This document shows, one piece after another, positions 1-61,916 of a stretch of DNA of 61,916 bases (position 1 is its first letter; each line of letters begins with the position of its first letter). The stretch is from Dehalococcoidia bacterium (GTDB lineage Bacteria > Chloroflexota > Dehalococcoidia > Bin125): NCBI GenBank assembly GCA_022822375.1, contig JAJEBU010000005.1, forward strand, positions 1-61,916, given 5' to 3'. The notes beneath the pieces were generated by a model. It did no database searches, was not told the origin of the DNA, and saw only the letters and a list, made by a program, of their open reading frames with translations. Both the position numbers and the translations under genes were made by a program.

Positions 1-486
1 GATGCGCACGGTGAACGCGGTCCGGTCCAGCGTCGGGCCCCAGCGCACCACGGCCAGGCTGCGCCCGTCGGGTAGGGCGACCGCCGCATCGGCGGGCTGC
101 GAGCGGTACCAGCGCAGCCGCGGCGGGCCCTCGACCTCGGCCAGGGCCGAGGCGAGACGGTAGATCACGGCGACGGCGTCGATCCGCCGGATGAGCGTCC
201 GCCGCCACTGCTCGGAGATCGGATACTCCCGCAGGATCATGTCGCGGCTCCGCCCCTGCTCGGCGGCCAGCCGCGCGATTGCGTCCGCCGTGAGCAGGAA
301 CCGCCGGGTCGGGCGGATCAGCTCGGAAGCGTGAGCCAGGTCCTCGACCAGGCCCGCGCGCTTGAGATCACCGAGGCGCTGATAGACGGCGCGCTCGGAC
401 CAATGCGAGAGGCGGGCCAGCTCGATCCGGTCGGCCAGCGGCAGCTCGGCCACGAGGCGCAGCAGGTCGCGCTCGATCTCCCTCAT
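1..486 (-). CDS. Replication-relaxation-like winged-helix protein, C-terminus off the left edge
   Basis: The frame is open from an ATG at 486 to the window edge (162 codons, no stop). A GGGAGG ribosome site lies about 8 bases upstream of the ATG. The first ~80 residues look like a winged-helix domain (LLRLVAELPLADRIELARL, then LSHWSERAVYQRLGDLKRAG), followed by an RPTRRFLLT segment. Further on, WYRSQPADAAVALPDG and LAVVRWGPTLDRTAF resemble the replication-relaxation family, which is carried on plasmids and integrative elements of Actinobacteria and Chloroflexota. Family assignment is from pattern recognition only. The gene is divergent from the helix-turn-helix gene at 817. Confidence 0.6.
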   Translation of the reverse strand, partial: MREIERDLLRLVAELPLADRIELARLSHWSERAVYQRLGDLKRAGLVEDLAHASELIRPTRRFLLTADAIARLAAEQGRSRDMILREYPISEQWRRTLIRRIDAVAVIYRLASALAEVEGPPRLRWYRSQPADAAVALPDGRSLAVVRWGPTLDRTAFTVRI

Positions 487-595
487 CTACCGGCCTCCCA
501 TCGGGCTGCAATCGACCCCTCTACAGCGGCGGGAAGTGTGTCTCAGGATGCCTCGCAGCCTATCCGAACGGATATGCTTCATAGATAACATTGGC

Positions 596-801
596 CACTG
601 CCGGACACGAGTTGACCGGGCTTCGAGAACGGAGTCTTGTACAGGGAAAGGGAACAGTTGGACAGTGTCCGGCAGTTGGCGGCGCCCAGTGTTTTACCGG
701 GCGGACGCGCTTCCTGGCCAGCAATCGGCCAAGAAGTTTCTGCGCGGGCCGGCTGCACGGGGTTTGGACAGCGGCAGGACAACGGCGGTGACTGCCGGAC
801 A
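596..801. promoter_or_regulatory. Repeated ACTGCCGGACA boxes in front of the 817 gene
   Basis: The 330-base gap between the divergent genes at 486 and 817 holds no convincing gene. It contains three copies of ACTGCCGGACA: plus strand near 598-608, minus strand near 667-677, and plus strand at 791-801. The middle copy overlaps a short palindrome, GGACA-G-TGTCC, at 660-670. The boxes could be operators for the helix-turn-helix protein encoded just downstream or iterons for the replication-type gene. This is inference from repetition and position. Confidence 0.35.
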
Positions 802-816
802 GGATTGGAGGCTTGG

Positions 817-2040
817 ATGAACGGCGATGCATCGACTGAGCGGGGGGCGGGGACGGGCCCGGTGAGTGGTCCGGCGACAGTCCCTGCGGTGACGGGGGAA
901 GGGCAGCTCTGGGCCCTCCTACAGGACCTGGTGGAGCGGGAGGGCCGGGACGCGGCGGCTGAGCGGCTGGGCCTGAGCGAGCGGACCATCCGCCGCACCC
1001 TGACGGACCGGCACCTGAGCCGGCGGATGACCGAGGCGCTGCTGCGCGAACGCGACCGGCGGCATCGTGAGCAACCGGCGGGGGTGGACGAAGAAGAGCA
1101 CGGGGAGCGGGAGGAACAGCAGCAACAGGAGAAGCAGGTGCACGCGGGAACCGGGTCTGTGGAACAACTGGCTGCCCGCGTCGCCACGCTGGAGACGGAG
1201 TTCAATGACTGGGTCGATGTGCTCTGCTCCGACCTGGTCACGCAGGGGATGGAGCTGAGGTCGGTGCAGCAGCGGCTGGGGCTCAGCTGGGGCTTGACCC
1301 GCGACCTGACACTCGACCGCCGCCTCCCCCCGAGGATCCACCCGCAGCTGGTCACGGTCGCACCTGCGCCCGACGACGCGGCGAACTACCGCGAGGCCCT
1401 GCCCCTGGTCGCCGAGTGGCGGCGCACGCTGCGCGACCTGGACGAGGTTCCGCACACCTTGGCCTGGCTCAGACTGCAGGAGCGGCTGCTGGTCGTGGAG
1501 ATCGAACTGCTCGACGACCACCGTCTGACCCTGCCCCCGGCGGAGCTCCCCTGGGACGGGGTGCGGCGGCATGACGAGCTGCGTCTGCGGAGGCGCGAGT
1601 TGGCGGACGTGCGCCGGCAGCTCGCCTGGACCCAGGTCCTGCACATGCTGGCGCGGCTCGCGACGCTGGGGATGTGGGGCCGGCCGCCGAGCCTGGAACG
1701 GCAGTTGCGGCGCGAGCTGCGGTTGCGGCAGGCCGCCCTATTGCCGACTGCGCAAGCCAGCCGAATCGACGGCGAGACCGCACCCGCGTCGCTCGAGTCG
1801 GACGCTGAACAGGAGTCCCATGGACAAGATCCCGAGCAAGACCCGTACCTGCGTCGTGAGATCGAGCGGCTGCGGGCGAAGATCGCGGAGTTACGCGAAC
1901 GGGTGCAGGCGGCCGAGGACCAAGCCGCACGAGGGCTGAGAAGCGGCGACGAAGGTGTCGGCGCGAAGGGTGTGGATGCTTCCGACGAGGGCACGCGACA
2001 GTGGACTGCGCCGCCGCCCTCCGAATCTTCCCCGAGCTGA
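817..2040 (+). CDS. Helix-turn-helix / coiled-coil protein, intact member of a locally repeated family
   Basis: Encodes 407 residues from the ATG at 817, chosen because GGAGG sits 6-10 bases upstream. The open frame runs further 5' but that part is not protein-like. Residues ~30-70 form a helix-turn-helix (DAAAERLGLSERTIRRTL, then RHLSRRMTEALLRER). A Gln/Glu-rich linker and coiled coil follow (~85-120). A charged C-terminal half contains the family signature HTLAWLRLQERLLVVEIELL, then LTLPPAE, and a hydrophobic stretch VLHMLARLATLGMWGR. The end is another Arg/Glu-rich coiled coil. I do not recognise the family. Broken copies of the same C-terminal block occur at 3.6, 7.7, 12.7 and 14.1 kb and an N-terminal block at 4.1 kb, so it is prone to duplication or belongs to an old mobile element. 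A DNA-binding role is inferred from the N-terminus only. Confidence 0.65.
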   Translation: MNGDASTERGAGTGPVSGPATVPAVTGEGQLWALLQDLVEREGRDAAAERLGLSERTIRRTLTDRHLSRRMTEALLRERDRRHREQPAGVDEEEHGEREEQQQQEKQVHAGTGSVEQLAARVATLETEFNDWVDVLCSDLVTQGMELRSVQQRLGLSWGLTRDLTLDRRLPPRIHPQLVTVAPAPDDAANYREALPLVAEWRRTLRDLDEVPHTLAWLRLQERLLVVEIELLDDHRLTLPPAELPWDGVRRHDELRLRRRELADVRRQLAWTQVLHMLARLATLGMWGRPPSLERQLRRELRLRQAALLPTAQASRIDGETAPASLESDAEQESHGQDPEQDPYLRREIERLRAKIAELRERVQAAEDQAARGLRSGDEGVGAKGVDASDEGTRQWTAPPPSESSPS

Positions 2041-2232
2041 TCGACGAGGAGGCGGAGCCGAGCGAGGAGCAGGTCTATGGCGCGGCAGGTGAACTGCTAG
2101 TCCCTGTCAGAATCGCTGAACATCGACAATGCGTTGGATCACGTTCCGAGCGATGTTGATGTCGACACTTGGCCGCGATCTAGACACGGTTGGCTCCTGG
2201 CACCTGTTGGCTCAAAGGCGCTCGCCGATCCT

Positions 2233-3498
2233 TTAGGTCCCTTTGACCTGGGATTCGAGGTACCGGTCTAGGTCTGCCAGTGTCTCAATGCTCTTCACAG
2301 CGGCATTGACCAACAGCCGGACGAGGAGGTTGAGGGCGACGGTCTGCAGCATGCGTTTGTCAAACTCCGGAATCTCAAGGCGGCCATCGTGGACGAGCGC
2401 GTTTCGGAGGCGCCAAAGACTACCAACCTCTCCGACATCTGAGAAGTCCGACAACATCCACTTGATGCGCCCGAGCAGCGTCTTGTCCTTTCTCGAAACC
2501 GGCTTCATCATGCAGTCGATTCCGATCCATGAATAGAGGAAGCAGTCCTCGGCGGTGTCCGCGGCTGAGGCCCGACCAACCCAACGCGCCGCGCGGACCA
2601 GCAACTCTTCGACTTCTGTACGGCGATCATGTCTCAGCAACTCGTCCAGCTGTCTCATCGCGTGGCCTGCTGTGCCGTCGAGTTCCCAGAGATGCTTCAT
2701 TGAGTACTCCCATGGAATGTCGCCTTTCGGACTATTGCGAAAGCTGCCGGCCTCGCTGTATGCGAAGCGGATGGCAGCACCAGCCGTGCGTTGACCGTTC
2801 GCTACACGGAGAACGGCACGGTTGTACGAGATGTCTTCGACAAAGCAGTTGAGGCAGTCAAGCGTTGCGGCAACCTCCCGTGCCGCCAACGCAATGGCTG
2901 CCTTCGAGTCGCGAGCGTACACCTGCTGGACCGCAATGACGCGACCCTCGAACGAGAGCTCCGGGCCGAGCATGTGTCGGGCGCTCGCTTGGGGAATCGG
3001 TGCATTGGTCGCCTGATCAATCGCCTCCAACCGATCCAGGTGCGATTGTCCGAATGGTTCGAATGCCGTGCCGCCGTAGTGGCTCGGCAAGGCGGACGCG
3101 TCGAAACCGTGTACTTCGATCCAGCAGACAAACTCTTTCGGCCTGCCCTCCAGGATTTCCTTGGTGAATCTAAGCGCGGGCTCAATCAGTTCGGCCGCGT
3201 CGCCTGCGGCTTGTCGCCGAGCTACAGCGACGGAGAACATGGCGTCCTGCAACGCCCTGTCAATGGTCGCCCTCGATAGATCGTCCTGCGGGGCCACCGC
3301 TCGTTGCGCGTTCCGCAAGAGCGCTCGATATCTTCTGGATTCCTCTTGGTCAAACGAGAGAGAGCCCGTACCCTCGCGCCACCAGAACATCGCCGCGCGT
3401 TCGTCGCTCAACCCTTCTACAGGCGACAGGCTCTCAAGGAACTCCCCCAGAAACTGACGGAACTCAGCCCAAAACGGATTCTCTGTGGAGGTTGACAC
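2233..3498 (-). CDS. HEPN-domain protein (ApeA-like C-terminus)
   Basis: 421 residues from a GTG at 3498; AAGGAG lies 5 bases upstream, which decides the start over the longer frame to 3651. The C-terminal third is helical and carries the RX4H motif of HEPN ribonucleases (RNALVH, R365 and H370), preceded by LYSWIGIDCMMKP and LLGRIKWML as in the ApeA-like HEPN group. The N-terminal ~250 residues are not recognised. HEPN proteins of this type act as RNases in abortive infection or toxin systems; here that role is inferred from the motif and the neighbouring restriction-modification genes. No partner gene is adjacent. The 5' leader (3500-3625) is repeated at 20935-21055 without the gene. Confidence 0.65.
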   Translation of the reverse strand: MSTSTENPFWAEFRQFLGEFLESLSPVEGLSDERAAMFWWREGTGSLSFDQEESRRYRALLRNAQRAVAPQDDLSRATIDRALQDAMFSVAVARRQAAGDAAELIEPALRFTKEILEGRPKEFVCWIEVHGFDASALPSHYGGTAFEPFGQSHLDRLEAIDQATNAPIPQASARHMLGPELSFEGRVIAVQQVYARDSKAAIALAAREVAATLDCLNCFVEDISYNRAVLRVANGQRTAGAAIRFAYSEAGSFRNSPKGDIPWEYSMKHLWELDGTAGHAMRQLDELLRHDRRTEVEELLVRAARWVGRASAADTAEDCFLYSWIGIDCMMKPVSRKDKTLLGRIKWMLSDFSDVGEVGSLWRLRNALVHDGRLEIPEFDKRMLQTVALNLLVRLLVNAAVKSIETLADLDRYLESQVKGT

Positions 3499-3499
3499 G

Positions 3500-3625
3500 T
3501 TGCGCTCCTTAGCCGGTGTCGGGCGCCTACAAAGGTGGAACAACGTCTGCGGCTCGCTCCTGATTGGGCCAATCCTACTTCGGTCCAGTCCGGTGCTCTC
3601 CTTGGCTGGTTCCTGGCGCAGGTTT
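3500..3625. repeat. Leader repeat, copy 1 (with 20935-21055)
   Basis: This stretch, containing the ribosome site and upstream region of the HEPN gene, matches 20935-21055 in the same orientation. The best-kept blocks are TTGCGCTCCTT, a CTACTTCGGTCCAGTCCGGT core and GGTTCCTGGC. Similarity is patchy between blocks. It looks like a duplicated promoter/leader of a HEPN gene whose second copy has been lost. Confidence 0.5.
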
Positions 3626-3637
3626 GCCGACCTGGAC

Positions 3638-3990
3638 GAAGCGCTGCACATCCTGGCCTAGCTCAAGCTACGGGAGCGCCTGTTGGTCGTGGAGGTCGAG
3701 CTGATCGACGACCACCGGCTGACCCTGCCGCCGGCGAAGGCTGCCTGGAACCAGGAGCGTGGGGCGACCGAGGTGCGCTTGCGCTTGAGCCGCCTCGACC
3801 GTCTGCGCCGCCAGCGTCTGTGGACGTTTCCGCTGCACTACGCCGGGCGCATTTCGAGCCAAGGGATCTGGGCCTGCGGGCCGACGCTGGAGCAACAGTT
3901 GCAGCACAAACCCGAGGTGCGTCAGGCCGAACTGCTTCGGCGATCAAGCGAGCCTCGAGTCAGCCGGAGCGAGGAAGGCGGCGCAGCGAA
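3638..3990 (+). pseudogene. Relic of the helix-turn-helix family, C-terminal block
   Basis: Translation in one frame gives LKLRERLLVVEVELIDDHRL, then TLPPAKAAW and a degraded copy of the hydrophobic block. This aligns closely with residues ~220-330 of the 817-2040 protein. The Trp codon of the LAWLRL motif is a TAG stop here, and the N-terminal half is missing. A non-functional duplicate. Confidence 0.65.
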
Positions 3991-4084
3991 TGCAGACTGA
4001 GCCGCTGCATAAGGAGGCCTGGTCAGGCGGGTGGGACTCAGGCTGATGTCGTGCTGGCCGGAGTTCGGCCCGATGAGGCGAGGT

Positions 4085-4268
4085 GGACGCGGGTGATCTT
4101 TGGTCCAAGTGGCGACCAGTTGCCGGCGCACTGGACCGGTTGCTCGAAGAGGATGGCATCGTCCAGGCGGGCGTCTGGCGGAGCGTCAACTGCCGTACCG
4201 CCGCCAAGCGCCTCGAGCTCCGCCACCTCAGCAGGCGGATGCGCGAGGCGCCCACTACACCACACCAC
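4085..4268 (+). pseudogene. Relic of the helix-turn-helix family, N-terminal block
   Basis: Encodes a helix-turn-helix-like stretch ending LRHLSRRMREA, close to DRHLSRRMTEA of the intact 817-2040 gene. It stops a few bases before the end of the restriction endonuclease gene (4273). The missing C-terminal half may be the fragment at 7700-8085 on the far side of the restriction-modification cassette, suggesting that the cassette landed inside this copy. Confidence 0.5.
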
Positions 4269-4272
4269 TTCC

Positions 4273-5232
4273 TCAATCTTGGGAGGGGTACGGCCCGAGA
4301 AACTGCTCACCGTCAAAGTGGATAAGGTGCGTCGGACTGTCGGCGCACCACACGTCCGTCTCCCAGGCGATGTGCGTGAGGTACCTCCGCATCTCCGATC
4401 GGGAAGGGAAGCAAGAAACGAACACGAGCTGGGCGGTCGAGTTCGCAAAGCTCCGGCCAAGTTCGCCGTGGCGCTGCGCGTCGACCGGCCCGTGCGAGGT
4501 TGCCGCCTCCAGCAGGACGAGCCAGTTCCTGTCAGGGAGATGAACGACAAGATCGGGCATCATGCCGTGCTCGTCTACCGAGACACCAAGCTGAGCGAGA
4601 CCCGGCTCGTCGAACTGCGCCCACTTCGAGTCAGCGTCACCGACATACAGCACAACCCCGCCCGGGGTGAAGTGCGGGCAAAAGCCCTCAACGATCTGTT
4701 TGAGTAGCACGTTCTGGCCGCCGGGGCTGAGCGTCAGCTCCTCGCCACTCGGGAGCGTCACGGGGATGCGCTCCATCGCGCGAGCCGCGTCGTAGCGGGC
4801 CTTCAGGCCAGGTACCTCTGCGAGGTACGCGGTCAGGGCTTCCTGAAACCGACTGGAGCCCGCTTGGCGGATCACGTCGCGCGCCCGAGGATGGATCTGG
4901 TAGCACCACCTGGGTGAGTTCACCGGGCGGTCGGGCCGATCGGGGTTCTCGGCGATAAGTAGAGCGTCTTTGAACTGATGCAGCGTGCGACGACGAATGG
5001 TCTCGCGGGTGTTCGGCTTGTACGGAGTCGCGTACTCATCGGCGATCCAGTCCATGATCGCTCGCGTACCAAGCATAGGGTTGGCCGCTTCGGACCAACT
5101 GTCCCCAGGCCGAAGGTGCAACAGGGCGAGGAACACGAGGGCAGAGCGCTGATTGCAGCGCTCTGCATCGAACCCGAGGTCGCGCAAGAGCTGTTGCGCC
5201 TCCTCGACCATGGTCTCGATCGAGTCAGTCAT
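4273..5232 (-). CDS. BsuBI/PstI-type type II restriction endonuclease
   Basis: 319 residues, the usual size for the BsuBI/PstI family, which cuts unmethylated DNA (family prototypes recognise CTGCAG). The N-terminal half is a helical DNA-binding region. The C-terminal catalytic part shows VVLYVGDADSKWAQFDE, then PD at 226-227 and E242 in WLVLLEA, followed by TSHGPVDAQRHGEL, all characteristic of the family. The ATG at 5232 overlaps the methyltransferase stop by ATGA, so the nuclease is translationally coupled behind its protective methylase. The specificity of this enzyme is inferred, not read from sequence. Confidence 0.88.
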   Translation of the reverse strand: MTDSIETMVEEAQQLLRDLGFDAERCNQRSALVFLALLHLRPGDSWSEAANPMLGTRAIMDWIADEYATPYKPNTRETIRRRTLHQFKDALLIAENPDRPDRPVNSPRWCYQIHPRARDVIRQAGSSRFQEALTAYLAEVPGLKARYDAARAMERIPVTLPSGEELTLSPGGQNVLLKQIVEGFCPHFTPGGVVLYVGDADSKWAQFDEPGLAQLGVSVDEHGMMPDLVVHLPDRNWLVLLEAATSHGPVDAQRHGELGRSFANSTAQLVFVSCFPSRSEMRRYLTHIAWETDVWCADSPTHLIHFDGEQFLGPYPSQD

Positions 5233-6743
5233 GCGATCTCGGACCTGCGTTTCGCGAGTCCGGCGACCAATTCGTCGATCTCGGACTGCCCTGGCAACTC
5301 GGGCGTGCGCCCTTCGCCGAGACGCACCAACTCATCATGTGTCGGGAAGCGGAGCGATCTCAGGTCCGTGGCGTTGACCTGCGTGTGTCCCGAGAAGGTT
5401 CGGAAGAACTGGTCCACGAGGCTGCTGTTCAGCCACAGGCTGAGACCCAGGGCGAGTGCGCGATCAACGCCCTCTCCAGCCCGGTGGAACACATTGAGGT
5501 GGTTCTCGAAGGCGACCGAAACTTGGCCCATCGTGCGGGGATCCCAGACGGCCGCCACGATCCTGCGGCGCTCCTCCTTGGCGGAGAACCTCTTCACGAG
5601 CACATAGCAGCCCGGAGGCATCAGCGATTTTCGCTGAGTCTCGCTGGCAACAGCGAAGCCCTGCGCCTTGTGAATCTCCTTGGGCCAAACGACCATCCCG
5701 TCCTTCAGGTTGCCGGGGTAGATGAGTGGGGCACACCCCTGCACCGGGGCATCGCGAAGGCTCTCCCGTACCCGGAAGTCGACAACACGACCCGTCGAGA
5801 CGCCCAGGCCGAGGTCTTCAAGCGTGGCCGGCATCTGGGCCATCACCTCAGAGACCCGTCCATGGGTCTCGTCGGCGACGACCCGTAGAAACCGGTGTGG
5901 GTCGTCGGGAAGAACGATTGCCTCGTAGGGAACGACGCTCTCACGGGCATCGTCCGTGTGACCGACTGATCTAGACAAGACGACGCGGCCTTGCTTCCCC
6001 TTCCGAGTACCGGCCAGGACGATGCTCTCTTGCAGCACTCCCGCATCCGAGAAGACCGCCGATCGTGACTCGAATGTGTGGATCCGATCGATGGTGATGC
6101 TGCTAAGGAGGTGCTTTCGGAAGCGCTCGAAGTAAGGCCCGTTCGCAAAAGACCGAGGGGTAATCGCGACAAGTTGACCGCCGGCAGTGAGCGCGCCGGT
6201 ACCGAGCGTCATGAACGCGGCATAGAGGTTTGGACAATCCACCCCGTAGGCAGCCAAGGCATGGCGGTGCGGCGAGCCGGCGCCGAGCTTCGCATAAGGA
6301 GGATTCATGAGGACGATGTCGAACGGTCCCCGGAGGACTTGCTTGGCCAGCAAGCCGACGCTCGATTCGATGAAGTCGCCGACGATGACCTTGGTTGAGA
6401 CCCGCCGATGTACCCGTGTGGCGGTGGTTTCGCAGTCGGCCATCGTTGCCCGGAGCTGAGGGACAACCCGGGGATCGACTTCAACGACTGTGACCTCAAC
6501 CGTGATGTTCGGAGCGTGCGCCAGCACGCGCTCAACCAGGGCCGCAGAGAGCGACCCGACACCGGCCCCGGGGTCGAGCACGCGCAGGACTCCAGACTCC
6601 GGCAGGGCGGGCATGCTGGCTATGAGTCGGGCAGCGCGCTCGGGGGTGAAGAACTGCCCGAGCCGGACCTGCGTACCGGCGTCGAGTTCAGCAAGCGTCG
6701 CAACCCGGCGCGCCTCGGTCCGCGATAGGAGGTTGTCGCCCAT
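5229..6743 (-). CDS. N6-adenine DNA methyltransferase, partner of the BsuBI-type nuclease
   Basis: 504 residues. The S-adenosylmethionine pocket is VLDPGAGVGSLS (~55-66), preceded by the GQFFTP motif (29-34); the catalytic NPPY motif is at 147-150. This order is that of gamma-class N6-adenine methylases of the Eco57I/BsuBI group. It would methylate the adenine of the recognition site and protect the host. It is transcribed first, with the nuclease start inside its stop codon, the usual safe order. No clear ribosome site precedes the ATG at 6743. Confidence 0.88.
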   Translation of the reverse strand: MGDNLLSRTEARRVATLAELDAGTQVRLGQFFTPERAARLIASMPALPESGVLRVLDPGAGVGSLSAALVERVLAHAPNITVEVTVVEVDPRVVPQLRATMADCETTATRVHRRVSTKVIVGDFIESSVGLLAKQVLRGPFDIVLMNPPYAKLGAGSPHRHALAAYGVDCPNLYAAFMTLGTGALTAGGQLVAITPRSFANGPYFERFRKHLLSSITIDRIHTFESRSAVFSDAGVLQESIVLAGTRKGKQGRVVLSRSVGHTDDARESVVPYEAIVLPDDPHRFLRVVADETHGRVSEVMAQMPATLEDLGLGVSTGRVVDFRVRESLRDAPVQGCAPLIYPGNLKDGMVVWPKEIHKAQGFAVASETQRKSLMPPGCYVLVKRFSAKEERRRIVAAVWDPRTMGQVSVAFENHLNVFHRAGEGVDRALALGLSLWLNSSLVDQFFRTFSGHTQVNATDLRSLRFPTHDELVRLGEGRTPELPGQSEIDELVAGLAKRRSEIA

Positions 6744-6849
6744 AGCGGCAGTGTACTGAGCGCTGCGGCGATCACCATCTGGACTCGTCGGATCCGTGTC
6801 TTCCCTACCGGCATCGGCTCCGGCCGATCGCAGGTTGGGCTCTGGCCGC

Positions 6850-7057
6850 CAAGTGGCCTGGCTTTAGAGCGATCACCCTGTCGAAGAGCGGCGATTTTGT
6901 CACTCCGACTAAGCAGCGATTCCGTCAGTGTCGATTTGTTCCGGTCAGGATGCCGCAGGTCTGAGTCGTCCAGAGGCTTGATCAGGTGCATCGGGTAGTC
7001 CTTGGGCACGAAGCCGTCCGGTATCAGCGTCGCCCGTCTCTCTGCCTCGCCGCGCAT
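6850..7057 (-). pseudogene. IS5-like transposase N-terminal relic
   Basis: From an ATG at 7057 the frame reads MRGEAERRATLIPDGFVPKD, then YPMHLIKPL, the start of an IS5-family (multi-exon DDE) transposase. After ~30 residues the match ends abruptly and a repeat shared with 23512-23565 begins. Only the 5' end of the transposase gene survives. Confidence 0.55.
6904..6955 (-). repeat. 50-bp inverted repeat, copy 1 (with 23512-23565)
   Basis: The minus strand reads ATCCTGACCGGAACAAATCG then ACACTGACGGAATCGCTGCT. The plus strand at 23512-23565 is the same with about three differences. A shorter block, TTTAGAGCGATCA, lies near both copies (6862 and 23583) but in changed relative orientation. Probably pieces of the same insertion-sequence end. 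Confidence 0.55.
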
Positions 7058-7273
7058 ACCGGCCTCCTTCGCCTAAGCGGTTCAACACTTCCTCGATGAT
7101 CCCATACACAAGCGGCCTACTAGTAGCCCGACTCTGGCTATTTGGCGCAACCACGCGCTCGAGAGCGGAGCCGCGAGCAGTCACATCCACGCTGTCCGCG
7201 ATCCGCGTTTGCTCGGGTGTTGATGCCGACCTAGCGTTGCCGATGAGGGCGTTTGGGAGAGGACGGTTGAGCG

Positions 7274-7609
7274 ATGGGCTTGACAAGCGATTTCTGGGTG
7301 GCAGTTCCTCCGCTGGACGCTCACGAGTACGTGGACAACGTTGAGGCAGATGATCCGGTCGGCGAGAGCCCCGAGTCGCGGGATGCAGAGGCGGAGATCT
7401 GCACGAAGATCATCAGCATCGGTGTCGGCATGTATCCCGCTCCGAGCAGGGGGGTTGAGGTTCGGAGGAATCTGCTCGGCCAATGGTCAGACGACAACAC
7501 CACTTCATTCTCCACCGACGAGGTGTTGAAACTCCGGCAGACGGCGCTGTCCTTGATCAACGACGATGACGACACCAAGGATCAACTGAAGCGCATCTTC
7601 AACCTGTAG
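7274..7609 (+). CDS. Hypothetical acidic protein, 111 residues
   Basis: Starts at an ATG preceded by GAGAGGA at about -13. The product is soluble and acidic (DDDDTKDQLKRIFNL at the C-terminus), with no signal peptide or membrane segment. A central MYPAPSRGVEVRRNLLGQW segment gives no recognisable domain. It lies just past the restriction-modification cassette in otherwise relic-rich sequence. It could be cargo of that cassette or a surviving orphan; no function can be assigned. Confidence 0.5.
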   Translation: MGLTSDFWVAVPPLDAHEYVDNVEADDPVGESPESRDAEAEICTKIISIGVGMYPAPSRGVEVRRNLLGQWSDDNTTSFSTDEVLKLRQTALSLINDDDDTKDQLKRIFNL

Positions 7610-7699
7610 CGACGCTGGGTGGTGCTGCTAGCGAAAGGGGAGAACTATGTGGCCATTCGCACGCAGCATTGACACTAGATCGTCATACGGCTGACCCCT

Positions 7700-8085
7700 G
7701 TTCACGCTCGAGGCCGGGATGCGGTGAATCGGTACAACAGCCGCGCGGCCGCCAAGTTGATCGTCGAGTGGCGCGAGGCATGGACTGCACGCAAACCGGC
7801 GTGGCACACCTTCGCCTGATTGCGGGCCGAGCGCAAGCGGCTGAAGTCGGAGCTTCACTGGATCGGGGTGTTCGGGCTGACCCCACTGCCGGCCGACGCG
7901 CACAGGCGCGAACGGCGGCGCGAGCAGGAACTGGACTGGCGTCGACGGGTGTTGCGTCGGTTGCGCTGGCAGCTGCCTCTGAGCTGGTACCTGCACTGGT
8001 TGCTTCACGCGTTGACGCTGGGGCTGTGGGGACGGGCGGGGCTGGTGCTCCAGCCCGACAGCCCGACGGAGCAGTGGGGCTCAGC
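7700..8085 (+). pseudogene. Relic of the helix-turn-helix family, C-terminal block
   Basis: Frames here encode AAAKLIVEWREAW, then a stop, then LRAERKRLKSELHWIGVFGL, TPLPADAHRRERRREQ and a WYLHWLLHALTLGLWGRAG hydrophobic block. These align with the second half of the 817-2040 protein and even better with the relic at 12705-13023, so two subfamilies exist. An in-frame stop and the missing N-terminus mark it as dead. Confidence 0.6.
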
Positions 8086-8507
8086 ATTCACGGTTCTGGA
8101 GCGGTCGCAACGAAGTCGAGCGTTTCTTCCGCCGGCTCGTGCTCGCGACCGGAACAGGCGGCCGGTGGCGGGCCGCGCCGAGGCAATAGCCCCGGTGGAC
8201 CGGCGCATGGCGTTATGGACTTCGCCGACCTGTCCGCCCCCTGCTCCATGGACGGCCCCGCCCTGGAACCCGCCGAGCGGTCGCCCGACGAGGAACCAAG
8301 GAGCCGCATGCGGGATGCGGACTTCATCGAGTAGCGGCTCGGCAGACTGATGCAGTGAGGCCGTGCCCGTTGTCCGGAGGAGCCAGGTATCGGTCCTGCC
8401 CAACCTCTGCGCGAACCACGCCCGGCCCTCTCACCATCCGCCTCGCGGCCGACCGGCCGGACGTGCACGTGCGCGTGACGGTCGTTGACGGTGACGCGGA
8501 CATGGAC
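8086..8507. other. Non-coding stretch
   Basis: About 420 bases between a family relic and the MITE. Several short overlapping frames exist on both strands but none has a ribosome site or a recognisable product. Nothing else seen. Confidence 0.4.
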
Positions 8508-8679
8508 CTAGCAGGCTGCTGAAAAACTCCCGGATGCAGGATCTCGTCATTCCAGGCTTTGCCTGGAATCTCGTTCCGCTCCGCTGGTGTATCTGGTCGG
8601 GCGAGATTCCCGGCTAGGGCCGGGAATGACGAGATCGGACAAGGCCGTGGTAAGCAGTCGTTCTTCAGCGCCCTGCTAG
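8508..8679. mobile_element. MITE-like element with terminal and internal inverted repeats
   Basis: A 172-base segment begins CTAGCAGGCTGCTGAAAAA and ends with the near-complement TTCTTCAGCGCCCTGCTAG (terminal inverted repeats of ~19 bases with a few mismatches). Inside, CGTCATTCCAGGC...GGAATCTCG and CGAGATTCCCGGC...GGGAATGACGAGAT form a nested palindrome, so transcripts would fold into a long hairpin. It has no coding capacity. The CTAG ends resemble IS5-type target/end sequences, suggesting mobilisation by an IS5-like transposase. Confidence 0.65.
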
Positions 8680-8959
8680 AGCGCAAGCCGGAACTCTTGC
8701 ATCCCGCATCTTAGGCCGTTGCTCGCCCTGCGGGATGAAGTGCGCTCCCTCCGTGGAACAGCCTGACGTTTACGGGCTGTGGCACATGGAGCATCGGCCT
8801 GAGCAAGGAAGCGGAGAGCTAGGAGCCGCATGACAGCAGGCGTGGAGCTTGCCGAATGTTCTGGCCCCATCGGGCTGCGTCGGTCCTCATCGCGGCTACG
8901 CTCGGCGCTAGCGTGCGGTAAGCTGCTCAAAAGTTTCCTTCGCTGAATGCAGAGCCTTT

Positions 8960-10054
8960 CTAGTGTCCTGAGTCGGGAATACGGTTGAGATATCCGGCGA
9001 GGTTGTCGAAGATTTGGTCGGCGGTCTTGTGCCAGACGAAGGGGCGCGGATGCTCGTTCCAGTCGGCCACCCAGCGCTCGACGGCCGAGGTCAGGTCGGC
9101 CACGCTGCGATGCGCTCCGCGCCGCAGCCATTTCGTGGTCAGTTCCGCGAACCAGCGTTCGACCAGATTCATCCAGGAGCTGTAGGTCGGGGTGAAGTGG
9201 AAGCTGAAGCGGGGATGGCGCTGGAGCCAGTGCTGGATCGCCGCGGTGCGGTGAGTGGAGACGTTGTCCAAGACGACATGCACCGCGAGTTCGTCAGGTA
9301 CGTTCTGGTCGATCAGGTCGAGGAAGCGCTGGAACTCGCGGGCCCGGTGTCGCGGGCTGAGGTCGGCGATCACGTGTCCTGAGGCCACATCGAGCGCCGC
9401 GTAGAGGTTGGTGGCGCCGTGCCGTACGTAGCCGTGTGTCTGGCGGCGGGGCACGCCGGGCAGCATCGGCCGGGTCGGCGCGGTGCGGTCGAGCGCCTGG
9501 ATCTGCGTCTGCTCGTCCACGCACAGCACGACCGCCGCTTCGGGCGGGTTGAGATAGAGGCCGGCGACATCGCGCACCTTGTCGATGAACTGCGGGTCGG
9601 GCGAGAGCCGGAACTGCTCGACCAGGTGCGGCTTGAGACCGAAAGCGCGCCAGATCCTGGAGATCGAGGTCTGCGACATGCCCAGCTCGGCGGCCATTGA
9701 GCGGGTTGACCAGTGGGTCGCCTGGCGCGGCAGCTGTTCCAGCGTCTTGACGATCACCGCCTCGACCTGCTCGTCGCTGATCGTGCGGGGCGCGCCGGGA
9801 CGCGGCTCATCGCTCAGTCCATCGAGCCGCTGTCGGTCAAAACGCCGCCGCCACTTGCCGGCCGTGACCGGATGACAACCCAGCGCCGCAGCGATCTCGA
9901 TATTCGTCTGTCCGCTCGCCGCCGCCAGCACGATCCGGCAGCGCAGCGCCAGCGCTTGCGCCGTGGTCGGTCGGCGCGCCCAGCGTTCCAGCGTCTCTCG
10001 CTCTTCCTCGCTCAATATGATCGTCACCGCCGGGCGGCCCTGTCGGGTACTCAT
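8960..10054 (-). CDS. IS630-family transposase
   Basis: 364 residues from the ATG at 10054 (GGAG at -9; the frame extends upstream without a better start). The N-terminus carries a helix-turn-helix (TNIEIAAALGCHPVTAGKW) and a second winged-helix region. The catalytic DDE domain shows VVLCVDEQTQIQALD (first Asp), VVLDNVSTH (second Asp) and SSWMNLVERWF (Glu), the standard IS630/Tc1-mariner arrangement. Full length with no frameshift, so the element may still be active. Confidence 0.9.
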   Translation of the reverse strand: MSTRQGRPAVTIILSEEERETLERWARRPTTAQALALRCRIVLAAASGQTNIEIAAALGCHPVTAGKWRRRFDRQRLDGLSDEPRPGAPRTISDEQVEAVIVKTLEQLPRQATHWSTRSMAAELGMSQTSISRIWRAFGLKPHLVEQFRLSPDPQFIDKVRDVAGLYLNPPEAAVVLCVDEQTQIQALDRTAPTRPMLPGVPRRQTHGYVRHGATNLYAALDVASGHVIADLSPRHRAREFQRFLDLIDQNVPDELAVHVVLDNVSTHRTAAIQHWLQRHPRFSFHFTPTYSSWMNLVERWFAELTTKWLRRGAHRSVADLTSAVERWVADWNEHPRPFVWHKTADQIFDNLAGYLNRIPDSGH

Positions 10055-10143
10055 GAGACTCCAACGAAAGCCCTGGACGGCCAACACCACTGTGTCCCAT
10101 CACAATACCCGTTTCTTCAACGTGTTAACGACTCAGGACACTA
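8961..10143 (-). mobile_element. Complete IS630-family insertion sequence
   Basis: The ends TAGTGTCCTGAGTCG (8961-8975) and CGACTCAGGACACTA (10129-10143) are perfect 15-base inverted repeats including the flanking TA expected from IS630 target duplication. The element encloses one intact transposase gene. A decayed second copy of its left part lies at 12476-12700. Confidence 0.85.
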
Positions 10144-10329
10144 GCGACACGCTGTGAAACTCCGGTCGAGTCCAGAACACGTAGTGGCTCGGGTTGACCG
10201 TAGTGGCTTGCAGCTTCGCCTGTGTCGCGAAGCTCGACGCGGCCACCACTTAGCCGAACTACCCGCGACCGGCCACTGATGCCGGAACTCGGCCGCGGGA
10301 TCGCCGCCGGACCGCCGCCCTGGTGCCGT

Positions 10330-10680
10330 TCAACCGCGAGAGCGGTGCCTGGCGTGGCCGCCGCGCGATCGGGGCGTACGAGCGCGGGTTCGCACCGTCC
10401 TCCATATGGGCGCGCTGGTGGCGGCTCGGTGTAATCCAGCGATCCGAGACTTCTATCGGCGACTACTCGCATCCGGCAAGCCGAAGAAGCTGACGCTCAC
10501 CGCCTGCATGCGCAAGCTGGTCGTCATCCTCAGCGCGATTGTCAAATGCAACTCGCCCTGGCAGGCGGCTCGCGTGGCTCGACCTTCAAGACAGTTGCTC
10601 TCGGATGCAGCGATCGTCCTCTGGCCGGCAGCTGACCTGGTCTCGAACCTGGCGATCTGGCGAACTAGTGGCACATGAGT
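10330..10680 (+). pseudogene. IS110-family transposase C-terminal relic
   Basis: The frame from ~10385 reads VRARVRTVLHMGALVAARCN then PAIRDFYRRLLASGKPKKLT and CMRKLVVILSAIVK, the conserved C-terminal transposase_20 end of IS110 proteins. The upstream part lies in another frame, so the gene is frameshifted and truncated. The last ~180 bases are repeated at 16433-16620. Confidence 0.7.
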
Positions 10681-10700
10681 CGTGGCGATTTACATGCGGG
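10518..10700 (+). repeat. IS110 3'-end repeat, copy 1 (with 16433-16620)
   Basis: Direct repeat with the copy at 16433-16620. Shared blocks include GTCAAATGCAACTCGCCCTGG, CAGTTGCTCTCGGATGCAGC and GATCGTCCTCTGGC. Identity falls away after GTGGCGATTTACA. It marks the 3' end of a once-duplicated IS110 element. Confidence 0.65.
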
Positions 10701-11130
10701 AGCGGACTGGTCGCCGATTACGCCGCGGCCCCCAAAGCGATACTGCGGCAGAGTTCGCTGACGGTGGAATGCGAGCTGCCCAGGGAAGGCATCGCCGTCT
10801 ACAGGGATGATGGCGACGACCTCATGCTCGCGGTGGCGAAGAAGCTCGACCGAGCTGTCGGGCAGTCGCGCCGCGACCACCCGGTCTCGCGCGACGTAAT
10901 CGCGGCAGCCGCCTCCATCTGCAGGACAGGGTGCAGGTTGAGTTCACCGACCTCAGTCGGCGAACAGAGCATCAAGGAATCAACCGGGCACAACACCGAC
11001 TCATTCGCAGTGGAGAACTGTCGCAGCTCTTCATTCGCCTCTGATTTCCCCCGCAAGACATCGCTTACCGAGTCAATTCGAGCGCGCCGTTCGGTGATTT
11101 GGTCGGACATTGATGTTGCCGTATCGAGAC
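10701..11130. other. Non-coding or unassigned stretch before the first secreted-protein gene
   Basis: A minus-strand frame from an ATG at 11110 (MSDQITERRARIDSVSDVLR, ~100 residues) is open but has no ribosome site or recognised domain. It would be divergent from the 11254 gene. I do not treat it as a gene. Confidence 0.3.
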
Positions 11131-11253
11131 TTCCCATTTCCGTTGCGAAATGTACGACTTCGCGTACAGTCGCTTGATTCGGGCGCGAAGCCGCGCCCAA
11201 AAGCGTACTGTGAGCGCGGGACTGAGGTAGGCACCACAGAAAGGAGGAACGCC
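11130..11253 (+). promoter_or_regulatory. Conserved leader of secreted-protein cassette 1 with inverted-repeat operator
   Basis: The 120 bases upstream of the gene match the leader at 14953-15079. Shared blocks are CTTCCCAT, CGAAATGTACGAC, TTGATTCGGGCGC, GGACTGAGG and GAAAGGAGGAACGCCATGAC. Within it TGTACG-ACTTCG-CGTACA (11151-11168) is a perfect 6-base inverted repeat; copy 2 keeps the left arm. Likely a promoter/operator region that controls both cassettes together. Confidence 0.5.
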
Positions 11254-12174
11254 ATGACGTTCCGCTCCGCCGCCCTCATCCACAAGCGTCACCATCACCC
11301 GAAGAGGCGCATCGTTCCCGGAGTCGCGTTTGCGGCCGTCGCGATCGCGGCGGCCGTCCTGTTTCTAGCCACCTCGGGGGCAGCCCGTGCAGACAGCACT
11401 GAAGTCGACAGCACAACGAGCGCCTGCGATGGCCTGACCTCGGTAGTGCTCACGGCGAGCAGTGCCGGTACCGTTAGCGGCAGCAGCAGCGCTCCTTCAG
11501 CCAATTGCGACCTCTCCGTGGAGGTACAACGCATTCCTGCATCAACACGATCCGATGGACAAACCGGATCTGCTGCTGAACCGTGCGTCGTAACTGCTAC
11601 CCCCAGCGCACTGGGCAATCGTGGCGCGAAAGTGTCTATCACGCACAGCGGCGACTGCGATGGATTTGAGGCACGCTGGACTGTTCGGCCATCTGCCTCT
11701 GTAAGCGGCAGCAGCTCAGCAACAACAAATGGAACTGGCGCCAATGGCGCAAGTTCTACAAACTCAGATGCCTACGCACTACTGGAAGGCTACGACAATG
11801 AGGTTGCCAAGATACTGATGTTCGAGAACAAATCTCGAGCCTATTGGGTATCCACGCCCACGTCTGTCGTGCGTGCTAGACATTACCCGTCGCAACGGGG
11901 CTACCCGACGACTATCGGAGGTGTCTATCTCGGAGATGGATGGACCGTAACCTATGCATTTCCACAGCTGACAGCACTGAGCGATAGTCTCTACGAAGCG
12001 TCGAATTCTGCGAACTTCACAATCCACGTTCCTGTGTTTGCGGACCCAAGCGCCCAAACGCGTGCCGATCTCTACCTCCTCCCTAACGGGCTATTCTCAT
12101 GTGCCTTTCGTGGTACGTGGACGAATCCCGATCTCGGATTTCACTTCGAATCCTATTGCAGGTTTACGTCATGA
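11254..12174 (+). CDS. Secreted Ser/Thr-rich protein, cassette 1
   Basis: 306 residues; ATG at 11254 with AAGGAGG 7 bases upstream. The N-terminus is a long Arg/His-rich signal peptide (MTFRSAALIHKRHHHPKRR then a hydrophobic core to ~residue 40) with likely cleavage after ARA (46). The mature part has a low-complexity Ser/Thr/Gly region and paired Cys residues, including a CVVTATPSALGN...SGDCDGF block shared with the proteins at 15080 and 18883, then a Tyr/Trp-rich C-terminal domain. No known domain recognised. Its stop overlaps the start of a small membrane-protein gene (ATGA). The N-terminal 45 residues are nearly identical to those of the 15080 paralogue, the C-terminal halves differ. Export and partnership with the membrane protein are inferred. 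Confidence 0.75.
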   Translation: MTFRSAALIHKRHHHPKRRIVPGVAFAAVAIAAAVLFLATSGAARADSTEVDSTTSACDGLTSVVLTASSAGTVSGSSSAPSANCDLSVEVQRIPASTRSDGQTGSAAEPCVVTATPSALGNRGAKVSITHSGDCDGFEARWTVRPSASVSGSSSATTNGTGANGASSTNSDAYALLEGYDNEVAKILMFENKSRAYWVSTPTSVVRARHYPSQRGYPTTIGGVYLGDGWTVTYAFPQLTALSDSLYEASNSANFTIHVPVFADPSAQTRADLYLLPNGLFSCAFRGTWTNPDLGFHFESYCRFTS

Positions 12175-12440
12175 CTCAGCGAACACCCAGGCTCTCTGTG
12201 CCCCTAGTCAACCGCTACAACCAGAGTCAGTGGGCACAACTGGCTTACTGGCTGGGCGTATTCTTGCTCGGTAGCGCCGCGATGACCGCCTGGGCGAGCG
12301 GGATTGGAATCGCCATCGGCGCATTCGTTCCGTTGCCGTTCTCGCTGGCCGCGATGTTGAGTCCCTCACGACTCAGCATCGCGCTGGCACTGGCAATGTG
12401 GGGTGCGTGGTTCACGGCGCTGGGCTTCATTCTCGCCTGA
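12171..12440 (+). CDS. Small multi-pass membrane protein, cassette 1
   Basis: 89 residues starting at the ATG that overlaps the preceding stop (ATGA, 12171-12174), so translation is coupled to the secreted-protein gene. Three hydrophobic segments are visible (LAYWLGVFLLGSAAMTAW; IGIAIGAFVPLPFSLAAML; LALAMWGAWFTALGFILA), leaving almost no soluble part. No family recognised. A gene of the same size and character follows the second secreted paralogue (16003-16290) with little sequence identity. Possible roles are export partner, anchor or immunity; none can be chosen from sequence. Confidence 0.7.
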   Translation: MTQRTPRLSVPLVNRYNQSQWAQLAYWLGVFLLGSAAMTAWASGIGIAIGAFVPLPFSLAAMLSPSRLSIALALAMWGAWFTALGFILA

Positions 12441-12475
12441 GCGAGAACAGGAAAAATCCAACAAGACTGGTGTGC

Positions 12476-12700
12476 TGAGCCGCCAACGCGTTGAAGAAGC
12501 GGATATTGTATTGCGACACAGTGGTGTTGGCCGTCAAGGCCCATTTGCGGAACGCAATCAATACGCGACTGGGCCGCCGGGCGATGACGCTCGTGTTGAG
12601 CGAGGAAGCGCGAGACACGCTGGAGCGCTGGGCGAGTCGGCCAAGCACGGCGCAAGCGACCGCGCTGCGCTCGGTCTCGCGTACCGGCGAACGGACCAGT
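12476..12700 (+). pseudogene. IS630 transposase N-terminal relic
   Basis: Starts with a decayed terminal repeat (GTGCTGAGCCGCCAACGCGTTGAAGAA versus the intact IS right end read outward). It continues through the same leader (GACACAGTGGTGTTGGCCGT) and the first ~30 residues MTLVLSEEARDTLERWASRP, aligned to the transposase at 10054. It then breaks off into a helix-turn-helix-family relic. Confidence 0.75.
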
Positions 12701-12704
12701 GACG

Positions 12705-13023
12705 AATCGCGGAGCTTCGTGACGCGCCGGCGGAATGCAAGTCGGCGCGGCATACGCTGGCCTGGCTGCGGGCGGACCGGCGGCGGTTGGAATTGGAGCT
12801 TCGCGTGATCGGTGTGTTCGGTCTGACTCCGCCCCCGGCCGACGCGCCCTGGCGCGAACGACGGCGTGAGCAAGAACTGGCCTGGCGGCGCAAGGCCCTC
12901 CGTCGGCTCCGGTGGCAACTGCCGCTGACCTGGTGCCTGCACGGGTTCTTGCGCCTGCTGACGCTGGGCGCCTGGGCTCGGTCCGCCCCACCACACCGTC
13001 CCGAAGGTCCAGACGTGGACGAC
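12705..13023 (+). pseudogene. Relic of the helix-turn-helix family, C-terminal block
   Basis: Reads HTLAWLRADRRRLELELRVI then GVFGLTPPPADAPWRERRRE and an LPLTWCLHGFLRLLTLGAWAR hydrophobic block. This is the same block as residues ~220-330 of the 817-2040 protein and closest to the 7.7-kb relic. The N-terminal half has been replaced by the IS630 relic. Confidence 0.65.
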
Positions 13024-13239
13024 TGAGCGTCGAGGTGGATGTGCCAGTACGAGAGTGGAGGCAAACGGCGGTGACTCTCGGTCGGCCGATGTCAAGTCCT
13101 AGCACCTCCCCAGTCACGTCGACTCCGACGTAGTCGCCGACATGGAGCGGGGTGGAGAACATTCCGGTCTGCAGTGACCCAATGCCTTCGCTCACCGAGT
13201 GGCGCTACGAGCATGCGTTCTTCAATCAACGCTGGCACG

Positions 13240-13272
13240 ACCCGGAGTAAGCTGGCGGCTGGAGCGCGGAAA
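13240..13272 (+). pseudogene. Left stub of a helix-turn-helix family copy split by IS5
   Basis: Joining 13240-13275 to 14133-14235 and removing the IS restores ARKLELELDLIGVCELALPP, equivalent to RRRLELELRVIGVFGLTPPP of the 12.7-kb relic. The IS therefore inserted into a fifth copy of the family. Confidence 0.5.
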
Positions 13273-13283
13273 CTAGGGTCTGT

Positions 13284-13688
13284 TCACATTGCTTTCAGCA
13301 GGTCGTAGATGAGGACCAGGTTGACGGCGGCGAGGTAGATCTGGTCGAGTTTGTCGCTGCGGAAGGCGATGCGGTGGAAGCGCTTGAGTCGGCAGAAGAA
13401 GCGCTCGACCTCGTTGCGTCGGCGATAACGGACGCGGTCGTAGGTCCAGGGCCGACGGCGGTTGGATTTAGGCGGCACGACAGGTTGGTAGCCGAGTTCG
13501 GCGGCCAGTCGTCGGGTGGCGTCGTCCTCGTAGGCGCGGTCCATGACCAGGTAGGGCCGACCGCTGACTGGACCGAGGCGGCGCAGCAGTTCCCGTCCGC
13601 AGGGCGCATCGTGGCGCTGACCAGGTGAGAGCCCGATGATCAGCGGGATGCGGTCGTTGGCGACCAGCGCGTGCAGCTTCGTCGTCAA
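13284..13688 (-). CDS. IS5-family transposase, downstream frame (OrfB)
   Basis: About 134 residues as an independent frame (MTTKLHALVANDRIPLIIGL onwards), in the -1 frame to OrfA with a short overlap. It carries the rest of the DDE domain: PYLVMDRAYEDDATR (second Asp) and RRRNEVERFFCRLKRFHRI (catalytic Glu in the NEVERFF motif). It is probably translated mainly by frameshifting at the A5G run rather than from its own start. The domain is complete, so the element may be active. Confidence 0.85.
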   Translation of the reverse strand: MTTKLHALVANDRIPLIIGLSPGQRHDAPCGRELLRRLGPVSGRPYLVMDRAYEDDATRRLAAELGYQPVVPPKSNRRRPWTYDRVRYRRRNEVERFFCRLKRFHRIAFRSDKLDQIYLAAVNLVLIYDLLKAM

Positions 13689-14059
13689 CCCGCCGCGCGA
13701 GCGCCCGATCGCCTGGCGCCCCTTTTTCGCCGCGCCCCGCTCCCGTGCGCATGCACGGGGATGATCGTGCTGTCCAGCGAGAGCGTGTCGGCGTCCAACT
13801 CGGCCAGCAACTCCTGCTGCAAGGCCCGCGCCACGCGCTCCAGCACGCCGGTCTTGGCCCAGCGGTTGAGCCGCACGTAGATCGTGTGCCAGTTGCCGAA
13901 CTCGCGCGGCAACCCGCGCCAGGTGCAGCCTTGGTAGTAGACGTACAGCCAGGCGTCGAGCGCCTGACGATGGGAAATCTTGACGTGATTGCCGCGCTGC
14001 GGCAGCAGCGGCTCGATCCGCGCGTACTGCTCGTCGCTCAGTCTTGTCTGATCGGTCAT
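13685..14059 (-). CDS. IS5-family transposase, upstream frame (OrfA)
   Basis: About 124 residues from the ATG at 14059 (AGGTGA upstream). MTDQTRLSDEQYARIEPLLP and the following WRGLPREFGNWHTIYVRLNRW are the DUF4096 N-terminal part of IS427-group transposases. LDADTLSLDSTIIPVH holds the first catalytic Asp. Near its end is the run CGA-AAA-AGG (A5G at ~13722-13727), where a -1 slip would continue into the downstream frame as KKGRQAIGRSRGGLTTKLHA, the canonical sequence. The full transposase is therefore probably an OrfAB fusion. Confidence 0.85.
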   Translation of the reverse strand: MTDQTRLSDEQYARIEPLLPQRGNHVKISHRQALDAWLYVYYQGCTWRGLPREFGNWHTIYVRLNRWAKTGVLERVARALQQELLAELDADTLSLDSTIIPVHAHGSGARRKRGARRSGARAAG

Positions 14060-14132
14060 CTGGTCACCTGGGACCGCGCCGCCAACCACTCCCACTCTGC
14101 CAGATCTACGCGCTAATGTGAACAGGCCCTAG

Positions 14133-14235
14133 AACTGGAACTCGATCTGATCGGCGTGTGTGAACTGGCCCTGCCGCCTGGGCTTCCGCGACGGGGGTGG
14201 TGGCAACAAGCGCTGAAGTTGGAGTGACGAACAGT
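14133..14235 (+). pseudogene. Right stub of a helix-turn-helix family copy split by IS5
   Basis: ELELDLIGVCELALPPGLPR continues from the stub at 13240-13272 across the IS5 element and matches the family block. No longer part of an open gene. Confidence 0.5.
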
Positions 14236-14952
14236 ATGATCGGCGTCGGTTCGCCCGGTGCGTGTCGCTAGCCAGGGGCTTATGACCACCCATCGCCACA
14301 GTCATTTGACCAGGTGAGCGGCCGATGGTTGCACTCGAGGCCGGTGAGCGATGAGACCACCTCTCTTTTGAGACCTTTGAGCAGGCCATCAACAGCCTGA
14401 ACAGCAGTGATGTGACACCGCTCAAGCGCGTGTTCCTGATCGGCGACGATAGAGTACGAAACTGGAAATTCGACGGGCGAAATGTCCACTTGCCCTTGGC
14501 CTCTATGTTGACGATCCGCGGTCAGTAGCCTCAAAGGACGAGCTCTCTTTACGATTCCTTCCCTCCCATGCAACGCCGCGTTTGGCTGTCGAGGCGATTT
14601 CCAATAGTTCGCGTGTAGGAAGATCGGACCGCGGGCCAGGGTACTCCAACCGGCATGTCCCGCAGATCAGCGTGAAACGGACGTGTAGCGTCAGGTGATG
14701 TCCACGTTGTCGGGGTGCCCGTGACACGGGAGTTCCATTTGAACTGGCGGAGCAGACGTGGACGATGATGTCGCCGATGATGCGGGTCTGAGGACTCGGA
14801 TGGGTGTCGACGCTGTGCAGAGCGGACACAGTGATGAGCGAGTGTTGGCATGTTTCCTTGTCCATCTGGAACTCGCAGGTCAGGGTGGGGCTGATGTCGG
14901 CGATGTGTTGGCACTGCTGAACTCGTCGGTCGACCAACAGCAGTGCCATGTC
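14236..14952. other. Unassigned stretch
   Basis: About 700 bases. A minus-strand frame from 14949 (148 residues, MALLLVDRRVQQCQHIADIS) is open but compositionally poor, without a ribosome site or domain. I see no supported gene. Confidence 0.3.
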
Positions 14953-15079
14953 AAACTTCCCATCCGCCCGACGAAATGTACGACCTCACGTAGCACTGGT
15001 TGATTCGGGCGCAAGCTCGCTTCCCGAAGAGTACGGTTCAGGCAGGACTGAGGAGGCAAACCGCGAAAGGAGGAACGCC
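14953..15079 (+). promoter_or_regulatory. Conserved leader of secreted-protein cassette 2
   Basis: Matches 11130-11253 block by block, including CGAAATGTACGAC, TTGATTCGGGCGC and GAAAGGAGGAACGCCATGAC. The inverted repeat is decayed in its right arm (TGTACG-ACCTCA-CGTAGC, 14977-14994). Confidence 0.5.
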
Positions 15080-15940
15080 ATGACGTTCCGAACCGCCGCC
15101 CTCATCCACAAGCGCCGCCAGCAGCAGAGGAGGCGCAAAATCCCCGGAGTCTCACTGACGGCCGCCGTGATCGCGGCGGCCGTCCTCCTGCTCGCCATGT
15201 CCGGCGCCTCTCAAGCCGAACCCATGAGCGAACCAACGCCACTTTCGCCATGCGGGCAAATGGGCTCGGGCGAGTTTCACATCGGTGCGACGCGAAGCGA
15301 GAGCCTGAGTCTCAGTTCGTCCGACAACTCCTGCCAAACTACCTTCATCGTCACGCCGCCTTCGATCCAGGGTCAGGTTGCAACCGACTGTCAGCTGAGC
15401 TACACCTCCGAGGAGATCGGTACCAGCGGCATGGAGATGAGTTTCGCGGCGAGCGGAAGCTGCGATGGAGTGTCAGTCACCACCCAGATCACAGTCCAGC
15501 CCAGTGCGGGTGCGTCAGGACTCGTCCAAGCTCAATCGCCAACTACGAAACTTGCGCTGGCAAAGATCGTTGCTCATGACGTTCTTCACTTGCCGATGTT
15601 CTTGCACTATGCCAGGGCAATCTGGACATACACCGGTGACATCATCGTGAGCGCTACTCCGGATCACTATCGCTGGCCAGACGAGTACTGGCACTGGCAC
15701 ACCGGCTATCACGGCGCAGAGATGAACAGCGGCAGTACCCGCTTTGAGGTCTGGGACGACGTGGACTGGCACTCGGACGGCTACCCGGACGACGAGGCAC
15801 CCGACGTGTACGCGACGAGTAAGACTCGGGTGATTGTTCAGGCCAATGGTGGATATGCCTGCAACTTCTATTTCAAGTGGACGCAAGGCGCCGGAAACTA
15901 CCCCAACCTCCATCCCCACAAGCAGTGTTACCGCAACTGA
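15080..15940 (+). CDS. Secreted protein, cassette 2, paralogue of 11254
   Basis: 286 residues; ATG at 15080 with AAAGGAGG upstream, identical in layout to the 11254 gene. The signal peptide MTFRTAALIHKRRQQQRRRK plus hydrophobic core is near-identical to that of the paralogue, with cleavage likely after SQA (46). The middle shares the Cys-paired block (CQTTFIVTPPS...ASGSCDGVSVTTQITVQPSAG). The C-terminal domain is rich in Trp, Tyr, His and Asp (YRWPDEYWHWHTGYHGAEM), unlike the paralogue, and ends with two Cys. No known domain. Followed at 63 bases by a small membrane-protein gene. The conserved start and divergent end suggest a diversifying exported effector, as inference. Confidence 0.75.
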   Translation: MTFRTAALIHKRRQQQRRRKIPGVSLTAAVIAAAVLLLAMSGASQAEPMSEPTPLSPCGQMGSGEFHIGATRSESLSLSSSDNSCQTTFIVTPPSIQGQVATDCQLSYTSEEIGTSGMEMSFAASGSCDGVSVTTQITVQPSAGASGLVQAQSPTTKLALAKIVAHDVLHLPMFLHYARAIWTYTGDIIVSATPDHYRWPDEYWHWHTGYHGAEMNSGSTRFEVWDDVDWHSDGYPDDEAPDVYATSKTRVIVQANGGYACNFYFKWTQGAGNYPNLHPHKQCYRN

Positions 15941-16002
15941 GCAACGTGGTGCAGTGCGAGGCGCGCGGCCCACTCGGGTCGCGCGCATGAGGAGTCGGAT
16001 CC

Positions 16003-16290
16003 GTGTCGTTGAGAATCAGCTTCCCGGACGGCCTGATCCTCTTCGGCGGGATACTTGGCGCGACGCCAGTCGGATGGTGGTTCGGCGGTCTGTACGGCGC
16101 ACTGATGGCCGCTCACGTGGCGATCATGGTCGGCCTGTTGCTTGATCTGACCGGACGACGACTCTGCTTGGCAGGGGTGATGCTGTTCATCGTCTGGTGG
16201 CCCGGCCTGGTTGGGTCAGTGGTTCTGGGAGTAGAGCGTCCTCACAAGCTGCGTTCCGGCCGACTACGACCGTCTGCCGGAGCGAGTTGA
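16003..16290 (+). CDS. Small membrane protein, cassette 2
   Basis: 95 residues from a GTG at 16003 with GAGGAG about 8 bases upstream. Two to three hydrophobic segments (GLILFGGILGATPVGWWFGG; ALMAAHVAIMVGLLLDL; CLAGVMLFIVWWPGLVGSVV) span most of the protein. A short basic tail runs into IS21-derived sequence, so the original C-terminus may have been replaced. It occupies the same place behind the secreted protein as 12171-12440 but is not clearly homologous. Confidence 0.6.
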   Translation: MSLRISFPDGLILFGGILGATPVGWWFGGLYGALMAAHVAIMVGLLLDLTGRRLCLAGVMLFIVWWPGLVGSVVLGVERPHKLRSGRLRPSAGAS

Positions 16291-16430
16291 ATCGCGAGCG
16301 ACGCAGCGCGACGGCCGTGCACGACGGCGGGACCGTCGTGATCGCTGGCCCAGTCAGCGCGGCCAAGACCCATCTCGCGATCGCGCCCGGGGTCGAAGCC
16401 GTCCAACGCCATCAGCGGGTCGCCTTCGTG
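16291..16430 (+). pseudogene. IS21 helper ATPase (istB) N-terminal relic
   Basis: Encodes GGTVVIAGPVSAAKTHLAIA then PGVEAVQRHQRVAFV, a damaged P-loop (GPxGxGKTHLA in IstB) and the following strand. The Gly residues of the Walker A motif are mutated. Joined directly to the IS110 repeat. Confidence 0.6.
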
Positions 16431-16432
16431 TC

Positions 16433-16620
16433 GTCATCCTCAACGCCATCGTCAAATGCAACTCGCCCTGGCAAGCGGCTCGCGCGGCTTGACCATCAAA
16501 ACAGTTGCTCTCGGATGCAGCGATCGTCCTCTGGCTGGCAGCTGATCTAGTCTCGAACCTGACGACCTGGTCAAGACCGTGGCGAAGTGGTCAATAGTTC
16601 CTGGCGATTTACACCACGCT
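16433..16620 (+). repeat. IS110 3'-end repeat, copy 2 (with 10518-10700)
   Basis: Contains VVILNAIVKCNSPWQA and the same downstream sequence as copy 1. Only the tail of the transposase gene remains. Confidence 0.6.
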
Positions 16621-16675
16621 CTCGCGGACCGGGCCCGTTGGCGCGAGCGTCCCCCTTCGTAAGGTTGCGGCCCAT

Positions 16676-17410
16676 TCAACTGTTACCGGAACCCCGTTCC
16701 CATCCCTTCCAGAGTTCAGCGAGTTCCACGGCTTGCACCACGCGCTTTTGAAGCCTCTCACGGACCGCCAGCTCGGTTTCTTCCGCCGTCATATCGAAGC
16801 CCATAATGCCCGTGATTAACCGCCACCCCTCTGGTGTAGGGGCGACTCCCTTCTCAATCATTTCGTCGATGAGGTGCCTCGACGATGCCTCGAATTGCGC
16901 CTCGCAGTACTCGCACTCGGAGGGATGGTGGCCTCCGATGTGTGCTTCACTCGCTCCAAGCCAAACAGCACCCCCTAGCTCCAAGTCCATTCTCGCCAGT
17001 TTGGCGAAGGCCAAGAACGCCTTCACGCCGCTCGTCAGTGCGAGCGTGTCGCTGGTCAACTCATCCAATCGCTCGGCCGTCCAGTGGTACGATCCCCGCA
17101 CCTGCCGCGAGTTGTGGTAGACGAGCCCAGCGTCCGACGCGATCGCGTGCTCCAACTCGTTCCTGCGTCGCTTCAGCCCTTCCCATCTCGACAGAATCCC
17201 CGGCGTGAACGCATCTTCGTTCTCCACGGCACGCTGCATCGTCTTGTCGATCCAGGTAGACATCTCCCGCATGCGCCTCCCGCCAGATCCCATCTGGGTG
17301 CGCAACCATTGTTGGGCAGCGCTGGGATCGTAGTAGGCACAGAGGAGCAGGACTTGGCGTTCGAGTTCCCGCCACGCCGCCTTAAACGGCCCCTCATCCA
17401 ACGTCTCCAC
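16676..17410 (-). CDS. HEPN-like protein with a CxxC motif
   Basis: 244 residues from a GTG at 17410 (GAGAGG 5 bases upstream). Mostly helical and charged. RRRNELEHAI contains RX4H (R83, H88), the motif of HEPN RNases. A HHPSECEYCEAQFE segment (C166, C169) may bind a metal. The C-terminal ~100 residues are duplicated as a truncated copy at 24770-25045. The family is not recognised. A toxin/defence RNase role is inferred from the motif alone. It faces the cassette-2 genes tail to tail. Confidence 0.6.
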   Translation of the reverse strand: METLDEGPFKAAWRELERQVLLLCAYYDPSAAQQWLRTQMGSGGRRMREMSTWIDKTMQRAVENEDAFTPGILSRWEGLKRRRNELEHAIASDAGLVYHNSRQVRGSYHWTAERLDELTSDTLALTSGVKAFLAFAKLARMDLELGGAVWLGASEAHIGGHHPSECEYCEAQFEASSRHLIDEMIEKGVAPTPEGWRLITGIMGFDMTAEETELAVRERLQKRVVQAVELAELWKGWERGSGNS

Positions 17411-17974
17411 GATTACCTCTCCATCTTCTCGTTTCAGGCGACTAGCTGCAGCGGCGGACGGATGGTCTTCACTTGGTTACAGTGGCCGCGCACCAGCGAT
17501 GCCGATGCCCGAAGTGCGAGGCGCAGTACAGCGGCCCTACCGTCCAACATTTCGGACACGCTTGTTCTGTCGGTGGCTCTTCGGGCCGCCGATGCTCGTG
17601 CGCCGCAGGATATCCCCAAACGTCGCGCCGAAGCCCTGGTGGACCAGCGCTCCGATCGATCCCGAGAACCGACCCTGCTCACTACCGCGCGCCAGGGCTC
17701 GATCGTTCAGCTTTACCAGCTGGTCGCGCATCCGAGATCCTGGCCATGCGAGCCAACTCGGTGGCGGTCGCCAACGGCGCTTCGCCGAGGCGCAGCAACG
17801 CTCTTCAACGATGTTGACACGAAGGCTAGGCGAGACCGCCGAGATGGGTTGACCGGATGATGCGACTCAGGGCGCCCGCTGTGTACGGGCAGGTATCCGG
17901 CGCCTCTGCTGTCGAGATGACGGCGGCTCGTCGATCACGCAGCACAGGTGATCCGTACCATGATGCTCGACTGC
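17411..17974. other. Unassigned stretch, possible transposase relic
   Basis: Short plus-strand frames include AHQRCRCPKCEAQYSG, a zinc-ribbon-like start reminiscent of transposases, broken by frameshifts within ~30 codons. Nothing intact. Confidence 0.3.
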
Positions 17975-18844
17975 TTATTCAGCTGCGGCGCGCGTCACGC
18001 GGACCGAGAGCGCGTGCGGCGCCGACTCGAGTGAGAGCGCGGCTTCAAACACCGTCCCAATCATCCATCCGACCGCGGCGGTCGACCACTCGGGCAACAA
18101 CACCGCAATGCCTGTTTGGCCGCGAGTCAACTGAAGCCATCGCCAGTCGAGGCCGGCGGCGATCTCTTCCGGCGCATCGACGAGTGGCCCAATTGTGAAG
18201 AAGTCATGGCCATACCTCCGAATTAGGTTGAGGACATCCGAGACGAAGCGATCTCCCCCCTGCGAGGATGCCAAGGTGACCACGGCGGACGTGCGCTCGT
18301 CGGGAATTGGTACGCAGAACCAGCTGAGCTGAGCGCTGGGATAGTGCTCGGACTGACTGGGTGGCAGATCGTGTCCGGTCACCTGATAGGCCGATATCTG
18401 GGTCTCTCCGTACCAGCGGAGCGAATCGTCCAGGCACTGAATCAGTGGCCAGATTGCCACCGCGGGGGGCGTAGGCGGTGCTGCGTCGTCAAGCGTCGGT
18501 ACAGCCGTCCAACCCGCCTGAGACAGATCAATGTCCGGCGTCAGTTCGTCAAGATTTGACATCTTGGGAGGCACCACCGCAGTAGCCCCTTTGACCTCGA
18601 GTCCGACCTGGGCAAAGCCGATTCGGGACGACCCGAGATGGTAGGCGAGTTCCGCCTCCTGTACATCCCAGACACGAGGAGTCCCAGCACTTCCCTCGGT
18701 TGACCACCGCATATGCACTGATCGATCGAGAAAGGTGCTCCAAAGGCTCTCATGAACCTCATTTGGAGACTGAGGGTCGGGAGCTACACGTTCGGGGATT
18801 GGGTTGAGGCGCCCGAATGCGTCAACCAGCAGAGTTGGATGCAT
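17975..18844 (-). CDS. Hypothetical protein, 289 residues
   Basis: The ATG at 18844 is chosen because GGGAGG lies 9 bases upstream and abuts the alternative GTG at 18853. The product appears soluble, without signal peptide; segments such as YHLGSSRIGFAQVGLEVKG and WMIGTVFEAALSLE give no recognised fold. It starts 38 bases after the stop of the secreted-protein gene 18883-19770 on the same strand, so the two probably form an operon. Function unknown; a cytoplasmic partner (for instance immunity or chaperone) of the exported protein is possible. Confidence 0.65.
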   Translation of the reverse strand: MHPTLLVDAFGRLNPIPERVAPDPQSPNEVHESLWSTFLDRSVHMRWSTEGSAGTPRVWDVQEAELAYHLGSSRIGFAQVGLEVKGATAVVPPKMSNLDELTPDIDLSQAGWTAVPTLDDAAPPTPPAVAIWPLIQCLDDSLRWYGETQISAYQVTGHDLPPSQSEHYPSAQLSWFCVPIPDERTSAVVTLASSQGGDRFVSDVLNLIRRYGHDFFTIGPLVDAPEEIAAGLDWRWLQLTRGQTGIAVLLPEWSTAAVGWMIGTVFEAALSLESAPHALSVRVTRAAAE

Positions 18845-18882
18845 GTCGTGCACCCTCCCTTAGTCGTTCCTGCAGGGCCGCA

Positions 18883-19770
18883 TCAAGGATTGCAGAGAAA
18901 ATCCCTTATGGGGCTGTAGCGCCTGTCGGGCGGATCTCTCTGGCCGATTAGGTCGACATCAACGATCCCTTGATATGACGTGTATGTAGTCGCCGGGCGA
19001 CAGTAATCTCGGGCATTCACCCAGTTTCCTGAGAGGTTCCGTGCCCGGACATCATGCTTCTTGTAGCCGACGGTTATCCAAGCGCACCAGTTCAAGGCTT
19101 CGTTCCAGCAGTAAAACGCCTTGAGCCAGACCGTGACCCTTGATCGCCCGGGGCAATTCTCCGACCAGGAGTTCCACCAACCGTGAACTGACACATGGGG
19201 ACCACTGCTGGAGATGTGCGGGTTATCGCCACCGGTTGTGTAGACGCAACTGGCTTGACCAAAGACCCCACCTTCACCGGGGCCAGATGGTGCAGATGTC
19301 TCCTCTTCTGACCCTGTGTATGGTGCCCAAGCGCCACCTCCAGGCCCGCTGTCCCCGAAGTCAAGAGATACATCAATGGCAACAGTGTCACAGTCGCCAG
19401 ACTCGGTGGGGGTCAAGTCGAGTGCGTTGCCGATCCAGGCGGGACTGACCGTCACCGTGCATCTCTTGATCTTGTCGGCCGGATTGTCCTCGCTGGACAC
19501 ATCAATCAGCGTCATCGACATCTTGCACTCGCGATCCGAGGAATACGAGTGTTTAGTCAGTGAGCCATTGTTGTACAGCGTCATGGTGTTGACGCTCATG
19601 GTCAACGAGTAGAGGCCGGCGCAAGCCACCTCTTGCGGCTCCTCTTCCGTTTCCGCCTGAACCTGTGCAGGCGAGAGTGCAGCGAAAGCCACGATCGCCA
19701 AGGCGAACGCGGGGACCAACGCCCCCAAAATCTTGAAACTATCGCTGAATCGACTTCGCAGAGTCTGCAA
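18883..19770 (-). CDS. Secreted Cys-rich protein, distant relative of the cassette proteins
   Basis: 295 residues, starting at a TTG (19770). The usual ATG nearby is out of frame and the ribosome site is weak, so the start is uncertain. A signal peptide (ILGALVPAFALAIVAFAALS) precedes likely cleavage after VQA (39). The central block CTVTVSPAWIGNALDL...SGDCDTVAIDVSLDF repeats the Cys pattern and spacing of the proteins at 11254 and 15080. The C-terminal half has many Cys and Trp (CWNEALNWCAWITVGYKK). No known domain. First gene of a two-gene minus-strand unit with 17975-18844. Confidence 0.65.
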   Translation of the reverse strand: MQTLRSRFSDSFKILGALVPAFALAIVAFAALSPAQVQAETEEEPQEVACAGLYSLTMSVNTMTLYNNGSLTKHSYSSDRECKMSMTLIDVSSEDNPADKIKRCTVTVSPAWIGNALDLTPTESGDCDTVAIDVSLDFGDSGPGGGAWAPYTGSEEETSAPSGPGEGGVFGQASCVYTTGGDNPHISSSGPHVSVHGWWNSWSENCPGRSRVTVWLKAFYCWNEALNWCAWITVGYKKHDVRARNLSGNWVNARDYCRPATTYTSYQGIVDVDLIGQRDPPDRRYSPIRDFLCNP

Positions 19771-19896
19771 CGCATAATCCCGTCACTGCCCGGCGCGACC
19801 TCCGCGCCAGTTCAGGAATGATCGCTCCGAGGGGCGATAGGGTCAAGGCAAGGTGACATTCTGGGTCCGCATTAGTTCCTTTCGCGCCACCCCCCC

Positions 19897-20838
19897 GTGA
19901 GCGCTTCGGCGGGCGGCGGGTGCATTACTGTCACTGCCTCGGAGCTTTCTCGCGCAAGATGCTGGCGCCGCGTCAGGTCGCGCCGGAACCGGTCGACGAA
20001 CTGGGCGGACCCTACGCCGAGTTGTGGACGCTGCTGGAGACCGAACACGGCGGTCACATCGCTGATCCCGGAGCCCGCCGTGCGCGAAGACCCGCGCGAA
20101 CATCTGCAATTCGTCGCGAACCAGTACGACCTCAATCCCCAACCGAAGGCGGTGCTCTTCGTCGAAGGAGAGACCGAGGTCGTGTTCGCTCGAAGGCTGT
20201 TTCGAGGTCTGTTCGGGATGCATCACGGTGTGCCCGGCATCGAGATCATGAACCTGCACGGCGTCGACAACGCGACCGGAAGGAAGACTGACGGGTCCGT
20301 CGCGATCGTTCCGCTGGTCGACTACCTTCTGGAGCACCAAACTCTCGTCTTCGTCGTGCTCGACAACGAAGGGCGCGCGAGGAACCTGCGACAGGCCGCG
20401 CCGGTTAAGCACTCGATCTTAGGCAGTCGAAGCAAGGCGATAGCGCCCGACCGTATTCTCGTCTGGGACAGATGCTTTGAGTTGGACAACTTCACGGACG
20501 ATGAGATTGCGCGGGCGATGACCATCACGGCTGGAGACCGCGTGGAATTCGATCCAGCGGATGTCCGGGCAGTGCGGTCCAATTGGCCGACAACGAGTTT
20601 GAGTAACTTCTATAGGCTTCGCTCAGGCGCTGACCTCAAGAAGCCAGACATGGCTCAAGCGCTGGCGGAACTTGCGATCGTGTCTCCCGGATTCCCTGAC
20701 AGTTCCCGGCGACCGATCGTCGACTTGCTGCTGCGGGTCAGCAAAGAGGCATCGAGAAATCCGTTGCCATTGACGCGGGAAGTCTGGGAGCAGAATCAGG
20801 ATTCGCTCGACGCTGAAGACACCACGTCGGAACCCTAG
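19897..20838 (+). CDS. TOPRIM-domain protein (OLD-nuclease-like), N-terminus uncertain
   Basis: The reliable part begins near 20080 (GTG with GGAG upstream). PKAVLFVEGETEVVFARRLF carries the Glu of a TOPRIM domain, and LVFVVLDNEGRARN the later acidic motif. This is the fold used by OLD-family nucleases, primases and topoisomerases to bind metal and cut DNA. The C-terminal ~120 residues are helical. The first ~60 codons of the long frame (before 20080) are not protein-like, while another frame reads sensibly (VAPEPVDELGGPYAELWTLL), hinting at a frameshifted or replaced N-terminus. There is no ATPase domain, so this is a stand-alone or truncated relative of OLD. A defence role is inferred. Confidence 0.6.
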   Translation: MSASAGGGCITVTASELSRARCWRRVRSRRNRSTNWADPTPSCGRCWRPNTAVTSLIPEPAVREDPREHLQFVANQYDLNPQPKAVLFVEGETEVVFARRLFRGLFGMHHGVPGIEIMNLHGVDNATGRKTDGSVAIVPLVDYLLEHQTLVFVVLDNEGRARNLRQAAPVKHSILGSRSKAIAPDRILVWDRCFELDNFTDDEIARAMTITAGDRVEFDPADVRAVRSNWPTTSLSNFYRLRSGADLKKPDMAQALAELAIVSPGFPDSSRRPIVDLLLRVSKEASRNPLPLTREVWEQNQDSLDAEDTTSEP

Positions 20839-21470
20839 CAACATCCCGCCTGCGCAAGCGCCGCGTACGGCCTCCAGTGGATTAAGGGCAGTTGGGTGCT
20901 GTCCTCCTTTGGCGCATCAGTGGCGGGCGGTATCTTGCGCTCCTTCGCCGGTGGCCGGAATTCGCGCAGGGGAAAGGTATCTGTAGCTGGGTCCCGATCG
21001 AGACAAACCTACTTCGGTCCAGTCCGGTGCTCCGTTCGACAGGTTCCTGGCAATTTTCACGGTCATGCTGTGGAAACGGCGACGCGGCGAACAAGACTCC
21101 AACGCGAGAAGCCCGAGCGTGGTCGTAGGCGAGGGCCAGCACCAACAGCCCTTGTCACATCGGAGGCTGTTCGAACGACAGAGGCTTGATCGAGCGGACC
21201 TTGGGGTCGTTCGGCCGCCTATCGTTCGCTGGCACGGGACGCTCGCACAGGCAACGAGCGGCCACAAGATCCTGACGGATGGAAAGTGTGAAGTGCCGGT
21301 TGCGAGATCGTGAGAGCCGGCTCCAGGAGATCGTGTCGGCCGCGGTCACGGCGACGGGATGCTGAAGCGTCCAGGCGGCATGGAGTGAAGATTTTGCAAC
21401 CCTCGTCAGGGCCTTTCATACGATGAGTGGCCGATTTCGGTGTAGGCTTTCCCGACCACCGAATCAGTGA
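20839..21470. other. Intergenic stretch with a leader repeat
   Basis: Holds the second copy of the HEPN-gene leader (20935-21055). The rest shows only short unsupported frames on both strands. Confidence 0.4.
20935..21055. repeat. Leader repeat, copy 2 (with 3500-3625)
   Basis: Shares TTGCGCTCCTT, the CTACTTCGGTCCAGTCCGGT core and GGTTCCTGGC with the leader of the HEPN gene at 2233-3498, but no coding sequence follows on the minus strand. Confidence 0.5.
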
Positions 21471-21500
21471 GTGTCTTGCCATACCGAAGGGATCGTGGTG

Positions 21501-22172
21501 ATGAGGAACTTGCGATGTCTCGACTGGTTGCGTCGAATCCAACAGGCTGATTGGCTGACCAAGACCATACTCGTCGCGGCCACGCTGCTCGTTGTCGGAT
21601 TGGTCTTGCCCGACTCGTCCAGCTTCGCCGCGCAAGGCACCAAGTCGTGGCCGGACGCCACGGTCTACTTCGAACGTCACGGTGATTGGTCGAGCGTTCC
21701 CCTGACGTATCGGAACGCAGTCCTTCGGTCGGACGACGAATGGCGCGACCACACGAGCTGGGATCCGACCATTGTGGCCAGTCCTTCGAACAATGCGATC
21801 TACTGGGGGAACGACGAGGATCCTTGGGCCGCGGTCTCGGATTGCAATGCGCCAGTGAGCAGCAGCGATGCATGGGGCACGGAGTGCACTTGGGCACGAG
21901 GCACCACGATCACCCGGTCAGAGATCATGATGAATGCGAGCAAGACGTGGGTTCGCGGTCGAGTCCAGGGCATCATGACACACGAACTCGGCCATGCGGG
22001 CGGTCTGACCCATGATCCCGTCTACACGGCGGAGTTGCCGAGTACCTCAACCTGCCAATCAACCAATGAACACCGCTGGACCATGTGCTCCAAGTTCACC
22101 AAGACGAACGCTTCCTGGGCGGCGAGCACCGAACAGCATGATCGAGACGATGCTGACGCGATGTACCCGTAA
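21501..22172 (+). CDS. Exported metzincin-like metalloprotease
   Basis: 223 residues from the ATG at 21501 (AGGG upstream; GTG codons at 21495 and 21498 are alternatives). A signal/anchor segment, TILVAATLLVVGLVLPDSSS, ends near residue 42. The zinc motif HELGHAGGLTH (H161, E162, H165, H171) is the HExxHxxGxxH of metzincins, and a likely Met-turn, RWTMC, follows at 193-196. The domain is small, as in matrixin-like bacterial proteases; two Cys pairs may form disulphides. It would act outside the membrane. It is followed 44 bases later by an exported/anchored partner gene. Confidence 0.7.
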   Translation: MRNLRCLDWLRRIQQADWLTKTILVAATLLVVGLVLPDSSSFAAQGTKSWPDATVYFERHGDWSSVPLTYRNAVLRSDDEWRDHTSWDPTIVASPSNNAIYWGNDEDPWAAVSDCNAPVSSSDAWGTECTWARGTTITRSEIMMNASKTWVRGRVQGIMTHELGHAGGLTHDPVYTAELPSTSTCQSTNEHRWTMCSKFTKTNASWAASTEQHDRDDADAMYP

Positions 22173-22216
22173 CAGTGGCCCGACCAACAAACCAGCACGA
22201 AGAGGAAGGCGCCCAC

Positions 22217-22753
22217 ATGCAGATCCCGGCACTGAACCCGATCTGGAACTCCACCTGGCTTCGCGTAGCCGTGCTGTGCATCGTCGCTGCTGCAGCACTG
22301 GCAGTGTGGCTGACGCGGCCGAGCGACCGACCGGTGCTTGCGGTCGCGCATCTCTCCTACGTGGAGATGGAGCAGCTCGTTTACGCAGAACTGGTGGCGA
22401 TCCACGGCGAGAACATCTGCAGCGTGTCGGGCACCTCAACACCGGACGCCGAGCAGCACAGCAAGAGCCTCGCGGCACAGCAGGACGACCATTATCCCCC
22501 TGACGAGGCGATCGCCGTGCTTGAGGAAGAGTTTCATTCCTTCGATCAGGTGGACGACTACCACGTCGCCGGGCCTCGGGTTGCATTCGTCGCGTATGCC
22601 AACACTAAGAACGAGCGCGTGCTCTACAACAGCGGCCACGAAGTACTGGCTTCTCTCAAGGTGCTGCACGCTCTCTCAGGCGGGAGCGCTGGCGTTGACC
22701 GCTGGGAGGTCGTAGAAGCGACTGGCTACGAGTTCTGCGAGCCTCCTCAATGA
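22217..22753 (+). CDS. Membrane-anchored protein paired with the metalloprotease
   Basis: 178 residues; the ATG at 22217 is favoured by AGAGGAAGG 8 bases upstream over the GTG at 22175. One N-terminal transmembrane segment (VAVLCIVAAAALAVWL) is followed by an acidic extracytoplasmic domain with two Cys (ENICSVSG and the C-terminal YEFCEPPQ). No family recognised. Position suggests an inhibitor, chaperone or substrate-binding partner of the protease; this is inference. Confidence 0.65.
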   Translation: MQIPALNPIWNSTWLRVAVLCIVAAAALAVWLTRPSDRPVLAVAHLSYVEMEQLVYAELVAIHGENICSVSGTSTPDAEQHSKSLAAQQDDHYPPDEAIAVLEEEFHSFDQVDDYHVAGPRVAFVAYANTKNERVLYNSGHEVLASLKVLHALSGGSAGVDRWEVVEATGYEFCEPPQ

Positions 22754-23029
22754 TCTCGGAATCTGCGATGAACGACGTGCTCGTTTGGCGGCTCGTCGGC
22801 CACGGGTGCTCGTGCTCACTGTCAGGATCATCGTCGCTTGCAGCATTAGCTCGCGCGGTAGCCGACCAACCTCCTGCGTTGATGTTCTATAGGGGCTTCA
22901 CGTATCGAGGGCGACGACCGTTCTAGGGATGCTTCCGCTGGATCGCTAGCCGGTGCGACAACCTGGACTCTGTCTTCCTCGCCCCCTTCCGCTACGCCCA
23001 GATCTGGGGTGCGCTTCTGCTGCCGCGAG

Positions 23030-23446
23030 CAGGTCTTGGTCGCTCCCGCACTGATTGGCTCAAGCGGGCTGCACGTGCGCCACACGACCACCGCCGCCCT
23101 CGTCAACGAACTCGCCGAGGCCGCCGACGAGCACCAGCTCTCCCGCCTCGCCGCCCGCTACGGCCGGCTCGACCTGCTCTGCCTGGACGAACTCAACTAC
23201 GTCCACTTCGACCCGCGCGGCGCCGCACTGCTCTTCCAGATCCTGACTGAGCGCGAGGAACGCGCCTCCGTCGCCGTCGCCTCCAACGCGCCCTTCTCCG
23301 AGTGGGGTCAGACCTTCGCCGACCCCCGGCTCGCCGCCGTCGTCGTCGACCGGCTCACCGTCCGCGCCCACATCATCGAGACCGGCTCCGACTCCTACCG
23401 GCTCCGGCTCTCACGCAACACGAACGGAGGTGGGCCACAGGACTGA
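23030..23446 (+). pseudogene. IS21 helper ATPase (istB) C-terminal relic
   Basis: HVRHTTTAALVNELAEAADE, then RYGRLDLLCLDELNYVHFDP (Walker B) and ASNAPFSEWGQTF with VVDRLTVRAHIIETGSDSYR match the second half of IstB. The P-loop half is absent here (a P-loop fragment lies at 16291-16430). Confidence 0.75.
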
Positions 23447-23511
23447 TCCCGACCGCAAGCTGGGGCCATTTACGATGATCAAACCGTGGCCAAATCAAAT
23501 CATCGTGCCAG

Positions 23512-23565
23512 TCCTGCGCCATCCTCACCGGAACGAATCGACACTGACGGAATCGCTGCTCTTCG
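23512..23565 (+). repeat. 50-bp inverted repeat, copy 2 (with 6904-6955)
   Basis: ATCCTCACCGGAACGAATCG then ACACTGACGGAATCGCTGCT, opposite in orientation to copy 1. Confidence 0.55.
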
Positions 23566-23814
23566 ACAATCACTGGCCGAGTTTTAGAGCGATCAATACA
23601 GCAATCGCGCTGAGACGATCGACGCCCTCCGGGCGGCGCAGGAAAAACCGCTCACGTAGGCGACCCGATCCGCGGGAGGCGTAGAGGGGACTCTATTGGA
23701 CGTGCTCGACGATGTTGCAGTAGGGCACGTCCGCGAGCAAGCGGGCGATCTGCTGTCCACTACCAAGGAACTGCGATCCCACGTACTGTGTCCCTATATG
23801 GGACAAGGGCCGCC

Positions 23815-24480
23815 ATGACCCCAATCGACTCTCGAACTTGGGACATTTTCATTCCCTTGTATCGCAACCTACCGCCCGACTTGGAAGAAGGATGCCCATC
23901 GTTGGAACGAGATATTCCCTCTTCAATCAATGTCCGTCAAGAGCTGTTCGGCCAACACAGTGTCGATGGATACGTCCTGTGCCCGGGCTGTCTTCGCACC
24001 TTTGACCAAGAGTACCTTGACCTCATGGATGTGGACCACAGAATACCGAAAGACAGAGGTGGTGGGCACACGTGGGACAACGTTCAACTACTTTGCCGAA
24101 CCTGCAATTCCACCAAACACACCCACACCAACACTCTGTTTCTACAGCGCGCGACCATCAAAGAATGGGTAGAAACAATCCGAGCTGCAGGCATGGAGCA
24201 ACTGAACGATGACCGTAACGGCATGTGGGCATATGCCCTAGACATCCAACTATACCTCAATCCGATCGCAACCGACAACGACTCCTTCCCCACGTTCGAA
24301 TTGATCGACATCTTCACCTTGACGCTCGACGCATGGAAAGGCATCATTTGGAAATCTCGGTCGCAGATTGTGCAGTTTTCCTCCACCAAACGATTCGCCA
24401 GCGATTTCTTGGAGCAAGGTGTTCGGATTGCCGTTACTAGGCTCGATAATCGTGCCAGTCGAACCTGCGAAGCGAAATGA
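23815..24480 (+). CDS. HNH endonuclease
   Basis: 221 residues from the ATG at 23815 (AAGGG upstream; a GTG at 23788 is possible). The HNH/zinc core spans ~55-102: LCPGC (C56, C59), MDVDHRIPKD (D74, H75), TWDNVQLLCRTCNSTKH (N89, C94, C97, H102). The catalytic His and the four-Cys zinc knuckle are intact. The C-terminal 120 residues are helical and unrecognised. Such enzymes nick or cut DNA in restriction or phage defence, or act as homing nucleases. No methylase or ATPase is adjacent, so the role is open. Coding GC is lower than in the right part of the window, suggesting transfer. Confidence 0.8.
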   Translation: MTPIDSRTWDIFIPLYRNLPPDLEEGCPSLERDIPSSINVRQELFGQHSVDGYVLCPGCLRTFDQEYLDLMDVDHRIPKDRGGGHTWDNVQLLCRTCNSTKHTHTNTLFLQRATIKEWVETIRAAGMEQLNDDRNGMWAYALDIQLYLNPIATDNDSFPTFELIDIFTLTLDAWKGIIWKSRSQIVQFSSTKRFASDFLEQGVRIAVTRLDNRASRTCEAK

Positions 24481-24769
24481 CCGGCCTGGCTGCCAACCAA
24501 CTGGGGTTCGCAAGACCACATCGAAGGCCCTTCCCTGTGCGCTGGCGAGGTCGGGCCGTGCGCGCGTCATCGCCTCCGCCAGTCGTTGGCTGCCCTCCAG
24601 CCGCTCCGCTCCTTGGCCAGCCCTGCCATGAAGATAGCCAGGGGCCGTCCGCCGAGCGGCAAGCCGCGCCGACGGGCGTTCTCGCGATCCGCTCATCCAC
24701 GCTCTCGCCGACCGCACCCGCGGGCGCGAACGTCTCCGTTCGTCGAGGTACGGCCCGTTTGACCTTTAC

Positions 24770-25045
24770 CGGAGCCCGTCTCCCAGCCCTTCAGGAGTTC
24801 GGCGACCTCGACGGCTTGTTCAGCCCGTCTCTGAAGCCTCGCACTGACCGCCAGCTCTGTTTCTTCCGACGTCATATCGAAGCCCATATTGTCTGTGATA
24901 AATCGCCACCCCTCCTGTGAGGGGGTGACTCTCTTCTCAATCATTTCGTTGATGGGGTGCCTCGACAATCCCTCGAATTGTGCCCGGCAGTATTCGCATT
25001 GGGAGGGATGGTGGCCTCCTATGTGTGCTTCGCTCGATCCAATGG
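24770..25045 (-). pseudogene. Truncated copy of the 16676-17410 HEPN-like gene
   Basis: SEAHIGGHHPSQCEYCRAQF then MIEKRVTPSQEGWRFITDNM and TSEETELAVSARLQRRAEQA align with the last ~95 residues of the 16676-17410 protein at roughly 75% identity, keeping the CxxC. The N-terminal part with the RX4H motif is missing. The open frame reads on into unrelated sequence at both ends. Confidence 0.75.
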
Positions 25046-25189
25046 GAGGCACTTACTGGCCTTTGAAACCGGCCGTTCTTGGAGCACGGGATGTTCTTCG
25101 CTGTCGCTCCCGGGACGATGATTCTTGTCCTAGTGATATTCGTGATGCGACATTCTGACTCTGACTGAGCGGAAGCAAGCAGGCAGGGA

Positions 25190-28100
25190 TCATCGGTCAG
25201 CGCTTTCCCAACCGTTGGGATAGACCTCCGCGGGCGAGATACTTAGACATGGGGTGGGGCCCTCATTTCGGGAGCTGCTGGGTGAAGTCACAGGCGTTGG
25301 GAGCGTTGGTGACCGCACAGGGCTCACGTCGAGCACGACGACGCTGTTTTTGCGGGACTCTTCATACGAGAGTGACTCCTCAAGTCGCGCCTTGAAGTCT
25401 TCAAGTGCCGATGGACGAATCCCCACGGGCGGAGGCGTCATTTCGGCGTCTTGCCACCACAACACCAGATAAATCCCATAGCCGGATGTGGCGGTGTCGC
25501 GGGCGTACTTCCCGATGAGCTGGGTCTTCATCGCCCTCCAGAGGTCGCGATGGCACACTTTCTTGATCTCCACTGGGACGTTGAAACTGGAGGAAGAGAC
25601 GCGGATATCCGAGCGCTTGTCACCCACATATTGCCCTTCTGGTTGGGCATCCACGCCTCGCGGCAACAGTGGGCGGAGGTGGTCCATTAGGGCGTCGCGA
25701 CACGAGTCCTCGTGCTTCGGGGACTCCGGCCGACCGTGCGAGTCCTCGTTCCAGTACTGGCGCCATTTGTCCGCGTTGCTGGATTTGATGTCTGATGCGA
25801 CGGTGTCGAGTCGCTCAAGGAGTAGCGCTGCCAGGTCGGCGGCATTCGCCGGTCCGGCGTCGCTCAGAGATTGCTGCAGCTGGCCAAGAGTGGGATGGAC
25901 AAAGGTCGCCTCACGGTGAAGGGCGCGCTGATACTCCCCGTTTCTGGCGATGAACTCGTGCCAGCGATTGAGATTGGGATTGGATGCGAGTGCGGCAAGT
26001 ACTTCTGTCGCATCACTTCCTGGCAAAGCCCCCAACTGCCGGATGAAGTGTCCGACTTGCTCGGATCCCTTCATCTCCGTGGTGACGGATCCTGACTCGT
26101 ACATGCTCCCTGGAGCGAACGACGGCCCCATGAGCTCGATCAGGACACGCAGCGTCTCCACGTTCAGCTCGAAGTCACCTGTTTCAAGTGACGGCGCGCC
26201 ACCCAAGAACTCGACGAGGTGTCTCGTTCGTCGTTCGTTCTCGCCGACGAATTGGACCATTCGATCTCTGAAACGCTCCGGGTCCACAATCGCTCCCGCC
26301 GCCAACCAATGCGTCCGCTGGGCCACGCTCATGCTCCTGGCACGCAACCTGGAGTCGATGAGTTGGACAAAGGAGGGTTGGTTGGGAAGTCGAAGCGCCT
26401 GCCAAAGAAGGGAGCGGAGCGCGGCCAACTTCTCGATACTTGCTCGCAGCGGAAACTTCGCCAGGACCTTGAGTATTGCGTCGTGACGGATTTCGGGAGC
26501 GTCGCTCATCAGCTCGATGGCCCTCAGGGCCGGCCAATAGAGCCCATCGTGGCGCAGCCTAGCGATAGCTGTCTCAGTGGCGACTGACGCCACGAGCCCC
26601 GGCGTTTGCTCCACCCAGACGTCGTGCCAATCAGGAGGTTGCGCGAAGCCCGCTGGACTGCAGTAGTAGAGCGCTAGAGCAGTCCGAATCTGATCCTCAG
26701 ACAGCTCCTGTAGTACCTCCGAGTCTCCGTTGTGCAAGCAATCAAGCCCTGCTTGTACGGGATAGGCGATCAAGTGCTGACGAGACTCCGTGCTGAGTCG
26801 GATGACCTCATCGGCCTCCGGCAAGTCACTGCGCCACAGCGACTGACACAGAGCGATCAGCGCCGCTTCAACCAGATCATTGTTGCCGCCCAGAAGATTG
26901 GCTAGACGGCCGATTGGCCCGCTTGGCTCCAGTTCGGACAGCGGATAGCGGAAGTACGCGTTCCCGAGGTCGCGAACCAGCGAAAGTGGCGCCTCGTTCT
27001 GGCGCAGCGCTTCAACATGCTCACGGACAAAGTCGATTCCTCGTTGACGTTCGGCCTCGCGTTTCGCAGCTCGTTCCGGATGCCAGCGGTTAGCGCGTTC
27101 CTGCTCGTGTTGACGGACGCCTTGAAGCAGTGCGGAGAGCTGATCCTCAGGCGCCTTGACCCCCTTTACGCGGGCGCGTAGCAGGTCAAGAGAAATGACG
27201 TCATCCAGATAGGACCGAAAGGCCTGCCTGAGCAGGAATGCTGAGGCCTCCGGGTGTGATGGTGCCAAGCGGACGGCATGCTCCGCGTACCAAGCCCCGA
27301 ATTCGGCAGGCAACGAGTAGCGCTGCATTGGGCCGATCACCGAGCGTTCCAGGTCAAACGTGTGTTCACCATGAGGCCAGCGGCTCAACCCATGCAGGAT
27401 CACTGACTTTTGAATGTCTGGGCGTTCCTCTAGCCAGGCGCGTACCTCTTCCAGAGCCTCCGCCTCGTATAGATCCACTTCTTCCATTGGAGGCACAGCA
27501 GCAGTCAACCAGGCATGGAGGTGAGGCACCGTCAGACTCTCGCCTTGCACCTTGAGTCCACGCGCAAGAAGGCGGAAAACGATGTCGCCCGCATTGTGTG
27601 AGTCCAGCGCGGGCCAGACGTCCTGGAAGCGAACTGACAACTCGTCCAACAAGTCGATCACGTCAAGATCAGAGGACTGTTGCAGGAGCTGGGTGTCCCA
27701 GAACAGCGATTCGAGCCCGTAGTAGTTTTGCCTCTCGCGCAGATTGAGAAAGTGCCAAACACGTCGCGGGGGTACCGCGTGTGGGTAGAGGAAACTCAGG
27801 AGCCTACCAGTCAGTTCGCCTTCGTGATCGGTGACAACGCCTGCATGGATATCTTCCAACAGCCTCTTGGCACCTTCTGTCGATTCGTCGTGGGCTTCCT
27901 TGATCATTAGCAGGGCGTCAAGCGCACTGGACCGAACATCGGGCCAACTGGACTGATCGCGAACAATCTCATACAGCAGTGGCGCCAGCTTGGGAGACGC
28001 AGCCCGTTTTCGGAGGAGGCCCAGCACAAACCTGGTCGAATGCTGCTCTTTGGTTTCCCTTGATGGTCTTCCTAAGACTTCGGCTAGCGTCGGCTCCATC

Positions 28101-29371
28101 TCTTCAGCAGTCAGGGGTGCCAGCGATAAACCAGACTCGGGTCCGCCTGAGTCGAGCAACAGCGGAGCGACGGCGTCCTGGCCGCAAAGGGCTTGCAGCA
28201 ACAGGCTGCGTTCGCCGACGCTGAAATCGGCCAGATCGCCGTACAGCGCCACCCCCACAAGGTCTCGTTCAATCAGGACGTCTCGGGATTGCGGACAAAG
28301 CGCGGCGATCCAGCCCGACAGACCTCGCATCTCACTCACCACGACGCCATCGGAGCCGCAGATCAAGGAAAGGATTCGCCGTACAGAAAGCCCTGCCTCA
28401 ATTCGACTCGCCAGGTAGCGGGCGGCTAGGAACTCAGCAACGTGCCGGTGGATCGGAGCAAACCGCCGCTGCCCGAGTCCGCGAAACAACCGCGTCGCGA
28501 CAGCTGCTCTGGCGACATCTACCGAAGTGGTGCCGAAGCTGTCGAGCGAGAAGTAGCCGACGTCGGAATCATGGAAATCCAGTGAGACTCCTGCAGATCC
28601 CGTGATCAGCAGGGCAGCGCGGACGAATCCTGCCGCGTTGAGCAGTTCTTCAAGTGGCGGCTGCGAGGCTCCAATCTGGTGCTCCTCATTTTGCTCGCGA
28701 GCCATGACCTTGCAAGCCATCTCGAACGTTGCTGTGCGGCTCGTCGGCCACTGCTCGCCACCACGGACCACTTCGGCAAGCATGTTGAGAGTCTGTGGGT
28801 TGGACAACAGATCGCCCACTCCTCGGAACTGTGCATTAGCGATGAACCCTTGAGGATCGCCGACCCGAGGATGGTCGCGCAAGATCAGCTCAATGTCATC
28901 ATCTGACAACGGGTCGAGGTGTAGGACTCTGATTTGCGAAGAGGGACTCACTCGCCTGAGTCGGCTCAGATCGTTGTTGCCCAACCAGTCGGCCTCGCGA
29001 CAAGCCAGCCGGAACTTCGGCCGGCCAAGCGCGTCAAGCCGATGCCGAATCTCGTCCAACGCAGTCCGAGCATCAACCGCTCCAGTTCTCACCTCGTCGA
29101 GTCCGTCGATGAAGAGCGCCTTGCCGTGCAGCTCCGGGTGACGGTCTAGGTCCAGCGTGAGGAAGTCGCGCGCGTCAACAAAGGCGGCCAGCTCTCCCGC
29201 TAGTTCGCACTCTTGTCTCAGCGCCGTGGACTTGCCTAGTCCTGGCTCGCCCAACAGAACGTAGGCAGGCGCAGATCGAAGCTCGCTCAGCCGGACAGAC
29301 ATAGTGTCGTCCTCCTGAGTACGGTCGTTCTTTACGACTTCGGTGCAGTTGCGCTCAACGATGGTTGTCAT
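25190..29371 (-). CDS. Giant NACHT-like NTPase with C-terminal PD-(D/E)XK-like nuclease domain
   Basis: About 1,393 residues from the ATG at 29371, which overlaps the upstream stop (ATGA). An ATG at 29302 with AGGAGG 8 bases upstream is an equally good start. Near the N-terminus LLGEPGLGKSTAL is Walker A and ALFIDGLDEVRTG Walker B in the DGLDE form of NACHT NTPases. IHRHVAEFLAARYLA follows as in NACHT winged-helix ends. The long middle (~400-1200) is helical, repeat-like. Around residue 1250, DIRVSSSSFNVPVEIKK followed by QLIGKY and YGIYLVLWW fits a restriction-endonuclease fold (D, then ExK). NTP-dependent nuclease sensors of this kind belong to the Avs/bNACHT defence proteins, but the nuclease is usually N-terminal. 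It sits behind an AAA/DUF4143 pseudogene in the same operon. Confidence 0.7.
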   Translation of the reverse strand: MTTIVERNCTEVVKNDRTQEDDTMSVRLSELRSAPAYVLLGEPGLGKSTALRQECELAGELAAFVDARDFLTLDLDRHPELHGKALFIDGLDEVRTGAVDARTALDEIRHRLDALGRPKFRLACREADWLGNNDLSRLRRVSPSSQIRVLHLDPLSDDDIELILRDHPRVGDPQGFIANAQFRGVGDLLSNPQTLNMLAEVVRGGEQWPTSRTATFEMACKVMAREQNEEHQIGASQPPLEELLNAAGFVRAALLITGSAGVSLDFHDSDVGYFSLDSFGTTSVDVARAAVATRLFRGLGQRRFAPIHRHVAEFLAARYLASRIEAGLSVRRILSLICGSDGVVVSEMRGLSGWIAALCPQSRDVLIERDLVGVALYGDLADFSVGERSLLLQALCGQDAVAPLLLDSGGPESGLSLAPLTAEEMEPTLAEVLGRPSRETKEQHSTRFVLGLLRKRAASPKLAPLLYEIVRDQSSWPDVRSSALDALLMIKEAHDESTEGAKRLLEDIHAGVVTDHEGELTGRLLSFLYPHAVPPRRVWHFLNLRERQNYYGLESLFWDTQLLQQSSDLDVIDLLDELSVRFQDVWPALDSHNAGDIVFRLLARGLKVQGESLTVPHLHAWLTAAVPPMEEVDLYEAEALEEVRAWLEERPDIQKSVILHGLSRWPHGEHTFDLERSVIGPMQRYSLPAEFGAWYAEHAVRLAPSHPEASAFLLRQAFRSYLDDVISLDLLRARVKGVKAPEDQLSALLQGVRQHEQERANRWHPERAAKREAERQRGIDFVREHVEALRQNEAPLSLVRDLGNAYFRYPLSELEPSGPIGRLANLLGGNNDLVEAALIALCQSLWRSDLPEADEVIRLSTESRQHLIAYPVQAGLDCLHNGDSEVLQELSEDQIRTALALYYCSPAGFAQPPDWHDVWVEQTPGLVASVATETAIARLRHDGLYWPALRAIELMSDAPEIRHDAILKVLAKFPLRASIEKLAALRSLLWQALRLPNQPSFVQLIDSRLRARSMSVAQRTHWLAAGAIVDPERFRDRMVQFVGENERRTRHLVEFLGGAPSLETGDFELNVETLRVLIELMGPSFAPGSMYESGSVTTEMKGSEQVGHFIRQLGALPGSDATEVLAALASNPNLNRWHEFIARNGEYQRALHREATFVHPTLGQLQQSLSDAGPANAADLAALLLERLDTVASDIKSSNADKWRQYWNEDSHGRPESPKHEDSCRDALMDHLRPLLPRGVDAQPEGQYVGDKRSDIRVSSSSFNVPVEIKKVCHRDLWRAMKTQLIGKYARDTATSGYGIYLVLWWQDAEMTPPPVGIRPSALEDFKARLEESLSYEESRKNSVVVLDVSPVRSPTLPTPVTSPSSSRNEGPTPCLSISPAEVYPNGWESADR

Positions 29372-30624
29372 GGCTCTTGCAACCATTCATCCGCTGGCGC
29401 TGCTAGGAACTCGTTCAGGGGAATGTCGTTCTCACTCACAATCAGAGATGGTGGTGCGGCAAAGCGCCGCTCAAAGTCCCTCAGCGAGAACTCGTTGGCC
29501 GGACCGACACCGCTCTTGACCTCGACCGCCCGAACCGCATGTCCTCTCTGGAGCACGAAATCGACCTCGCTGCCGCCATCCCGCCAATGGGACACGCTTA
29601 CGCTCGGCGATGCGGAGTTGAGCAGGTGCGCGCCTACACAGCTCTCGACCAATCGACCCCAATAGGTGCGATCGGCCCTCGCTTCGGCGAACGTGTACCC
29701 GGAAGTCGCGGTCATCAATGCCGTGTTGCGAATGGCGAGCTTCGGGCTTGCGCCACGTCGGCGCTGCACGCTTCCGGAGTGCTTGGGCAGGCCCGTCAAC
29801 AAGCCTGCCGTGGACAGCAAGTCGAGATAACGCGCCAGGGTCGTCGTGTTGCCGGCATCCTGCAGCTGCCCAAGCATCTTGTTGTAAGAGAGAATCTGGC
29901 CAGAGTAGGATGCGCCGAGCTCAAACACCCTTTTGAGCAGCGCCGGTTTGTCCACACGTGTCATCGCCAGTAAGTCCCGCTCCAGATGAGGTTCGATCAG
30001 CGACTGCTGAATGTAGCTGCGCCAGCGATCTTCATCAGCTACCAAGCCGGCGGCGCCCGGATACCCACCGAAGTAGATGTACTGGTCAAGCGTGAAGTTG
30101 AAGGCAGTCGCCATTTCTGGGAACGACCAATTGGTCACGGGGATCGACTCGAAGCGCCCTGCCAGGCTCTCGCTCAGGCCGGACTGAATCGCCAGCGGCG
30201 CTGAGCCGAGCAAGACCACATGCATTGTCAGGTTGTTGGCGCGATCGGCGTCCCAGAGACCCTTGACAACCTCGGACCAGTTCGGAATCTTCTGAATCTC
30301 GTCGAAGACCAGCACGAGCCTGGCGCCGGACTGCATCGTTAGCCGCCGGGAGCCCTCCCACTGCCTGGTCAGCCATTCGGCATCCCGACCCTGGTTCAAG
30401 GGCAGAGATGGTATGAGGGAGACACTTGTGGAGATTCCGCTAGAGGTTGGCTCAGGCTCGTCAACCGCCAGATACCTGCTCGGGAGACTAGTCTGGCGAA
30501 GGGCCTACCTGATGATGGTCGTCTTGCCAGTCTGCCGGGGGCCGAAGAGCGTGATGAGCCGCGCCGGTTCCTCAGAGAATCGGTCAACGACCGTCGCGAC
30601 GGTGGCCCGCTCGAATCCTGCCAT
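29368..30624 (-). pseudogene. AAA_14/DUF4143 ATPase interrupted by one in-frame amber codon
   Basis: The frame from the ATG at 30624 to the stop at 29368 is continuous (419 codons) except for a TAG at 30505-30507 (codon 40), where relatives would have a residue between TTIIR and ALRQTS. The P-loop GPRQTGKTT lies before the stop. LVLVFDEIQKIPNWSEVVKG, LLGSAPLAIQSGLSESLAGR and FYFGGYPG-like sequence are typical of AAA_14. SEVDFVLQRGHAVRAVEVKS is the DUF4143/nuclease-like C-terminal end. These ATPases are common orphan or toxin-like genes. Without readthrough the product lacks its P-loop. The stop overlaps the next gene (ATGA), so the pair evolved as an operon. Confidence 0.75.
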
Positions 30625-30833
30625 GAAGGCAGGTTACTCTCCTGAGCAAGATTACTCAAGAGGGTAAATTCAAGGAGGCCTACGAGAGGCCAGCTGTCTT
30701 CGCTGGCCAAGTGGGGCGTCGCTGACGATAAGCCAAGCCGGGGATGGCTGGCCATCACGCTCTACGACGGAATCTCTGTTCTAGGTGCGCGCTAGACATC
30801 ACAGCTCCACGACGCAGACAGATGTTCGCAGTT

Positions 30834-31085
30834 CAGTATACGACGGCCCAACCATCATGTACCGAATTGCGAACCCCTTCGGCGAGCGCCACTTTAGCGG
30901 CATCTGTGCGGCCAATTGGACTGTCTTCCGGCATCGGGATCGTGTAGTTGATCACGGCCCGGCCGGGCTCGACGTCGATCCGCTTGATGAACGTGCGGAG
31001 GAACGCCTTCGACTCGGTGATGTCGCTGGTGCGCAGGAACTCGGCCAAGTCGGCGGCGACTTCAGCCTTGTCGAGCAGCACGCGG
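30834..31085 (-). pseudogene. Serine recombinase C-terminal relic
   Basis: VAADLAEFLRTSDITESKAF then LRTFIKRIDVEPGRAVINYT and IPMPEDSPIG resemble the C-terminal tail of large serine recombinases. Only ~80 residues remain; it abuts the surface-protein relic in the opposite orientation. Confidence 0.55.
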
Positions 31086-31089
31086 AGCT

Positions 31090-32066
31090 AGACGGCACGG
31101 GTCCGGTCACCATCTCCCAGGCGCTGGCGACGGTGGCGGGCCGGAGCAACACGGTGGCCTTTGACTACAGGGCGAGGTCCGGCACGGGCGGCGCCACCAA
31201 CGGTCTGAGCGCGACCTGGAACGGCGTCGAGATCGCTCCGGGCCTCACGTTCACCGGTGCATGGCAGAGCCACACCGCGCAGGTGACCGGTACCGGCTCA
31301 GACACGCTCGCGATCTCCGACACAGGCACCGCCGACGGAGTCGGCACGTTTCGGGACAACGTGACCGTGACGGCTCTCGATTCACAGCCGCCGGTGGTGA
31401 CGCCGGTCGTCAGCATCACGGGCGGCAGCGCGATCACGGAGGGCGGCACGGCCAGCTTCACGATCACGGCGAGTCCGGCCCCAGCGAGTTCCATCACGGT
31501 CAACATCGGCGTCTCCCAGAACGGCGCCTTCGCCGCCTCTGGCGCGGCCACCGTCAGCGTCAGCTTCGCGACCACGACCCACACGATCAGCACCGCAGAC
31601 GACAGCGTCGACGAGGCTGACGGCTCGGTCACAGCGACGCTCAAGGACGTCAGCGGCTACACGATCTCAGGCTCGAACGGCGCGGCCACCGTCAACGTTG
31701 CGGACAACGACGCCGCGGGTGGATGTAGATCCGCTCGATATCGAGGTGGTTGAGGCCTCGGCGGCCGAGGGCGGCTACCTGACCTTCACCGTGCGCCTCT
31801 CGCGGGCGCCGCGAGGCGCTCACGCTCATATGGAACACGGCCACCGCCTGGGACGAAGACGAGCGCGCGCATGAGGGCTCCGACTACGAGTACGTTTACG
31901 ACGATCTCGTCTTCGGTTCGGGCGACAGCGAAGTGACGGGCCAGGTCTGGCTGTACGAGGACAGCGACGCGGAGCGCAGCGAGGCCTTCAAGGTCCAGGT
32001 CTTCCTGCCCGCAACTTCTGGCCGCCAGATGCGCCCGGCGTGATGCGCATCATTGACGCCGACTGA
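31090..32066 (+). pseudogene. Calx-beta-type surface protein relic
   Basis: A frame encodes SITGGSAITEGGTASFTITA, then ADDSVDEADGSVTATLKDVS and NGAATVNVADNDAA, a Calx-beta repeat. It is preceded by a beta-rich segment and followed, after a frameshift near 31715, by a second repeat (DIEVVEASAAEGGYLTFTVR) with a further frameshift. There is no start or signal peptide. A fragment of a large exported adhesion-like protein. Confidence 0.6.
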
Positions 32067-32673
32067 GCTGGAACGGCGCTGGCGATCGACGTTCTCGGTC
32101 GGCCGCCAGCGCCGTGGACGCGCCCCAGCCCGGACCAGTCACGGTCGAAGTGCCGGTTGAGGTGATAGTGCAAGTCCCCGTCCAACCGCTCGCGCGCGAC
32201 TCGGCGCGTCCCTCGGAGCAGGTCGATGCCGGGCTGGTCTCCCTGGAGCAGGCGAGGCGGGCGAAGCGATCGGCGCGGACCTCCTCGCCGGCGTCTGGCA
32301 GGCTGGCTGCTGATCGCCAGTTGCTGCCCGACTCGGCGTGAGGCGCGCTCGCCGGGCAACTCCGCGAGGGCGGACCCCCAATCGGCGCCGCGCTGCTGGG
32401 CCGCGCTGAATCCGACGACCGACGCGGGGGACGCTGGCTGATCGAGTCCGTGAATGATGACGACGGGCGTAGGGCGAATGAGACGATCCAGACACCCGGC
32501 GCTGTCTGCCAGGGGTCGAGCCGAGGCGTGGGCATCAGCCAGCGATCAGAGCACTGGGCCGACAAAGGTGTTCGAGGCCGTTGATTCAGCCCTCAACGCC
32601 CGCTCTTGCATCGTTCCGCCCGTCGGGACCCGGCAGGAGTGCTTGACCAGTTGGCCGCTGATATCGTTCCATT
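32067..32673. other. Unassigned stretch before the second giant NTPase
   Basis: A short plus-strand frame (GPVTVEVPVEVIVQVPVQPL) and an LLGRAESDDRRGGRWLIESV segment in another frame hint at relics, but no gene is supported. Confidence 0.3.
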
Positions 32674-35600
32674 ATGTCTGATTTCGTGCGCGAGGATGCA
32701 TTTCCAAGTCTTCGCGGTGGCGCAGCGACTAAGACCGCCGACCTCTATGAGCGCGCCTGGACCGTTCAAAGCCTGCTGGACCTGCTCAGCGGTGAAATCA
32801 CGCAACTTCGTCTGGAGGAGCAAGGGCCGGACGGCCTCGGCGTTGAGTTTTCCCGCGTCTTGAAGAGCGGCGAGGTCGAGTATCACTCCGTCAAGCGTCA
32901 AGCCCCCGATTCGGCTGGGCGCTGGTCACCGGCCGAGATCACCAAGCAAGCCCGATCCGGCGCTCGGTCGATCCTCTCAGATCTCTTCGGCCATCTGGCG
33001 AACAATGAGACGTGCCGAGCGGTATTCGTCAGCCAAGACGGCGTGGCGCACTTGCGTGAGGCGGCGGAGCGGGCGCGAGCTTCGACAAGCTTGGAAGAGT
33101 TTCTTGGGCGCATCTCAGGAGAACAAAGTCGCGCCTTCAACGACCGAGTCGCTCCCCTCGCCGGCACACCCGCTGAAGCATTCACCAAACTCAGGGATTG
33201 CGAGTTTGCCACGATCGGGCATCGTGAACTCGTGCGTCACATTGAGCAGCGCGTCGCAGCGCTGATCGGCCGTCTCGACGGCGGTGAGACAGATCCCACG
33301 CTAGTGAGGGTGATGCTTGAGGATTTCGCCTGCAGCCGGCTGGGGCAAACCGTTGAGGCGGAGGACGTCAGGGAGAGGTTGGCCGCGCATGGCTACCGCG
33401 AACAACGCCTGCCCTCCCAAGAACACACTCTGCAGCAGATTCAAGCCCGCACCGATGCCTATCTCGGTCGAGTTGAGCAGGCGTTGATCAACGGCGCCCC
33501 GATCGCGCGGTCCCAATCGGTCGAAATCGCGGAGAGGCTAGCGAATGCCGACCAGCCACTCGTGCTCGACGGCGAAGCTGGGGTTGGCAAGAGCTGCGTC
33601 CTGGCGCAGGTCGTGCGACGGCTCGATGCAGCAGGGGTCGTCTCCCTCGCGTTCCCCGCGAGCGATCTGAGAGGGGCGTTCTCCTCGCCCGAGGTCGGCC
33701 AGCGCCTGAGCTTAGGAGACTCCCCGGCCAGGTCTCTCGCGCTCGTCGCACAAGGGCGCCCCGCCGTCCTCTGCATCGACCAACTCGACGCCTTGGCCGG
33801 GGAAACTGAGAGGAACGATCTCGGCCACCGCGTCCTCCGAGAGCTGGTGAGCGAAGCCACCCAGTATCCAAATCTTCGAATACTGTTCGGCTGCCGCTCG
33901 TTCGACCTCGAAGAGGAAACGTCGCTCAAGTGGCTCACCGGGGGTCCTTCGCCGGTGGCAGGCAAGATCGAGGTGACCACGCTGACGGTCGAAGATGTGC
34001 GGAGCGCGCTCGAACTGGCCGCGATCGACCCTCGTGAACTTAGCGAGAGCCAGACTGATCTGCTCCGCACTCCGCTCCACCTCTACCTGTTCATTGAGGC
34101 TGCGCAATCGCGCGAGCTTCGCTTTGCAGCGATCGATGACCTGTTCGATGCCTACTGGACGGAGAAGTCGAAGCGAGTATCGCGTCGCCCGCTGGTCGCG
34201 AGCGGCGGTTGGTCGGCGGCAATCTCCACGCTCAGCGACGCGCTCAGCAAGCGCGAATCCCACACCGCCCCGGACTATGAACTGCTCGATTCGCACCAGG
34301 AGACGGCGTCCGCACTGGCATCGGAGTCGGTCGTGTTCATCCAGCAGGGCGAGGTCGGCTTCTTCCACGAATCGTTCTTCGACTACGCATTCGCGCGCAG
34401 CTTTGCCGCACAGCAGCGCGACCTAGTGACATGGCTGAGAGAGGACGCGCAGGGATACTTCCGTCGCAGGCAAGTTCTCGGCGTGCTCGTCTTTCTGCGC
34501 CGTCGAAGAGCCGATCGAAGTCGATATCTGCAATGGCTTGAGCACTTGTTGGTGGATGGAGAAGTCCGGTTCCACATCAAGAAGAGTGTGTTGGATTGGC
34601 TCCGCTCTCTCTCCGACCCTTTAGAGAGTGAATGGGAGGTCCTCCTTGGCTTGGACCCCTCGCTGGGTGCTCACCTCTGGGAAGTGCCCAGGAACTCCGT
34701 GCCTTGGTTCGACCTTCTCCAGAAGAGTGGCCAGTGGAGCCGATGGCTGCGGGCTGACTCCGAGCAGATTGACAGAGCCGTTCGACTGCTTGGTGCTCCT
34801 GAGGTAATGACGGAGCGGACAGCTGCGGTCGTCAAACTTGTTGAGCAGAATCGCGACGACTCCGTCGAGTGGCGAGATCGGCAGTGGTGGTTGGCGAGAT
34901 GGGGTGACGGATATGGAAACCCCGAGAAACAGCGATGGCTGTTAAGCCTGATCGCGTCCGAGCCGATGGGTGATTCAGGCGCCAACCGTGTGCGTGGCGA
35001 TGTGATCTCTTCAATCCTGCACGGTGTTCTGCGCGTGGATCCGCCTTTCTCCGCGACGATTGTTGGTGCCTGGTTCGATCGCCGAGTTCCTCTGATGCTG
35101 GCGAGTGGCTCAGCTGACCGGTTTCACGATCGGTGGGAACTGGACGTTGAAGATTGGGCCCTAGCCGACTGCGCGAACTCAGAACCACTGGCATTCGTCC
35201 AGGAGATGTTCCCTCGACTCTTCATGCTGGAACAGGTAGCTCCACTGACGTTCATTGGGCCGCCTGGGGAAACGAGCCATGGCCGGCCTGATATTCACTC
35301 TCTGGCGGCGGAATCGATGGCGCAGGTAGCCAGCGCAGACCCAGGCGCCCTGAAGGAGCTGGTTGCCTCCGTGTCAGGTAGTCAGGTGGCGTGGACTCGG
35401 TGGACGTGTACTGCATGGTTGAACGCCATGAGCAACAATCCTGAAGTCTTCGCCGACGAAATCGTGCGATTCATTCTGCAGGACCCCAATCACCGGCTTG
35501 ATTTGGGATACAGCTGGGGCATTGGAAGTGCGGAGATCTTTGTCGCCGTTAGTCGGACAGCGGTGGCGGCCGCCACGGCTCTCTGCCCGGAGGATGTGTT

Positions 35601-37242
35601 CCAAGACCTGGTCGAGGCGATCCTGAGCATCCAGCCGCAGCGCGAGTGCTCCGAAGAACAACGCGCGAGCGTTGAACTCGCACTCCTCTGGTGCCTACCC
35701 GATGACAGAATCGACACGACGATCCGCCAGCGCATCATCGAGCTAGAAGCCCGTTTCCCGGATGAAGACAGGCGCGGCGCCCCTGAGGACGATGCAGAAA
35801 ACGTTGGATTTGCGTGGGCGGTGTCTCCCATTTCCGATGAGGAAGCGTTGAGCATCTCGGACGAACAGTGGCTGGCGAAGATGCGCGAAGTGGCTGAGAC
35901 CGGCGAAACGTTCCAGGGGAACGCGTTTGTGGGTGGAGTGCACGAGCTGTCCCAGACGCTAGAAGCGGCCACCCGCCAAGACCCCGCCCGCTTCGCTCCC
36001 CTGGTTGACCGGATGGATGCGTCGGACAGGCCGGAGTACTTCGAGGCGGTGTTGAGCGGATTAACGACAAGCAAGGAAGACCCGCCTCGTTCTGGATCCC
36101 TGGATCAAGCGGTCCACGTCTTGCTGCGCATCAGAGATCTCGGTGTCGAGGTACATGGGAAGGCAGTCGCGCGAGCGATTGGGGCGCTCGCCGATGAGCG
36201 GGTGCCTGAGGCCCTGTTGAGTTGGCTGTGTCGACTGGCCGTCGACGATCCTGATCCTGAGACTGACGACTGGCTGGTTCCCGAGGGGCCAATGGCGCCA
36301 ATCAGCCAAGCGATCAATACGACGAGAGGGACCGCAGCAGAAGCGATAGCCAAGCTCCTCATTGCTGACAAATGCCGGTGGGACATGCTCCGAGACACTG
36401 TCAGCCAGCTCCTAGTTGACCCCGTGCTCGCTGTGCGCGCAACGGCGGCGCACTGTCTGTTGGCCATTCTCGACGCGCACAGAGAGGAGGCTTTCAGCGG
36501 CTTTCGTCGTCTGATCGAAGGAGCCGACTCGATAGCCGGTTCGTACTATGTTGAGCACTTCATTCGACGCGCCACGCGGCACAACTATGCGGACATGAGG
36601 GACTCGTTGGTCCAGTTACTCGAATCGAAGGAACCATCGGCTGTGCGCGTGGGCGCTCGCTGGATCGTCCTGTCCGCAATCTTCGCCGAGAACTCGGCTG
36701 CTCGCCAAGACGAACAGCGGGTACTTGCGTCAGGCGAGTGCGCCCGAGCGGGAGCGGCCGACATCTACGCGGCTAACATTCTCGACCAAGAGGCTGGACA
36801 ACGGTGCGTCGAACGCCTTGCTGAGATGTTCGACGACGAAAGCGACGCCGTGAGGGAGTCTGCCGCTGGTTGCTGGTTCTCTCTCAGTCCCGATCAGATC
36901 ACCGAACAAGGCGCACTCTTAAGGGCGTTCGCCCGGTCAAGGGCATTCGATGATTTTCGGCTGACTGCCCTTCTGCATCGGCTGGGAGAAGCGACGCTCC
37001 CGCTGCCGGCGGAGCTATGTGAGATTGGCGAACGAGCGATTGAGTCCTTCGGGGAGAAGGCGGCTTCGGTTCAGCACAGGGAGGCGCTCGACGCAAGTCT
37101 CCTGGCGAAGCTGCTGATCACATTGCTCGATCAGACAGTGGACCCGGACATCAAGCATCGAGTACAGGACTCGATTGATCGGATGATCGAGGGCGGCTTC
37201 TACGGTGTGGAGGAAGAACTCCAGCGCCGACTTACTCGGTGA
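32674..37242 (+). CDS. Giant STAND-like NTPase with N-terminal nuclease-like domain and helical repeats
   Basis: 1,522 residues from the ATG at 32674. The N-terminus (GGAATKTADLYERAWTVQSL then LGVEFSRVL...EVEYHSVKRQ, ~residues 15-76) resembles DUF4297/Cap4-type PD-(D/E)XK nucleases, with the E-x-K-like VKRQ strand. Walker A, LDGEAGVGKSCVL, is at ~299-311; Walker B, VLCIDQLDAL, at ~364-373; and a sensor-like GCRSFDLEEE follows. The last ~900 residues are helical, with HEAT-like repeats (DERVPEALLSWLCRLAVDD; AVRATAAHCLLAIL; AVRESAAGCWFSL). The architecture of nuclease, NTPase and repeat sensor is that of Avs-type antiviral STAND proteins. It ends 89 bases from the 3' end of tRNA-Glu, the likely island border. 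No obvious partner gene, so it may act alone. Confidence 0.7.
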   Translation: MSDFVREDAFPSLRGGAATKTADLYERAWTVQSLLDLLSGEITQLRLEEQGPDGLGVEFSRVLKSGEVEYHSVKRQAPDSAGRWSPAEITKQARSGARSILSDLFGHLANNETCRAVFVSQDGVAHLREAAERARASTSLEEFLGRISGEQSRAFNDRVAPLAGTPAEAFTKLRDCEFATIGHRELVRHIEQRVAALIGRLDGGETDPTLVRVMLEDFACSRLGQTVEAEDVRERLAAHGYREQRLPSQEHTLQQIQARTDAYLGRVEQALINGAPIARSQSVEIAERLANADQPLVLDGEAGVGKSCVLAQVVRRLDAAGVVSLAFPASDLRGAFSSPEVGQRLSLGDSPARSLALVAQGRPAVLCIDQLDALAGETERNDLGHRVLRELVSEATQYPNLRILFGCRSFDLEEETSLKWLTGGPSPVAGKIEVTTLTVEDVRSALELAAIDPRELSESQTDLLRTPLHLYLFIEAAQSRELRFAAIDDLFDAYWTEKSKRVSRRPLVASGGWSAAISTLSDALSKRESHTAPDYELLDSHQETASALASESVVFIQQGEVGFFHESFFDYAFARSFAAQQRDLVTWLREDAQGYFRRRQVLGVLVFLRRRRADRSRYLQWLEHLLVDGEVRFHIKKSVLDWLRSLSDPLESEWEVLLGLDPSLGAHLWEVPRNSVPWFDLLQKSGQWSRWLRADSEQIDRAVRLLGAPEVMTERTAAVVKLVEQNRDDSVEWRDRQWWLARWGDGYGNPEKQRWLLSLIASEPMGDSGANRVRGDVISSILHGVLRVDPPFSATIVGAWFDRRVPLMLASGSADRFHDRWELDVEDWALADCANSEPLAFVQEMFPRLFMLEQVAPLTFIGPPGETSHGRPDIHSLAAESMAQVASADPGALKELVASVSGSQVAWTRWTCTAWLNAMSNNPEVFADEIVRFILQDPNHRLDLGYSWGIGSAEIFVAVSRTAVAAATALCPEDVFQDLVEAILSIQPQRECSEEQRASVELALLWCLPDDRIDTTIRQRIIELEARFPDEDRRGAPEDDAENVGFAWAVSPISDEEALSISDEQWLAKMREVAETGETFQGNAFVGGVHELSQTLEAATRQDPARFAPLVDRMDASDRPEYFEAVLSGLTTSKEDPPRSGSLDQAVHVLLRIRDLGVEVHGKAVARAIGALADERVPEALLSWLCRLAVDDPDPETDDWLVPEGPMAPISQAINTTRGTAAEAIAKLLIADKCRWDMLRDTVSQLLVDPVLAVRATAAHCLLAILDAHREEAFSGFRRLIEGADSIAGSYYVEHFIRRATRHNYADMRDSLVQLLESKEPSAVRVGARWIVLSAIFAENSAARQDEQRVLASGECARAGAADIYAANILDQEAGQRCVERLAEMFDDESDAVRESAAGCWFSLSPDQITEQGALLRAFARSRAFDDFRLTALLHRLGEATLPLPAELCEIGERAIESFGEKAASVQHREALDASLLAKLLITLLDQTVDPDIKHRVQDSIDRMIEGGFYGVEEELQRRLTR

Positions 37243-37330
37243 ATGATCGGGTGCCGCAGCGGCAGGACAGCCAGCCCTACAGCTCGAGCGGGAAGCGAAT
37301 CTCGAAGGTTCTTGATTTTGTCCAGTTTGG

Positions 37331-37403
37331 TGGCCCCAACGGGATTCGAACCCGTGCTACCAGCTTGAAAGGCTGGCGTCCTAGGCCTCTAGACGATAGG
37401 GCC
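37331..37403 (-). tRNA. tRNA-Glu (anticodon TTC)
   Basis: A 73-nt cloverleaf: acceptor GGCCCTA with TGGGGCC, anticodon stem-loop CCAGC-CTTTCAA-GCTGG with TTC, T-arm CGGGTTCGAATCCCG. No encoded CCA. Its 3' end faces the island, the usual side for integration into tRNA genes. Confidence 0.95.
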
Positions 37404-37437
37404 CACCGCACCCAGCTTACACCCGATCAGCTCTGCC

Positions 37438-38634
37438 TCAGCTCTGCCTCAACTCTGAAAGGGCCGCTGCAAAGCCTGGCGCCGCGCCGGTCAGCTCCCG
37501 CTGCTCCACGCAGTACGAGATGCGGAAGTGCCCCTCCATGCCGAACCCGCGGCCAGGCACAACCAGCACGCCCTGCCGCTGCAGCGCCTGGACGAGCTCC
37601 AGCTCGTCGGGCACCGGCGACTTGGGGAACATGTAGAACGCGCCCTCGGGGCGGCGCACCTCGTAGCCCGCGCTGGTCAGCACGCCGTACAGGTAGTCCC
37701 GCTTTTGCTGGTAGTCCGTGGTGTCAATGGTGACCCGCTGCAGGTCGCGGACGAGGTGCTGCATGATGGCCGGCGCGTTGACAAAGCCCAGCACCCGGTT
37801 GCAGAAGATCATCGCGTCCAACAGCTCAGCGCCCGCGGCCGACGCCGCATAGTCAGGATGCAGCGCGATGTAGCCAATCCGATCACCCGGCAGCGCCAGG
37901 TCTTTGGCGTGCGAGGTCACCGTCAGCGTGCGCTCATACGCCAGCTGCGGGAACGGATACACGTGCTCGTCGAACAGAATCCGGCGGTACGGCTCATCGC
38001 TGACGAGGAAGATCTCGGTGCCCAGCTCGATTGATTTGCGGCGCAGCAGCTCCGCCAGGTCAGCAATCCACGACGCCGGATACATCGCGCCTGTGGGATT
38101 GTTGGGCGAGTTGACGATGACCAGCTTGGTTCGCGCCGAGAGCTTGGACTCCAGCTCATCGAGATCGGGAATGAACTGGTCGTCGCATGCGACGACCACC
38201 GGCTTGGCCCCGTGATTCGTCGCGTAGAACAGGTACTCGGCAAAATACGGCGCGAGGATGACGACTTCGTCGCCGCGGTCGCAGAGGGCGTGCACAACCA
38301 CGTTGAGCGCCGCCGCCGCGCCGACGGTCATGATCACCTGCTCGGGTCCGTAGCTCAGCCCAGTCTCGGACGCCAGCGCATCCGCCACGGCCTGGCGCGT
38401 CTCGACGTAGCCGGCATTGGGCATGTATCGATGTACGCCCGGCGCGTCGGACGCGGCGTAGCGACGCAGCGCGGTGAAGAATTCGGCGGGCGGCTCGGCG
38501 ATCGGATTGCCGAGCGACAGGTCAAACACGTTCTCCGCGCCGCGCTCCTGCCGCAGCTGGATGCCCAGCTCGAACATCCGCCGAATCCAGGAGCTGTCCT
38601 CCATCGCCCGTGCAATCTCCGCCGCAATCGCCAT
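37438..38634 (-). CDS. Class I/II pyridoxal-phosphate aminotransferase
   Basis: 398 residues from the ATG at 38634, spaced 7-8 bases from GGAGG (the ATG two codons earlier is too close). Fold-type I signatures: LSLGNPIAEPP near the start, SPNNPTG (177-182), SDEPYRRI (212-219), the PLP-binding lysine in SHAKDL (K244), and RISYC near the C-terminus with the carboxylate-binding Arg. Aspartate-type aminotransferases transfer an amino group between amino and keto acids; substrate cannot be set from sequence. Cytoplasmic. It lies just past tRNA-Glu on the same strand. Confidence 0.88.
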   Translation of the reverse strand: MAIAAEIARAMEDSSWIRRMFELGIQLRQERGAENVFDLSLGNPIAEPPAEFFTALRRYAASDAPGVHRYMPNAGYVETRQAVADALASETGLSYGPEQVIMTVGAAAALNVVVHALCDRGDEVVILAPYFAEYLFYATNHGAKPVVVACDDQFIPDLDELESKLSARTKLVIVNSPNNPTGAMYPASWIADLAELLRRKSIELGTEIFLVSDEPYRRILFDEHVYPFPQLAYERTLTVTSHAKDLALPGDRIGYIALHPDYAASAAGAELLDAMIFCNRVLGFVNAPAIMQHLVRDLQRVTIDTTDYQQKRDYLYGVLTSAGYEVRRPEGAFYMFPKSPVPDELELVQALQRQGVLVVPGRGFGMEGHFRISYCVEQRELTGAAPGFAAALSELRQS

Positions 38635-38675
38635 CTTCATACCTCCGACTGTCCCGCCTGGACGCTTCCAGCAGG

Positions 38676-39089
38676 CTACTCCAGCAGGTCCGCAAGCAAT
38701 GCCCCGCAGTACTCGCCGATCTCATCGCGAATGCGGCGGAAGACGGCGGTCAGTTCAGCCTCGCTCAGGTCGGGATCATCGGGGTCCTCGAACGAGTGGT
38801 GCAGCGTGCGCGCCGCTCCCGGAAACACAGGACACGACTCCTTGGCCGAGTCACAGACCGTGAGCACGAGCTCGAAGTGCTGGCCGGCGTACAGGTCCAC
38901 GTGGTCGGAGGTGTGGCCCGAAATGTCGATGCCAACCTCGTGCATCACGCGTACCGCGATTGGGTGGACACCCTTCGGTTCGGTCCCGGCGCTCGAGACC
39001 TCAACCCGCGCGGCGCCAAGCTTGCGCAGCCAGCCATGCGCCATCTGCGATCGGGCGCGGTTCCCAGTGCAGATCACAAGAATGCGCAT
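38676..39089 (-). CDS. ArsC-type arsenate reductase / low-molecular-weight phosphatase-like protein
   Basis: 137 residues. The N-terminal VICTGNRARSQMA is the CX5R phosphate/arsenate loop (C7, R13). CDSAKESCPVFPG provides the second and third redox Cys of thioredoxin-linked ArsC enzymes. HHSFEDPDDP carries the catalytic Asp-Pro. It would reduce arsenate to arsenite in the cytoplasm. No ArsR or Acr3 neighbour is present, so it stands alone or serves general detoxification. Starts 35 bases upstream of the aminotransferase frame on the same strand. Confidence 0.88.
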   Translation of the reverse strand: MRILVICTGNRARSQMAHGWLRKLGAARVEVSSAGTEPKGVHPIAVRVMHEVGIDISGHTSDHVDLYAGQHFELVLTVCDSAKESCPVFPGAARTLHHSFEDPDDPDLSEAELTAVFRRIRDEIGEYCGALLADLLE

Positions 39090-39123
39090 GCGATCAGCCT
39101 ACGCGAGACAACGCCGCGCTCCG

Positions 39124-39424
39124 TCAGTTGAACGACAAGACCAGCGGCTCCCACTCCTCCGCAGGGGGCACCGTGAATCCTTCATGCCCCACCCACTTCG
39201 GAAACGGTCATGCACCGACGCTGCACCGACAATGCCCCTGCACCGTCCAGCATGATCTCGATCGGCTCGCTGTTCGTGTTTCCCAGCTGAACGACCACTC
39301 TGCCGCTCGGGAGCGTCCCGCCACCCGCCCGTAGGTCAACCAGACTGTGACACGCCAGGTTCAGCCCCCATACAGCGACGAGTTCCTCGAAGCTTCCCGG
39401 TTCCAAACCCGCGAGCGAGTCAGG
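39124..39424 (-). pseudogene. Out-of-gene tail of the leucine-rich-repeat lipoprotein
   Basis: After the TGA at 39425-39427 the same frame continues the repeat in perfect register (DSLAGLEPGSFEEL) and a C-terminal domain (VVVQLGNTNSEPIEIMLDG) to a stop at 39182. A second frame then gives PPAEEWEPLVLSFN, a likely original C-terminus, implying a later frameshift near 39190. Confidence 0.6.
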
Positions 39425-40447
39425 TCAGTACCGGAGATCCTCAAGACTAGAGAGTCCGCCGAACAACTCTGGAGGCAGTTCCGTCAGCGGATTTCCCCAC
39501 AGCCACAGCACTTCGAGGTTCTGCAAGTTGTCGAAGATTCCCGCTGGGAGGCTCGTCAACTGGTTCTCTCGGAGACTCAGCCACTCGAGCTGACCCAGGC
39601 TGTCGAACAATCCGGCTGGCACTTCGGTTAACGCGTTGTCGCCAAGGTTCAGCACCCTGAGACTCTGTAATTCGTCGAAGATACCAGGGTGGACGGTGTT
39701 GAGATCGGTGTGGCCCACATACAGTTCCTCGAGGCTGTGCAAGCGATCGAATATGCCTTGAGGAAGAGTGGTCGAGGTTGTGTGACCAATGGCGAGCCTG
39801 GTCAGGTTGCGAAGCGGATCGAATAGCCCTGGCTCAGTTGGGACGATCCCCACATACAACATTTCTAGATTGGTGAGCGATTCGAACAAACCGTTCGGCA
39901 GGATGACAGTGTGGTCGCGGTCCCCATAGGTGTTGTGGTAGATCTGCAACTCTCGCAAGCTGGCCAGGTCATCGAAGATCCCGAGCGGCACTTGATCAAC
40001 GTTTACATTGATGAACAGCCGCTCCACGGATGTCAGGCCCAGAAGATCGTCCGCTTCCAGCGCGGTGAAGGTGTAGTGATCAGCAAGATCGAGCTGTCCG
40101 GTGATGCTCGCCAGATCACCATCCGACACATCAGCGCAGTCGTCCTTGTCGAGTGTCCAGAGGATTTCGCGTTGAATGTGCTCGTGCCGGTCACAGATTC
40201 CCCCCGCCGCCGCCTGCTGAACCGCATCTGCCCCATCTGCCGAAGTATCAGGTTCGCGACTTTCACTCGCTTGCGGCAGCTCGCTCCCCGCCGCTTCCTC
40301 TGCCGCGGCGCCCACTGCGTCTCGTTGACCCTGTTCAGGCTCCGACACGCAAGAGCCGAGCAGAATCGCCATCAGCAGCAACGGCAAGATCATCGCCGTG
40401 ACGGCGGCAAAGCGATGGGTCCGGGGTCGGCGGATGAGTTTGGCCAT
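39425..40447 (-). CDS. Leucine-rich-repeat lipoprotein, truncated by a nonsense codon
   Basis: 340 residues. The signal peptide ends in a lipobox, AILLGSC (C33), so the mature protein would be lipid-anchored. An acidic linker and a CDRHEHIQREIL cap precede about nine leucine-rich repeats of the LxxLxLxxNxLTxLPxGIFDxL type from ~130 to the end. This repeat style is eukaryote-like and used for protein binding on host-associated bacteria. The last repeat is cut at TGA where the aligned repeats have Trp (TGG). The downstream sequence stays in register, so this is one substitution or a readthrough site. Confidence 0.8.
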   Translation of the reverse strand: MAKLIRRPRTHRFAAVTAMILPLLLMAILLGSCVSEPEQGQRDAVGAAAEEAAGSELPQASESREPDTSADGADAVQQAAAGGICDRHEHIQREILWTLDKDDCADVSDGDLASITGQLDLADHYTFTALEADDLLGLTSVERLFINVNVDQVPLGIFDDLASLRELQIYHNTYGDRDHTVILPNGLFESLTNLEMLYVGIVPTEPGLFDPLRNLTRLAIGHTTSTTLPQGIFDRLHSLEELYVGHTDLNTVHPGIFDELQSLRVLNLGDNALTEVPAGLFDSLGQLEWLSLRENQLTSLPAGIFDNLQNLEVLWLWGNPLTELPPELFGGLSSLEDLRY

Positions 40448-40588
40448 TGATGCGCCCTGGCTTGGCTGAAGCAGAGTCTGCGGCCGGTGGACGAGGCCCG
40501 GTCACAGGGTAGGCGGCTGGACTCACCGATGTGAGCGCCGTGCCGCTGTTGCTCAGCGAGGCATACACTCCGATTTGGGAGGCCGCGG

Positions 40589-42013
40589 ATGAGCGAGCAG
40601 CCACGTTACCGTCGGCGGCCCGGCGACGTCGTGCTGCGCCGCGCGCGGCACGAGCCCGAGCATGTCCGGCCGCGCCGTCAGTGGCGCATTCGGATCGCCC
40701 CGCGCTCCTGGGTGGTCGTGCTCGTCTTCGCGGCCGTGATGTTGCTCGGCGGCGTGCTGCTCAGCCTGCCGATCTCATCCGCCAACGACCAGAGCGTGCC
40801 GTTCCTCGACGCGCTCTTCACGTCCGTCTCCGCGGTTTCGGTGACCGGCCTGACGCGATTCGACACCGAGCAGACGTTCTCCAACTTCGGCGAGGTCGTG
40901 ACCCTGCTGCTCTTCCAGGTCGGCGGGCTGGGCGTGACGATGTACGCTGGCGTGCTCGTCGTCCTCGCCGGTCAGCGTCTCGGCATCCGCGGTCGACAGT
41001 TCTTCGGCATGGAACTGGTCACCGCAGGCGTCGAGGCGGCGGGCGCGACCGTGCTCCTGCGCCGAGTCATGATCTACATGGCAGCCGTCGAGCTGATCAC
41101 CTTCGCGCTCCTCCTGCCGTGGTTCCTGATCGAGCAACCAGGCGACATCAGCGGGCCCCGAGCCGTCTATCTCTCCCTCTATCACGCAATCTCCGCCTTC
41201 AACAACGCGGGCTTCGACCTGATGGGCGGCAGCCGCAGCTTCGTCGGACAGGCAAACGACGCCTGGCCGCTGCTCGTGATGGGCGCCGCCGGGTTCCTCG
41301 GCTCGCTCTCGTTCCTGACCGTCTTCAACCTCCGCCGCGGGCGCCGTCGTTGGACGCTCGACACCCGCTTCGTCATCGTCGGCATGTCAGCGCTGCTCGT
41401 GATCGGCGTCGCCTTCCTGCTCATCGCCGATAGCGACCGCCTCTTCGCCGGGCAGAGCTGGGGCTCCAAGATCGCCAACTCGCTCTTCCTCTCCGCCAAT
41501 CGCACGACGGGCATGAGCTCCGTGCCGCTTGACGAGGCGGCTGACGACACATCCCTCTTCCTGATCATCATGATGTTCATCGGAGGTGCGTCGACCTCGA
41601 CTGCGTCGGGCATCAAGATTGGCTCATTCATGGTCGTGCTCTTCGGAGTCGTGTCCGCGATGATCGGCTCCGCGCGGGTGGTCGCCTTTGGCCGCGAGAT
41701 CCCCGCCGCCGTCGTCCTGCGAGCCAACATGCTGGTCTTGATCGCGCTCGCCGGCTACGTCGTGGGACTGCTCGTCTTCCTCATCGTCGAGCCCGAGCTC
41801 AGCCTGATGGCCTCCGCGTTCGACGTCATGTCCGCCTTGGCCAACTGCGGCTGGTCGCACGGAGTCGCCCAGCAGGCCTCGCAGACCGGAGCGAATATTC
41901 TGATCATGATGATGTTCGTCGGACGACTCGGGCCGCTCGTGATTACGTCGGTGATCCCCGACCGCCCACGCGAGCGATTCCGCTATCCGACCGAAGCCAT
42001 CCGCATCGGATAG
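40589..42013 (+). CDS. TrkH/KtrB-family potassium channel subunit
   Basis: 474 residues; ATG at 40589 with GGGAGG upstream. After a basic N-terminus come four M1-pore-M2 repeats. Selectivity-filter-like turns are seen at SAVSVTGLTRFD, SAFNNAGFDLMG, SANRTTGMSSV and SALANCGWSHG. GGASTSTASGIKIGSF is the TrkH loop after the third pore, and FVGRLGPLVI the conserved C-terminal helix. It imports K+ (or Na+-coupled K+) across the inner membrane together with the RCK protein encoded 8 bases downstream. Confidence 0.92.
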   Translation: MSEQPRYRRRPGDVVLRRARHEPEHVRPRRQWRIRIAPRSWVVVLVFAAVMLLGGVLLSLPISSANDQSVPFLDALFTSVSAVSVTGLTRFDTEQTFSNFGEVVTLLLFQVGGLGVTMYAGVLVVLAGQRLGIRGRQFFGMELVTAGVEAAGATVLLRRVMIYMAAVELITFALLLPWFLIEQPGDISGPRAVYLSLYHAISAFNNAGFDLMGGSRSFVGQANDAWPLLVMGAAGFLGSLSFLTVFNLRRGRRRWTLDTRFVIVGMSALLVIGVAFLLIADSDRLFAGQSWGSKIANSLFLSANRTTGMSSVPLDEAADDTSLFLIIMMFIGGASTSTASGIKIGSFMVVLFGVVSAMIGSARVVAFGREIPAAVVLRANMLVLIALAGYVVGLLVFLIVEPELSLMASAFDVMSALANCGWSHGVAQQASQTGANILIMMMFVGRLGPLVITSVIPDRPRERFRYPTEAIRIG

Positions 42014-42021
42014 GAGCCGCC

Positions 42022-42669
42022 ATGCAGGTCGCCGTGCTGGGTTTGGGACGTTTCGGCTATCACCTCGCTGAAACACTCGACGACATCGGCCACGAGGTGA
42101 TGGCGATCGACCTGGACGAAAACCAGGTCAACGACCTGGCCGGCAAGGTGACCGACGCCCGCATCGGCGACATCACAGACCTGGACACCCTACGTGCGTT
42201 GTCGCTCGGCGAGGTCGACGTCGCCGTCGTCGCCACCGGCGACCTCGAAGCATCCGTACTCGCGATGATGAATCTGACATCCCTGGAAGTCGAGACGATC
42301 TACGCCAAAGCGTCATCCGACAACCACGAGCGCATCCTGCGCTTGCTCGGCGCCCAGCGCGTGATCCGACCCGAACGCGACGGCGCTGAACGGTTTGCTC
42401 ACATCATCCGCGTCTCGGCCGCCGCCGACCTGCTCCCCCTCACCCACGACTACGGCATTGGCATCTTCCCGATCCCAGCCGGCTGGGTCGCACAGGACGT
42501 CGAGTACTGCGAACAACACATGGACCGCCAACGCCTCCTCGCCATCGTCCGCGACCAGGAAGTCCTCTTCAGCCCGGTCAAGAGCGAGCGGACCGCGGCC
42601 GGCGATCGGCTCGTCGTCTCGGGCGAACACCTCGCGCTTGGCGAGCTGCCGCGCGGACGACCCGTCTGA
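42022..42669 (+). CDS. TrkA/KtrA-family RCK regulatory subunit
   Basis: 215 residues; ATG at 42022 with AGGAGCCGCC upstream, 8 bases after the trkH-like stop. VAVLGLGRFGYHLAETL is the NAD/ATP-binding Gly-rich loop and MAIDLDENQVNDL ends in the acidic residue that binds ribose (RCK_N, 1-~130). The RCK_C domain follows (~135-215). One RCK pair, so KtrA-like rather than the double-length TrkA. Gates the adjacent channel. Confidence 0.92.
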   Translation: MQVAVLGLGRFGYHLAETLDDIGHEVMAIDLDENQVNDLAGKVTDARIGDITDLDTLRALSLGEVDVAVVATGDLEASVLAMMNLTSLEVETIYAKASSDNHERILRLLGAQRVIRPERDGAERFAHIIRVSAAADLLPLTHDYGIGIFPIPAGWVAQDVEYCEQHMDRQRLLAIVRDQEVLFSPVKSERTAAGDRLVVSGEHLALGELPRGRPV

Positions 42670-42752
42670 CCAGCTCCTCCGAACACGACGACGACCGATG
42701 CGTCGCCTCACTTCACAGTCAGGGTCGGCATCGGCCGTAGTTGGTTGCGTGG

Positions 42753-42824
<72 letters not shown>

Positions 42825-42828
42825 ACGC

Positions 42829-42848
42829 AGGGACGTGATTGAGATGCG
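42829..42848 (-). other. 3' arm of the 23S rRNA processing stem
   Basis: The transcript here reads CGCAUCUCAAUCACGUCCCU, complementary to the 5' arm at 46158-46180 (14 + 6 base pairs around a 3-nt bulge). This would close a helix around the 23S rRNA and give a double-stranded RNase III-type site. It ends 4 nt before the tRNA-fMet 5' end. Confidence 0.65.
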
Positions 42849-42916
42849 CGTGCGTGGTTGGCGCGCAATGAGCTGCCTATCCATACTGCAGCAGATGCTG
42901 CGCATGGCGCAGAGCA

Positions 42917-45904
<2,988 letters not shown>

Positions 45905-46351
45905 TGCGCTACGCCACGCGCTGCATCAGCGCGACAGAGAGTCCCCCGACCCGGCTGTTGCTCACCCGGCCGGTCCCCGTCGCATGCAAGGCGCCACGTT
46001 TGTCAGCGCAGTCTCGTTTGCATGTCGTCAGAACCACACACGTACCTCCCACGCCGAGGCAGCTGCACCAAGCAGCCAGCCTGCGTGAGAGTTTCCCGCA
46101 GCCCCCCTGATGTCATCGAGACCGGGCCCGTGCCCGTCTCGGGGGGGATGCTGTGGACGCATCTCAATCACTATGTCCCTTGTCAAGGCGCATCCCCGTG
46201 CCCGTCGCCCCGCGTCGAGGCAGTGGCAGTCGGCAACAGGGGTGCAAGAACCAAGCCTACCCACAAGCCCCCCGCCATGTCAACAACCCGTTTACAGAGC
46301 CGGCAGCACGGCCGCAATCTCCAGGCCCGCGCCGCCGCCGCTCTGCGCCCC
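45905..46351. other. 23S leader region
   Basis: About 450 bases between 23S and the DUF169 gene. No 5S or tRNA found. Holds the 5' processing arm at 46158-46180. A TTGACA (minus strand, 46181-46186) sits right next to that arm; as the arm must be transcribed, it is not a convincing promoter for this RNA. Confidence 0.5.
46158..46180 (-). other. 5' arm of the 23S rRNA processing stem
   Basis: The transcript reads AGGGAC-AUA-GUGAUUGAGAUGCG, pairing with 42829-42848. Lies about 255 nt upstream of the mature 23S 5' end. Confidence 0.65.
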
Positions 46352-47173
46352 CTAGAACCGGTCCTGATACGACCGCGCCAGCGACTCCGACGGGTCCGCC
46401 TGGATGCCCAGCGGGGCAATCGGATACCGCAAACCGTTACGCGAGAGCTTGTCCAGCCCGTCCAACAGCTTGGGCAGGTAACGCGGCGGCAGCGCCATCA
46501 GCAGCTCGTCGTCCTGCACGCCACCGAACCGACGCTCCGCGTAACACGGAATGCTCAGCGACGGCTCACCGGTGCGCAGCGCGCGACCCCAGCTGTCCGC
46601 GCAGGCCGATTCGCCGACCGAACCGAACTCGAACTTCTGGAAGCCCGAGAACTGCAGCCCGTTGATCAGGATGATCATCTGCCCAGGCGTGCCGTAGAGC
46701 AGAACGACGTCCGGCGGATCGAGCCGTCCCGTCGCGATCGGCGACAGCGCCAGCGCATGGTAGCGGCCATGCGGCAGCACGTCCATCGCCTGCTGATGCA
46801 AGATCGAATCTTCATCGGTCTCGAACCAGACGTTGGTCATCGTGGTCCGCAGGCGCCACTCGCCGTCGTCCTCGTTCGGATGCAGGCCGACTGGCGCGCC
46901 GCACTGCGCCCCAATCAGGTCATCCATCGTCACGCCGAGTGTGAAGTTCAGCCAACGCGACTGCGCGACCAGCTGGTCGAGCGCATGCTTGAACTGCGGA
47001 CGCCGAATCCGCTCGACCTCCTGCATCTCCTCGACCGTCTCGAACATCTTCATCCCGACCGGCGTCGCGGTCAGGCGCAGATAGCGCTGCAACCCGGCGA
47101 CGATCTCGGGCCAGTCGTAGCGGTCGGGCTCGGGCGGTGCGTCCGGCGAGACGCCAACAAGCGCGCTGGTCAT
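46352..47173 (-). CDS. DUF169-domain protein
   Basis: 273 residues; ATG at 47173 with GGAG 8 bases upstream. LQRYLRLTATPVGMKMFETV near residue 30 is typical of the DUF169 family, as are the Cys and His scattered downstream (GAQCGAPVGLHP, SLSIPCYAERRFGG). DUF169 proteins are soluble and of unknown function, often next to catabolic or methyl-coenzyme genes. Divergent from the binding-protein gene at 47226, sharing a short promoter gap. Confidence 0.75.
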   Translation of the reverse strand: MTSALVGVSPDAPPEPDRYDWPEIVAGLQRYLRLTATPVGMKMFETVEEMQEVERIRRPQFKHALDQLVAQSRWLNFTLGVTMDDLIGAQCGAPVGLHPNEDDGEWRLRTTMTNVWFETDEDSILHQQAMDVLPHGRYHALALSPIATGRLDPPDVVLLYGTPGQMIILINGLQFSGFQKFEFGSVGESACADSWGRALRTGEPSLSIPCYAERRFGGVQDDELLMALPPRYLPKLLDGLDKLSRNGLRYPIAPLGIQADPSESLARSYQDRF

Positions 47174-47225
47174 CGTTCAACTCCATCCTGAACTGAGCTC
47201 TGTTCTGTCGTCCAATCTGTGGCTC

Positions 47226-48527
47226 ATGGTACGGGCAGCGCCTCGCGGGGACGGAGATGTCGTGAACGCAATCGGGCGTATCCTGACGACACTCTGGCAA
47301 CACCCAACGATCGGGGGCGTCGTGCTGCTCAACAAACGGATGTGGCTTCTCGTCGCAGGCGCAATCATCGTCACTGCGGTCGTCGCCACACTGGTCAATC
47401 AACTGGCATTCGGGCCAACCCAAGCGCATACGGACGACGGCGCCAGCCTCGAACTCCGCATCAGTGCGAAACAGCTCACCGACGGTCGGGTCGAGTTCGC
47501 CCTGCAACAGCGTGGTAATCAGGGCTGGGGACGACGGATCGCGCCGCGCGTGCGATTCTTCCCCGTCGACGCCGAACTGGACCGCTGGCTCAACAGCAGC
47601 TCGATCGAGTTTGCTGCGCCGCGGCCGCTCACGCCAACCCGACCGATCATGTGCGTCATCGCCGATGGCGACCCCGACGCGCACTTCTGGCGGCTGCTCG
47701 AATTCCACACCAGGCGAGCCGGCGATCTGCTCGGCCTGCACGTCCGCTACTCCTCCACCCCCGACCTCGACGCCCGAATCGCCACTATCGATCAATGCGT
47801 CGACGACGACGTGCCAATGATTCTCACAACGCTTGCTGACGCGGGCGGCGTCATTCCGGCATTGCACGAGGCTGCGGCGCGCGGCGTCAAGATCGCGACC
47901 TTCGGCGCCGGCGAGGACCACGCAGACCGCGCCGGCTCCTTGATTCACGTCTCCTTCAACGAGTCAGCAGCTGGAGTTCGCGCCATCGAGCAGTTCGACA
48001 ACCGCAACGTCCGCGGTCCGCTGCTGTGCATCGCCAAGCAGGGCAATCCACAGGGCCGCAACGGCATCTGCGATGTCCTCGACGAGCGATACGAACACGG
48101 CGCCGTCAGCACGCACCTGCTCACCACCGATGATCGCACTGCCCAGATCGCCAGCCTGCTCGATGAACAGCCGGATACTGCCGGCCTCCTCGTGGTCGAG
48201 GCAGACCTCCTGCCCGACGCCATCGCTGCGATGAAACGCGCCGACGCGCAGCCAGTGCTCGGCTCGATCGGCGAGTATCAGCTCAGCCGGCTCAGTTTCG
48301 CGCAACGCGATCGGATCGCGTTCACGGTGATGGACCTCGCGCGGGTCGAATCGCTCCTGCCCATAACCGCCCTCTACTACATGTACCGGCATCACCCGAA
48401 TGCCCGCTTCTTCAGCGGCGCGATGCTGTTCAACGGCGAGCCAAACGTCCACATCGGCGGCGCCTCTGGTGGACACGGGCGGCCTCCGTCCGAAGACGAT
48501 GATCAGCGCGATGACCAAGATCACTGA
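47226..48527 (+). CDS. Membrane-anchored periplasmic-binding-protein-like protein
   Basis: 433 residues from the ATG at 47226; a GTG at 47262 with GGAG upstream may be the true start. One N-terminal membrane segment (MWLLVAGAIIVTAVVATLVN) precedes a two-lobed domain like sugar-binding Peripla_BP_4/LacI proteins: DDDVPMILTTLADAGGVIPA, GVKIATFGAGEDHADRAGSL, ALLVVEADLLPDAIAAMKRA-type strands. The tail is acidic and disordered (GRPPSEDDDQRDDQDH). No transporter genes are adjacent, so it may be a sensor or orphan receptor. Confidence 0.65.
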   Translation: MVRAAPRGDGDVVNAIGRILTTLWQHPTIGGVVLLNKRMWLLVAGAIIVTAVVATLVNQLAFGPTQAHTDDGASLELRISAKQLTDGRVEFALQQRGNQGWGRRIAPRVRFFPVDAELDRWLNSSSIEFAAPRPLTPTRPIMCVIADGDPDAHFWRLLEFHTRRAGDLLGLHVRYSSTPDLDARIATIDQCVDDDVPMILTTLADAGGVIPALHEAAARGVKIATFGAGEDHADRAGSLIHVSFNESAAGVRAIEQFDNRNVRGPLLCIAKQGNPQGRNGICDVLDERYEHGAVSTHLLTTDDRTAQIASLLDEQPDTAGLLVVEADLLPDAIAAMKRADAQPVLGSIGEYQLSRLSFAQRDRIAFTVMDLARVESLLPITALYYMYRHHPNARFFSGAMLFNGEPNVHIGGASGGHGRPPSEDDDQRDDQDH

Positions 48528-48588
48528 CCGCTAAGGTTGACAGATGGACACCGACGTGAGGCCGCGCGCGGCCGGGAAGGATCGACTG

Positions 48589-49806
48589 ATGCCCGCACTC
48601 GATGGATTGCGCATTCTGGACATGACCCAGTACGAAGCGGGCACGTCCTGCACCCAGGCCCTCGCCTGGGCCGGCGCCGACGTGGTCAAGATTGAGCAGC
48701 CCGGAGTCGGCGACCCAGGTCGCGGCATCGCCCGCAGCGACGGCAAAGACTCCCCCTACTTCATCAACTGGAACGCCAACAAGCGCTCGGTCACCGTCAA
48801 CCTGCGCGAGGAGCGCGGCCGCGCGCTGCTCTTCGAGATGCTGCCCCACTACGACGTCTTCGTCGAGAACTACGGCCCGGGCGTGATGGAAAAGCTCGGC
48901 CTCACCTACGAGGTGCTCAAGGCAGCGCATCCAGGCATCATCTACGCGCGGCTCAAGGGCTTCGGCCTGACCGGTCCCTACGCCGATGTCAAGTGCTTCG
49001 ATCCAGTCGCACAGAACGCCGCCGGCGCATTCTCAGTCACCGGCACCGCCGACGGTCCGCCGATGAAACCCGGCGCATGCGTCGGCGACTCGGGTACCGG
49101 CATGCAGCTCGCCTTCGCCATCACCGCCGCCTACGTCCAGAAGCTGCGCACCGGCGAAGGACAGCACATCGAAATTTCGATGCAAGAGGCGATGACCTAC
49201 TACATGCGCACCCCAGTCGCCAACACGCCAGGCGCAGGCTGGGGCGAGATCGCCGCAGATCGCCGCGGCAACGCCTGGGCCGGCCCCACCGACCTCTATC
49301 CCTGCAAGCCCATGCCCGGCTCGAACGGCGCCAACGACTACCTCTACATGATCGCGCTCACCACCCGCATGTGGGACACCCTCTGTGCAGCCATGGATCG
49401 GCCCGACCTGATCGTCGACCCACGCTTCGCCGACGAGGCGGCCCGCGTCGAACACTCGGAAGAGCTCAAAGCCGAAATCCGCGCCTGGACAATGCAGCAC
49501 ACCAAGTGGGAGGCCATGGACATCCTCGGCAGCGCCGGTGTCCCCTGCTCCGCCACGCACGACACCTACGACCTCTTCCATAATCCGCACTTCGACGAGC
49601 GCGGCTTCATCCAGGACATCGAGCATCCCCAGCACGGCCCCATCCGCTTGCTCGGCTGGGCGCCCCGCATGGAGAAAAGCGAAGTCGCCATGACCGCCGC
49701 TCCGTTGCTCGGAGAGCACACCAGAGAAGTGCTCTGCCAGGACCTCGGCCTCGAAGACGACGAATTCGCCCAGCTAGAGACCGAAGGCATCATCAGCAGC
49801 CGCTAG
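48589..49806 (+). CDS. CaiB/BaiF family III CoA-transferase, copy 1
   Basis: 405 residues; the ATG at 48589 is chosen because GGGAAGGA is well placed and the paralogue starts identically (MPALDG-RILDMTQYEAGTS). Family signatures: GADVVKIEQPGVGDPGR near the N-terminus, FINWNANKRSVTVNLREERG, ENYGPGVMEKLGL, and GFGLTGPY. These enzymes move CoA between organic acids through a glutamyl/aspartyl anhydride as dimers; substrate cannot be named. A close paralogue follows 116 bases downstream. Confidence 0.9.
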   Translation: MPALDGLRILDMTQYEAGTSCTQALAWAGADVVKIEQPGVGDPGRGIARSDGKDSPYFINWNANKRSVTVNLREERGRALLFEMLPHYDVFVENYGPGVMEKLGLTYEVLKAAHPGIIYARLKGFGLTGPYADVKCFDPVAQNAAGAFSVTGTADGPPMKPGACVGDSGTGMQLAFAITAAYVQKLRTGEGQHIEISMQEAMTYYMRTPVANTPGAGWGEIAADRRGNAWAGPTDLYPCKPMPGSNGANDYLYMIALTTRMWDTLCAAMDRPDLIVDPRFADEAARVEHSEELKAEIRAWTMQHTKWEAMDILGSAGVPCSATHDTYDLFHNPHFDERGFIQDIEHPQHGPIRLLGWAPRMEKSEVAMTAAPLLGEHTREVLCQDLGLEDDEFAQLETEGIISSR

Positions 49807-49922
49807 CCGGTGGCGTCCTGCGCCGATCGAGACCCTCTGCATCATGCGGGAACGGCTTGGCGTCCCCGCAGGACGCATTCCCTATCATGTCCCTATAGCC
49901 CTCGTTCGGAAGGAACCCGACC

Positions 49923-51155
49923 ATGCCCGCTCTTGATGGAATGCGCATCCTCGACATGACCCAGTACGAGGCAGGCACCTCCTGCACTCAGGCCCTCGCC
50001 TGGCTGGGCGCTGACGTCGTCAAGGTCGAGCAGCCCGGCGTCGGCGATCCTGGACGTGGCGTACGCACTGGCACCCTCAACTCGCCCTACTTCATCAACT
50101 GGAACTCCAACAAACGCTCGGTCACCATCAACCTGCGCGAGCCGCAGGGGCGCGAGCTGCTGCTCGAGATGCTCCCGCACTACGACGTCTTCGTCGAGAA
50201 CTACGGCCCCGGCGTCATGGAGCGGCTCAATCTCACCTACGACGTCATGAAGGAAGTCAACCCCTCCATCATCTACGGACGCCTCAAGGGCTTCGGCCTC
50301 GACGGCCCCTGGAACGACTACAAGTGCTACGACATGGTGGCGCAGGCCGCGGCCGGGGCGTTCTCCGTGACCGGCGAGCCCGACGGCCCGCCGATGATGC
50401 CCGGCTCCACCGTCGGTGACTCCGGAACGGGCGTCGAACTCGCGCTGGCGATCACCGCCGCTTACGTCCAGAAACAGCGCACCGGCGAAGGTCAATTCAT
50501 CGAGATCGCCATGCAGGAGGCAATGACCTACTTCATGCGCACCCGCATCGCCTACGCGGAGTGGGGCGAACGCGTCGCCCCGCGCAACGGCAACGCCGCC
50601 GGCGCGCCCACCAATCTGTACCCCTGCAAGTCCACGCCCGAGAGCGAGGCGCGCGGCGGCAACAACGAGTGGGTCTACATCATGGTCGTCACCAGCCGCA
50701 TGTGGGACACCCTCTGCGCCGCCATCGACCGCCCGGAACTGCTCGTCGACCCACGCTTCGAAGACATGTGGAAGCGCAACGAGAACGGCCAGGAGCTCTA
50801 CCAGGAGATCTCCAAGTGGACCATGCAGCGCACGAAATGGGAGGCCATGGAGGAACTCGGCGCGGCCGGCGTCCCTTGCTCGGCAACGCTCGACACCTAT
50901 GACCTCTTCCACAACCCGCACTTCGAGGAGCGCGGCTTTGTCCATGACCTCGAGCACCCCGCTCACGGCACGATTCGGCTGCTCGGCTGGGCACCGCGTA
51001 TGTCCAAGAGCGATGTCCCCATCGTCCGCGCCCCGCTGCTCGGAGAACACACCAACGATGTCCTCTCCGATGACCTCGGCCTCAGCGCCGGAGAACTGCA
51101 AGAGATGGAAGCCGCCGGCATCATCGGCGGCGAACCCGTCATTCCTGCCAAGTAG
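49923..51155 (+). CDS. CaiB/BaiF family III CoA-transferase, copy 2
   Basis: 410 residues; ATG at 49923 with GGAAGGAA upstream. About 65-70% identical to the preceding gene over its whole length, with the same ENYGPGVMERL and GFGLDGPW motifs, so a tandem duplication that has diverged, possibly to form a heterodimer or to take another acid. The deoxyinosine glycosylase gene begins 3 bases after its stop. Confidence 0.9.
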   Translation: MPALDGMRILDMTQYEAGTSCTQALAWLGADVVKVEQPGVGDPGRGVRTGTLNSPYFINWNSNKRSVTINLREPQGRELLLEMLPHYDVFVENYGPGVMERLNLTYDVMKEVNPSIIYGRLKGFGLDGPWNDYKCYDMVAQAAAGAFSVTGEPDGPPMMPGSTVGDSGTGVELALAITAAYVQKQRTGEGQFIEIAMQEAMTYFMRTRIAYAEWGERVAPRNGNAAGAPTNLYPCKSTPESEARGGNNEWVYIMVVTSRMWDTLCAAIDRPELLVDPRFEDMWKRNENGQELYQEISKWTMQRTKWEAMEELGAAGVPCSATLDTYDLFHNPHFEERGFVHDLEHPAHGTIRLLGWAPRMSKSDVPIVRAPLLGEHTNDVLSDDLGLSAGELQEMEAAGIIGGEPVIPAK

Positions 51156-51158
51156 TCC

Positions 51159-51713
51159 GTGGCGGACTCGAGACCGTCTCCGCCCCTCGGCGGGGACCTG
51201 CTGCACGGTCTGCCACCGATCCTGCCCGAGGGCCGCCCTCGCGCCCTGATCCTCGGCTCGTTCCCCAGCGTCCGATCGCTGGAGGCCCACGAGTACTACG
51301 CGCACCCGCAAAACTGGTTCTGGCGAGTCATGCAGTACTGCGGAGTCGTCGCCGACGCGTCCGCGCCCTACGCGGTTCGAGTCGAGCGCGTGCAATCCCG
51401 CGGCCTGGCCATCTGGGATCTCTACGCCAGGGTCCGACGCGAAGGCTCCGGCGACGACAACATCCGGGATGCGACACCGAATCCCATCGACACGATGCTG
51501 GCATCGCACGGGCCGTTTCCAATCCTGCTCAACGGTCGCCGTAGCCGAGAGTTTCGCCGCTCGTTCCCAGATCTTCGCACCAGACTGATCGCGCTGCCCA
51601 GCACCAGTCCACGCCCGCTCCACTGGAACACGGAGGAGTCAAGGCACGCCGCAATCGCAGAGTGGCGCCGCGCGCTGCAAGCCGCAATGGATGGGGATAG
51701 GCTGAGCGGGTGA
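51159..51713 (+). CDS. DNA-deoxyinosine / uracil-DNA glycosylase family protein
   Basis: 184 residues from a GTG 3 bases after the CoA-transferase stop. ALILGSFPSVRSLEAHEYYA then HPQNWFWRVM is the catalytic N-terminal motif of the family-6-type (hypoxanthine) glycosylases, GLAIWDLYARVRREGSGDDN follows, and ALPSTSPRP is the C-terminal DNA-binding motif. It removes deaminated bases in base-excision repair. Its last codons overlap the HigB1 start. Copies of its 3' tail are found between the downstream toxin-antitoxin modules. Confidence 0.85.
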   Translation: MADSRPSPPLGGDLLHGLPPILPEGRPRALILGSFPSVRSLEAHEYYAHPQNWFWRVMQYCGVVADASAPYAVRVERVQSRGLAIWDLYARVRREGSGDDNIRDATPNPIDTMLASHGPFPILLNGRRSREFRRSFPDLRTRLIALPSTSPRPLHWNTEESRHAAIAEWRRALQAAMDGDRLSG

Positions 51714-51988
51714 TCATTCGAATCCGTGATCGAGGACTCCGTCGAATGCACGACCGCGACGACCCCAGCTACTTGCCGCCACAGCACGTTGCCCGTATCG
51801 CGGACATTCTCGCTGCGTTGGATCGTGCTTCGACACCTGAAGAGCTGGACCTGCCCGGATACAACCTTCACCAACTGAAGGGAGGCCTCGCAGGCTTCTG
51901 GGCAGTCCGCGTTTCGCGCAACTGGCGGATCACCTTCCGATTCGAAGGGATTGACGTGACCGATGTGGACCTGGTCGACTACCACTGA
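51710..51988 (+). CDS. higB: HigB-type toxin 1 (RelE/ParE fold)
   Basis: 92 residues, GTG start overlapping the glycosylase stop. IIRIRDRGLRRMHDRDDPSY, the LPGYNLHQLKGGLAGFWAVR core and SRNWRITFRF followed by a C-terminal DLVDYH are typical of HigB mRNA interferases that cut mRNA on the ribosome; the basic residues and C-terminal Tyr-His are kept. Toxin-first order with the antitoxin 12 bases downstream is the HigBA layout. Confidence 0.88.
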   Translation: MIIRIRDRGLRRMHDRDDPSYLPPQHVARIADILAALDRASTPEELDLPGYNLHQLKGGLAGFWAVRVSRNWRITFRFEGIDVTDVDLVDYH

Positions 51989-52000
51989 GAGGCTGTTGAT

Positions 52001-52285
52001 ATGCCTATGTTCAACCCACCACACCCTGGGCGCACGATTCGCTACGACTGTATCGAAGCTCTAGGCCTCACCGTGGCTGAAGCAGCCGAGCATCTCCAGG
52101 TGGAAGAGTCAGAGCTCGCTGCGATCTGCGAGTGTCGCGCCCCGATCTCTGCCGACATGGCCGTGCGCTTCGAAATGGCATTCGGCAGCACCGCGGACTT
52201 CTGGCTCCAGCTTCAGAACGCCTACGACCTCGCCCAGGCGCGCAAAACCGGCTGCAAGATCAGCAAGATCGAACGCGCCGCCTAA
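52001..52285 (+). CDS. higA: HigA-type antitoxin 1
   Basis: 94 residues. The N-terminal PPHPGRTIRYDCIEALGLTV is the HigA start. The helix-turn-helix spans VAEAAEHLQVEESELAAICE and the APISADMAVRFEMAFG helix. It would bind HigB1 and repress the operon. From AEAAEHLQVEE to the C-terminus it is almost identical to antitoxin 3, while its first 30 residues differ. Confidence 0.88.
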   Translation: MPMFNPPHPGRTIRYDCIEALGLTVAEAAEHLQVEESELAAICECRAPISADMAVRFEMAFGSTADFWLQLQNAYDLAQARKTGCKISKIERAA

Positions 52286-52406
52286 CCAGGACTCAACTTC
52301 CCAACCAGCGACGCCAGCATCGACATCCACGACACCACACCAAATCCAAGCGCAAACGTGGTCGCCCCGCGCTGCAATCCGCAATCGATGGAAATAGGCT
52401 GAGCGG

Positions 52407-52685
52407 GTGATTATTCGAATCCGTGATCGAGGACTCCGTCGCCTGCATGAGCGCAACGACTCAAGCTACCTGCCACCTCAACACGTGGACAAGATTGAAG
52501 ACATCCTCAGCCGTCTTGACGTTGCCTCAGAGCCATCCGAGATGAGTGTACCCGGCTTCCGACTGCACCCACTTCACGGTAACCTCGAAGGGCATTGGGC
52601 AGTCCGCGTCTCTAGAAACTGGCTGATTACCTTTCGCTTTGTGAGTACCGATGTCACGGACATCGACCTGGTCGATTACCACTAA
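52407..52685 (+). CDS. higB: HigB-type toxin 2
   Basis: 92 residues, GTG start. Same length and motifs as toxin 1 (MIIRIRDRGLRRLHERNDSS; SRNWLITFRF; DLVDYH) with about two-thirds identity. Intact. The glycosylase tail that precedes it is a duplicated remnant, so it has lost the coupled upstream gene of toxin 1. Confidence 0.87.
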   Translation: MIIRIRDRGLRRLHERNDSSYLPPQHVDKIEDILSRLDVASEPSEMSVPGFRLHPLHGNLEGHWAVRVSRNWLITFRFVSTDVTDIDLVDYH

Positions 52686-52695
52686 GGAGCGGACG

Positions 52696-52980
52696 ATGCC
52701 GATGAAGAATCCAACTCACCCTGGCCGATCTCTGCTTCGTGACTGCATCGAAGAACTCGGTCTGTCCATCTCGGAGACGGCAAAACACCTGCAAGTCGAA
52801 GAATCGACTCTCGCAGAAGTATGCCGCTGCCACGCGCCGATCACAGCTGATTTGGCCGTGCGAATCGATATGGCGTTCGGCGGTGGCGCCGTCACCTGGC
52901 TCCGGCTTCAGAACGCCTACGACCTCGCCCAGGCGCGCAAGGCCGGCTGCAAGATCAGCAAGATCGAACGCGCCGCTTAG
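52696..52980 (+). CDS. higA: HigA-type antitoxin 2
   Basis: 94 residues, ATG at 52696 preceded by AAGGAG. Helix-turn-helix in SISETAKHLQVEESTLAEVC. More divergent from antitoxins 1 and 3 in the DNA-binding helix (CHAPITADLAVRIDMAFGGG) but identical in the last ~20 residues (AYDLAQARKAGCKISKIERA). Confidence 0.87.
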   Translation: MPMKNPTHPGRSLLRDCIEELGLSISETAKHLQVEESTLAEVCRCHAPITADLAVRIDMAFGGGAVTWLRLQNAYDLAQARKAGCKISKIERAA

Positions 52981-53101
52981 CCAGGACTCAACTTCCCAAC
53001 CAGCGACGCCAGCATCGACATCCACGACACCACACCAAATCCAAGCGCAGACGTGGTCGTCGCGCTCTGCAATCCGCAATCGATGGGAATAGGCTGAGCG
53101 G

Positions 53102-53380
53102 GTGATCGGTCGTATTCGGCATCGAGGGCTGCGCCTGCTGCATGAGCGAGGCGATGCGCGATTGCTCTCAGCAAGTGAAGTGCCAAGAATTCGGCGCATT
53201 CTGACCATGTTGAACCGCGCGACGAGTCCGGGTGAAGCTGACTTACCTGGGCTTCGCTTGCATGCCCTCAAGGGCAACCTCACCGATTACTGGGCAGTCG
53301 ATGTGACGGCAAACCGGCGGATAGTCTTTCGATTTGAAGCCGGACAGCCGACCGACGTAGACTTGATGAACTACCACTGA
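53102..53380 (+). CDS. higB: HigB-type toxin 3, diverged
   Basis: 92 residues, GTG start. The most diverged toxin (MIGRIRHRGLRLLHERGDAR; TANRRIVFRF; DLMNYH), with the RNW motif changed to NRR and the C-terminal DYH to NYH, though the overall pattern and length hold. It may have different potency or partner choice. Confidence 0.85.
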   Translation: MIGRIRHRGLRLLHERGDARLLSASEVPRIRRILTMLNRATSPGEADLPGLRLHALKGNLTDYWAVDVTANRRIVFRFEAGQPTDVDLMNYH

Positions 53381-53390
53381 GGTGAATCAC

Positions 53391-53675
53391 ATGTCGATGT
53401 TCGATCCATGCCACCCAGGCGAGCTTGTCTGGCACGAGTGTCTCGAACCTCTGGAGATTGGCATCGCTGAGGCAGCCGAGCATCTCCAGGTGGAAGAGTC
53501 AGAGCTCGCTGCGATCTGCGAATGCCGCGCCCCGATCTCTGCCGACATGGCCGTGCGCTTCGAAATGGCGTTCGGCAGCACTGCGGACTTCTGGCTCCGC
53601 CTCCAAAATGCCTACGACCTCGCCCAGGCGCGCAAGGCCGGCTGCAAGATCAGCAAGATCGAACGCGCCGCTTAG
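53391..53675 (+). CDS. higA: HigA-type antitoxin 3
   Basis: 94 residues, ATG at 53391 with GAGGTGA upstream. Its N-terminal ~30 residues (MSMFDPCHPGELVWHECLEP) differ from antitoxin 1, but from AEAAEHLQVEE on the two are nearly identical in DNA as well as protein. Its stop overlaps the stop of the convergent reductase gene by 2-4 bases. Confidence 0.87.
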   Translation: MSMFDPCHPGELVWHECLEPLEIGIAEAAEHLQVEESELAAICECRAPISADMAVRFEMAFGSTADFWLRLQNAYDLAQARKAGCKISKIERAA

Positions 53676-54622
53676 CCAGGACTCAACTTCCCAACCAGCG
53701 ACGCCAGCATCGACATCCACGGCGTCGGCACGCCCAACTCGCTGGCCCGCTCGACGGGCTGGCGGAAGATCGCGTCCACCTCCAACGGACGGCCATCCAC
53801 GTAGTCGATCACGGTGCTGGGCCGGTAGGTGCCCATCCCCGCAGTCTGCGTGAGATATTGCCGACACAGCGCATCGCCATCGATGCGCGGCGTTGCGCCC
53901 GCCGAGGCCAGGTCGGCGTTGCCGACGGCGACCACTTCCCTCATGATCTGATGCGCGGCCTCTTGCAGCGCGGGATCGTGAATCACCTCGTCGGTCGCGA
54001 CGCCGCCCGCCACGACGCAGAGGCCGTTGAACGGCACATTCCAGCCCAGCTTCTCCCACCGCGCCTTGAGCAGACAGGCTTCAGAGCGAACCTCCACCAC
54101 CGAGCCGTCAAACAGGTCGACCGCGTGCTCCAACTCCTCAGGATCGTCGCCATAGTGTCCGATGTTGACCGCGCCGAACTCCTGGTGGATCACCCGACCC
54201 GGCTCGCCTCGAATGACGCCGATGAAGCCCAGACCGCCGAACAACGAAGTCCCTTTCGGCAGCTGCGCGGCAATCTCGCGATCCACGATCAGCCCGTTCA
54301 TGATCGCCAGCACCCTGGTGCGCGGCGAGAGCAGTGGCCCGGCCAGCTCAGGCAGATCCGAAATCGCCGTCGCCTTCAGACCTACGAGCACCCAATCGAC
54401 GTCACCATGCGAGGCCAGCGCTTCCGGCGTCGCCTCCACCGTCGGATGCTCCAGCGATAGGTCACCAAGTGGACTGCTCAGGTGCAGACCGCCGCTAGTG
54501 ACCGCCTCAAAGTCGCGGCGCATCAGGAATCGGACATCGTGGCCGGCCTCCGCCAGCCGCATTCCGTAGTAGCTGCCGACCGCGCCCGCACCGACCACGG
54601 CCACCCGCTTGCGAGCGCCCAT
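53672..54622 (-). CDS. Ketopantoate reductase-family (PanE/ApbA) oxidoreductase
   Basis: 316 residues. VAVVGAGAVGSYYGMRLAEA is the Rossmann dinucleotide motif, LVGLKATAI and MNGLIVDREIA follow the family pattern, and KLGWNVPFNGLCVV contains the lysine and Asn of ApbA active sites. The enzyme would reduce a 2-oxo acid with NADPH; in this catabolic cluster the substrate need not be ketopantoate. Tail-to-tail with the HigBA array, which has copied its last 46 bases twice. Lies 3 bases after the SolA-like gene on the same strand. Confidence 0.85.
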   Translation of the reverse strand: MGARKRVAVVGAGAVGSYYGMRLAEAGHDVRFLMRRDFEAVTSGGLHLSSPLGDLSLEHPTVEATPEALASHGDVDWVLVGLKATAISDLPELAGPLLSPRTRVLAIMNGLIVDREIAAQLPKGTSLFGGLGFIGVIRGEPGRVIHQEFGAVNIGHYGDDPEELEHAVDLFDGSVVEVRSEACLLKARWEKLGWNVPFNGLCVVAGGVATDEVIHDPALQEAAHQIMREVVAVGNADLASAGATPRIDGDALCRQYLTQTAGMGTYRPSTVIDYVDGRPLEVDAIFRQPVERASELGVPTPWMSMLASLVGKLSPG

Positions 54623-54625
54623 CTG

Positions 54626-55837
54626 TTAGTCCCCGACCGGCGCCTGCGCCGACGGCTTCGCCGTCGGCGGCAGAACGGCATTGGGATCCATCAATCGATT
54701 GACCGTGAACAGGCCCAGATCGTGCTCGGTCTCGCGGTGCATCGAGAGATCGGCGAGCGCCTCGCCGATCGCCGGCGAGAACTTGAACCCGTGCCCAGAG
54801 CACGGGCTCGCCAGCACGATGTTCGGACGCTTGGGGTGCACATCGATCAGGAAGTGCGCGTCTGGCGTGTTGGTGTAGAGGCACGTCTCGGCGCGCAACA
54901 GCTTGCCCCCGACTTCAGGGAAGGTACGCGACAGCCAGGTTCGCACGTTGGCCTCGTCAGCCTCCGTGATCTCCTGCGGGTAGCCGTTTGGGTCTACCTC
55001 ATCGAGCGGCTGATGATGGCCCAGCTTGAACCCCTTGCCGATGTCAGGAAAGCCATAGGCGAAGTCCTGCGGTCCGCGCTCCCACATCCAGAAGGGCAGA
55101 GCGCCCTCTGCAAACTGCTCGGGATTGCGGCGCGGCTCGAACCAGAACATCACCTGACGCGTCACGCGCAACGGCAGATTTAGCTTGCCCAGCAAACCCG
55201 CATTCCACGCGCCAGCCGTCACCACCATCCGCTCCGCCTCGTAACTGCCCTGCGCGGTGTTGATCGTGATCGGCGATTCCAGATCAGCCATATCAGTCGG
55301 CAGCCACTTCTCGACCGGTTCGTTGAAGTGAAGCTCGGCCCCGTGCGACGCAGCCAGATCCAGCTGACCGTTCAGCGCCGCCTCAATGTCAATCATGCCC
55401 CCGCGTGTCTCCAACACCCCGACCAGATCGTCCGATGTCTCAATCGCCGGAAAGCGCCGCTTCAGCTCGGACGCGTCCAGCACATCGACATCGATATCGT
55501 GCTCCCGCGCGCTGGCCAGCACCCCCCTGACCATTGATGCGCCCTCGACGCCCAGCGTGATCGCGCCTGTCTGGCGGAACAGCGGCTGACCGAGCGTGTC
55601 CGACAGCTCGTCCCACAGGTCATAGGCGCGACGCACGAACGGTACGTAGGACGGATCCTCGTAGTAGGCCTCGCGGATACCCCGCGAGTCGCCATGCGTC
55701 GAACCCATCAGGTGCGGCGGGCGAAACCGGTCGAAGCCAATCACCCGCTGACCGCGCATCGCCAAGCGATGCGCCGCCGCCGATCCCATCGCACCCAATC
55801 CAACAACCGCCACATCAAATCGCTGCGTCAAGCTCAT
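54626..55837 (-). CDS. SolA/sarcosine-oxidase-like FAD-dependent amine oxidase
   Basis: 403 residues; the ATG at 55837 has AGGAGG 6 bases upstream and overlaps the DinB stop (ATGA). VAVVGLGAMGSAAAHRLAMR is the FAD-binding Gly-rich motif, STHGDSRGIREAYYEDPSYV the covalent-flavin-region signature of monomeric sarcosine oxidase/N-methyltryptophan oxidase, and CLYTNTPDAHFLIDVHP with PCSGHGFKFSP the C-terminal part with the flavin-attaching Cys position. It would demethylate an N-methyl amino acid to produce formaldehyde and peroxide. Confidence 0.87.
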   Translation of the reverse strand: MSLTQRFDVAVVGLGAMGSAAAHRLAMRGQRVIGFDRFRPPHLMGSTHGDSRGIREAYYEDPSYVPFVRRAYDLWDELSDTLGQPLFRQTGAITLGVEGASMVRGVLASAREHDIDVDVLDASELKRRFPAIETSDDLVGVLETRGGMIDIEAALNGQLDLAASHGAELHFNEPVEKWLPTDMADLESPITINTAQGSYEAERMVVTAGAWNAGLLGKLNLPLRVTRQVMFWFEPRRNPEQFAEGALPFWMWERGPQDFAYGFPDIGKGFKLGHHQPLDEVDPNGYPQEITEADEANVRTWLSRTFPEVGGKLLRAETCLYTNTPDAHFLIDVHPKRPNIVLASPCSGHGFKFSPAIGEALADLSMHRETEHDLGLFTVNRLMDPNAVLPPTAKPSAQAPVGD

Positions 55838-56301
55838 CCGCTGCCTCCTGCCGCTTCGCTGCTCCCATTCAAATCGTCGGATCGCCCCATCTCCGATGCC
55901 ACCTGCGACATTGAGTTGTCCTCCCAGTACAGCACGTGCTCCACGTGTTCCCGGATTGACCACTCGTCGTTCGGCGGCTTCGCATCGAGCAGGGCGTCGT
56001 CCGTCTGGAGGAGCTGTCCGACCAGCTCCGCGCGTTCACGAATCAGATCGCGCGTCAGATGCGCCAGCGGCGATTCCTGCATCTGCTTTGCGGTGTAGCG
56101 CGCCGTCGATACCGCTCCGGCGTGCATGCGATCATGCTCGGCGTTGTGGACGAGCAGCCGCTGGAGGCCGCCATTCATCGCGCAGCCGTGCTCGGTCGGG
56201 AAGTCCAGTGCCGAGTCCGACAGCGAAGACAGATGCTCGACCGTATCGGCGAGCTGTCGGAGCAGTTTGACCGCCAGTTTTGCTGACTCGCTCGTGGACA
56301 T
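55834..56301 (-). CDS. DinB-superfamily protein
   Basis: 155 residues, four-helix DinB/YfiT-type fold by pattern: HDRMHAGAVSTARYTA near the middle and NDEWSIREHVEHVLYWED at the end carry the His residues that bind a metal. Family members are thiol- or mycothiol/bacillithiol-dependent transferases or of unknown role. Overlaps the SolA-like start by 4 bases, so the two are cotranslated. Confidence 0.75.
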   Translation of the reverse strand: MSTSESAKLAVKLLRQLADTVEHLSSLSDSALDFPTEHGCAMNGGLQRLLVHNAEHDRMHAGAVSTARYTAKQMQESPLAHLTRDLIRERAELVGQLLQTDDALLDAKPPNDEWSIREHVEHVLYWEDNSMSQVASEMGRSDDLNGSSEAAGGSG

Positions 56302-56310
56302 ATCAGGCTC

Positions 56311-57357
56311 CTACCCAGTTTGACCCGCGGTCCGCTGGAGGAAGTCCAACAGCGTTTGGTTCGTGAACTCTGGCGCCTCTTCGGGGAAGAAATGCCCGGC
56401 GCCAGGCACCCCGAGAGCCGTCAGATCGGGAAAGTACATCGAAAACTGATCGAAGAACGGATTACCAGACGGCACCGCCGTCGACGCCGCATCGCCCGTC
56501 GTCAGCCGAGAGTTTCCGTACATCCACAATGCCGGCTTGGCAAACCGCTTATGTCGATCTTCTGGCCCGTACTCCATGAACTCGCGGCCCCACGGATGCT
56601 CGTCCAAGCCTCGGCGCCAGACCTCGCCCACCAGCGATGACGTCAGCCGCTCGCAGCGATAGCCGCCGACCACGCCGTCGTCCGCGTGCATCCGATGGAA
56701 CGGCAGCGCGTGGCGGTAGTACGAGATCGCCGCCGCGTGAGAATCCGGATCGGCGAAGGCCTGCTTGTACACCTCCACGTCCTCGTCCGTCGCCCAGCGG
56801 TTCTGCGTCAGGCGCCTGCCGCTCACGTTCCATGGCGAGTCAGGCCAGCCTGGCAACTCGGGATCCGATCCGCCAGTGAAGATCGTCTCGATGAACTGGG
56901 CGTGGTACTGCGCGAAGAAGTGCTCCGGCAGCGGCCGCGCCTTGAACCAGAACCCGTGAATCGCCGCCGGCGTCCACACCGTGCAGAGGGTGTCCATCAA
57001 CGCCGTCCGCGAGACCCGATCCTGATGGTCGATGACCAACTTGAAGGCGATGATCCCGCCCCAGTCATGCCCCACCACCGCCGCCTGCTCCACATCGAAG
57101 TGATCCAGCACGCCGACCATGTCAGCCGCCAACGTGGCCCGCGACACCGGGCCCGGCGGCTTGTCCGACTCTCCGTACCCTCGCGTATCGGGCACGATCA
57201 CGCGGTAGCCCGCGTCAACCAATGCCGGCAACTGATGACGCCACTCGTACGACGTCTCGGGAAAACCGTGAATCAGCAGCACCGGTTCTCCGTCCGACGG
57301 ACCATCGGTCGTCACGTGGATTCGGATTCCGTTCGAGTCGATCCGCACAGATTCCAT
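56311..57357 (-). CDS. Alpha/beta hydrolase (epoxide-hydrolase-like)
   Basis: 348 residues; ATG at 57357 with GGAGCGG upstream (the earlier ATG at 57369 lacks a site). LLIHGFPETSYEWRHQLPAL is the HGxP oxyanion motif, VVGHDWGGIIAF holds the nucleophile Asp in the G-x-D-x-G elbow, as in epoxide hydrolases and haloalkane dehalogenases, and GAGHFFPEEAPE the catalytic His. It would open epoxides or cleave carbon-halogen bonds; substrate unknown. Confidence 0.88.
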   Translation of the reverse strand: MESVRIDSNGIRIHVTTDGPSDGEPVLLIHGFPETSYEWRHQLPALVDAGYRVIVPDTRGYGESDKPPGPVSRATLAADMVGVLDHFDVEQAAVVGHDWGGIIAFKLVIDHQDRVSRTALMDTLCTVWTPAAIHGFWFKARPLPEHFFAQYHAQFIETIFTGGSDPELPGWPDSPWNVSGRRLTQNRWATDEDVEVYKQAFADPDSHAAAISYYRHALPFHRMHADDGVVGGYRCERLTSSLVGEVWRRGLDEHPWGREFMEYGPEDRHKRFAKPALWMYGNSRLTTGDAASTAVPSGNPFFDQFSMYFPDLTALGVPGAGHFFPEEAPEFTNQTLLDFLQRTAGQTG

Positions 57358-57407
57358 CGTCCGCTCCATTCGTCCTCAAGCTATCGCGTGCCCAGGCTAT
57401 CGACCCC

Positions 57408-58385
57408 TCACGCAAACGCCGGCAGCACCTCGTTGACCACGCGCTCGTACATCGCCTCCTGGTCGTAGCCGACCAGGCGCAGCGTGATCGTCGTCGCGCC
57501 GGCGTCCACGTAGCGCTGAATGTCGGAGACGCACTGCTCGGCGGTGCCCATCGCGACCCACAGATCCAGCATCTCGTCCGAGTACTGCGTGGAGTAGTAC
57601 GCCTCGAGGTACCTGCGAGACTCATCCAACGCCGCCTGACGGTCGTCGTTCACGTTGATGTTGTAGTAGACGCAGACCTCAAAGTCGTCCGGCAGCTCAC
57701 GGCCTGCCTCGCTCGCGTAGCGGCGGATGTCAGACATGTACTCCTCAACAATGCCCGGCGGCTGGAACGTCGTCATCCAGCCGTCACCGAGCCGCGCCAC
57801 TCGGCTCAGCCCCGCCTCGCGATTCCGCTTGAGGTGCGGCGCCGGATTTGATGTCACCCAGATCGGCACGGGACGCTGCACCGAGCGCGGCTCGATCGAC
57901 ACGTCCTGAAACTGCGTGTACTCGCCGTCGTACGACGCCGAGTCCTGAGACGTCAACAGCCGCAAGACCTCGATCGCCTCCTCCATTCGCGCCATCCGCG
58001 ATTCGGGAGCAACGCAGAATGCGTCGAACTCGTCCAGCATGTCGCCGCCGCCCGGCGCGGCCTGCCCCATGCACGCAGCAAAGATCGAGCGGCCGTTGGA
58101 CATGAAATCCAGCGACGCCCACTGATATGCGAGCAGCAACGCCGGACGCAGCGGCGTTGACGCGAAGCAAGCGGGACCAATCCGTACCCGATCGGTCACG
58201 ACCGCCAACGCCGACATCAAGCCCAACGCATCCAACCGCGGCTTGGCCAAGATCGAATCACCCACCCAGATCGAATCCCAGAGCGGATCGGCATCCGCCC
58301 GCCGGGCGAGAGAGACCATGTCATCCAACGACGACGCGCCCGTTACCACCCCTCGATTCGACAGCGTCAACCCAAACTGCACCAT
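57408..58385 (-). CDS. Luciferase-like (LLM) flavin-dependent oxidoreductase 1
   Basis: 325 residues from the ATG at 58385 (GAAGGGAT upstream; the longer frame is not coding before it). MVQFGLTLSNRGVVTGASSL, then ADADPLWDSIWVGDSIL and LAVVTDRVRIGPACF mark the TIM-barrel LLM class. The C-terminal MGTAEQCVSDIQRYVDAGAT fits the F420/FMN subgroup. It would use reduced flavin or F420 to oxidise an organic substrate; such genes are multiplied in SAR202-type Chloroflexota. Confidence 0.85.
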   Translation of the reverse strand: MVQFGLTLSNRGVVTGASSLDDMVSLARRADADPLWDSIWVGDSILAKPRLDALGLMSALAVVTDRVRIGPACFASTPLRPALLLAYQWASLDFMSNGRSIFAACMGQAAPGGGDMLDEFDAFCVAPESRMARMEEAIEVLRLLTSQDSASYDGEYTQFQDVSIEPRSVQRPVPIWVTSNPAPHLKRNREAGLSRVARLGDGWMTTFQPPGIVEEYMSDIRRYASEAGRELPDDFEVCVYYNINVNDDRQAALDESRRYLEAYYSTQYSDEMLDLWVAMGTAEQCVSDIQRYVDAGATTITLRLVGYDQEAMYERVVNEVLPAFA

Positions 58386-58455
58386 GATCAGATCCCTTCG
58401 CTCCGCAAAGGGTAGCGAGGTCGATGAACGCGCGTGGGTCTCGCGACGGCGAACG

Positions 58456-59250
58456 CTACGCCGTGACGCCTTCCAGAGCAAAGTCTCTGACCAGCTCCGC
58501 GACCGCCTCGGGCGCTTCAAGATCAGCGATGTGGCCAGCGCCCGCAAGGTACACGCTTTGCGCGCCCGGAATCGCCGCTCGCCAGATGTCTCCCATCTCG
58601 TGCGCGACGACCTTGTCGTGCTCCGACGTGGCGACCAGCGTCCGGGTGTCGATCCGCACCAACCGCCGACCCACGCCCGTGTCCGGAATCGGCCACAGGA
58701 ACTTGGCCGACGCACGCAAGTCGAGCAGCTCGGTCACGTAGGCGTCCATCGGGTCCCGATCGGCCATCAGCAGCTCGTTGCGCTTCTCGGCATCGCTGAA
58801 CAACACCGCCGTCGGAAAGCCCGGGTGCTGGGCAAAGACGTCTTCTCCCGGATATTGCTCAGACCACAGGCCCAACGGATTGATCAGCGTCAGCGATTCG
58901 ACCGCGTCCGGTCGGATCGCGGCAAGCTCAGCGGCAATCCACGCCCCGATGCTGATCCCCACCACGTGGGCCGATTCCACACCCAGCGTGTTCAGCAGGT
59001 CGACGTTGAACAGCACCAGGTCGAGCCCGTCCCGTGCGCCCGGCAGGTCGTCCTTGGCCGGTCCCCAACCCGGCTGGTACGGCGCGATCACCCGGAAGTC
59101 ATTGGCCAGCGCCTCCAGCGCGCCGCCCCAACGCGGAATCCCCGTGATCGGATGCAGAAACAGGAGCGCCGGCGCGTTCGGATCGCCACCCTCCCAAACG
59201 TGAGCGGTCTGGCCGCCCGGCCGCAAGTCGAGCGTCGTCAAGTCAGCCAT
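58456..59250 (-). CDS. Alpha/beta hydrolase (esterase-like)
   Basis: 264 residues; ATG at 59250 with GAGGAG 8 bases upstream. LLFLHPITGIPRWGGALEAL is the oxyanion region, HVVGISIGAWIAAELAAIRP the nucleophile elbow with Ser (GISIG), ATSEHDKVV the acid and GAGHIADLEAPEAV the catalytic His. Probably hydrolyses an ester or C-C bond in the same pathway as the flanking flavin oxidoreductases. Confidence 0.87.
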   Translation of the reverse strand: MADLTTLDLRPGGQTAHVWEGGDPNAPALLFLHPITGIPRWGGALEALANDFRVIAPYQPGWGPAKDDLPGARDGLDLVLFNVDLLNTLGVESAHVVGISIGAWIAAELAAIRPDAVESLTLINPLGLWSEQYPGEDVFAQHPGFPTAVLFSDAEKRNELLMADRDPMDAYVTELLDLRASAKFLWPIPDTGVGRRLVRIDTRTLVATSEHDKVVAHEMGDIWRAAIPGAQSVYLAGAGHIADLEAPEAVAELVRDFALEGVTA

Positions 59251-59261
59251 CAGTGCACTCC

Positions 59262-60536
59262 TCACAGTCTGCTGGATGCTGAGTGTCGTTCCGGTCGTGT
59301 CGCGTCGCCCGACGACCCAAACGGTCGCGGCGACCAATAGTCAGCGTAATCGCCCCACAGGTGTCGGAGGCGGGGAATCACGCGAGTTGCGAACAATCTC
59401 GTGCTCCGCAATGTCAAGTCATGCGGCATCGATCCGACCTGAAACACGCCAACCAGGTGTCCCGCGCGCACCGTCGTCAGCAGATGCTCCAGCTGCTCCG
59501 TGACCGTCTCCGCAGACCCCGCCGCAAGCGATCCGCTGGCAATCCGCTGCTCCCACGTCGGCATCCGGGACGGCGTGCGGGACGGCGTCCGAGTCTGGCA
59601 AGGCTGTTGGTCTGCCAGGCGGCGCTCCGCTTGTTCGCGGATGCCCCGCTCCGTGCGCCAACCCGGCGCCTCCGACCAGCCCGGAAAGTCGTCCAGCGTA
59701 TGCCGCGCTGTGTAGTCAACATGCTCCTGGTAACGCTGCTGAGCCTCGTCATCCGTCTCAGCCACAACGATCGTCTGAGAGACGGCGCTCTGGTACGGGT
59801 TCCACTCCCGTCCCGCGGCCTCGACGCGCGAACGAAAACCATCCATCGCCGCCTGCGCCGGCGCGATCCCGCGACTGGCCAGGCAGACGTATGCGTATCC
59901 ACGTTCGGCGCAATAGTCCCACGTCTCCGATGAGATGCCGTCGGCCGGAATCCAGATAGGCGGATGCGGCTGCTGGACCGGCCGCGGCCAGATGTTCACG
60001 TAGCGAAGCTTGGCTGACTCGCCGTTCCAGCTGAACACATCGCGATCCGTCCATGCCCGAACCGCGAGATCGAGATGCTCGCGGTAGACCTCGCGCATCC
60101 CGACCGGATTCACGCCGTACGCGAAATTCGTATCCATCGGCGTCCCCAGCGGAAACCCGGCCACGATCCGACCGCCCGACAACACATCGAGCATCGCGAC
60201 CTCCTCCGCCGCTCGCGTCGCCGGGCGATACAGCGCAATCGACATCCCCAACAGAATCAGCGCCGCTCGAGATGTCCGACGGGCCAACGCCGCCGCCATC
60301 AACTGGGGCGACGGCATCAGGCCGAACACATGGCTGTGATGCTCGTTCACCACGAGCCCATCGAATCCGACCGCCTCAGCAAACTCCAGCTGGTCCAGAT
60401 ACTCGTGATACAGACGGTGACCCGACTCGGGATCGAACAGCCGAGAGTCCGCGTCGACCCAGACCGAGCGGTTGTGAGCCCGAAAGTCCTCAGGCAAGTC
60501 AGGCCACGGCATCCCCGCAAACCAGTGAAACTTCAC
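59262..60536 (-). CDS. Luciferase-like (LLM) flavin-dependent oxidoreductase 2
   Basis: 424 residues; GTG at 60536 with GGAG 5 bases upstream, aligned with the paralogue start (KFHWF-MPWPDLP). LEFAEAVGFDGLVVNEHHSH, AMLDVLSGGRIVAGFPLGTP and FSWNGESAKLRYVNIWPRPV are hallmark LLM barrel motifs. A repeated Thr-Pro-Ser-Arg stretch (QTRTPSRTPSRMP, ~330) replaces part of the insertion loop seen in the paralogue at 60649. Flavin-dependent monooxygenase or dehydrogenase; substrate unknown. Confidence 0.87.
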   Translation of the reverse strand: MKFHWFAGMPWPDLPEDFRAHNRSVWVDADSRLFDPESGHRLYHEYLDQLEFAEAVGFDGLVVNEHHSHVFGLMPSPQLMAAALARRTSRAALILLGMSIALYRPATRAAEEVAMLDVLSGGRIVAGFPLGTPMDTNFAYGVNPVGMREVYREHLDLAVRAWTDRDVFSWNGESAKLRYVNIWPRPVQQPHPPIWIPADGISSETWDYCAERGYAYVCLASRGIAPAQAAMDGFRSRVEAAGREWNPYQSAVSQTIVVAETDDEAQQRYQEHVDYTARHTLDDFPGWSEAPGWRTERGIREQAERRLADQQPCQTRTPSRTPSRMPTWEQRIASGSLAAGSAETVTEQLEHLLTTVRAGHLVGVFQVGSMPHDLTLRSTRLFATRVIPRLRHLWGDYADYWSPRPFGSSGDATRPERHSASSRL

Positions 60537-60648
60537 GAGAACTCCCGGCTCCCTCTCGCAGAAGGAGCCACACCCCGCACCGCCCCCCACCGAGACAGGG
60601 GCAGCACCATTCTCGCCCCCCCTGCCAGGGGGAGCGGGAAGCCTGCGC

Positions 60649-61887
60649 CTAGTTTGCGCCGCTCAGCACGGGCGCTGGCGTCGCCACGCGATCCGACGGC
60701 ATGCCGCTCGGCGACCAGTGATCCTCGTAGTCTTCCCAGATGTGCTTGACCCGAGGCATCACCTGCTCGGCGAAGAGCTTCGTCGAGGCTCGGCACTTGT
60801 CATCCGGCATGTCGCCGATGTGCATCAGACTGACCAGGTGGCCGACCTGCAGCTTTGTCGCCAGCGCCTCGATCTGCTCGGCCACCGAGTCCGGCGAGCC
60901 GGCCACGATGTAGCCCTCGCGCACCCAGTCGTCCCACGACAGCGTGTGCGCGACGCCGAGTCCCTGCGCGCCGCCAGCGCGGAGCCCGGCGCGGATCGTG
61001 TTCTCCGTGCGATAGCCGGGCGCATCGGCGAATCCGGGGTACACGTGCAGACATTTGTCGAAGAAATACTGCATGTGCTCCGTGTACATCTGCTCGGCCT
61101 GATCGTCGGTCTCAGCCACTACGATCTGCTGCGCGAAGGCGCCCTGATAGGGGTTGAACTCGACGCCCATCTCGCCCAGACGGTTCCAGAAGCCCTGCAT
61201 CAGCGCCTCGCCGCGCACATAGCCGTTGAACGAGAGGTAGCTGTAGTTGTAGCCCATCTCGCCGCAGAAGTCCCACGTCTCGACCGATCCGCCGCCAGGA
61301 ATCCAGATTGGCGGGTGCGGCTTCTGGATTGGGTGCGGCCAGATGTTCACGTAGCGAATCTTGTTGTACTCGCCGTTCCAGCTGAACACGTCGCGATCCT
61401 GCCAGGCGCGCAGGATCAGGTCGTGATTCTCGCGGTACTTGTCGCGCAGCGTCGCCGGGTTCGAGCCCAGGCAGTAGTTGTCGTCCATCGACGTGCCCAC
61501 CGGGAAGCCGGCCACCAGCCGACCGCCCGACATCACGTCGAGCATCGCCATCTCCTCCGCCACACGCGTCGGCGGATTGTACAGCGCGATCGACTGCCCC
61601 AGCAGCAGCAGCGTCACGTCCTGCGTCCGACGCGACAGCGTCGCCGCCATGATCTGCGGCGACGGCATCATCCCGTACGCATTCTGGTGATGCTCGTTGA
61701 CGCCAATCCCGTCAAAACCCAGCGACGCCGCGTACTCCAGCTGGTCCAGGTACTCGTTGTACACCCGGTGACCCTCGACCGGGTCATAGAGGTTGGAATC
61801 AACATCGACCCAGACCGAGCGGTTGGTCTCGCGGAAATCATCCGGCAGGTGCGGCCAAGGCATCAGGTTGAACCAGTGGAACTTCAT
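60649..61887 (-). CDS. Luciferase-like (LLM) flavin-dependent oxidoreductase 3
   Basis: 412 residues; ATG at 61887 with AAGGAG 6 bases upstream. About 60% identical to oxidoreductase 2 (LEYAASLGFDGIGVNEHHQN; AMLDVMSGGRLVAGFPVGTS; KPHPPIWIPGGGSVETWDFC). The C-terminus holds the conserved HLVSLMHIGDMP block. First gene seen of the minus-strand run; the two LLM paralogues, two hydrolases and SolA-like oxidase probably degrade one class of compounds. Confidence 0.88.
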   Translation of the reverse strand: MKFHWFNLMPWPHLPDDFRETNRSVWVDVDSNLYDPVEGHRVYNEYLDQLEYAASLGFDGIGVNEHHQNAYGMMPSPQIMAATLSRRTQDVTLLLLGQSIALYNPPTRVAEEMAMLDVMSGGRLVAGFPVGTSMDDNYCLGSNPATLRDKYRENHDLILRAWQDRDVFSWNGEYNKIRYVNIWPHPIQKPHPPIWIPGGGSVETWDFCGEMGYNYSYLSFNGYVRGEALMQGFWNRLGEMGVEFNPYQGAFAQQIVVAETDDQAEQMYTEHMQYFFDKCLHVYPGFADAPGYRTENTIRAGLRAGGAQGLGVAHTLSWDDWVREGYIVAGSPDSVAEQIEALATKLQVGHLVSLMHIGDMPDDKCRASTKLFAEQVMPRVKHIWEDYEDHWSPSGMPSDRVATPAPVLSGAN

Positions 61888-61916
61888 CGGAATCTCCTTC
61901 AGGGAGGCTGTCGCCC

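What the first reader, a model, noticed from the sequence alone, without database searches (positions are those of the whole stretch)
32674..37242. Nuclease-STAND-HEAT giant next to tRNA-Glu
N-terminal DUF4297/Cap4-like segment, STAND NTPase and long HEAT-like C-terminus fit a self-contained phage sensor. It is the last island gene before the tRNA, a common place for defence cargo.
Basis: partly seen in the sequence, partly recalled or inferred. Interest (0 to 1): 0.6.

Follow-up and report, generated by a model that had tools for sequence, protein, structure and literature searches.

The report
NLR-like phage sensor, altered nuclease site
This single large bacterial gene very probably encodes a stand-alone anti-phage immune receptor (DNA-cutting domain, NLR-type switch, long repeat sensor), a known type of defence protein but of an unnamed family, whose branch has a rearranged nuclease active site not seen in its other relatives.

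Summary
Window 32674-37242 (+) is one intact 1522-aa gene ending 85 bp from tRNA-Glu. AlphaFold models (pLDDT 92 and 90) and fold searches give three parts: residues 11-245, a Cap4/DUF4297/HamA-type PD-(D/E)XK nuclease (HamA Z 15.0, HerA-DUF4297 Z 13.9); 246-600, a NACHT NTPase like NLRP9/NLRC4/NLRP3 (Z 20-23); 600-1522, a HEAT/ARM solenoid. Co-linear relatives occur in many phyla and lie among defence genes: 310 PADLOC model matches in 199 neighbour genes against 11 in 220 control genes of the same contigs. It is Avs-like in build but falls far below the Avs2/Avs3a cut-offs. Its closest solved relative is PDB 9n00 (E 9e-50). The unexpected feature: the window's clade has S-x-K where all 55 other members checked have Q-x-K, and all 21 clade members carry an acidic residue at position 103, as in permuted Cfr10I-type active sites. 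The swap arose once, so the permutation is an inference. Verdict: a defence NLR of a known kind, with a variant nuclease centre.

The parts
32674..37242 (+). CDS, 1522 aa, nuclease-NACHT-HEAT protein
   Evidence: ORF listing; full-length homologues
32704..33408 (+). Cap4/DUF4297/HamA-like PD-(D/E)XK nuclease domain, residues 11-245
   Evidence: Model; HamA 8zue Z 15.0 over 21-241 and HerA-DUF4297 9c1m Z 13.9 over 18-240; Pfam PF14130 E 6e-4 for this protein and 1e-7 for the best relative
32815..32817 (+). Glu48, acidic residue conserved in 68 of 69 full-length members
32845..32847 (+). Glu58, acidic (E/D) in all 69 members, the 'PD' position
32887..32895 (+). Ser72-Val73-Lys74: S-x-K in place of the Q-x-K of other members; Lys invariant
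32980..32982 (+). Asp103 in the next helix, acidic in all 21 S-x-K members; proposed relocated carboxylate
33409..34473 (+). NACHT/STAND NTPase and winged-helix region, residues 246-600
   Evidence: NLRP9 Z 23.3, NLRC4 21.8, NLRP3 about 21; Avs3/Avs4 top Foldseek hits
33571..33594 (+). Walker A GEAGVGKS, residues 300-307
33766..33795 (+). Walker B region VLCIDQLDAL, residues 365-374
34366..34386 (+). Family signature HESFFDY, residues 565-571
34474..37239 (+). All-helical HEAT/ARM solenoid, residues about 601-1522, putative sensor
   Evidence: Model pLDDT 90.1; PP2A-A/importin-type solenoids Z up to 17
37328..37403 (-). tRNA-Glu(ttc), island border
   Evidence: synteny break in 12 genus relatives
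30845..31084 (-). Remnant of a serine recombinase C-terminus (89% identical to the complete recombinase beside the homologue in L043)
25190..29386 (-). Neighbour: EruA-like NACHT antiphage protein, 1398 aa
   Evidence: NF058535 E 9e-260, 865 bits
29368..30399 (-). Neighbour: PDC-S01 defence candidate (AAA_14 + DUF4143), reading frame interrupted by a stop after Walker A further upstream
   Evidence: 469 bits

Best explanation
A self-contained NLR-type antiphage receptor that works like Avs3/Avs4. In an uninfected cell the NACHT switch keeps it off. The HEAT/ARM solenoid binds a phage component; the protein then oligomerises through its NACHT domain and brings pairs of N-terminal Cap4-like nuclease domains together, which degrade DNA and abort the infection. 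In the branch to which this gene belongs the second metal-site side chain of the nuclease has probably moved: E58 and K74 stay, Q72 has become Ser, and D103 on the following helix supplies the carboxylate (order PD...K...D instead of PD...(D/E/Q)xK). Shown here: domain folds by prediction, conservation of the motifs, defence-gene neighbourhood, absence of a fixed partner gene, mobile-island setting. Inferred: the trigger, oligomerisation, DNA cleavage, cell death, and the role of D103.
For: Confident models of both halves. Nuclease fold matches HamA and HerA-DUF4297; NACHT matches NLRs; Avs3 and Avs4 head the Foldseek list. PF14130 Cap4_nuclease in 11 of 57 relatives. Walker A/B and family signatures are kept. 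Defence-gene enrichment of 310 versus 11 PADLOC model matches, and two further defence-type genes in the window. No gene recurs beside family members outside one Streptomyces lineage, so it seems to act alone. The segment 701-1000 is the most variable (24% mean identity against 32-40% for nuclease and NACHT), as a sensor might be. Published: the DUF4297, Avs3 and Cap4 nucleases share one fold and Avs3 cuts after tetramerisation (PMC11291478); Avs1-4 nucleases cut phage and host DNA on recognising phage packaging proteins (PMC12931631). Permuted PD...K...E centres are established in Cfr10I-family enzymes (PMC6344858, PMC551604).
Against: No experiment on this family was found. The S72/D103 association rests on one evolutionary origin, and 4 of 55 Q-x-K members also have D103. 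No coordinates were available to measure whether D103 reaches the metal site. Whole-model TM-scores to Avs3/Avs4 are low (0.23-0.29), so the overall arrangement is not shown to be the same.
Confidence: 0.78

Rival explanations
1. The S-x-K branch carries a dead nuclease kept as a structural or dimerisation module, so the protein acts by another output.
For: Loss of the canonical Q of QxK; a catalytically inactive HamA-like domain is reported in AbpA (PMC12278908).
Against: K74 is invariant, residue 58 is always acidic and E48 all but invariant across the 19-21 members in five phyla at about 36% mean nuclease identity, and 103 is the only column of the domain that is acidic throughout this branch and almost never elsewhere. 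A decaying active site would hardly keep these.
Confidence: 0.15
2. It is a member of an already named Avs family (Avs2, Avs3 or Avs4).
For: Same domain order; 16 of 57 relatives match one PADLOC Avs2 model; Avs3/Avs4 are the top Foldseek hits.
Against: NCBIfam scores are 15.8 bits (Avs2, cut-off 1000) and 15.7 bits (Avs3a, cut-off 2800); PADLOC Avs2 matches only linker and NTPase, 28 bits.
Confidence: 0.07
3. It senses DNA damage or a foreign DNA state, like Hachiman, rather than a phage protein.
For: The nuclease fold is closest to HamA, and Hachiman is a DNA-integrity sensor (PMC12278908).
Against: There is no helicase; the C-terminus is a HEAT/ARM solenoid, a protein-binding scaffold type, joined to an NLR-type NACHT domain.
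Confidence: 0.12
4. It is not a defence gene but a regulator that happens to sit in an island.
For: HEAT and NACHT proteins also have other roles; no phage assay was found.
Against: Patchy occurrence (4 of 15 genomes of the genus, 9 of 393 in the class), defence-gene neighbours in unrelated phyla, nuclease effector.
Confidence: 0.05

Closest known systems
PDB 9n00 / 9n01 / 9yix, 'AAA family ATPase', 1523 aa
   Same: Co-linear over both halves: nuclease plus NTPase E 8.7e-50, C-terminal half E 2.6e-24
   Different: Distant (not found by single-sequence search); QCK motif instead of SVK; no paper or named family found here
Avs3 and Avs4 (AVAST types 3 and 4; 8dgc, 8dgf)
   Same: Nuclease, STAND NTPase and long C-terminal sensor in one protein; top Foldseek hits
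   Different: No sequence membership shown; low whole-model TM-score; S-x-K nuclease motif
Avs2 (PADLOC PDLC02164, NCBIfam NF041813)
   Same: Weak similarity over residues 156-409
   Different: 28 and 16 bits, far below cut-off
PDC-M54A (PADLOC defence candidate)
   Same: Best PADLOC match, 50 of 57 relatives, NTPase region
   Different: Only residues 194-588 align, 54 bits in a 1621-position profile
HerA-DUF4297 and Hachiman HamA nucleases
   Same: Fold of residues 18-241 (Z 13.9 and 15.0)
   Different: Those are separate subunits paired with a helicase or HerA ATPase; here fused to a NACHT switch
Cfr10I/NgoMIV-type restriction enzymes
   Same: Carboxylate of (D/E)xK relocated to a later position while the Lys stays (PMC6344858, PMC551604)
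   Different: Restriction enzymes; used only as a precedent for the active-site order
EruA (NF058535), in the same island at 25190-29386
   Same: Also a NACHT antiphage protein
   Different: Different family, with a nuclease-like motif at the C-terminus

Membership tests
PD-(D/E)XK nuclease, Cap4/DUF4297/HamA group | alpha-beta core fold | tested here: met
   Model strands 42-47, 59-63, 68-74, 114-120 with flanking helices; Z 13.9-15.0 to group members
PD-(D/E)XK nuclease, Cap4/DUF4297/HamA group | First acidic residue and catalytic lysine | tested here: met
   Residue 58 (E/D in 69 of 69) and K74 (69 of 69)
PD-(D/E)XK nuclease, Cap4/DUF4297/HamA group | D/E/Q two residues before the lysine | tested here: not met
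   Ser72 in the window's branch; Gln in all other members; possible replacement D103. Variant motifs are known in the superfamily, so this limits the claim of a canonical active site, not of the fold
PD-(D/E)XK nuclease, Cap4/DUF4297/HamA group | DNA cleavage | not testable with these tools
   needs purified protein
STAND/NACHT NTPase (NLR-like) | NACHT fold with Walker A/B and winged helix | tested here: met
   Z 20-23 to NLRP9, NLRC4, NLRP3; Walker motifs
STAND/NACHT NTPase (NLR-like) | Ligand-induced oligomerisation | not testable with these tools
   experiment needed
Avs2 (NF041813) | Curated score cut-off 1000 bits | tested here: not met
   15.8 bits
Avs3a (NF041816) | Curated score cut-off 2800 bits | tested here: not met
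   15.7 bits
Avs4 | Sequence membership | tested here: inconclusive
   No Avs4 model among the matches in PADLOC or NCBIfam; structural resemblance only
PDC-M54A (PADLOC) | Full-length profile match | tested here: not met
   54 bits over 194-579 of a 1621-position profile
Family of PDB 9n00 | Co-linear homology over the whole length | tested here: met
   E 8.7e-50 and 2.6e-24 by family profile; function of 9n00 not known here

The most novel reading that the evidence does not exclude
The branch is an NLR-like, Cap4-type immune nuclease with a permuted but active PD...K...D catalytic centre: the metal-site side chain moved from the beta strand (Q72) to the following helix (D103), with states holding both (L006, L021, L050, L052) still present among relatives.
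Probability: 0.4. Interest if true: 0.5.

Novelty: new variant of a known kind. Interest (0 to 1): 0.42.

Why it matters
It adds a widespread, unnamed family of single-gene bacterial NLRs, spread over many phyla, to the pattern-recognition receptors of bacteria, and gives a concrete, mutagenesis-ready prediction (S72, K74, D103) about how an immune nuclease could re-wire its active site without losing it.

Tried and rejected
Single-sequence phmmer against solved structures gave only chance hits; only the family profile found 9n00. The first genome-contig scan with the lone protein found nothing; the alignment query found 80 loci. No homologues were found in phage records or viral contigs, so it is not phage-borne in those collections. 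A fixed partner gene was sought and not found. A tRNA-derived att repeat at the other island end was not found. The idea that tRNA-Glu is a general defence hotspot in the genus was not supported. Literature searches for EruA/HyoA, PDC-M54 and 9n00 found nothing; two key Avs papers are not held. 9n00 is not listed by the structure searches, probably because it is newer than that library (inference).

Full report
The observation. The ORF at 32674-37242 (+) is intact and 1522 aa long; tRNA-Glu lies 85 bp beyond it on the opposite strand. The window belongs to a 2.7-Mb assembly of 158 contigs. Its nearest named relative (60% identical protein, L036) comes from a Chloroflexi MAG, SB0664_bin_20, and other relatives are named Dehalococcoidia, so the host is probably a member of that class (inference).

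Domain search. By single sequence the protein gives only sub-threshold hits: AAA 0.0014, NACHT 0.03, HEAT 0.005, and PADLOC PDC-M54A 1.3e-15 and Avs2 1e-7 over the middle only. With the N-terminal half alone, PF14130 Cap4_nuclease appears over residues 14-131 at 6e-4, below the curated cut-off; 11 of 57 relatives match it, the best at 1e-7.

Structure. A 57-sequence alignment gave a 690-residue model at pLDDT 91.8 and an 862-residue C-terminal model at 90.1. Foldseek puts Avs3 and Avs4 first, then animal NLRs. VIA-align places residues 248-672 on NLRP9 (Z 23.3, rmsd 4.1, 395 aligned), NLRC4 (21.8) and NLRP3 (about 21); residues 21-241 on HamA of Hachiman (Z 15.0, rmsd 3.9, 201 aligned); residues 18-240 on HerA-DUF4297 (Z 13.9, rmsd 3.2, 177 aligned). 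The C-terminal half is an all-helical solenoid resembling PP2A-A and importins (Z up to 17.1), which for a repeat fold shows only a common arrangement.

The family. Scans found relatives in 8 or 9 genomes of each sampled set and 80 loci in named genomes across many phyla. The family profile finds one solved relative, PDB 9n00 (1523 aa), E 8.7e-50 for the N-terminal half and 2.6e-24 for the C-terminal half; I could not learn its function. So the kind is known, and a cousin has a structure, but no curated family searched here names this one.

Neighbourhood. For 20 relatives I took all ORFs of 120 aa or more within 7.5 kb on each side (199 genes), and 220 genes from 15-kb stretches elsewhere on the same contigs. 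At E 1e-10, PADLOC gave 168 + 142 model matches near the family (Gabija, DRT, Pycsar, a CBASS-type cyclase, type I R-M, Hhe, TIR effector, several PDC systems) and 3 + 8 in the controls. One gene can match several models, so these are match counts, not gene counts, but the named systems in the first set are at least a dozen different ones and the control set holds mostly generic families. The window itself holds an EruA-like NACHT protein and a PDC-S01 gene. No partner gene recurs across the family, apart from one Streptomyces lineage with conserved surroundings; it looks like a one-gene system.

The altered active site. All 69 full-length members keep K74 and an acidic residue at 58, and 68 keep E48. 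Fifty have Q-x-K; nineteen, including the window, have S-x-K. Position 103 is D in 18 and E in 1 of the S-x-K members and acidic in 2 of the 50 others. Of the first 260 positions it is the only one that is acidic throughout the S-x-K branch and nearly never outside. With seven more members the counts are 21 of 21 against 4 of 55. The S-x-K members form one group (support 97-99), so the swap happened once and the association cannot be tested on independent events. Members with both Q72 and D103 exist (L006, L021, L050, L052), the state expected before such a move. The precedent is the Cfr10I/NgoMIV group, where PD...D/ExK became PD...K...D/E (PMC6344858, PMC551604). The alternative, a dead nuclease, fits poorly with the invariant lysine.

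Mechanism. From the fold and from published Avs3, Avs1-4 and DUF4297-HerA work (PMC11291478, PMC12931631) I infer: the solenoid binds a phage protein, the NACHT domain oligomerises, nuclease domains pair, DNA is degraded, infection aborts. None of these steps was shown here.

The island. In 12 genomes of the genus the tRNA-Glu/aminotransferase block is conserved and homology to the window stops at, or within about 40 bp of, the tRNA 3' end, as expected for an integration site. A remnant of a serine recombinase C-terminus lies at 30845-31084 (-), 89% identical to a complete recombinase that in L043 follows the homologue and runs into tRNA-Ala. DNA similar to the same remnant abuts tRNA-Glu in three relatives. 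The gene is thus probably cargo of recombinase-borne islands.

Verdict. The protein works like an Avs receptor (inference) but is not a member of Avs2 or Avs3a by curated cut-offs. Its interest lies in the unnamed, widespread family and the variant nuclease centre.

Noticed in passing
25190-29386 (-): EruA-like NACHT protein, 865 bits against a cut-off of 1000, full-length match, with a PD-(D/E)XK-like motif (DIRV...PVEIKK) near the C-terminus.
   Followed up: partly
29368-30600 (-): PDC-S01 gene (AAA_14/DUF4143) has an in-frame stop just after its Walker A motif; either a broken gene or a sequencing error.
   Followed up: partly
L021 (G000:C157, 4.4 kb): A second family member in the same genome, with canonical Q-x-K and split into two ORFs of 688 and at least 776 aa.
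   Followed up: partly
L037:12248-12250, L045:7328-7330: Two related genomes share the same in-frame TAG splitting the gene between NTPase and sensor; both halves look under purifying selection (dN/dS about 0.15 and 0.22) and start codons follow closely, suggesting a genuine two-gene form.
   Followed up: partly
L063:6702-6709, L064:12419-12426: Two Rubrobacteraceae homologues are split at the same place near residue 1055 with overlapping ORFs.
   Followed up: no
16614-16913 and 24697-24996: A 300-nt direct repeat, 80% identical, 8 kb apart in the island.
   Followed up: no
8960-10090 (-): DDE_3 transposase with HTH domains in the left part of the window.
   Followed up: no
39425-40447 (-): Leucine-rich repeat protein in the flank beyond the aminotransferase.
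   Followed up: no
L065, L079, L083, L094, L096, L100, downstream of the homologue: In one Streptomyces lineage the homologue is followed by a conserved block including a cyclase-like and a cNMP-binding-like gene (PADLOC PycC among the neighbour hits).
   Followed up: no
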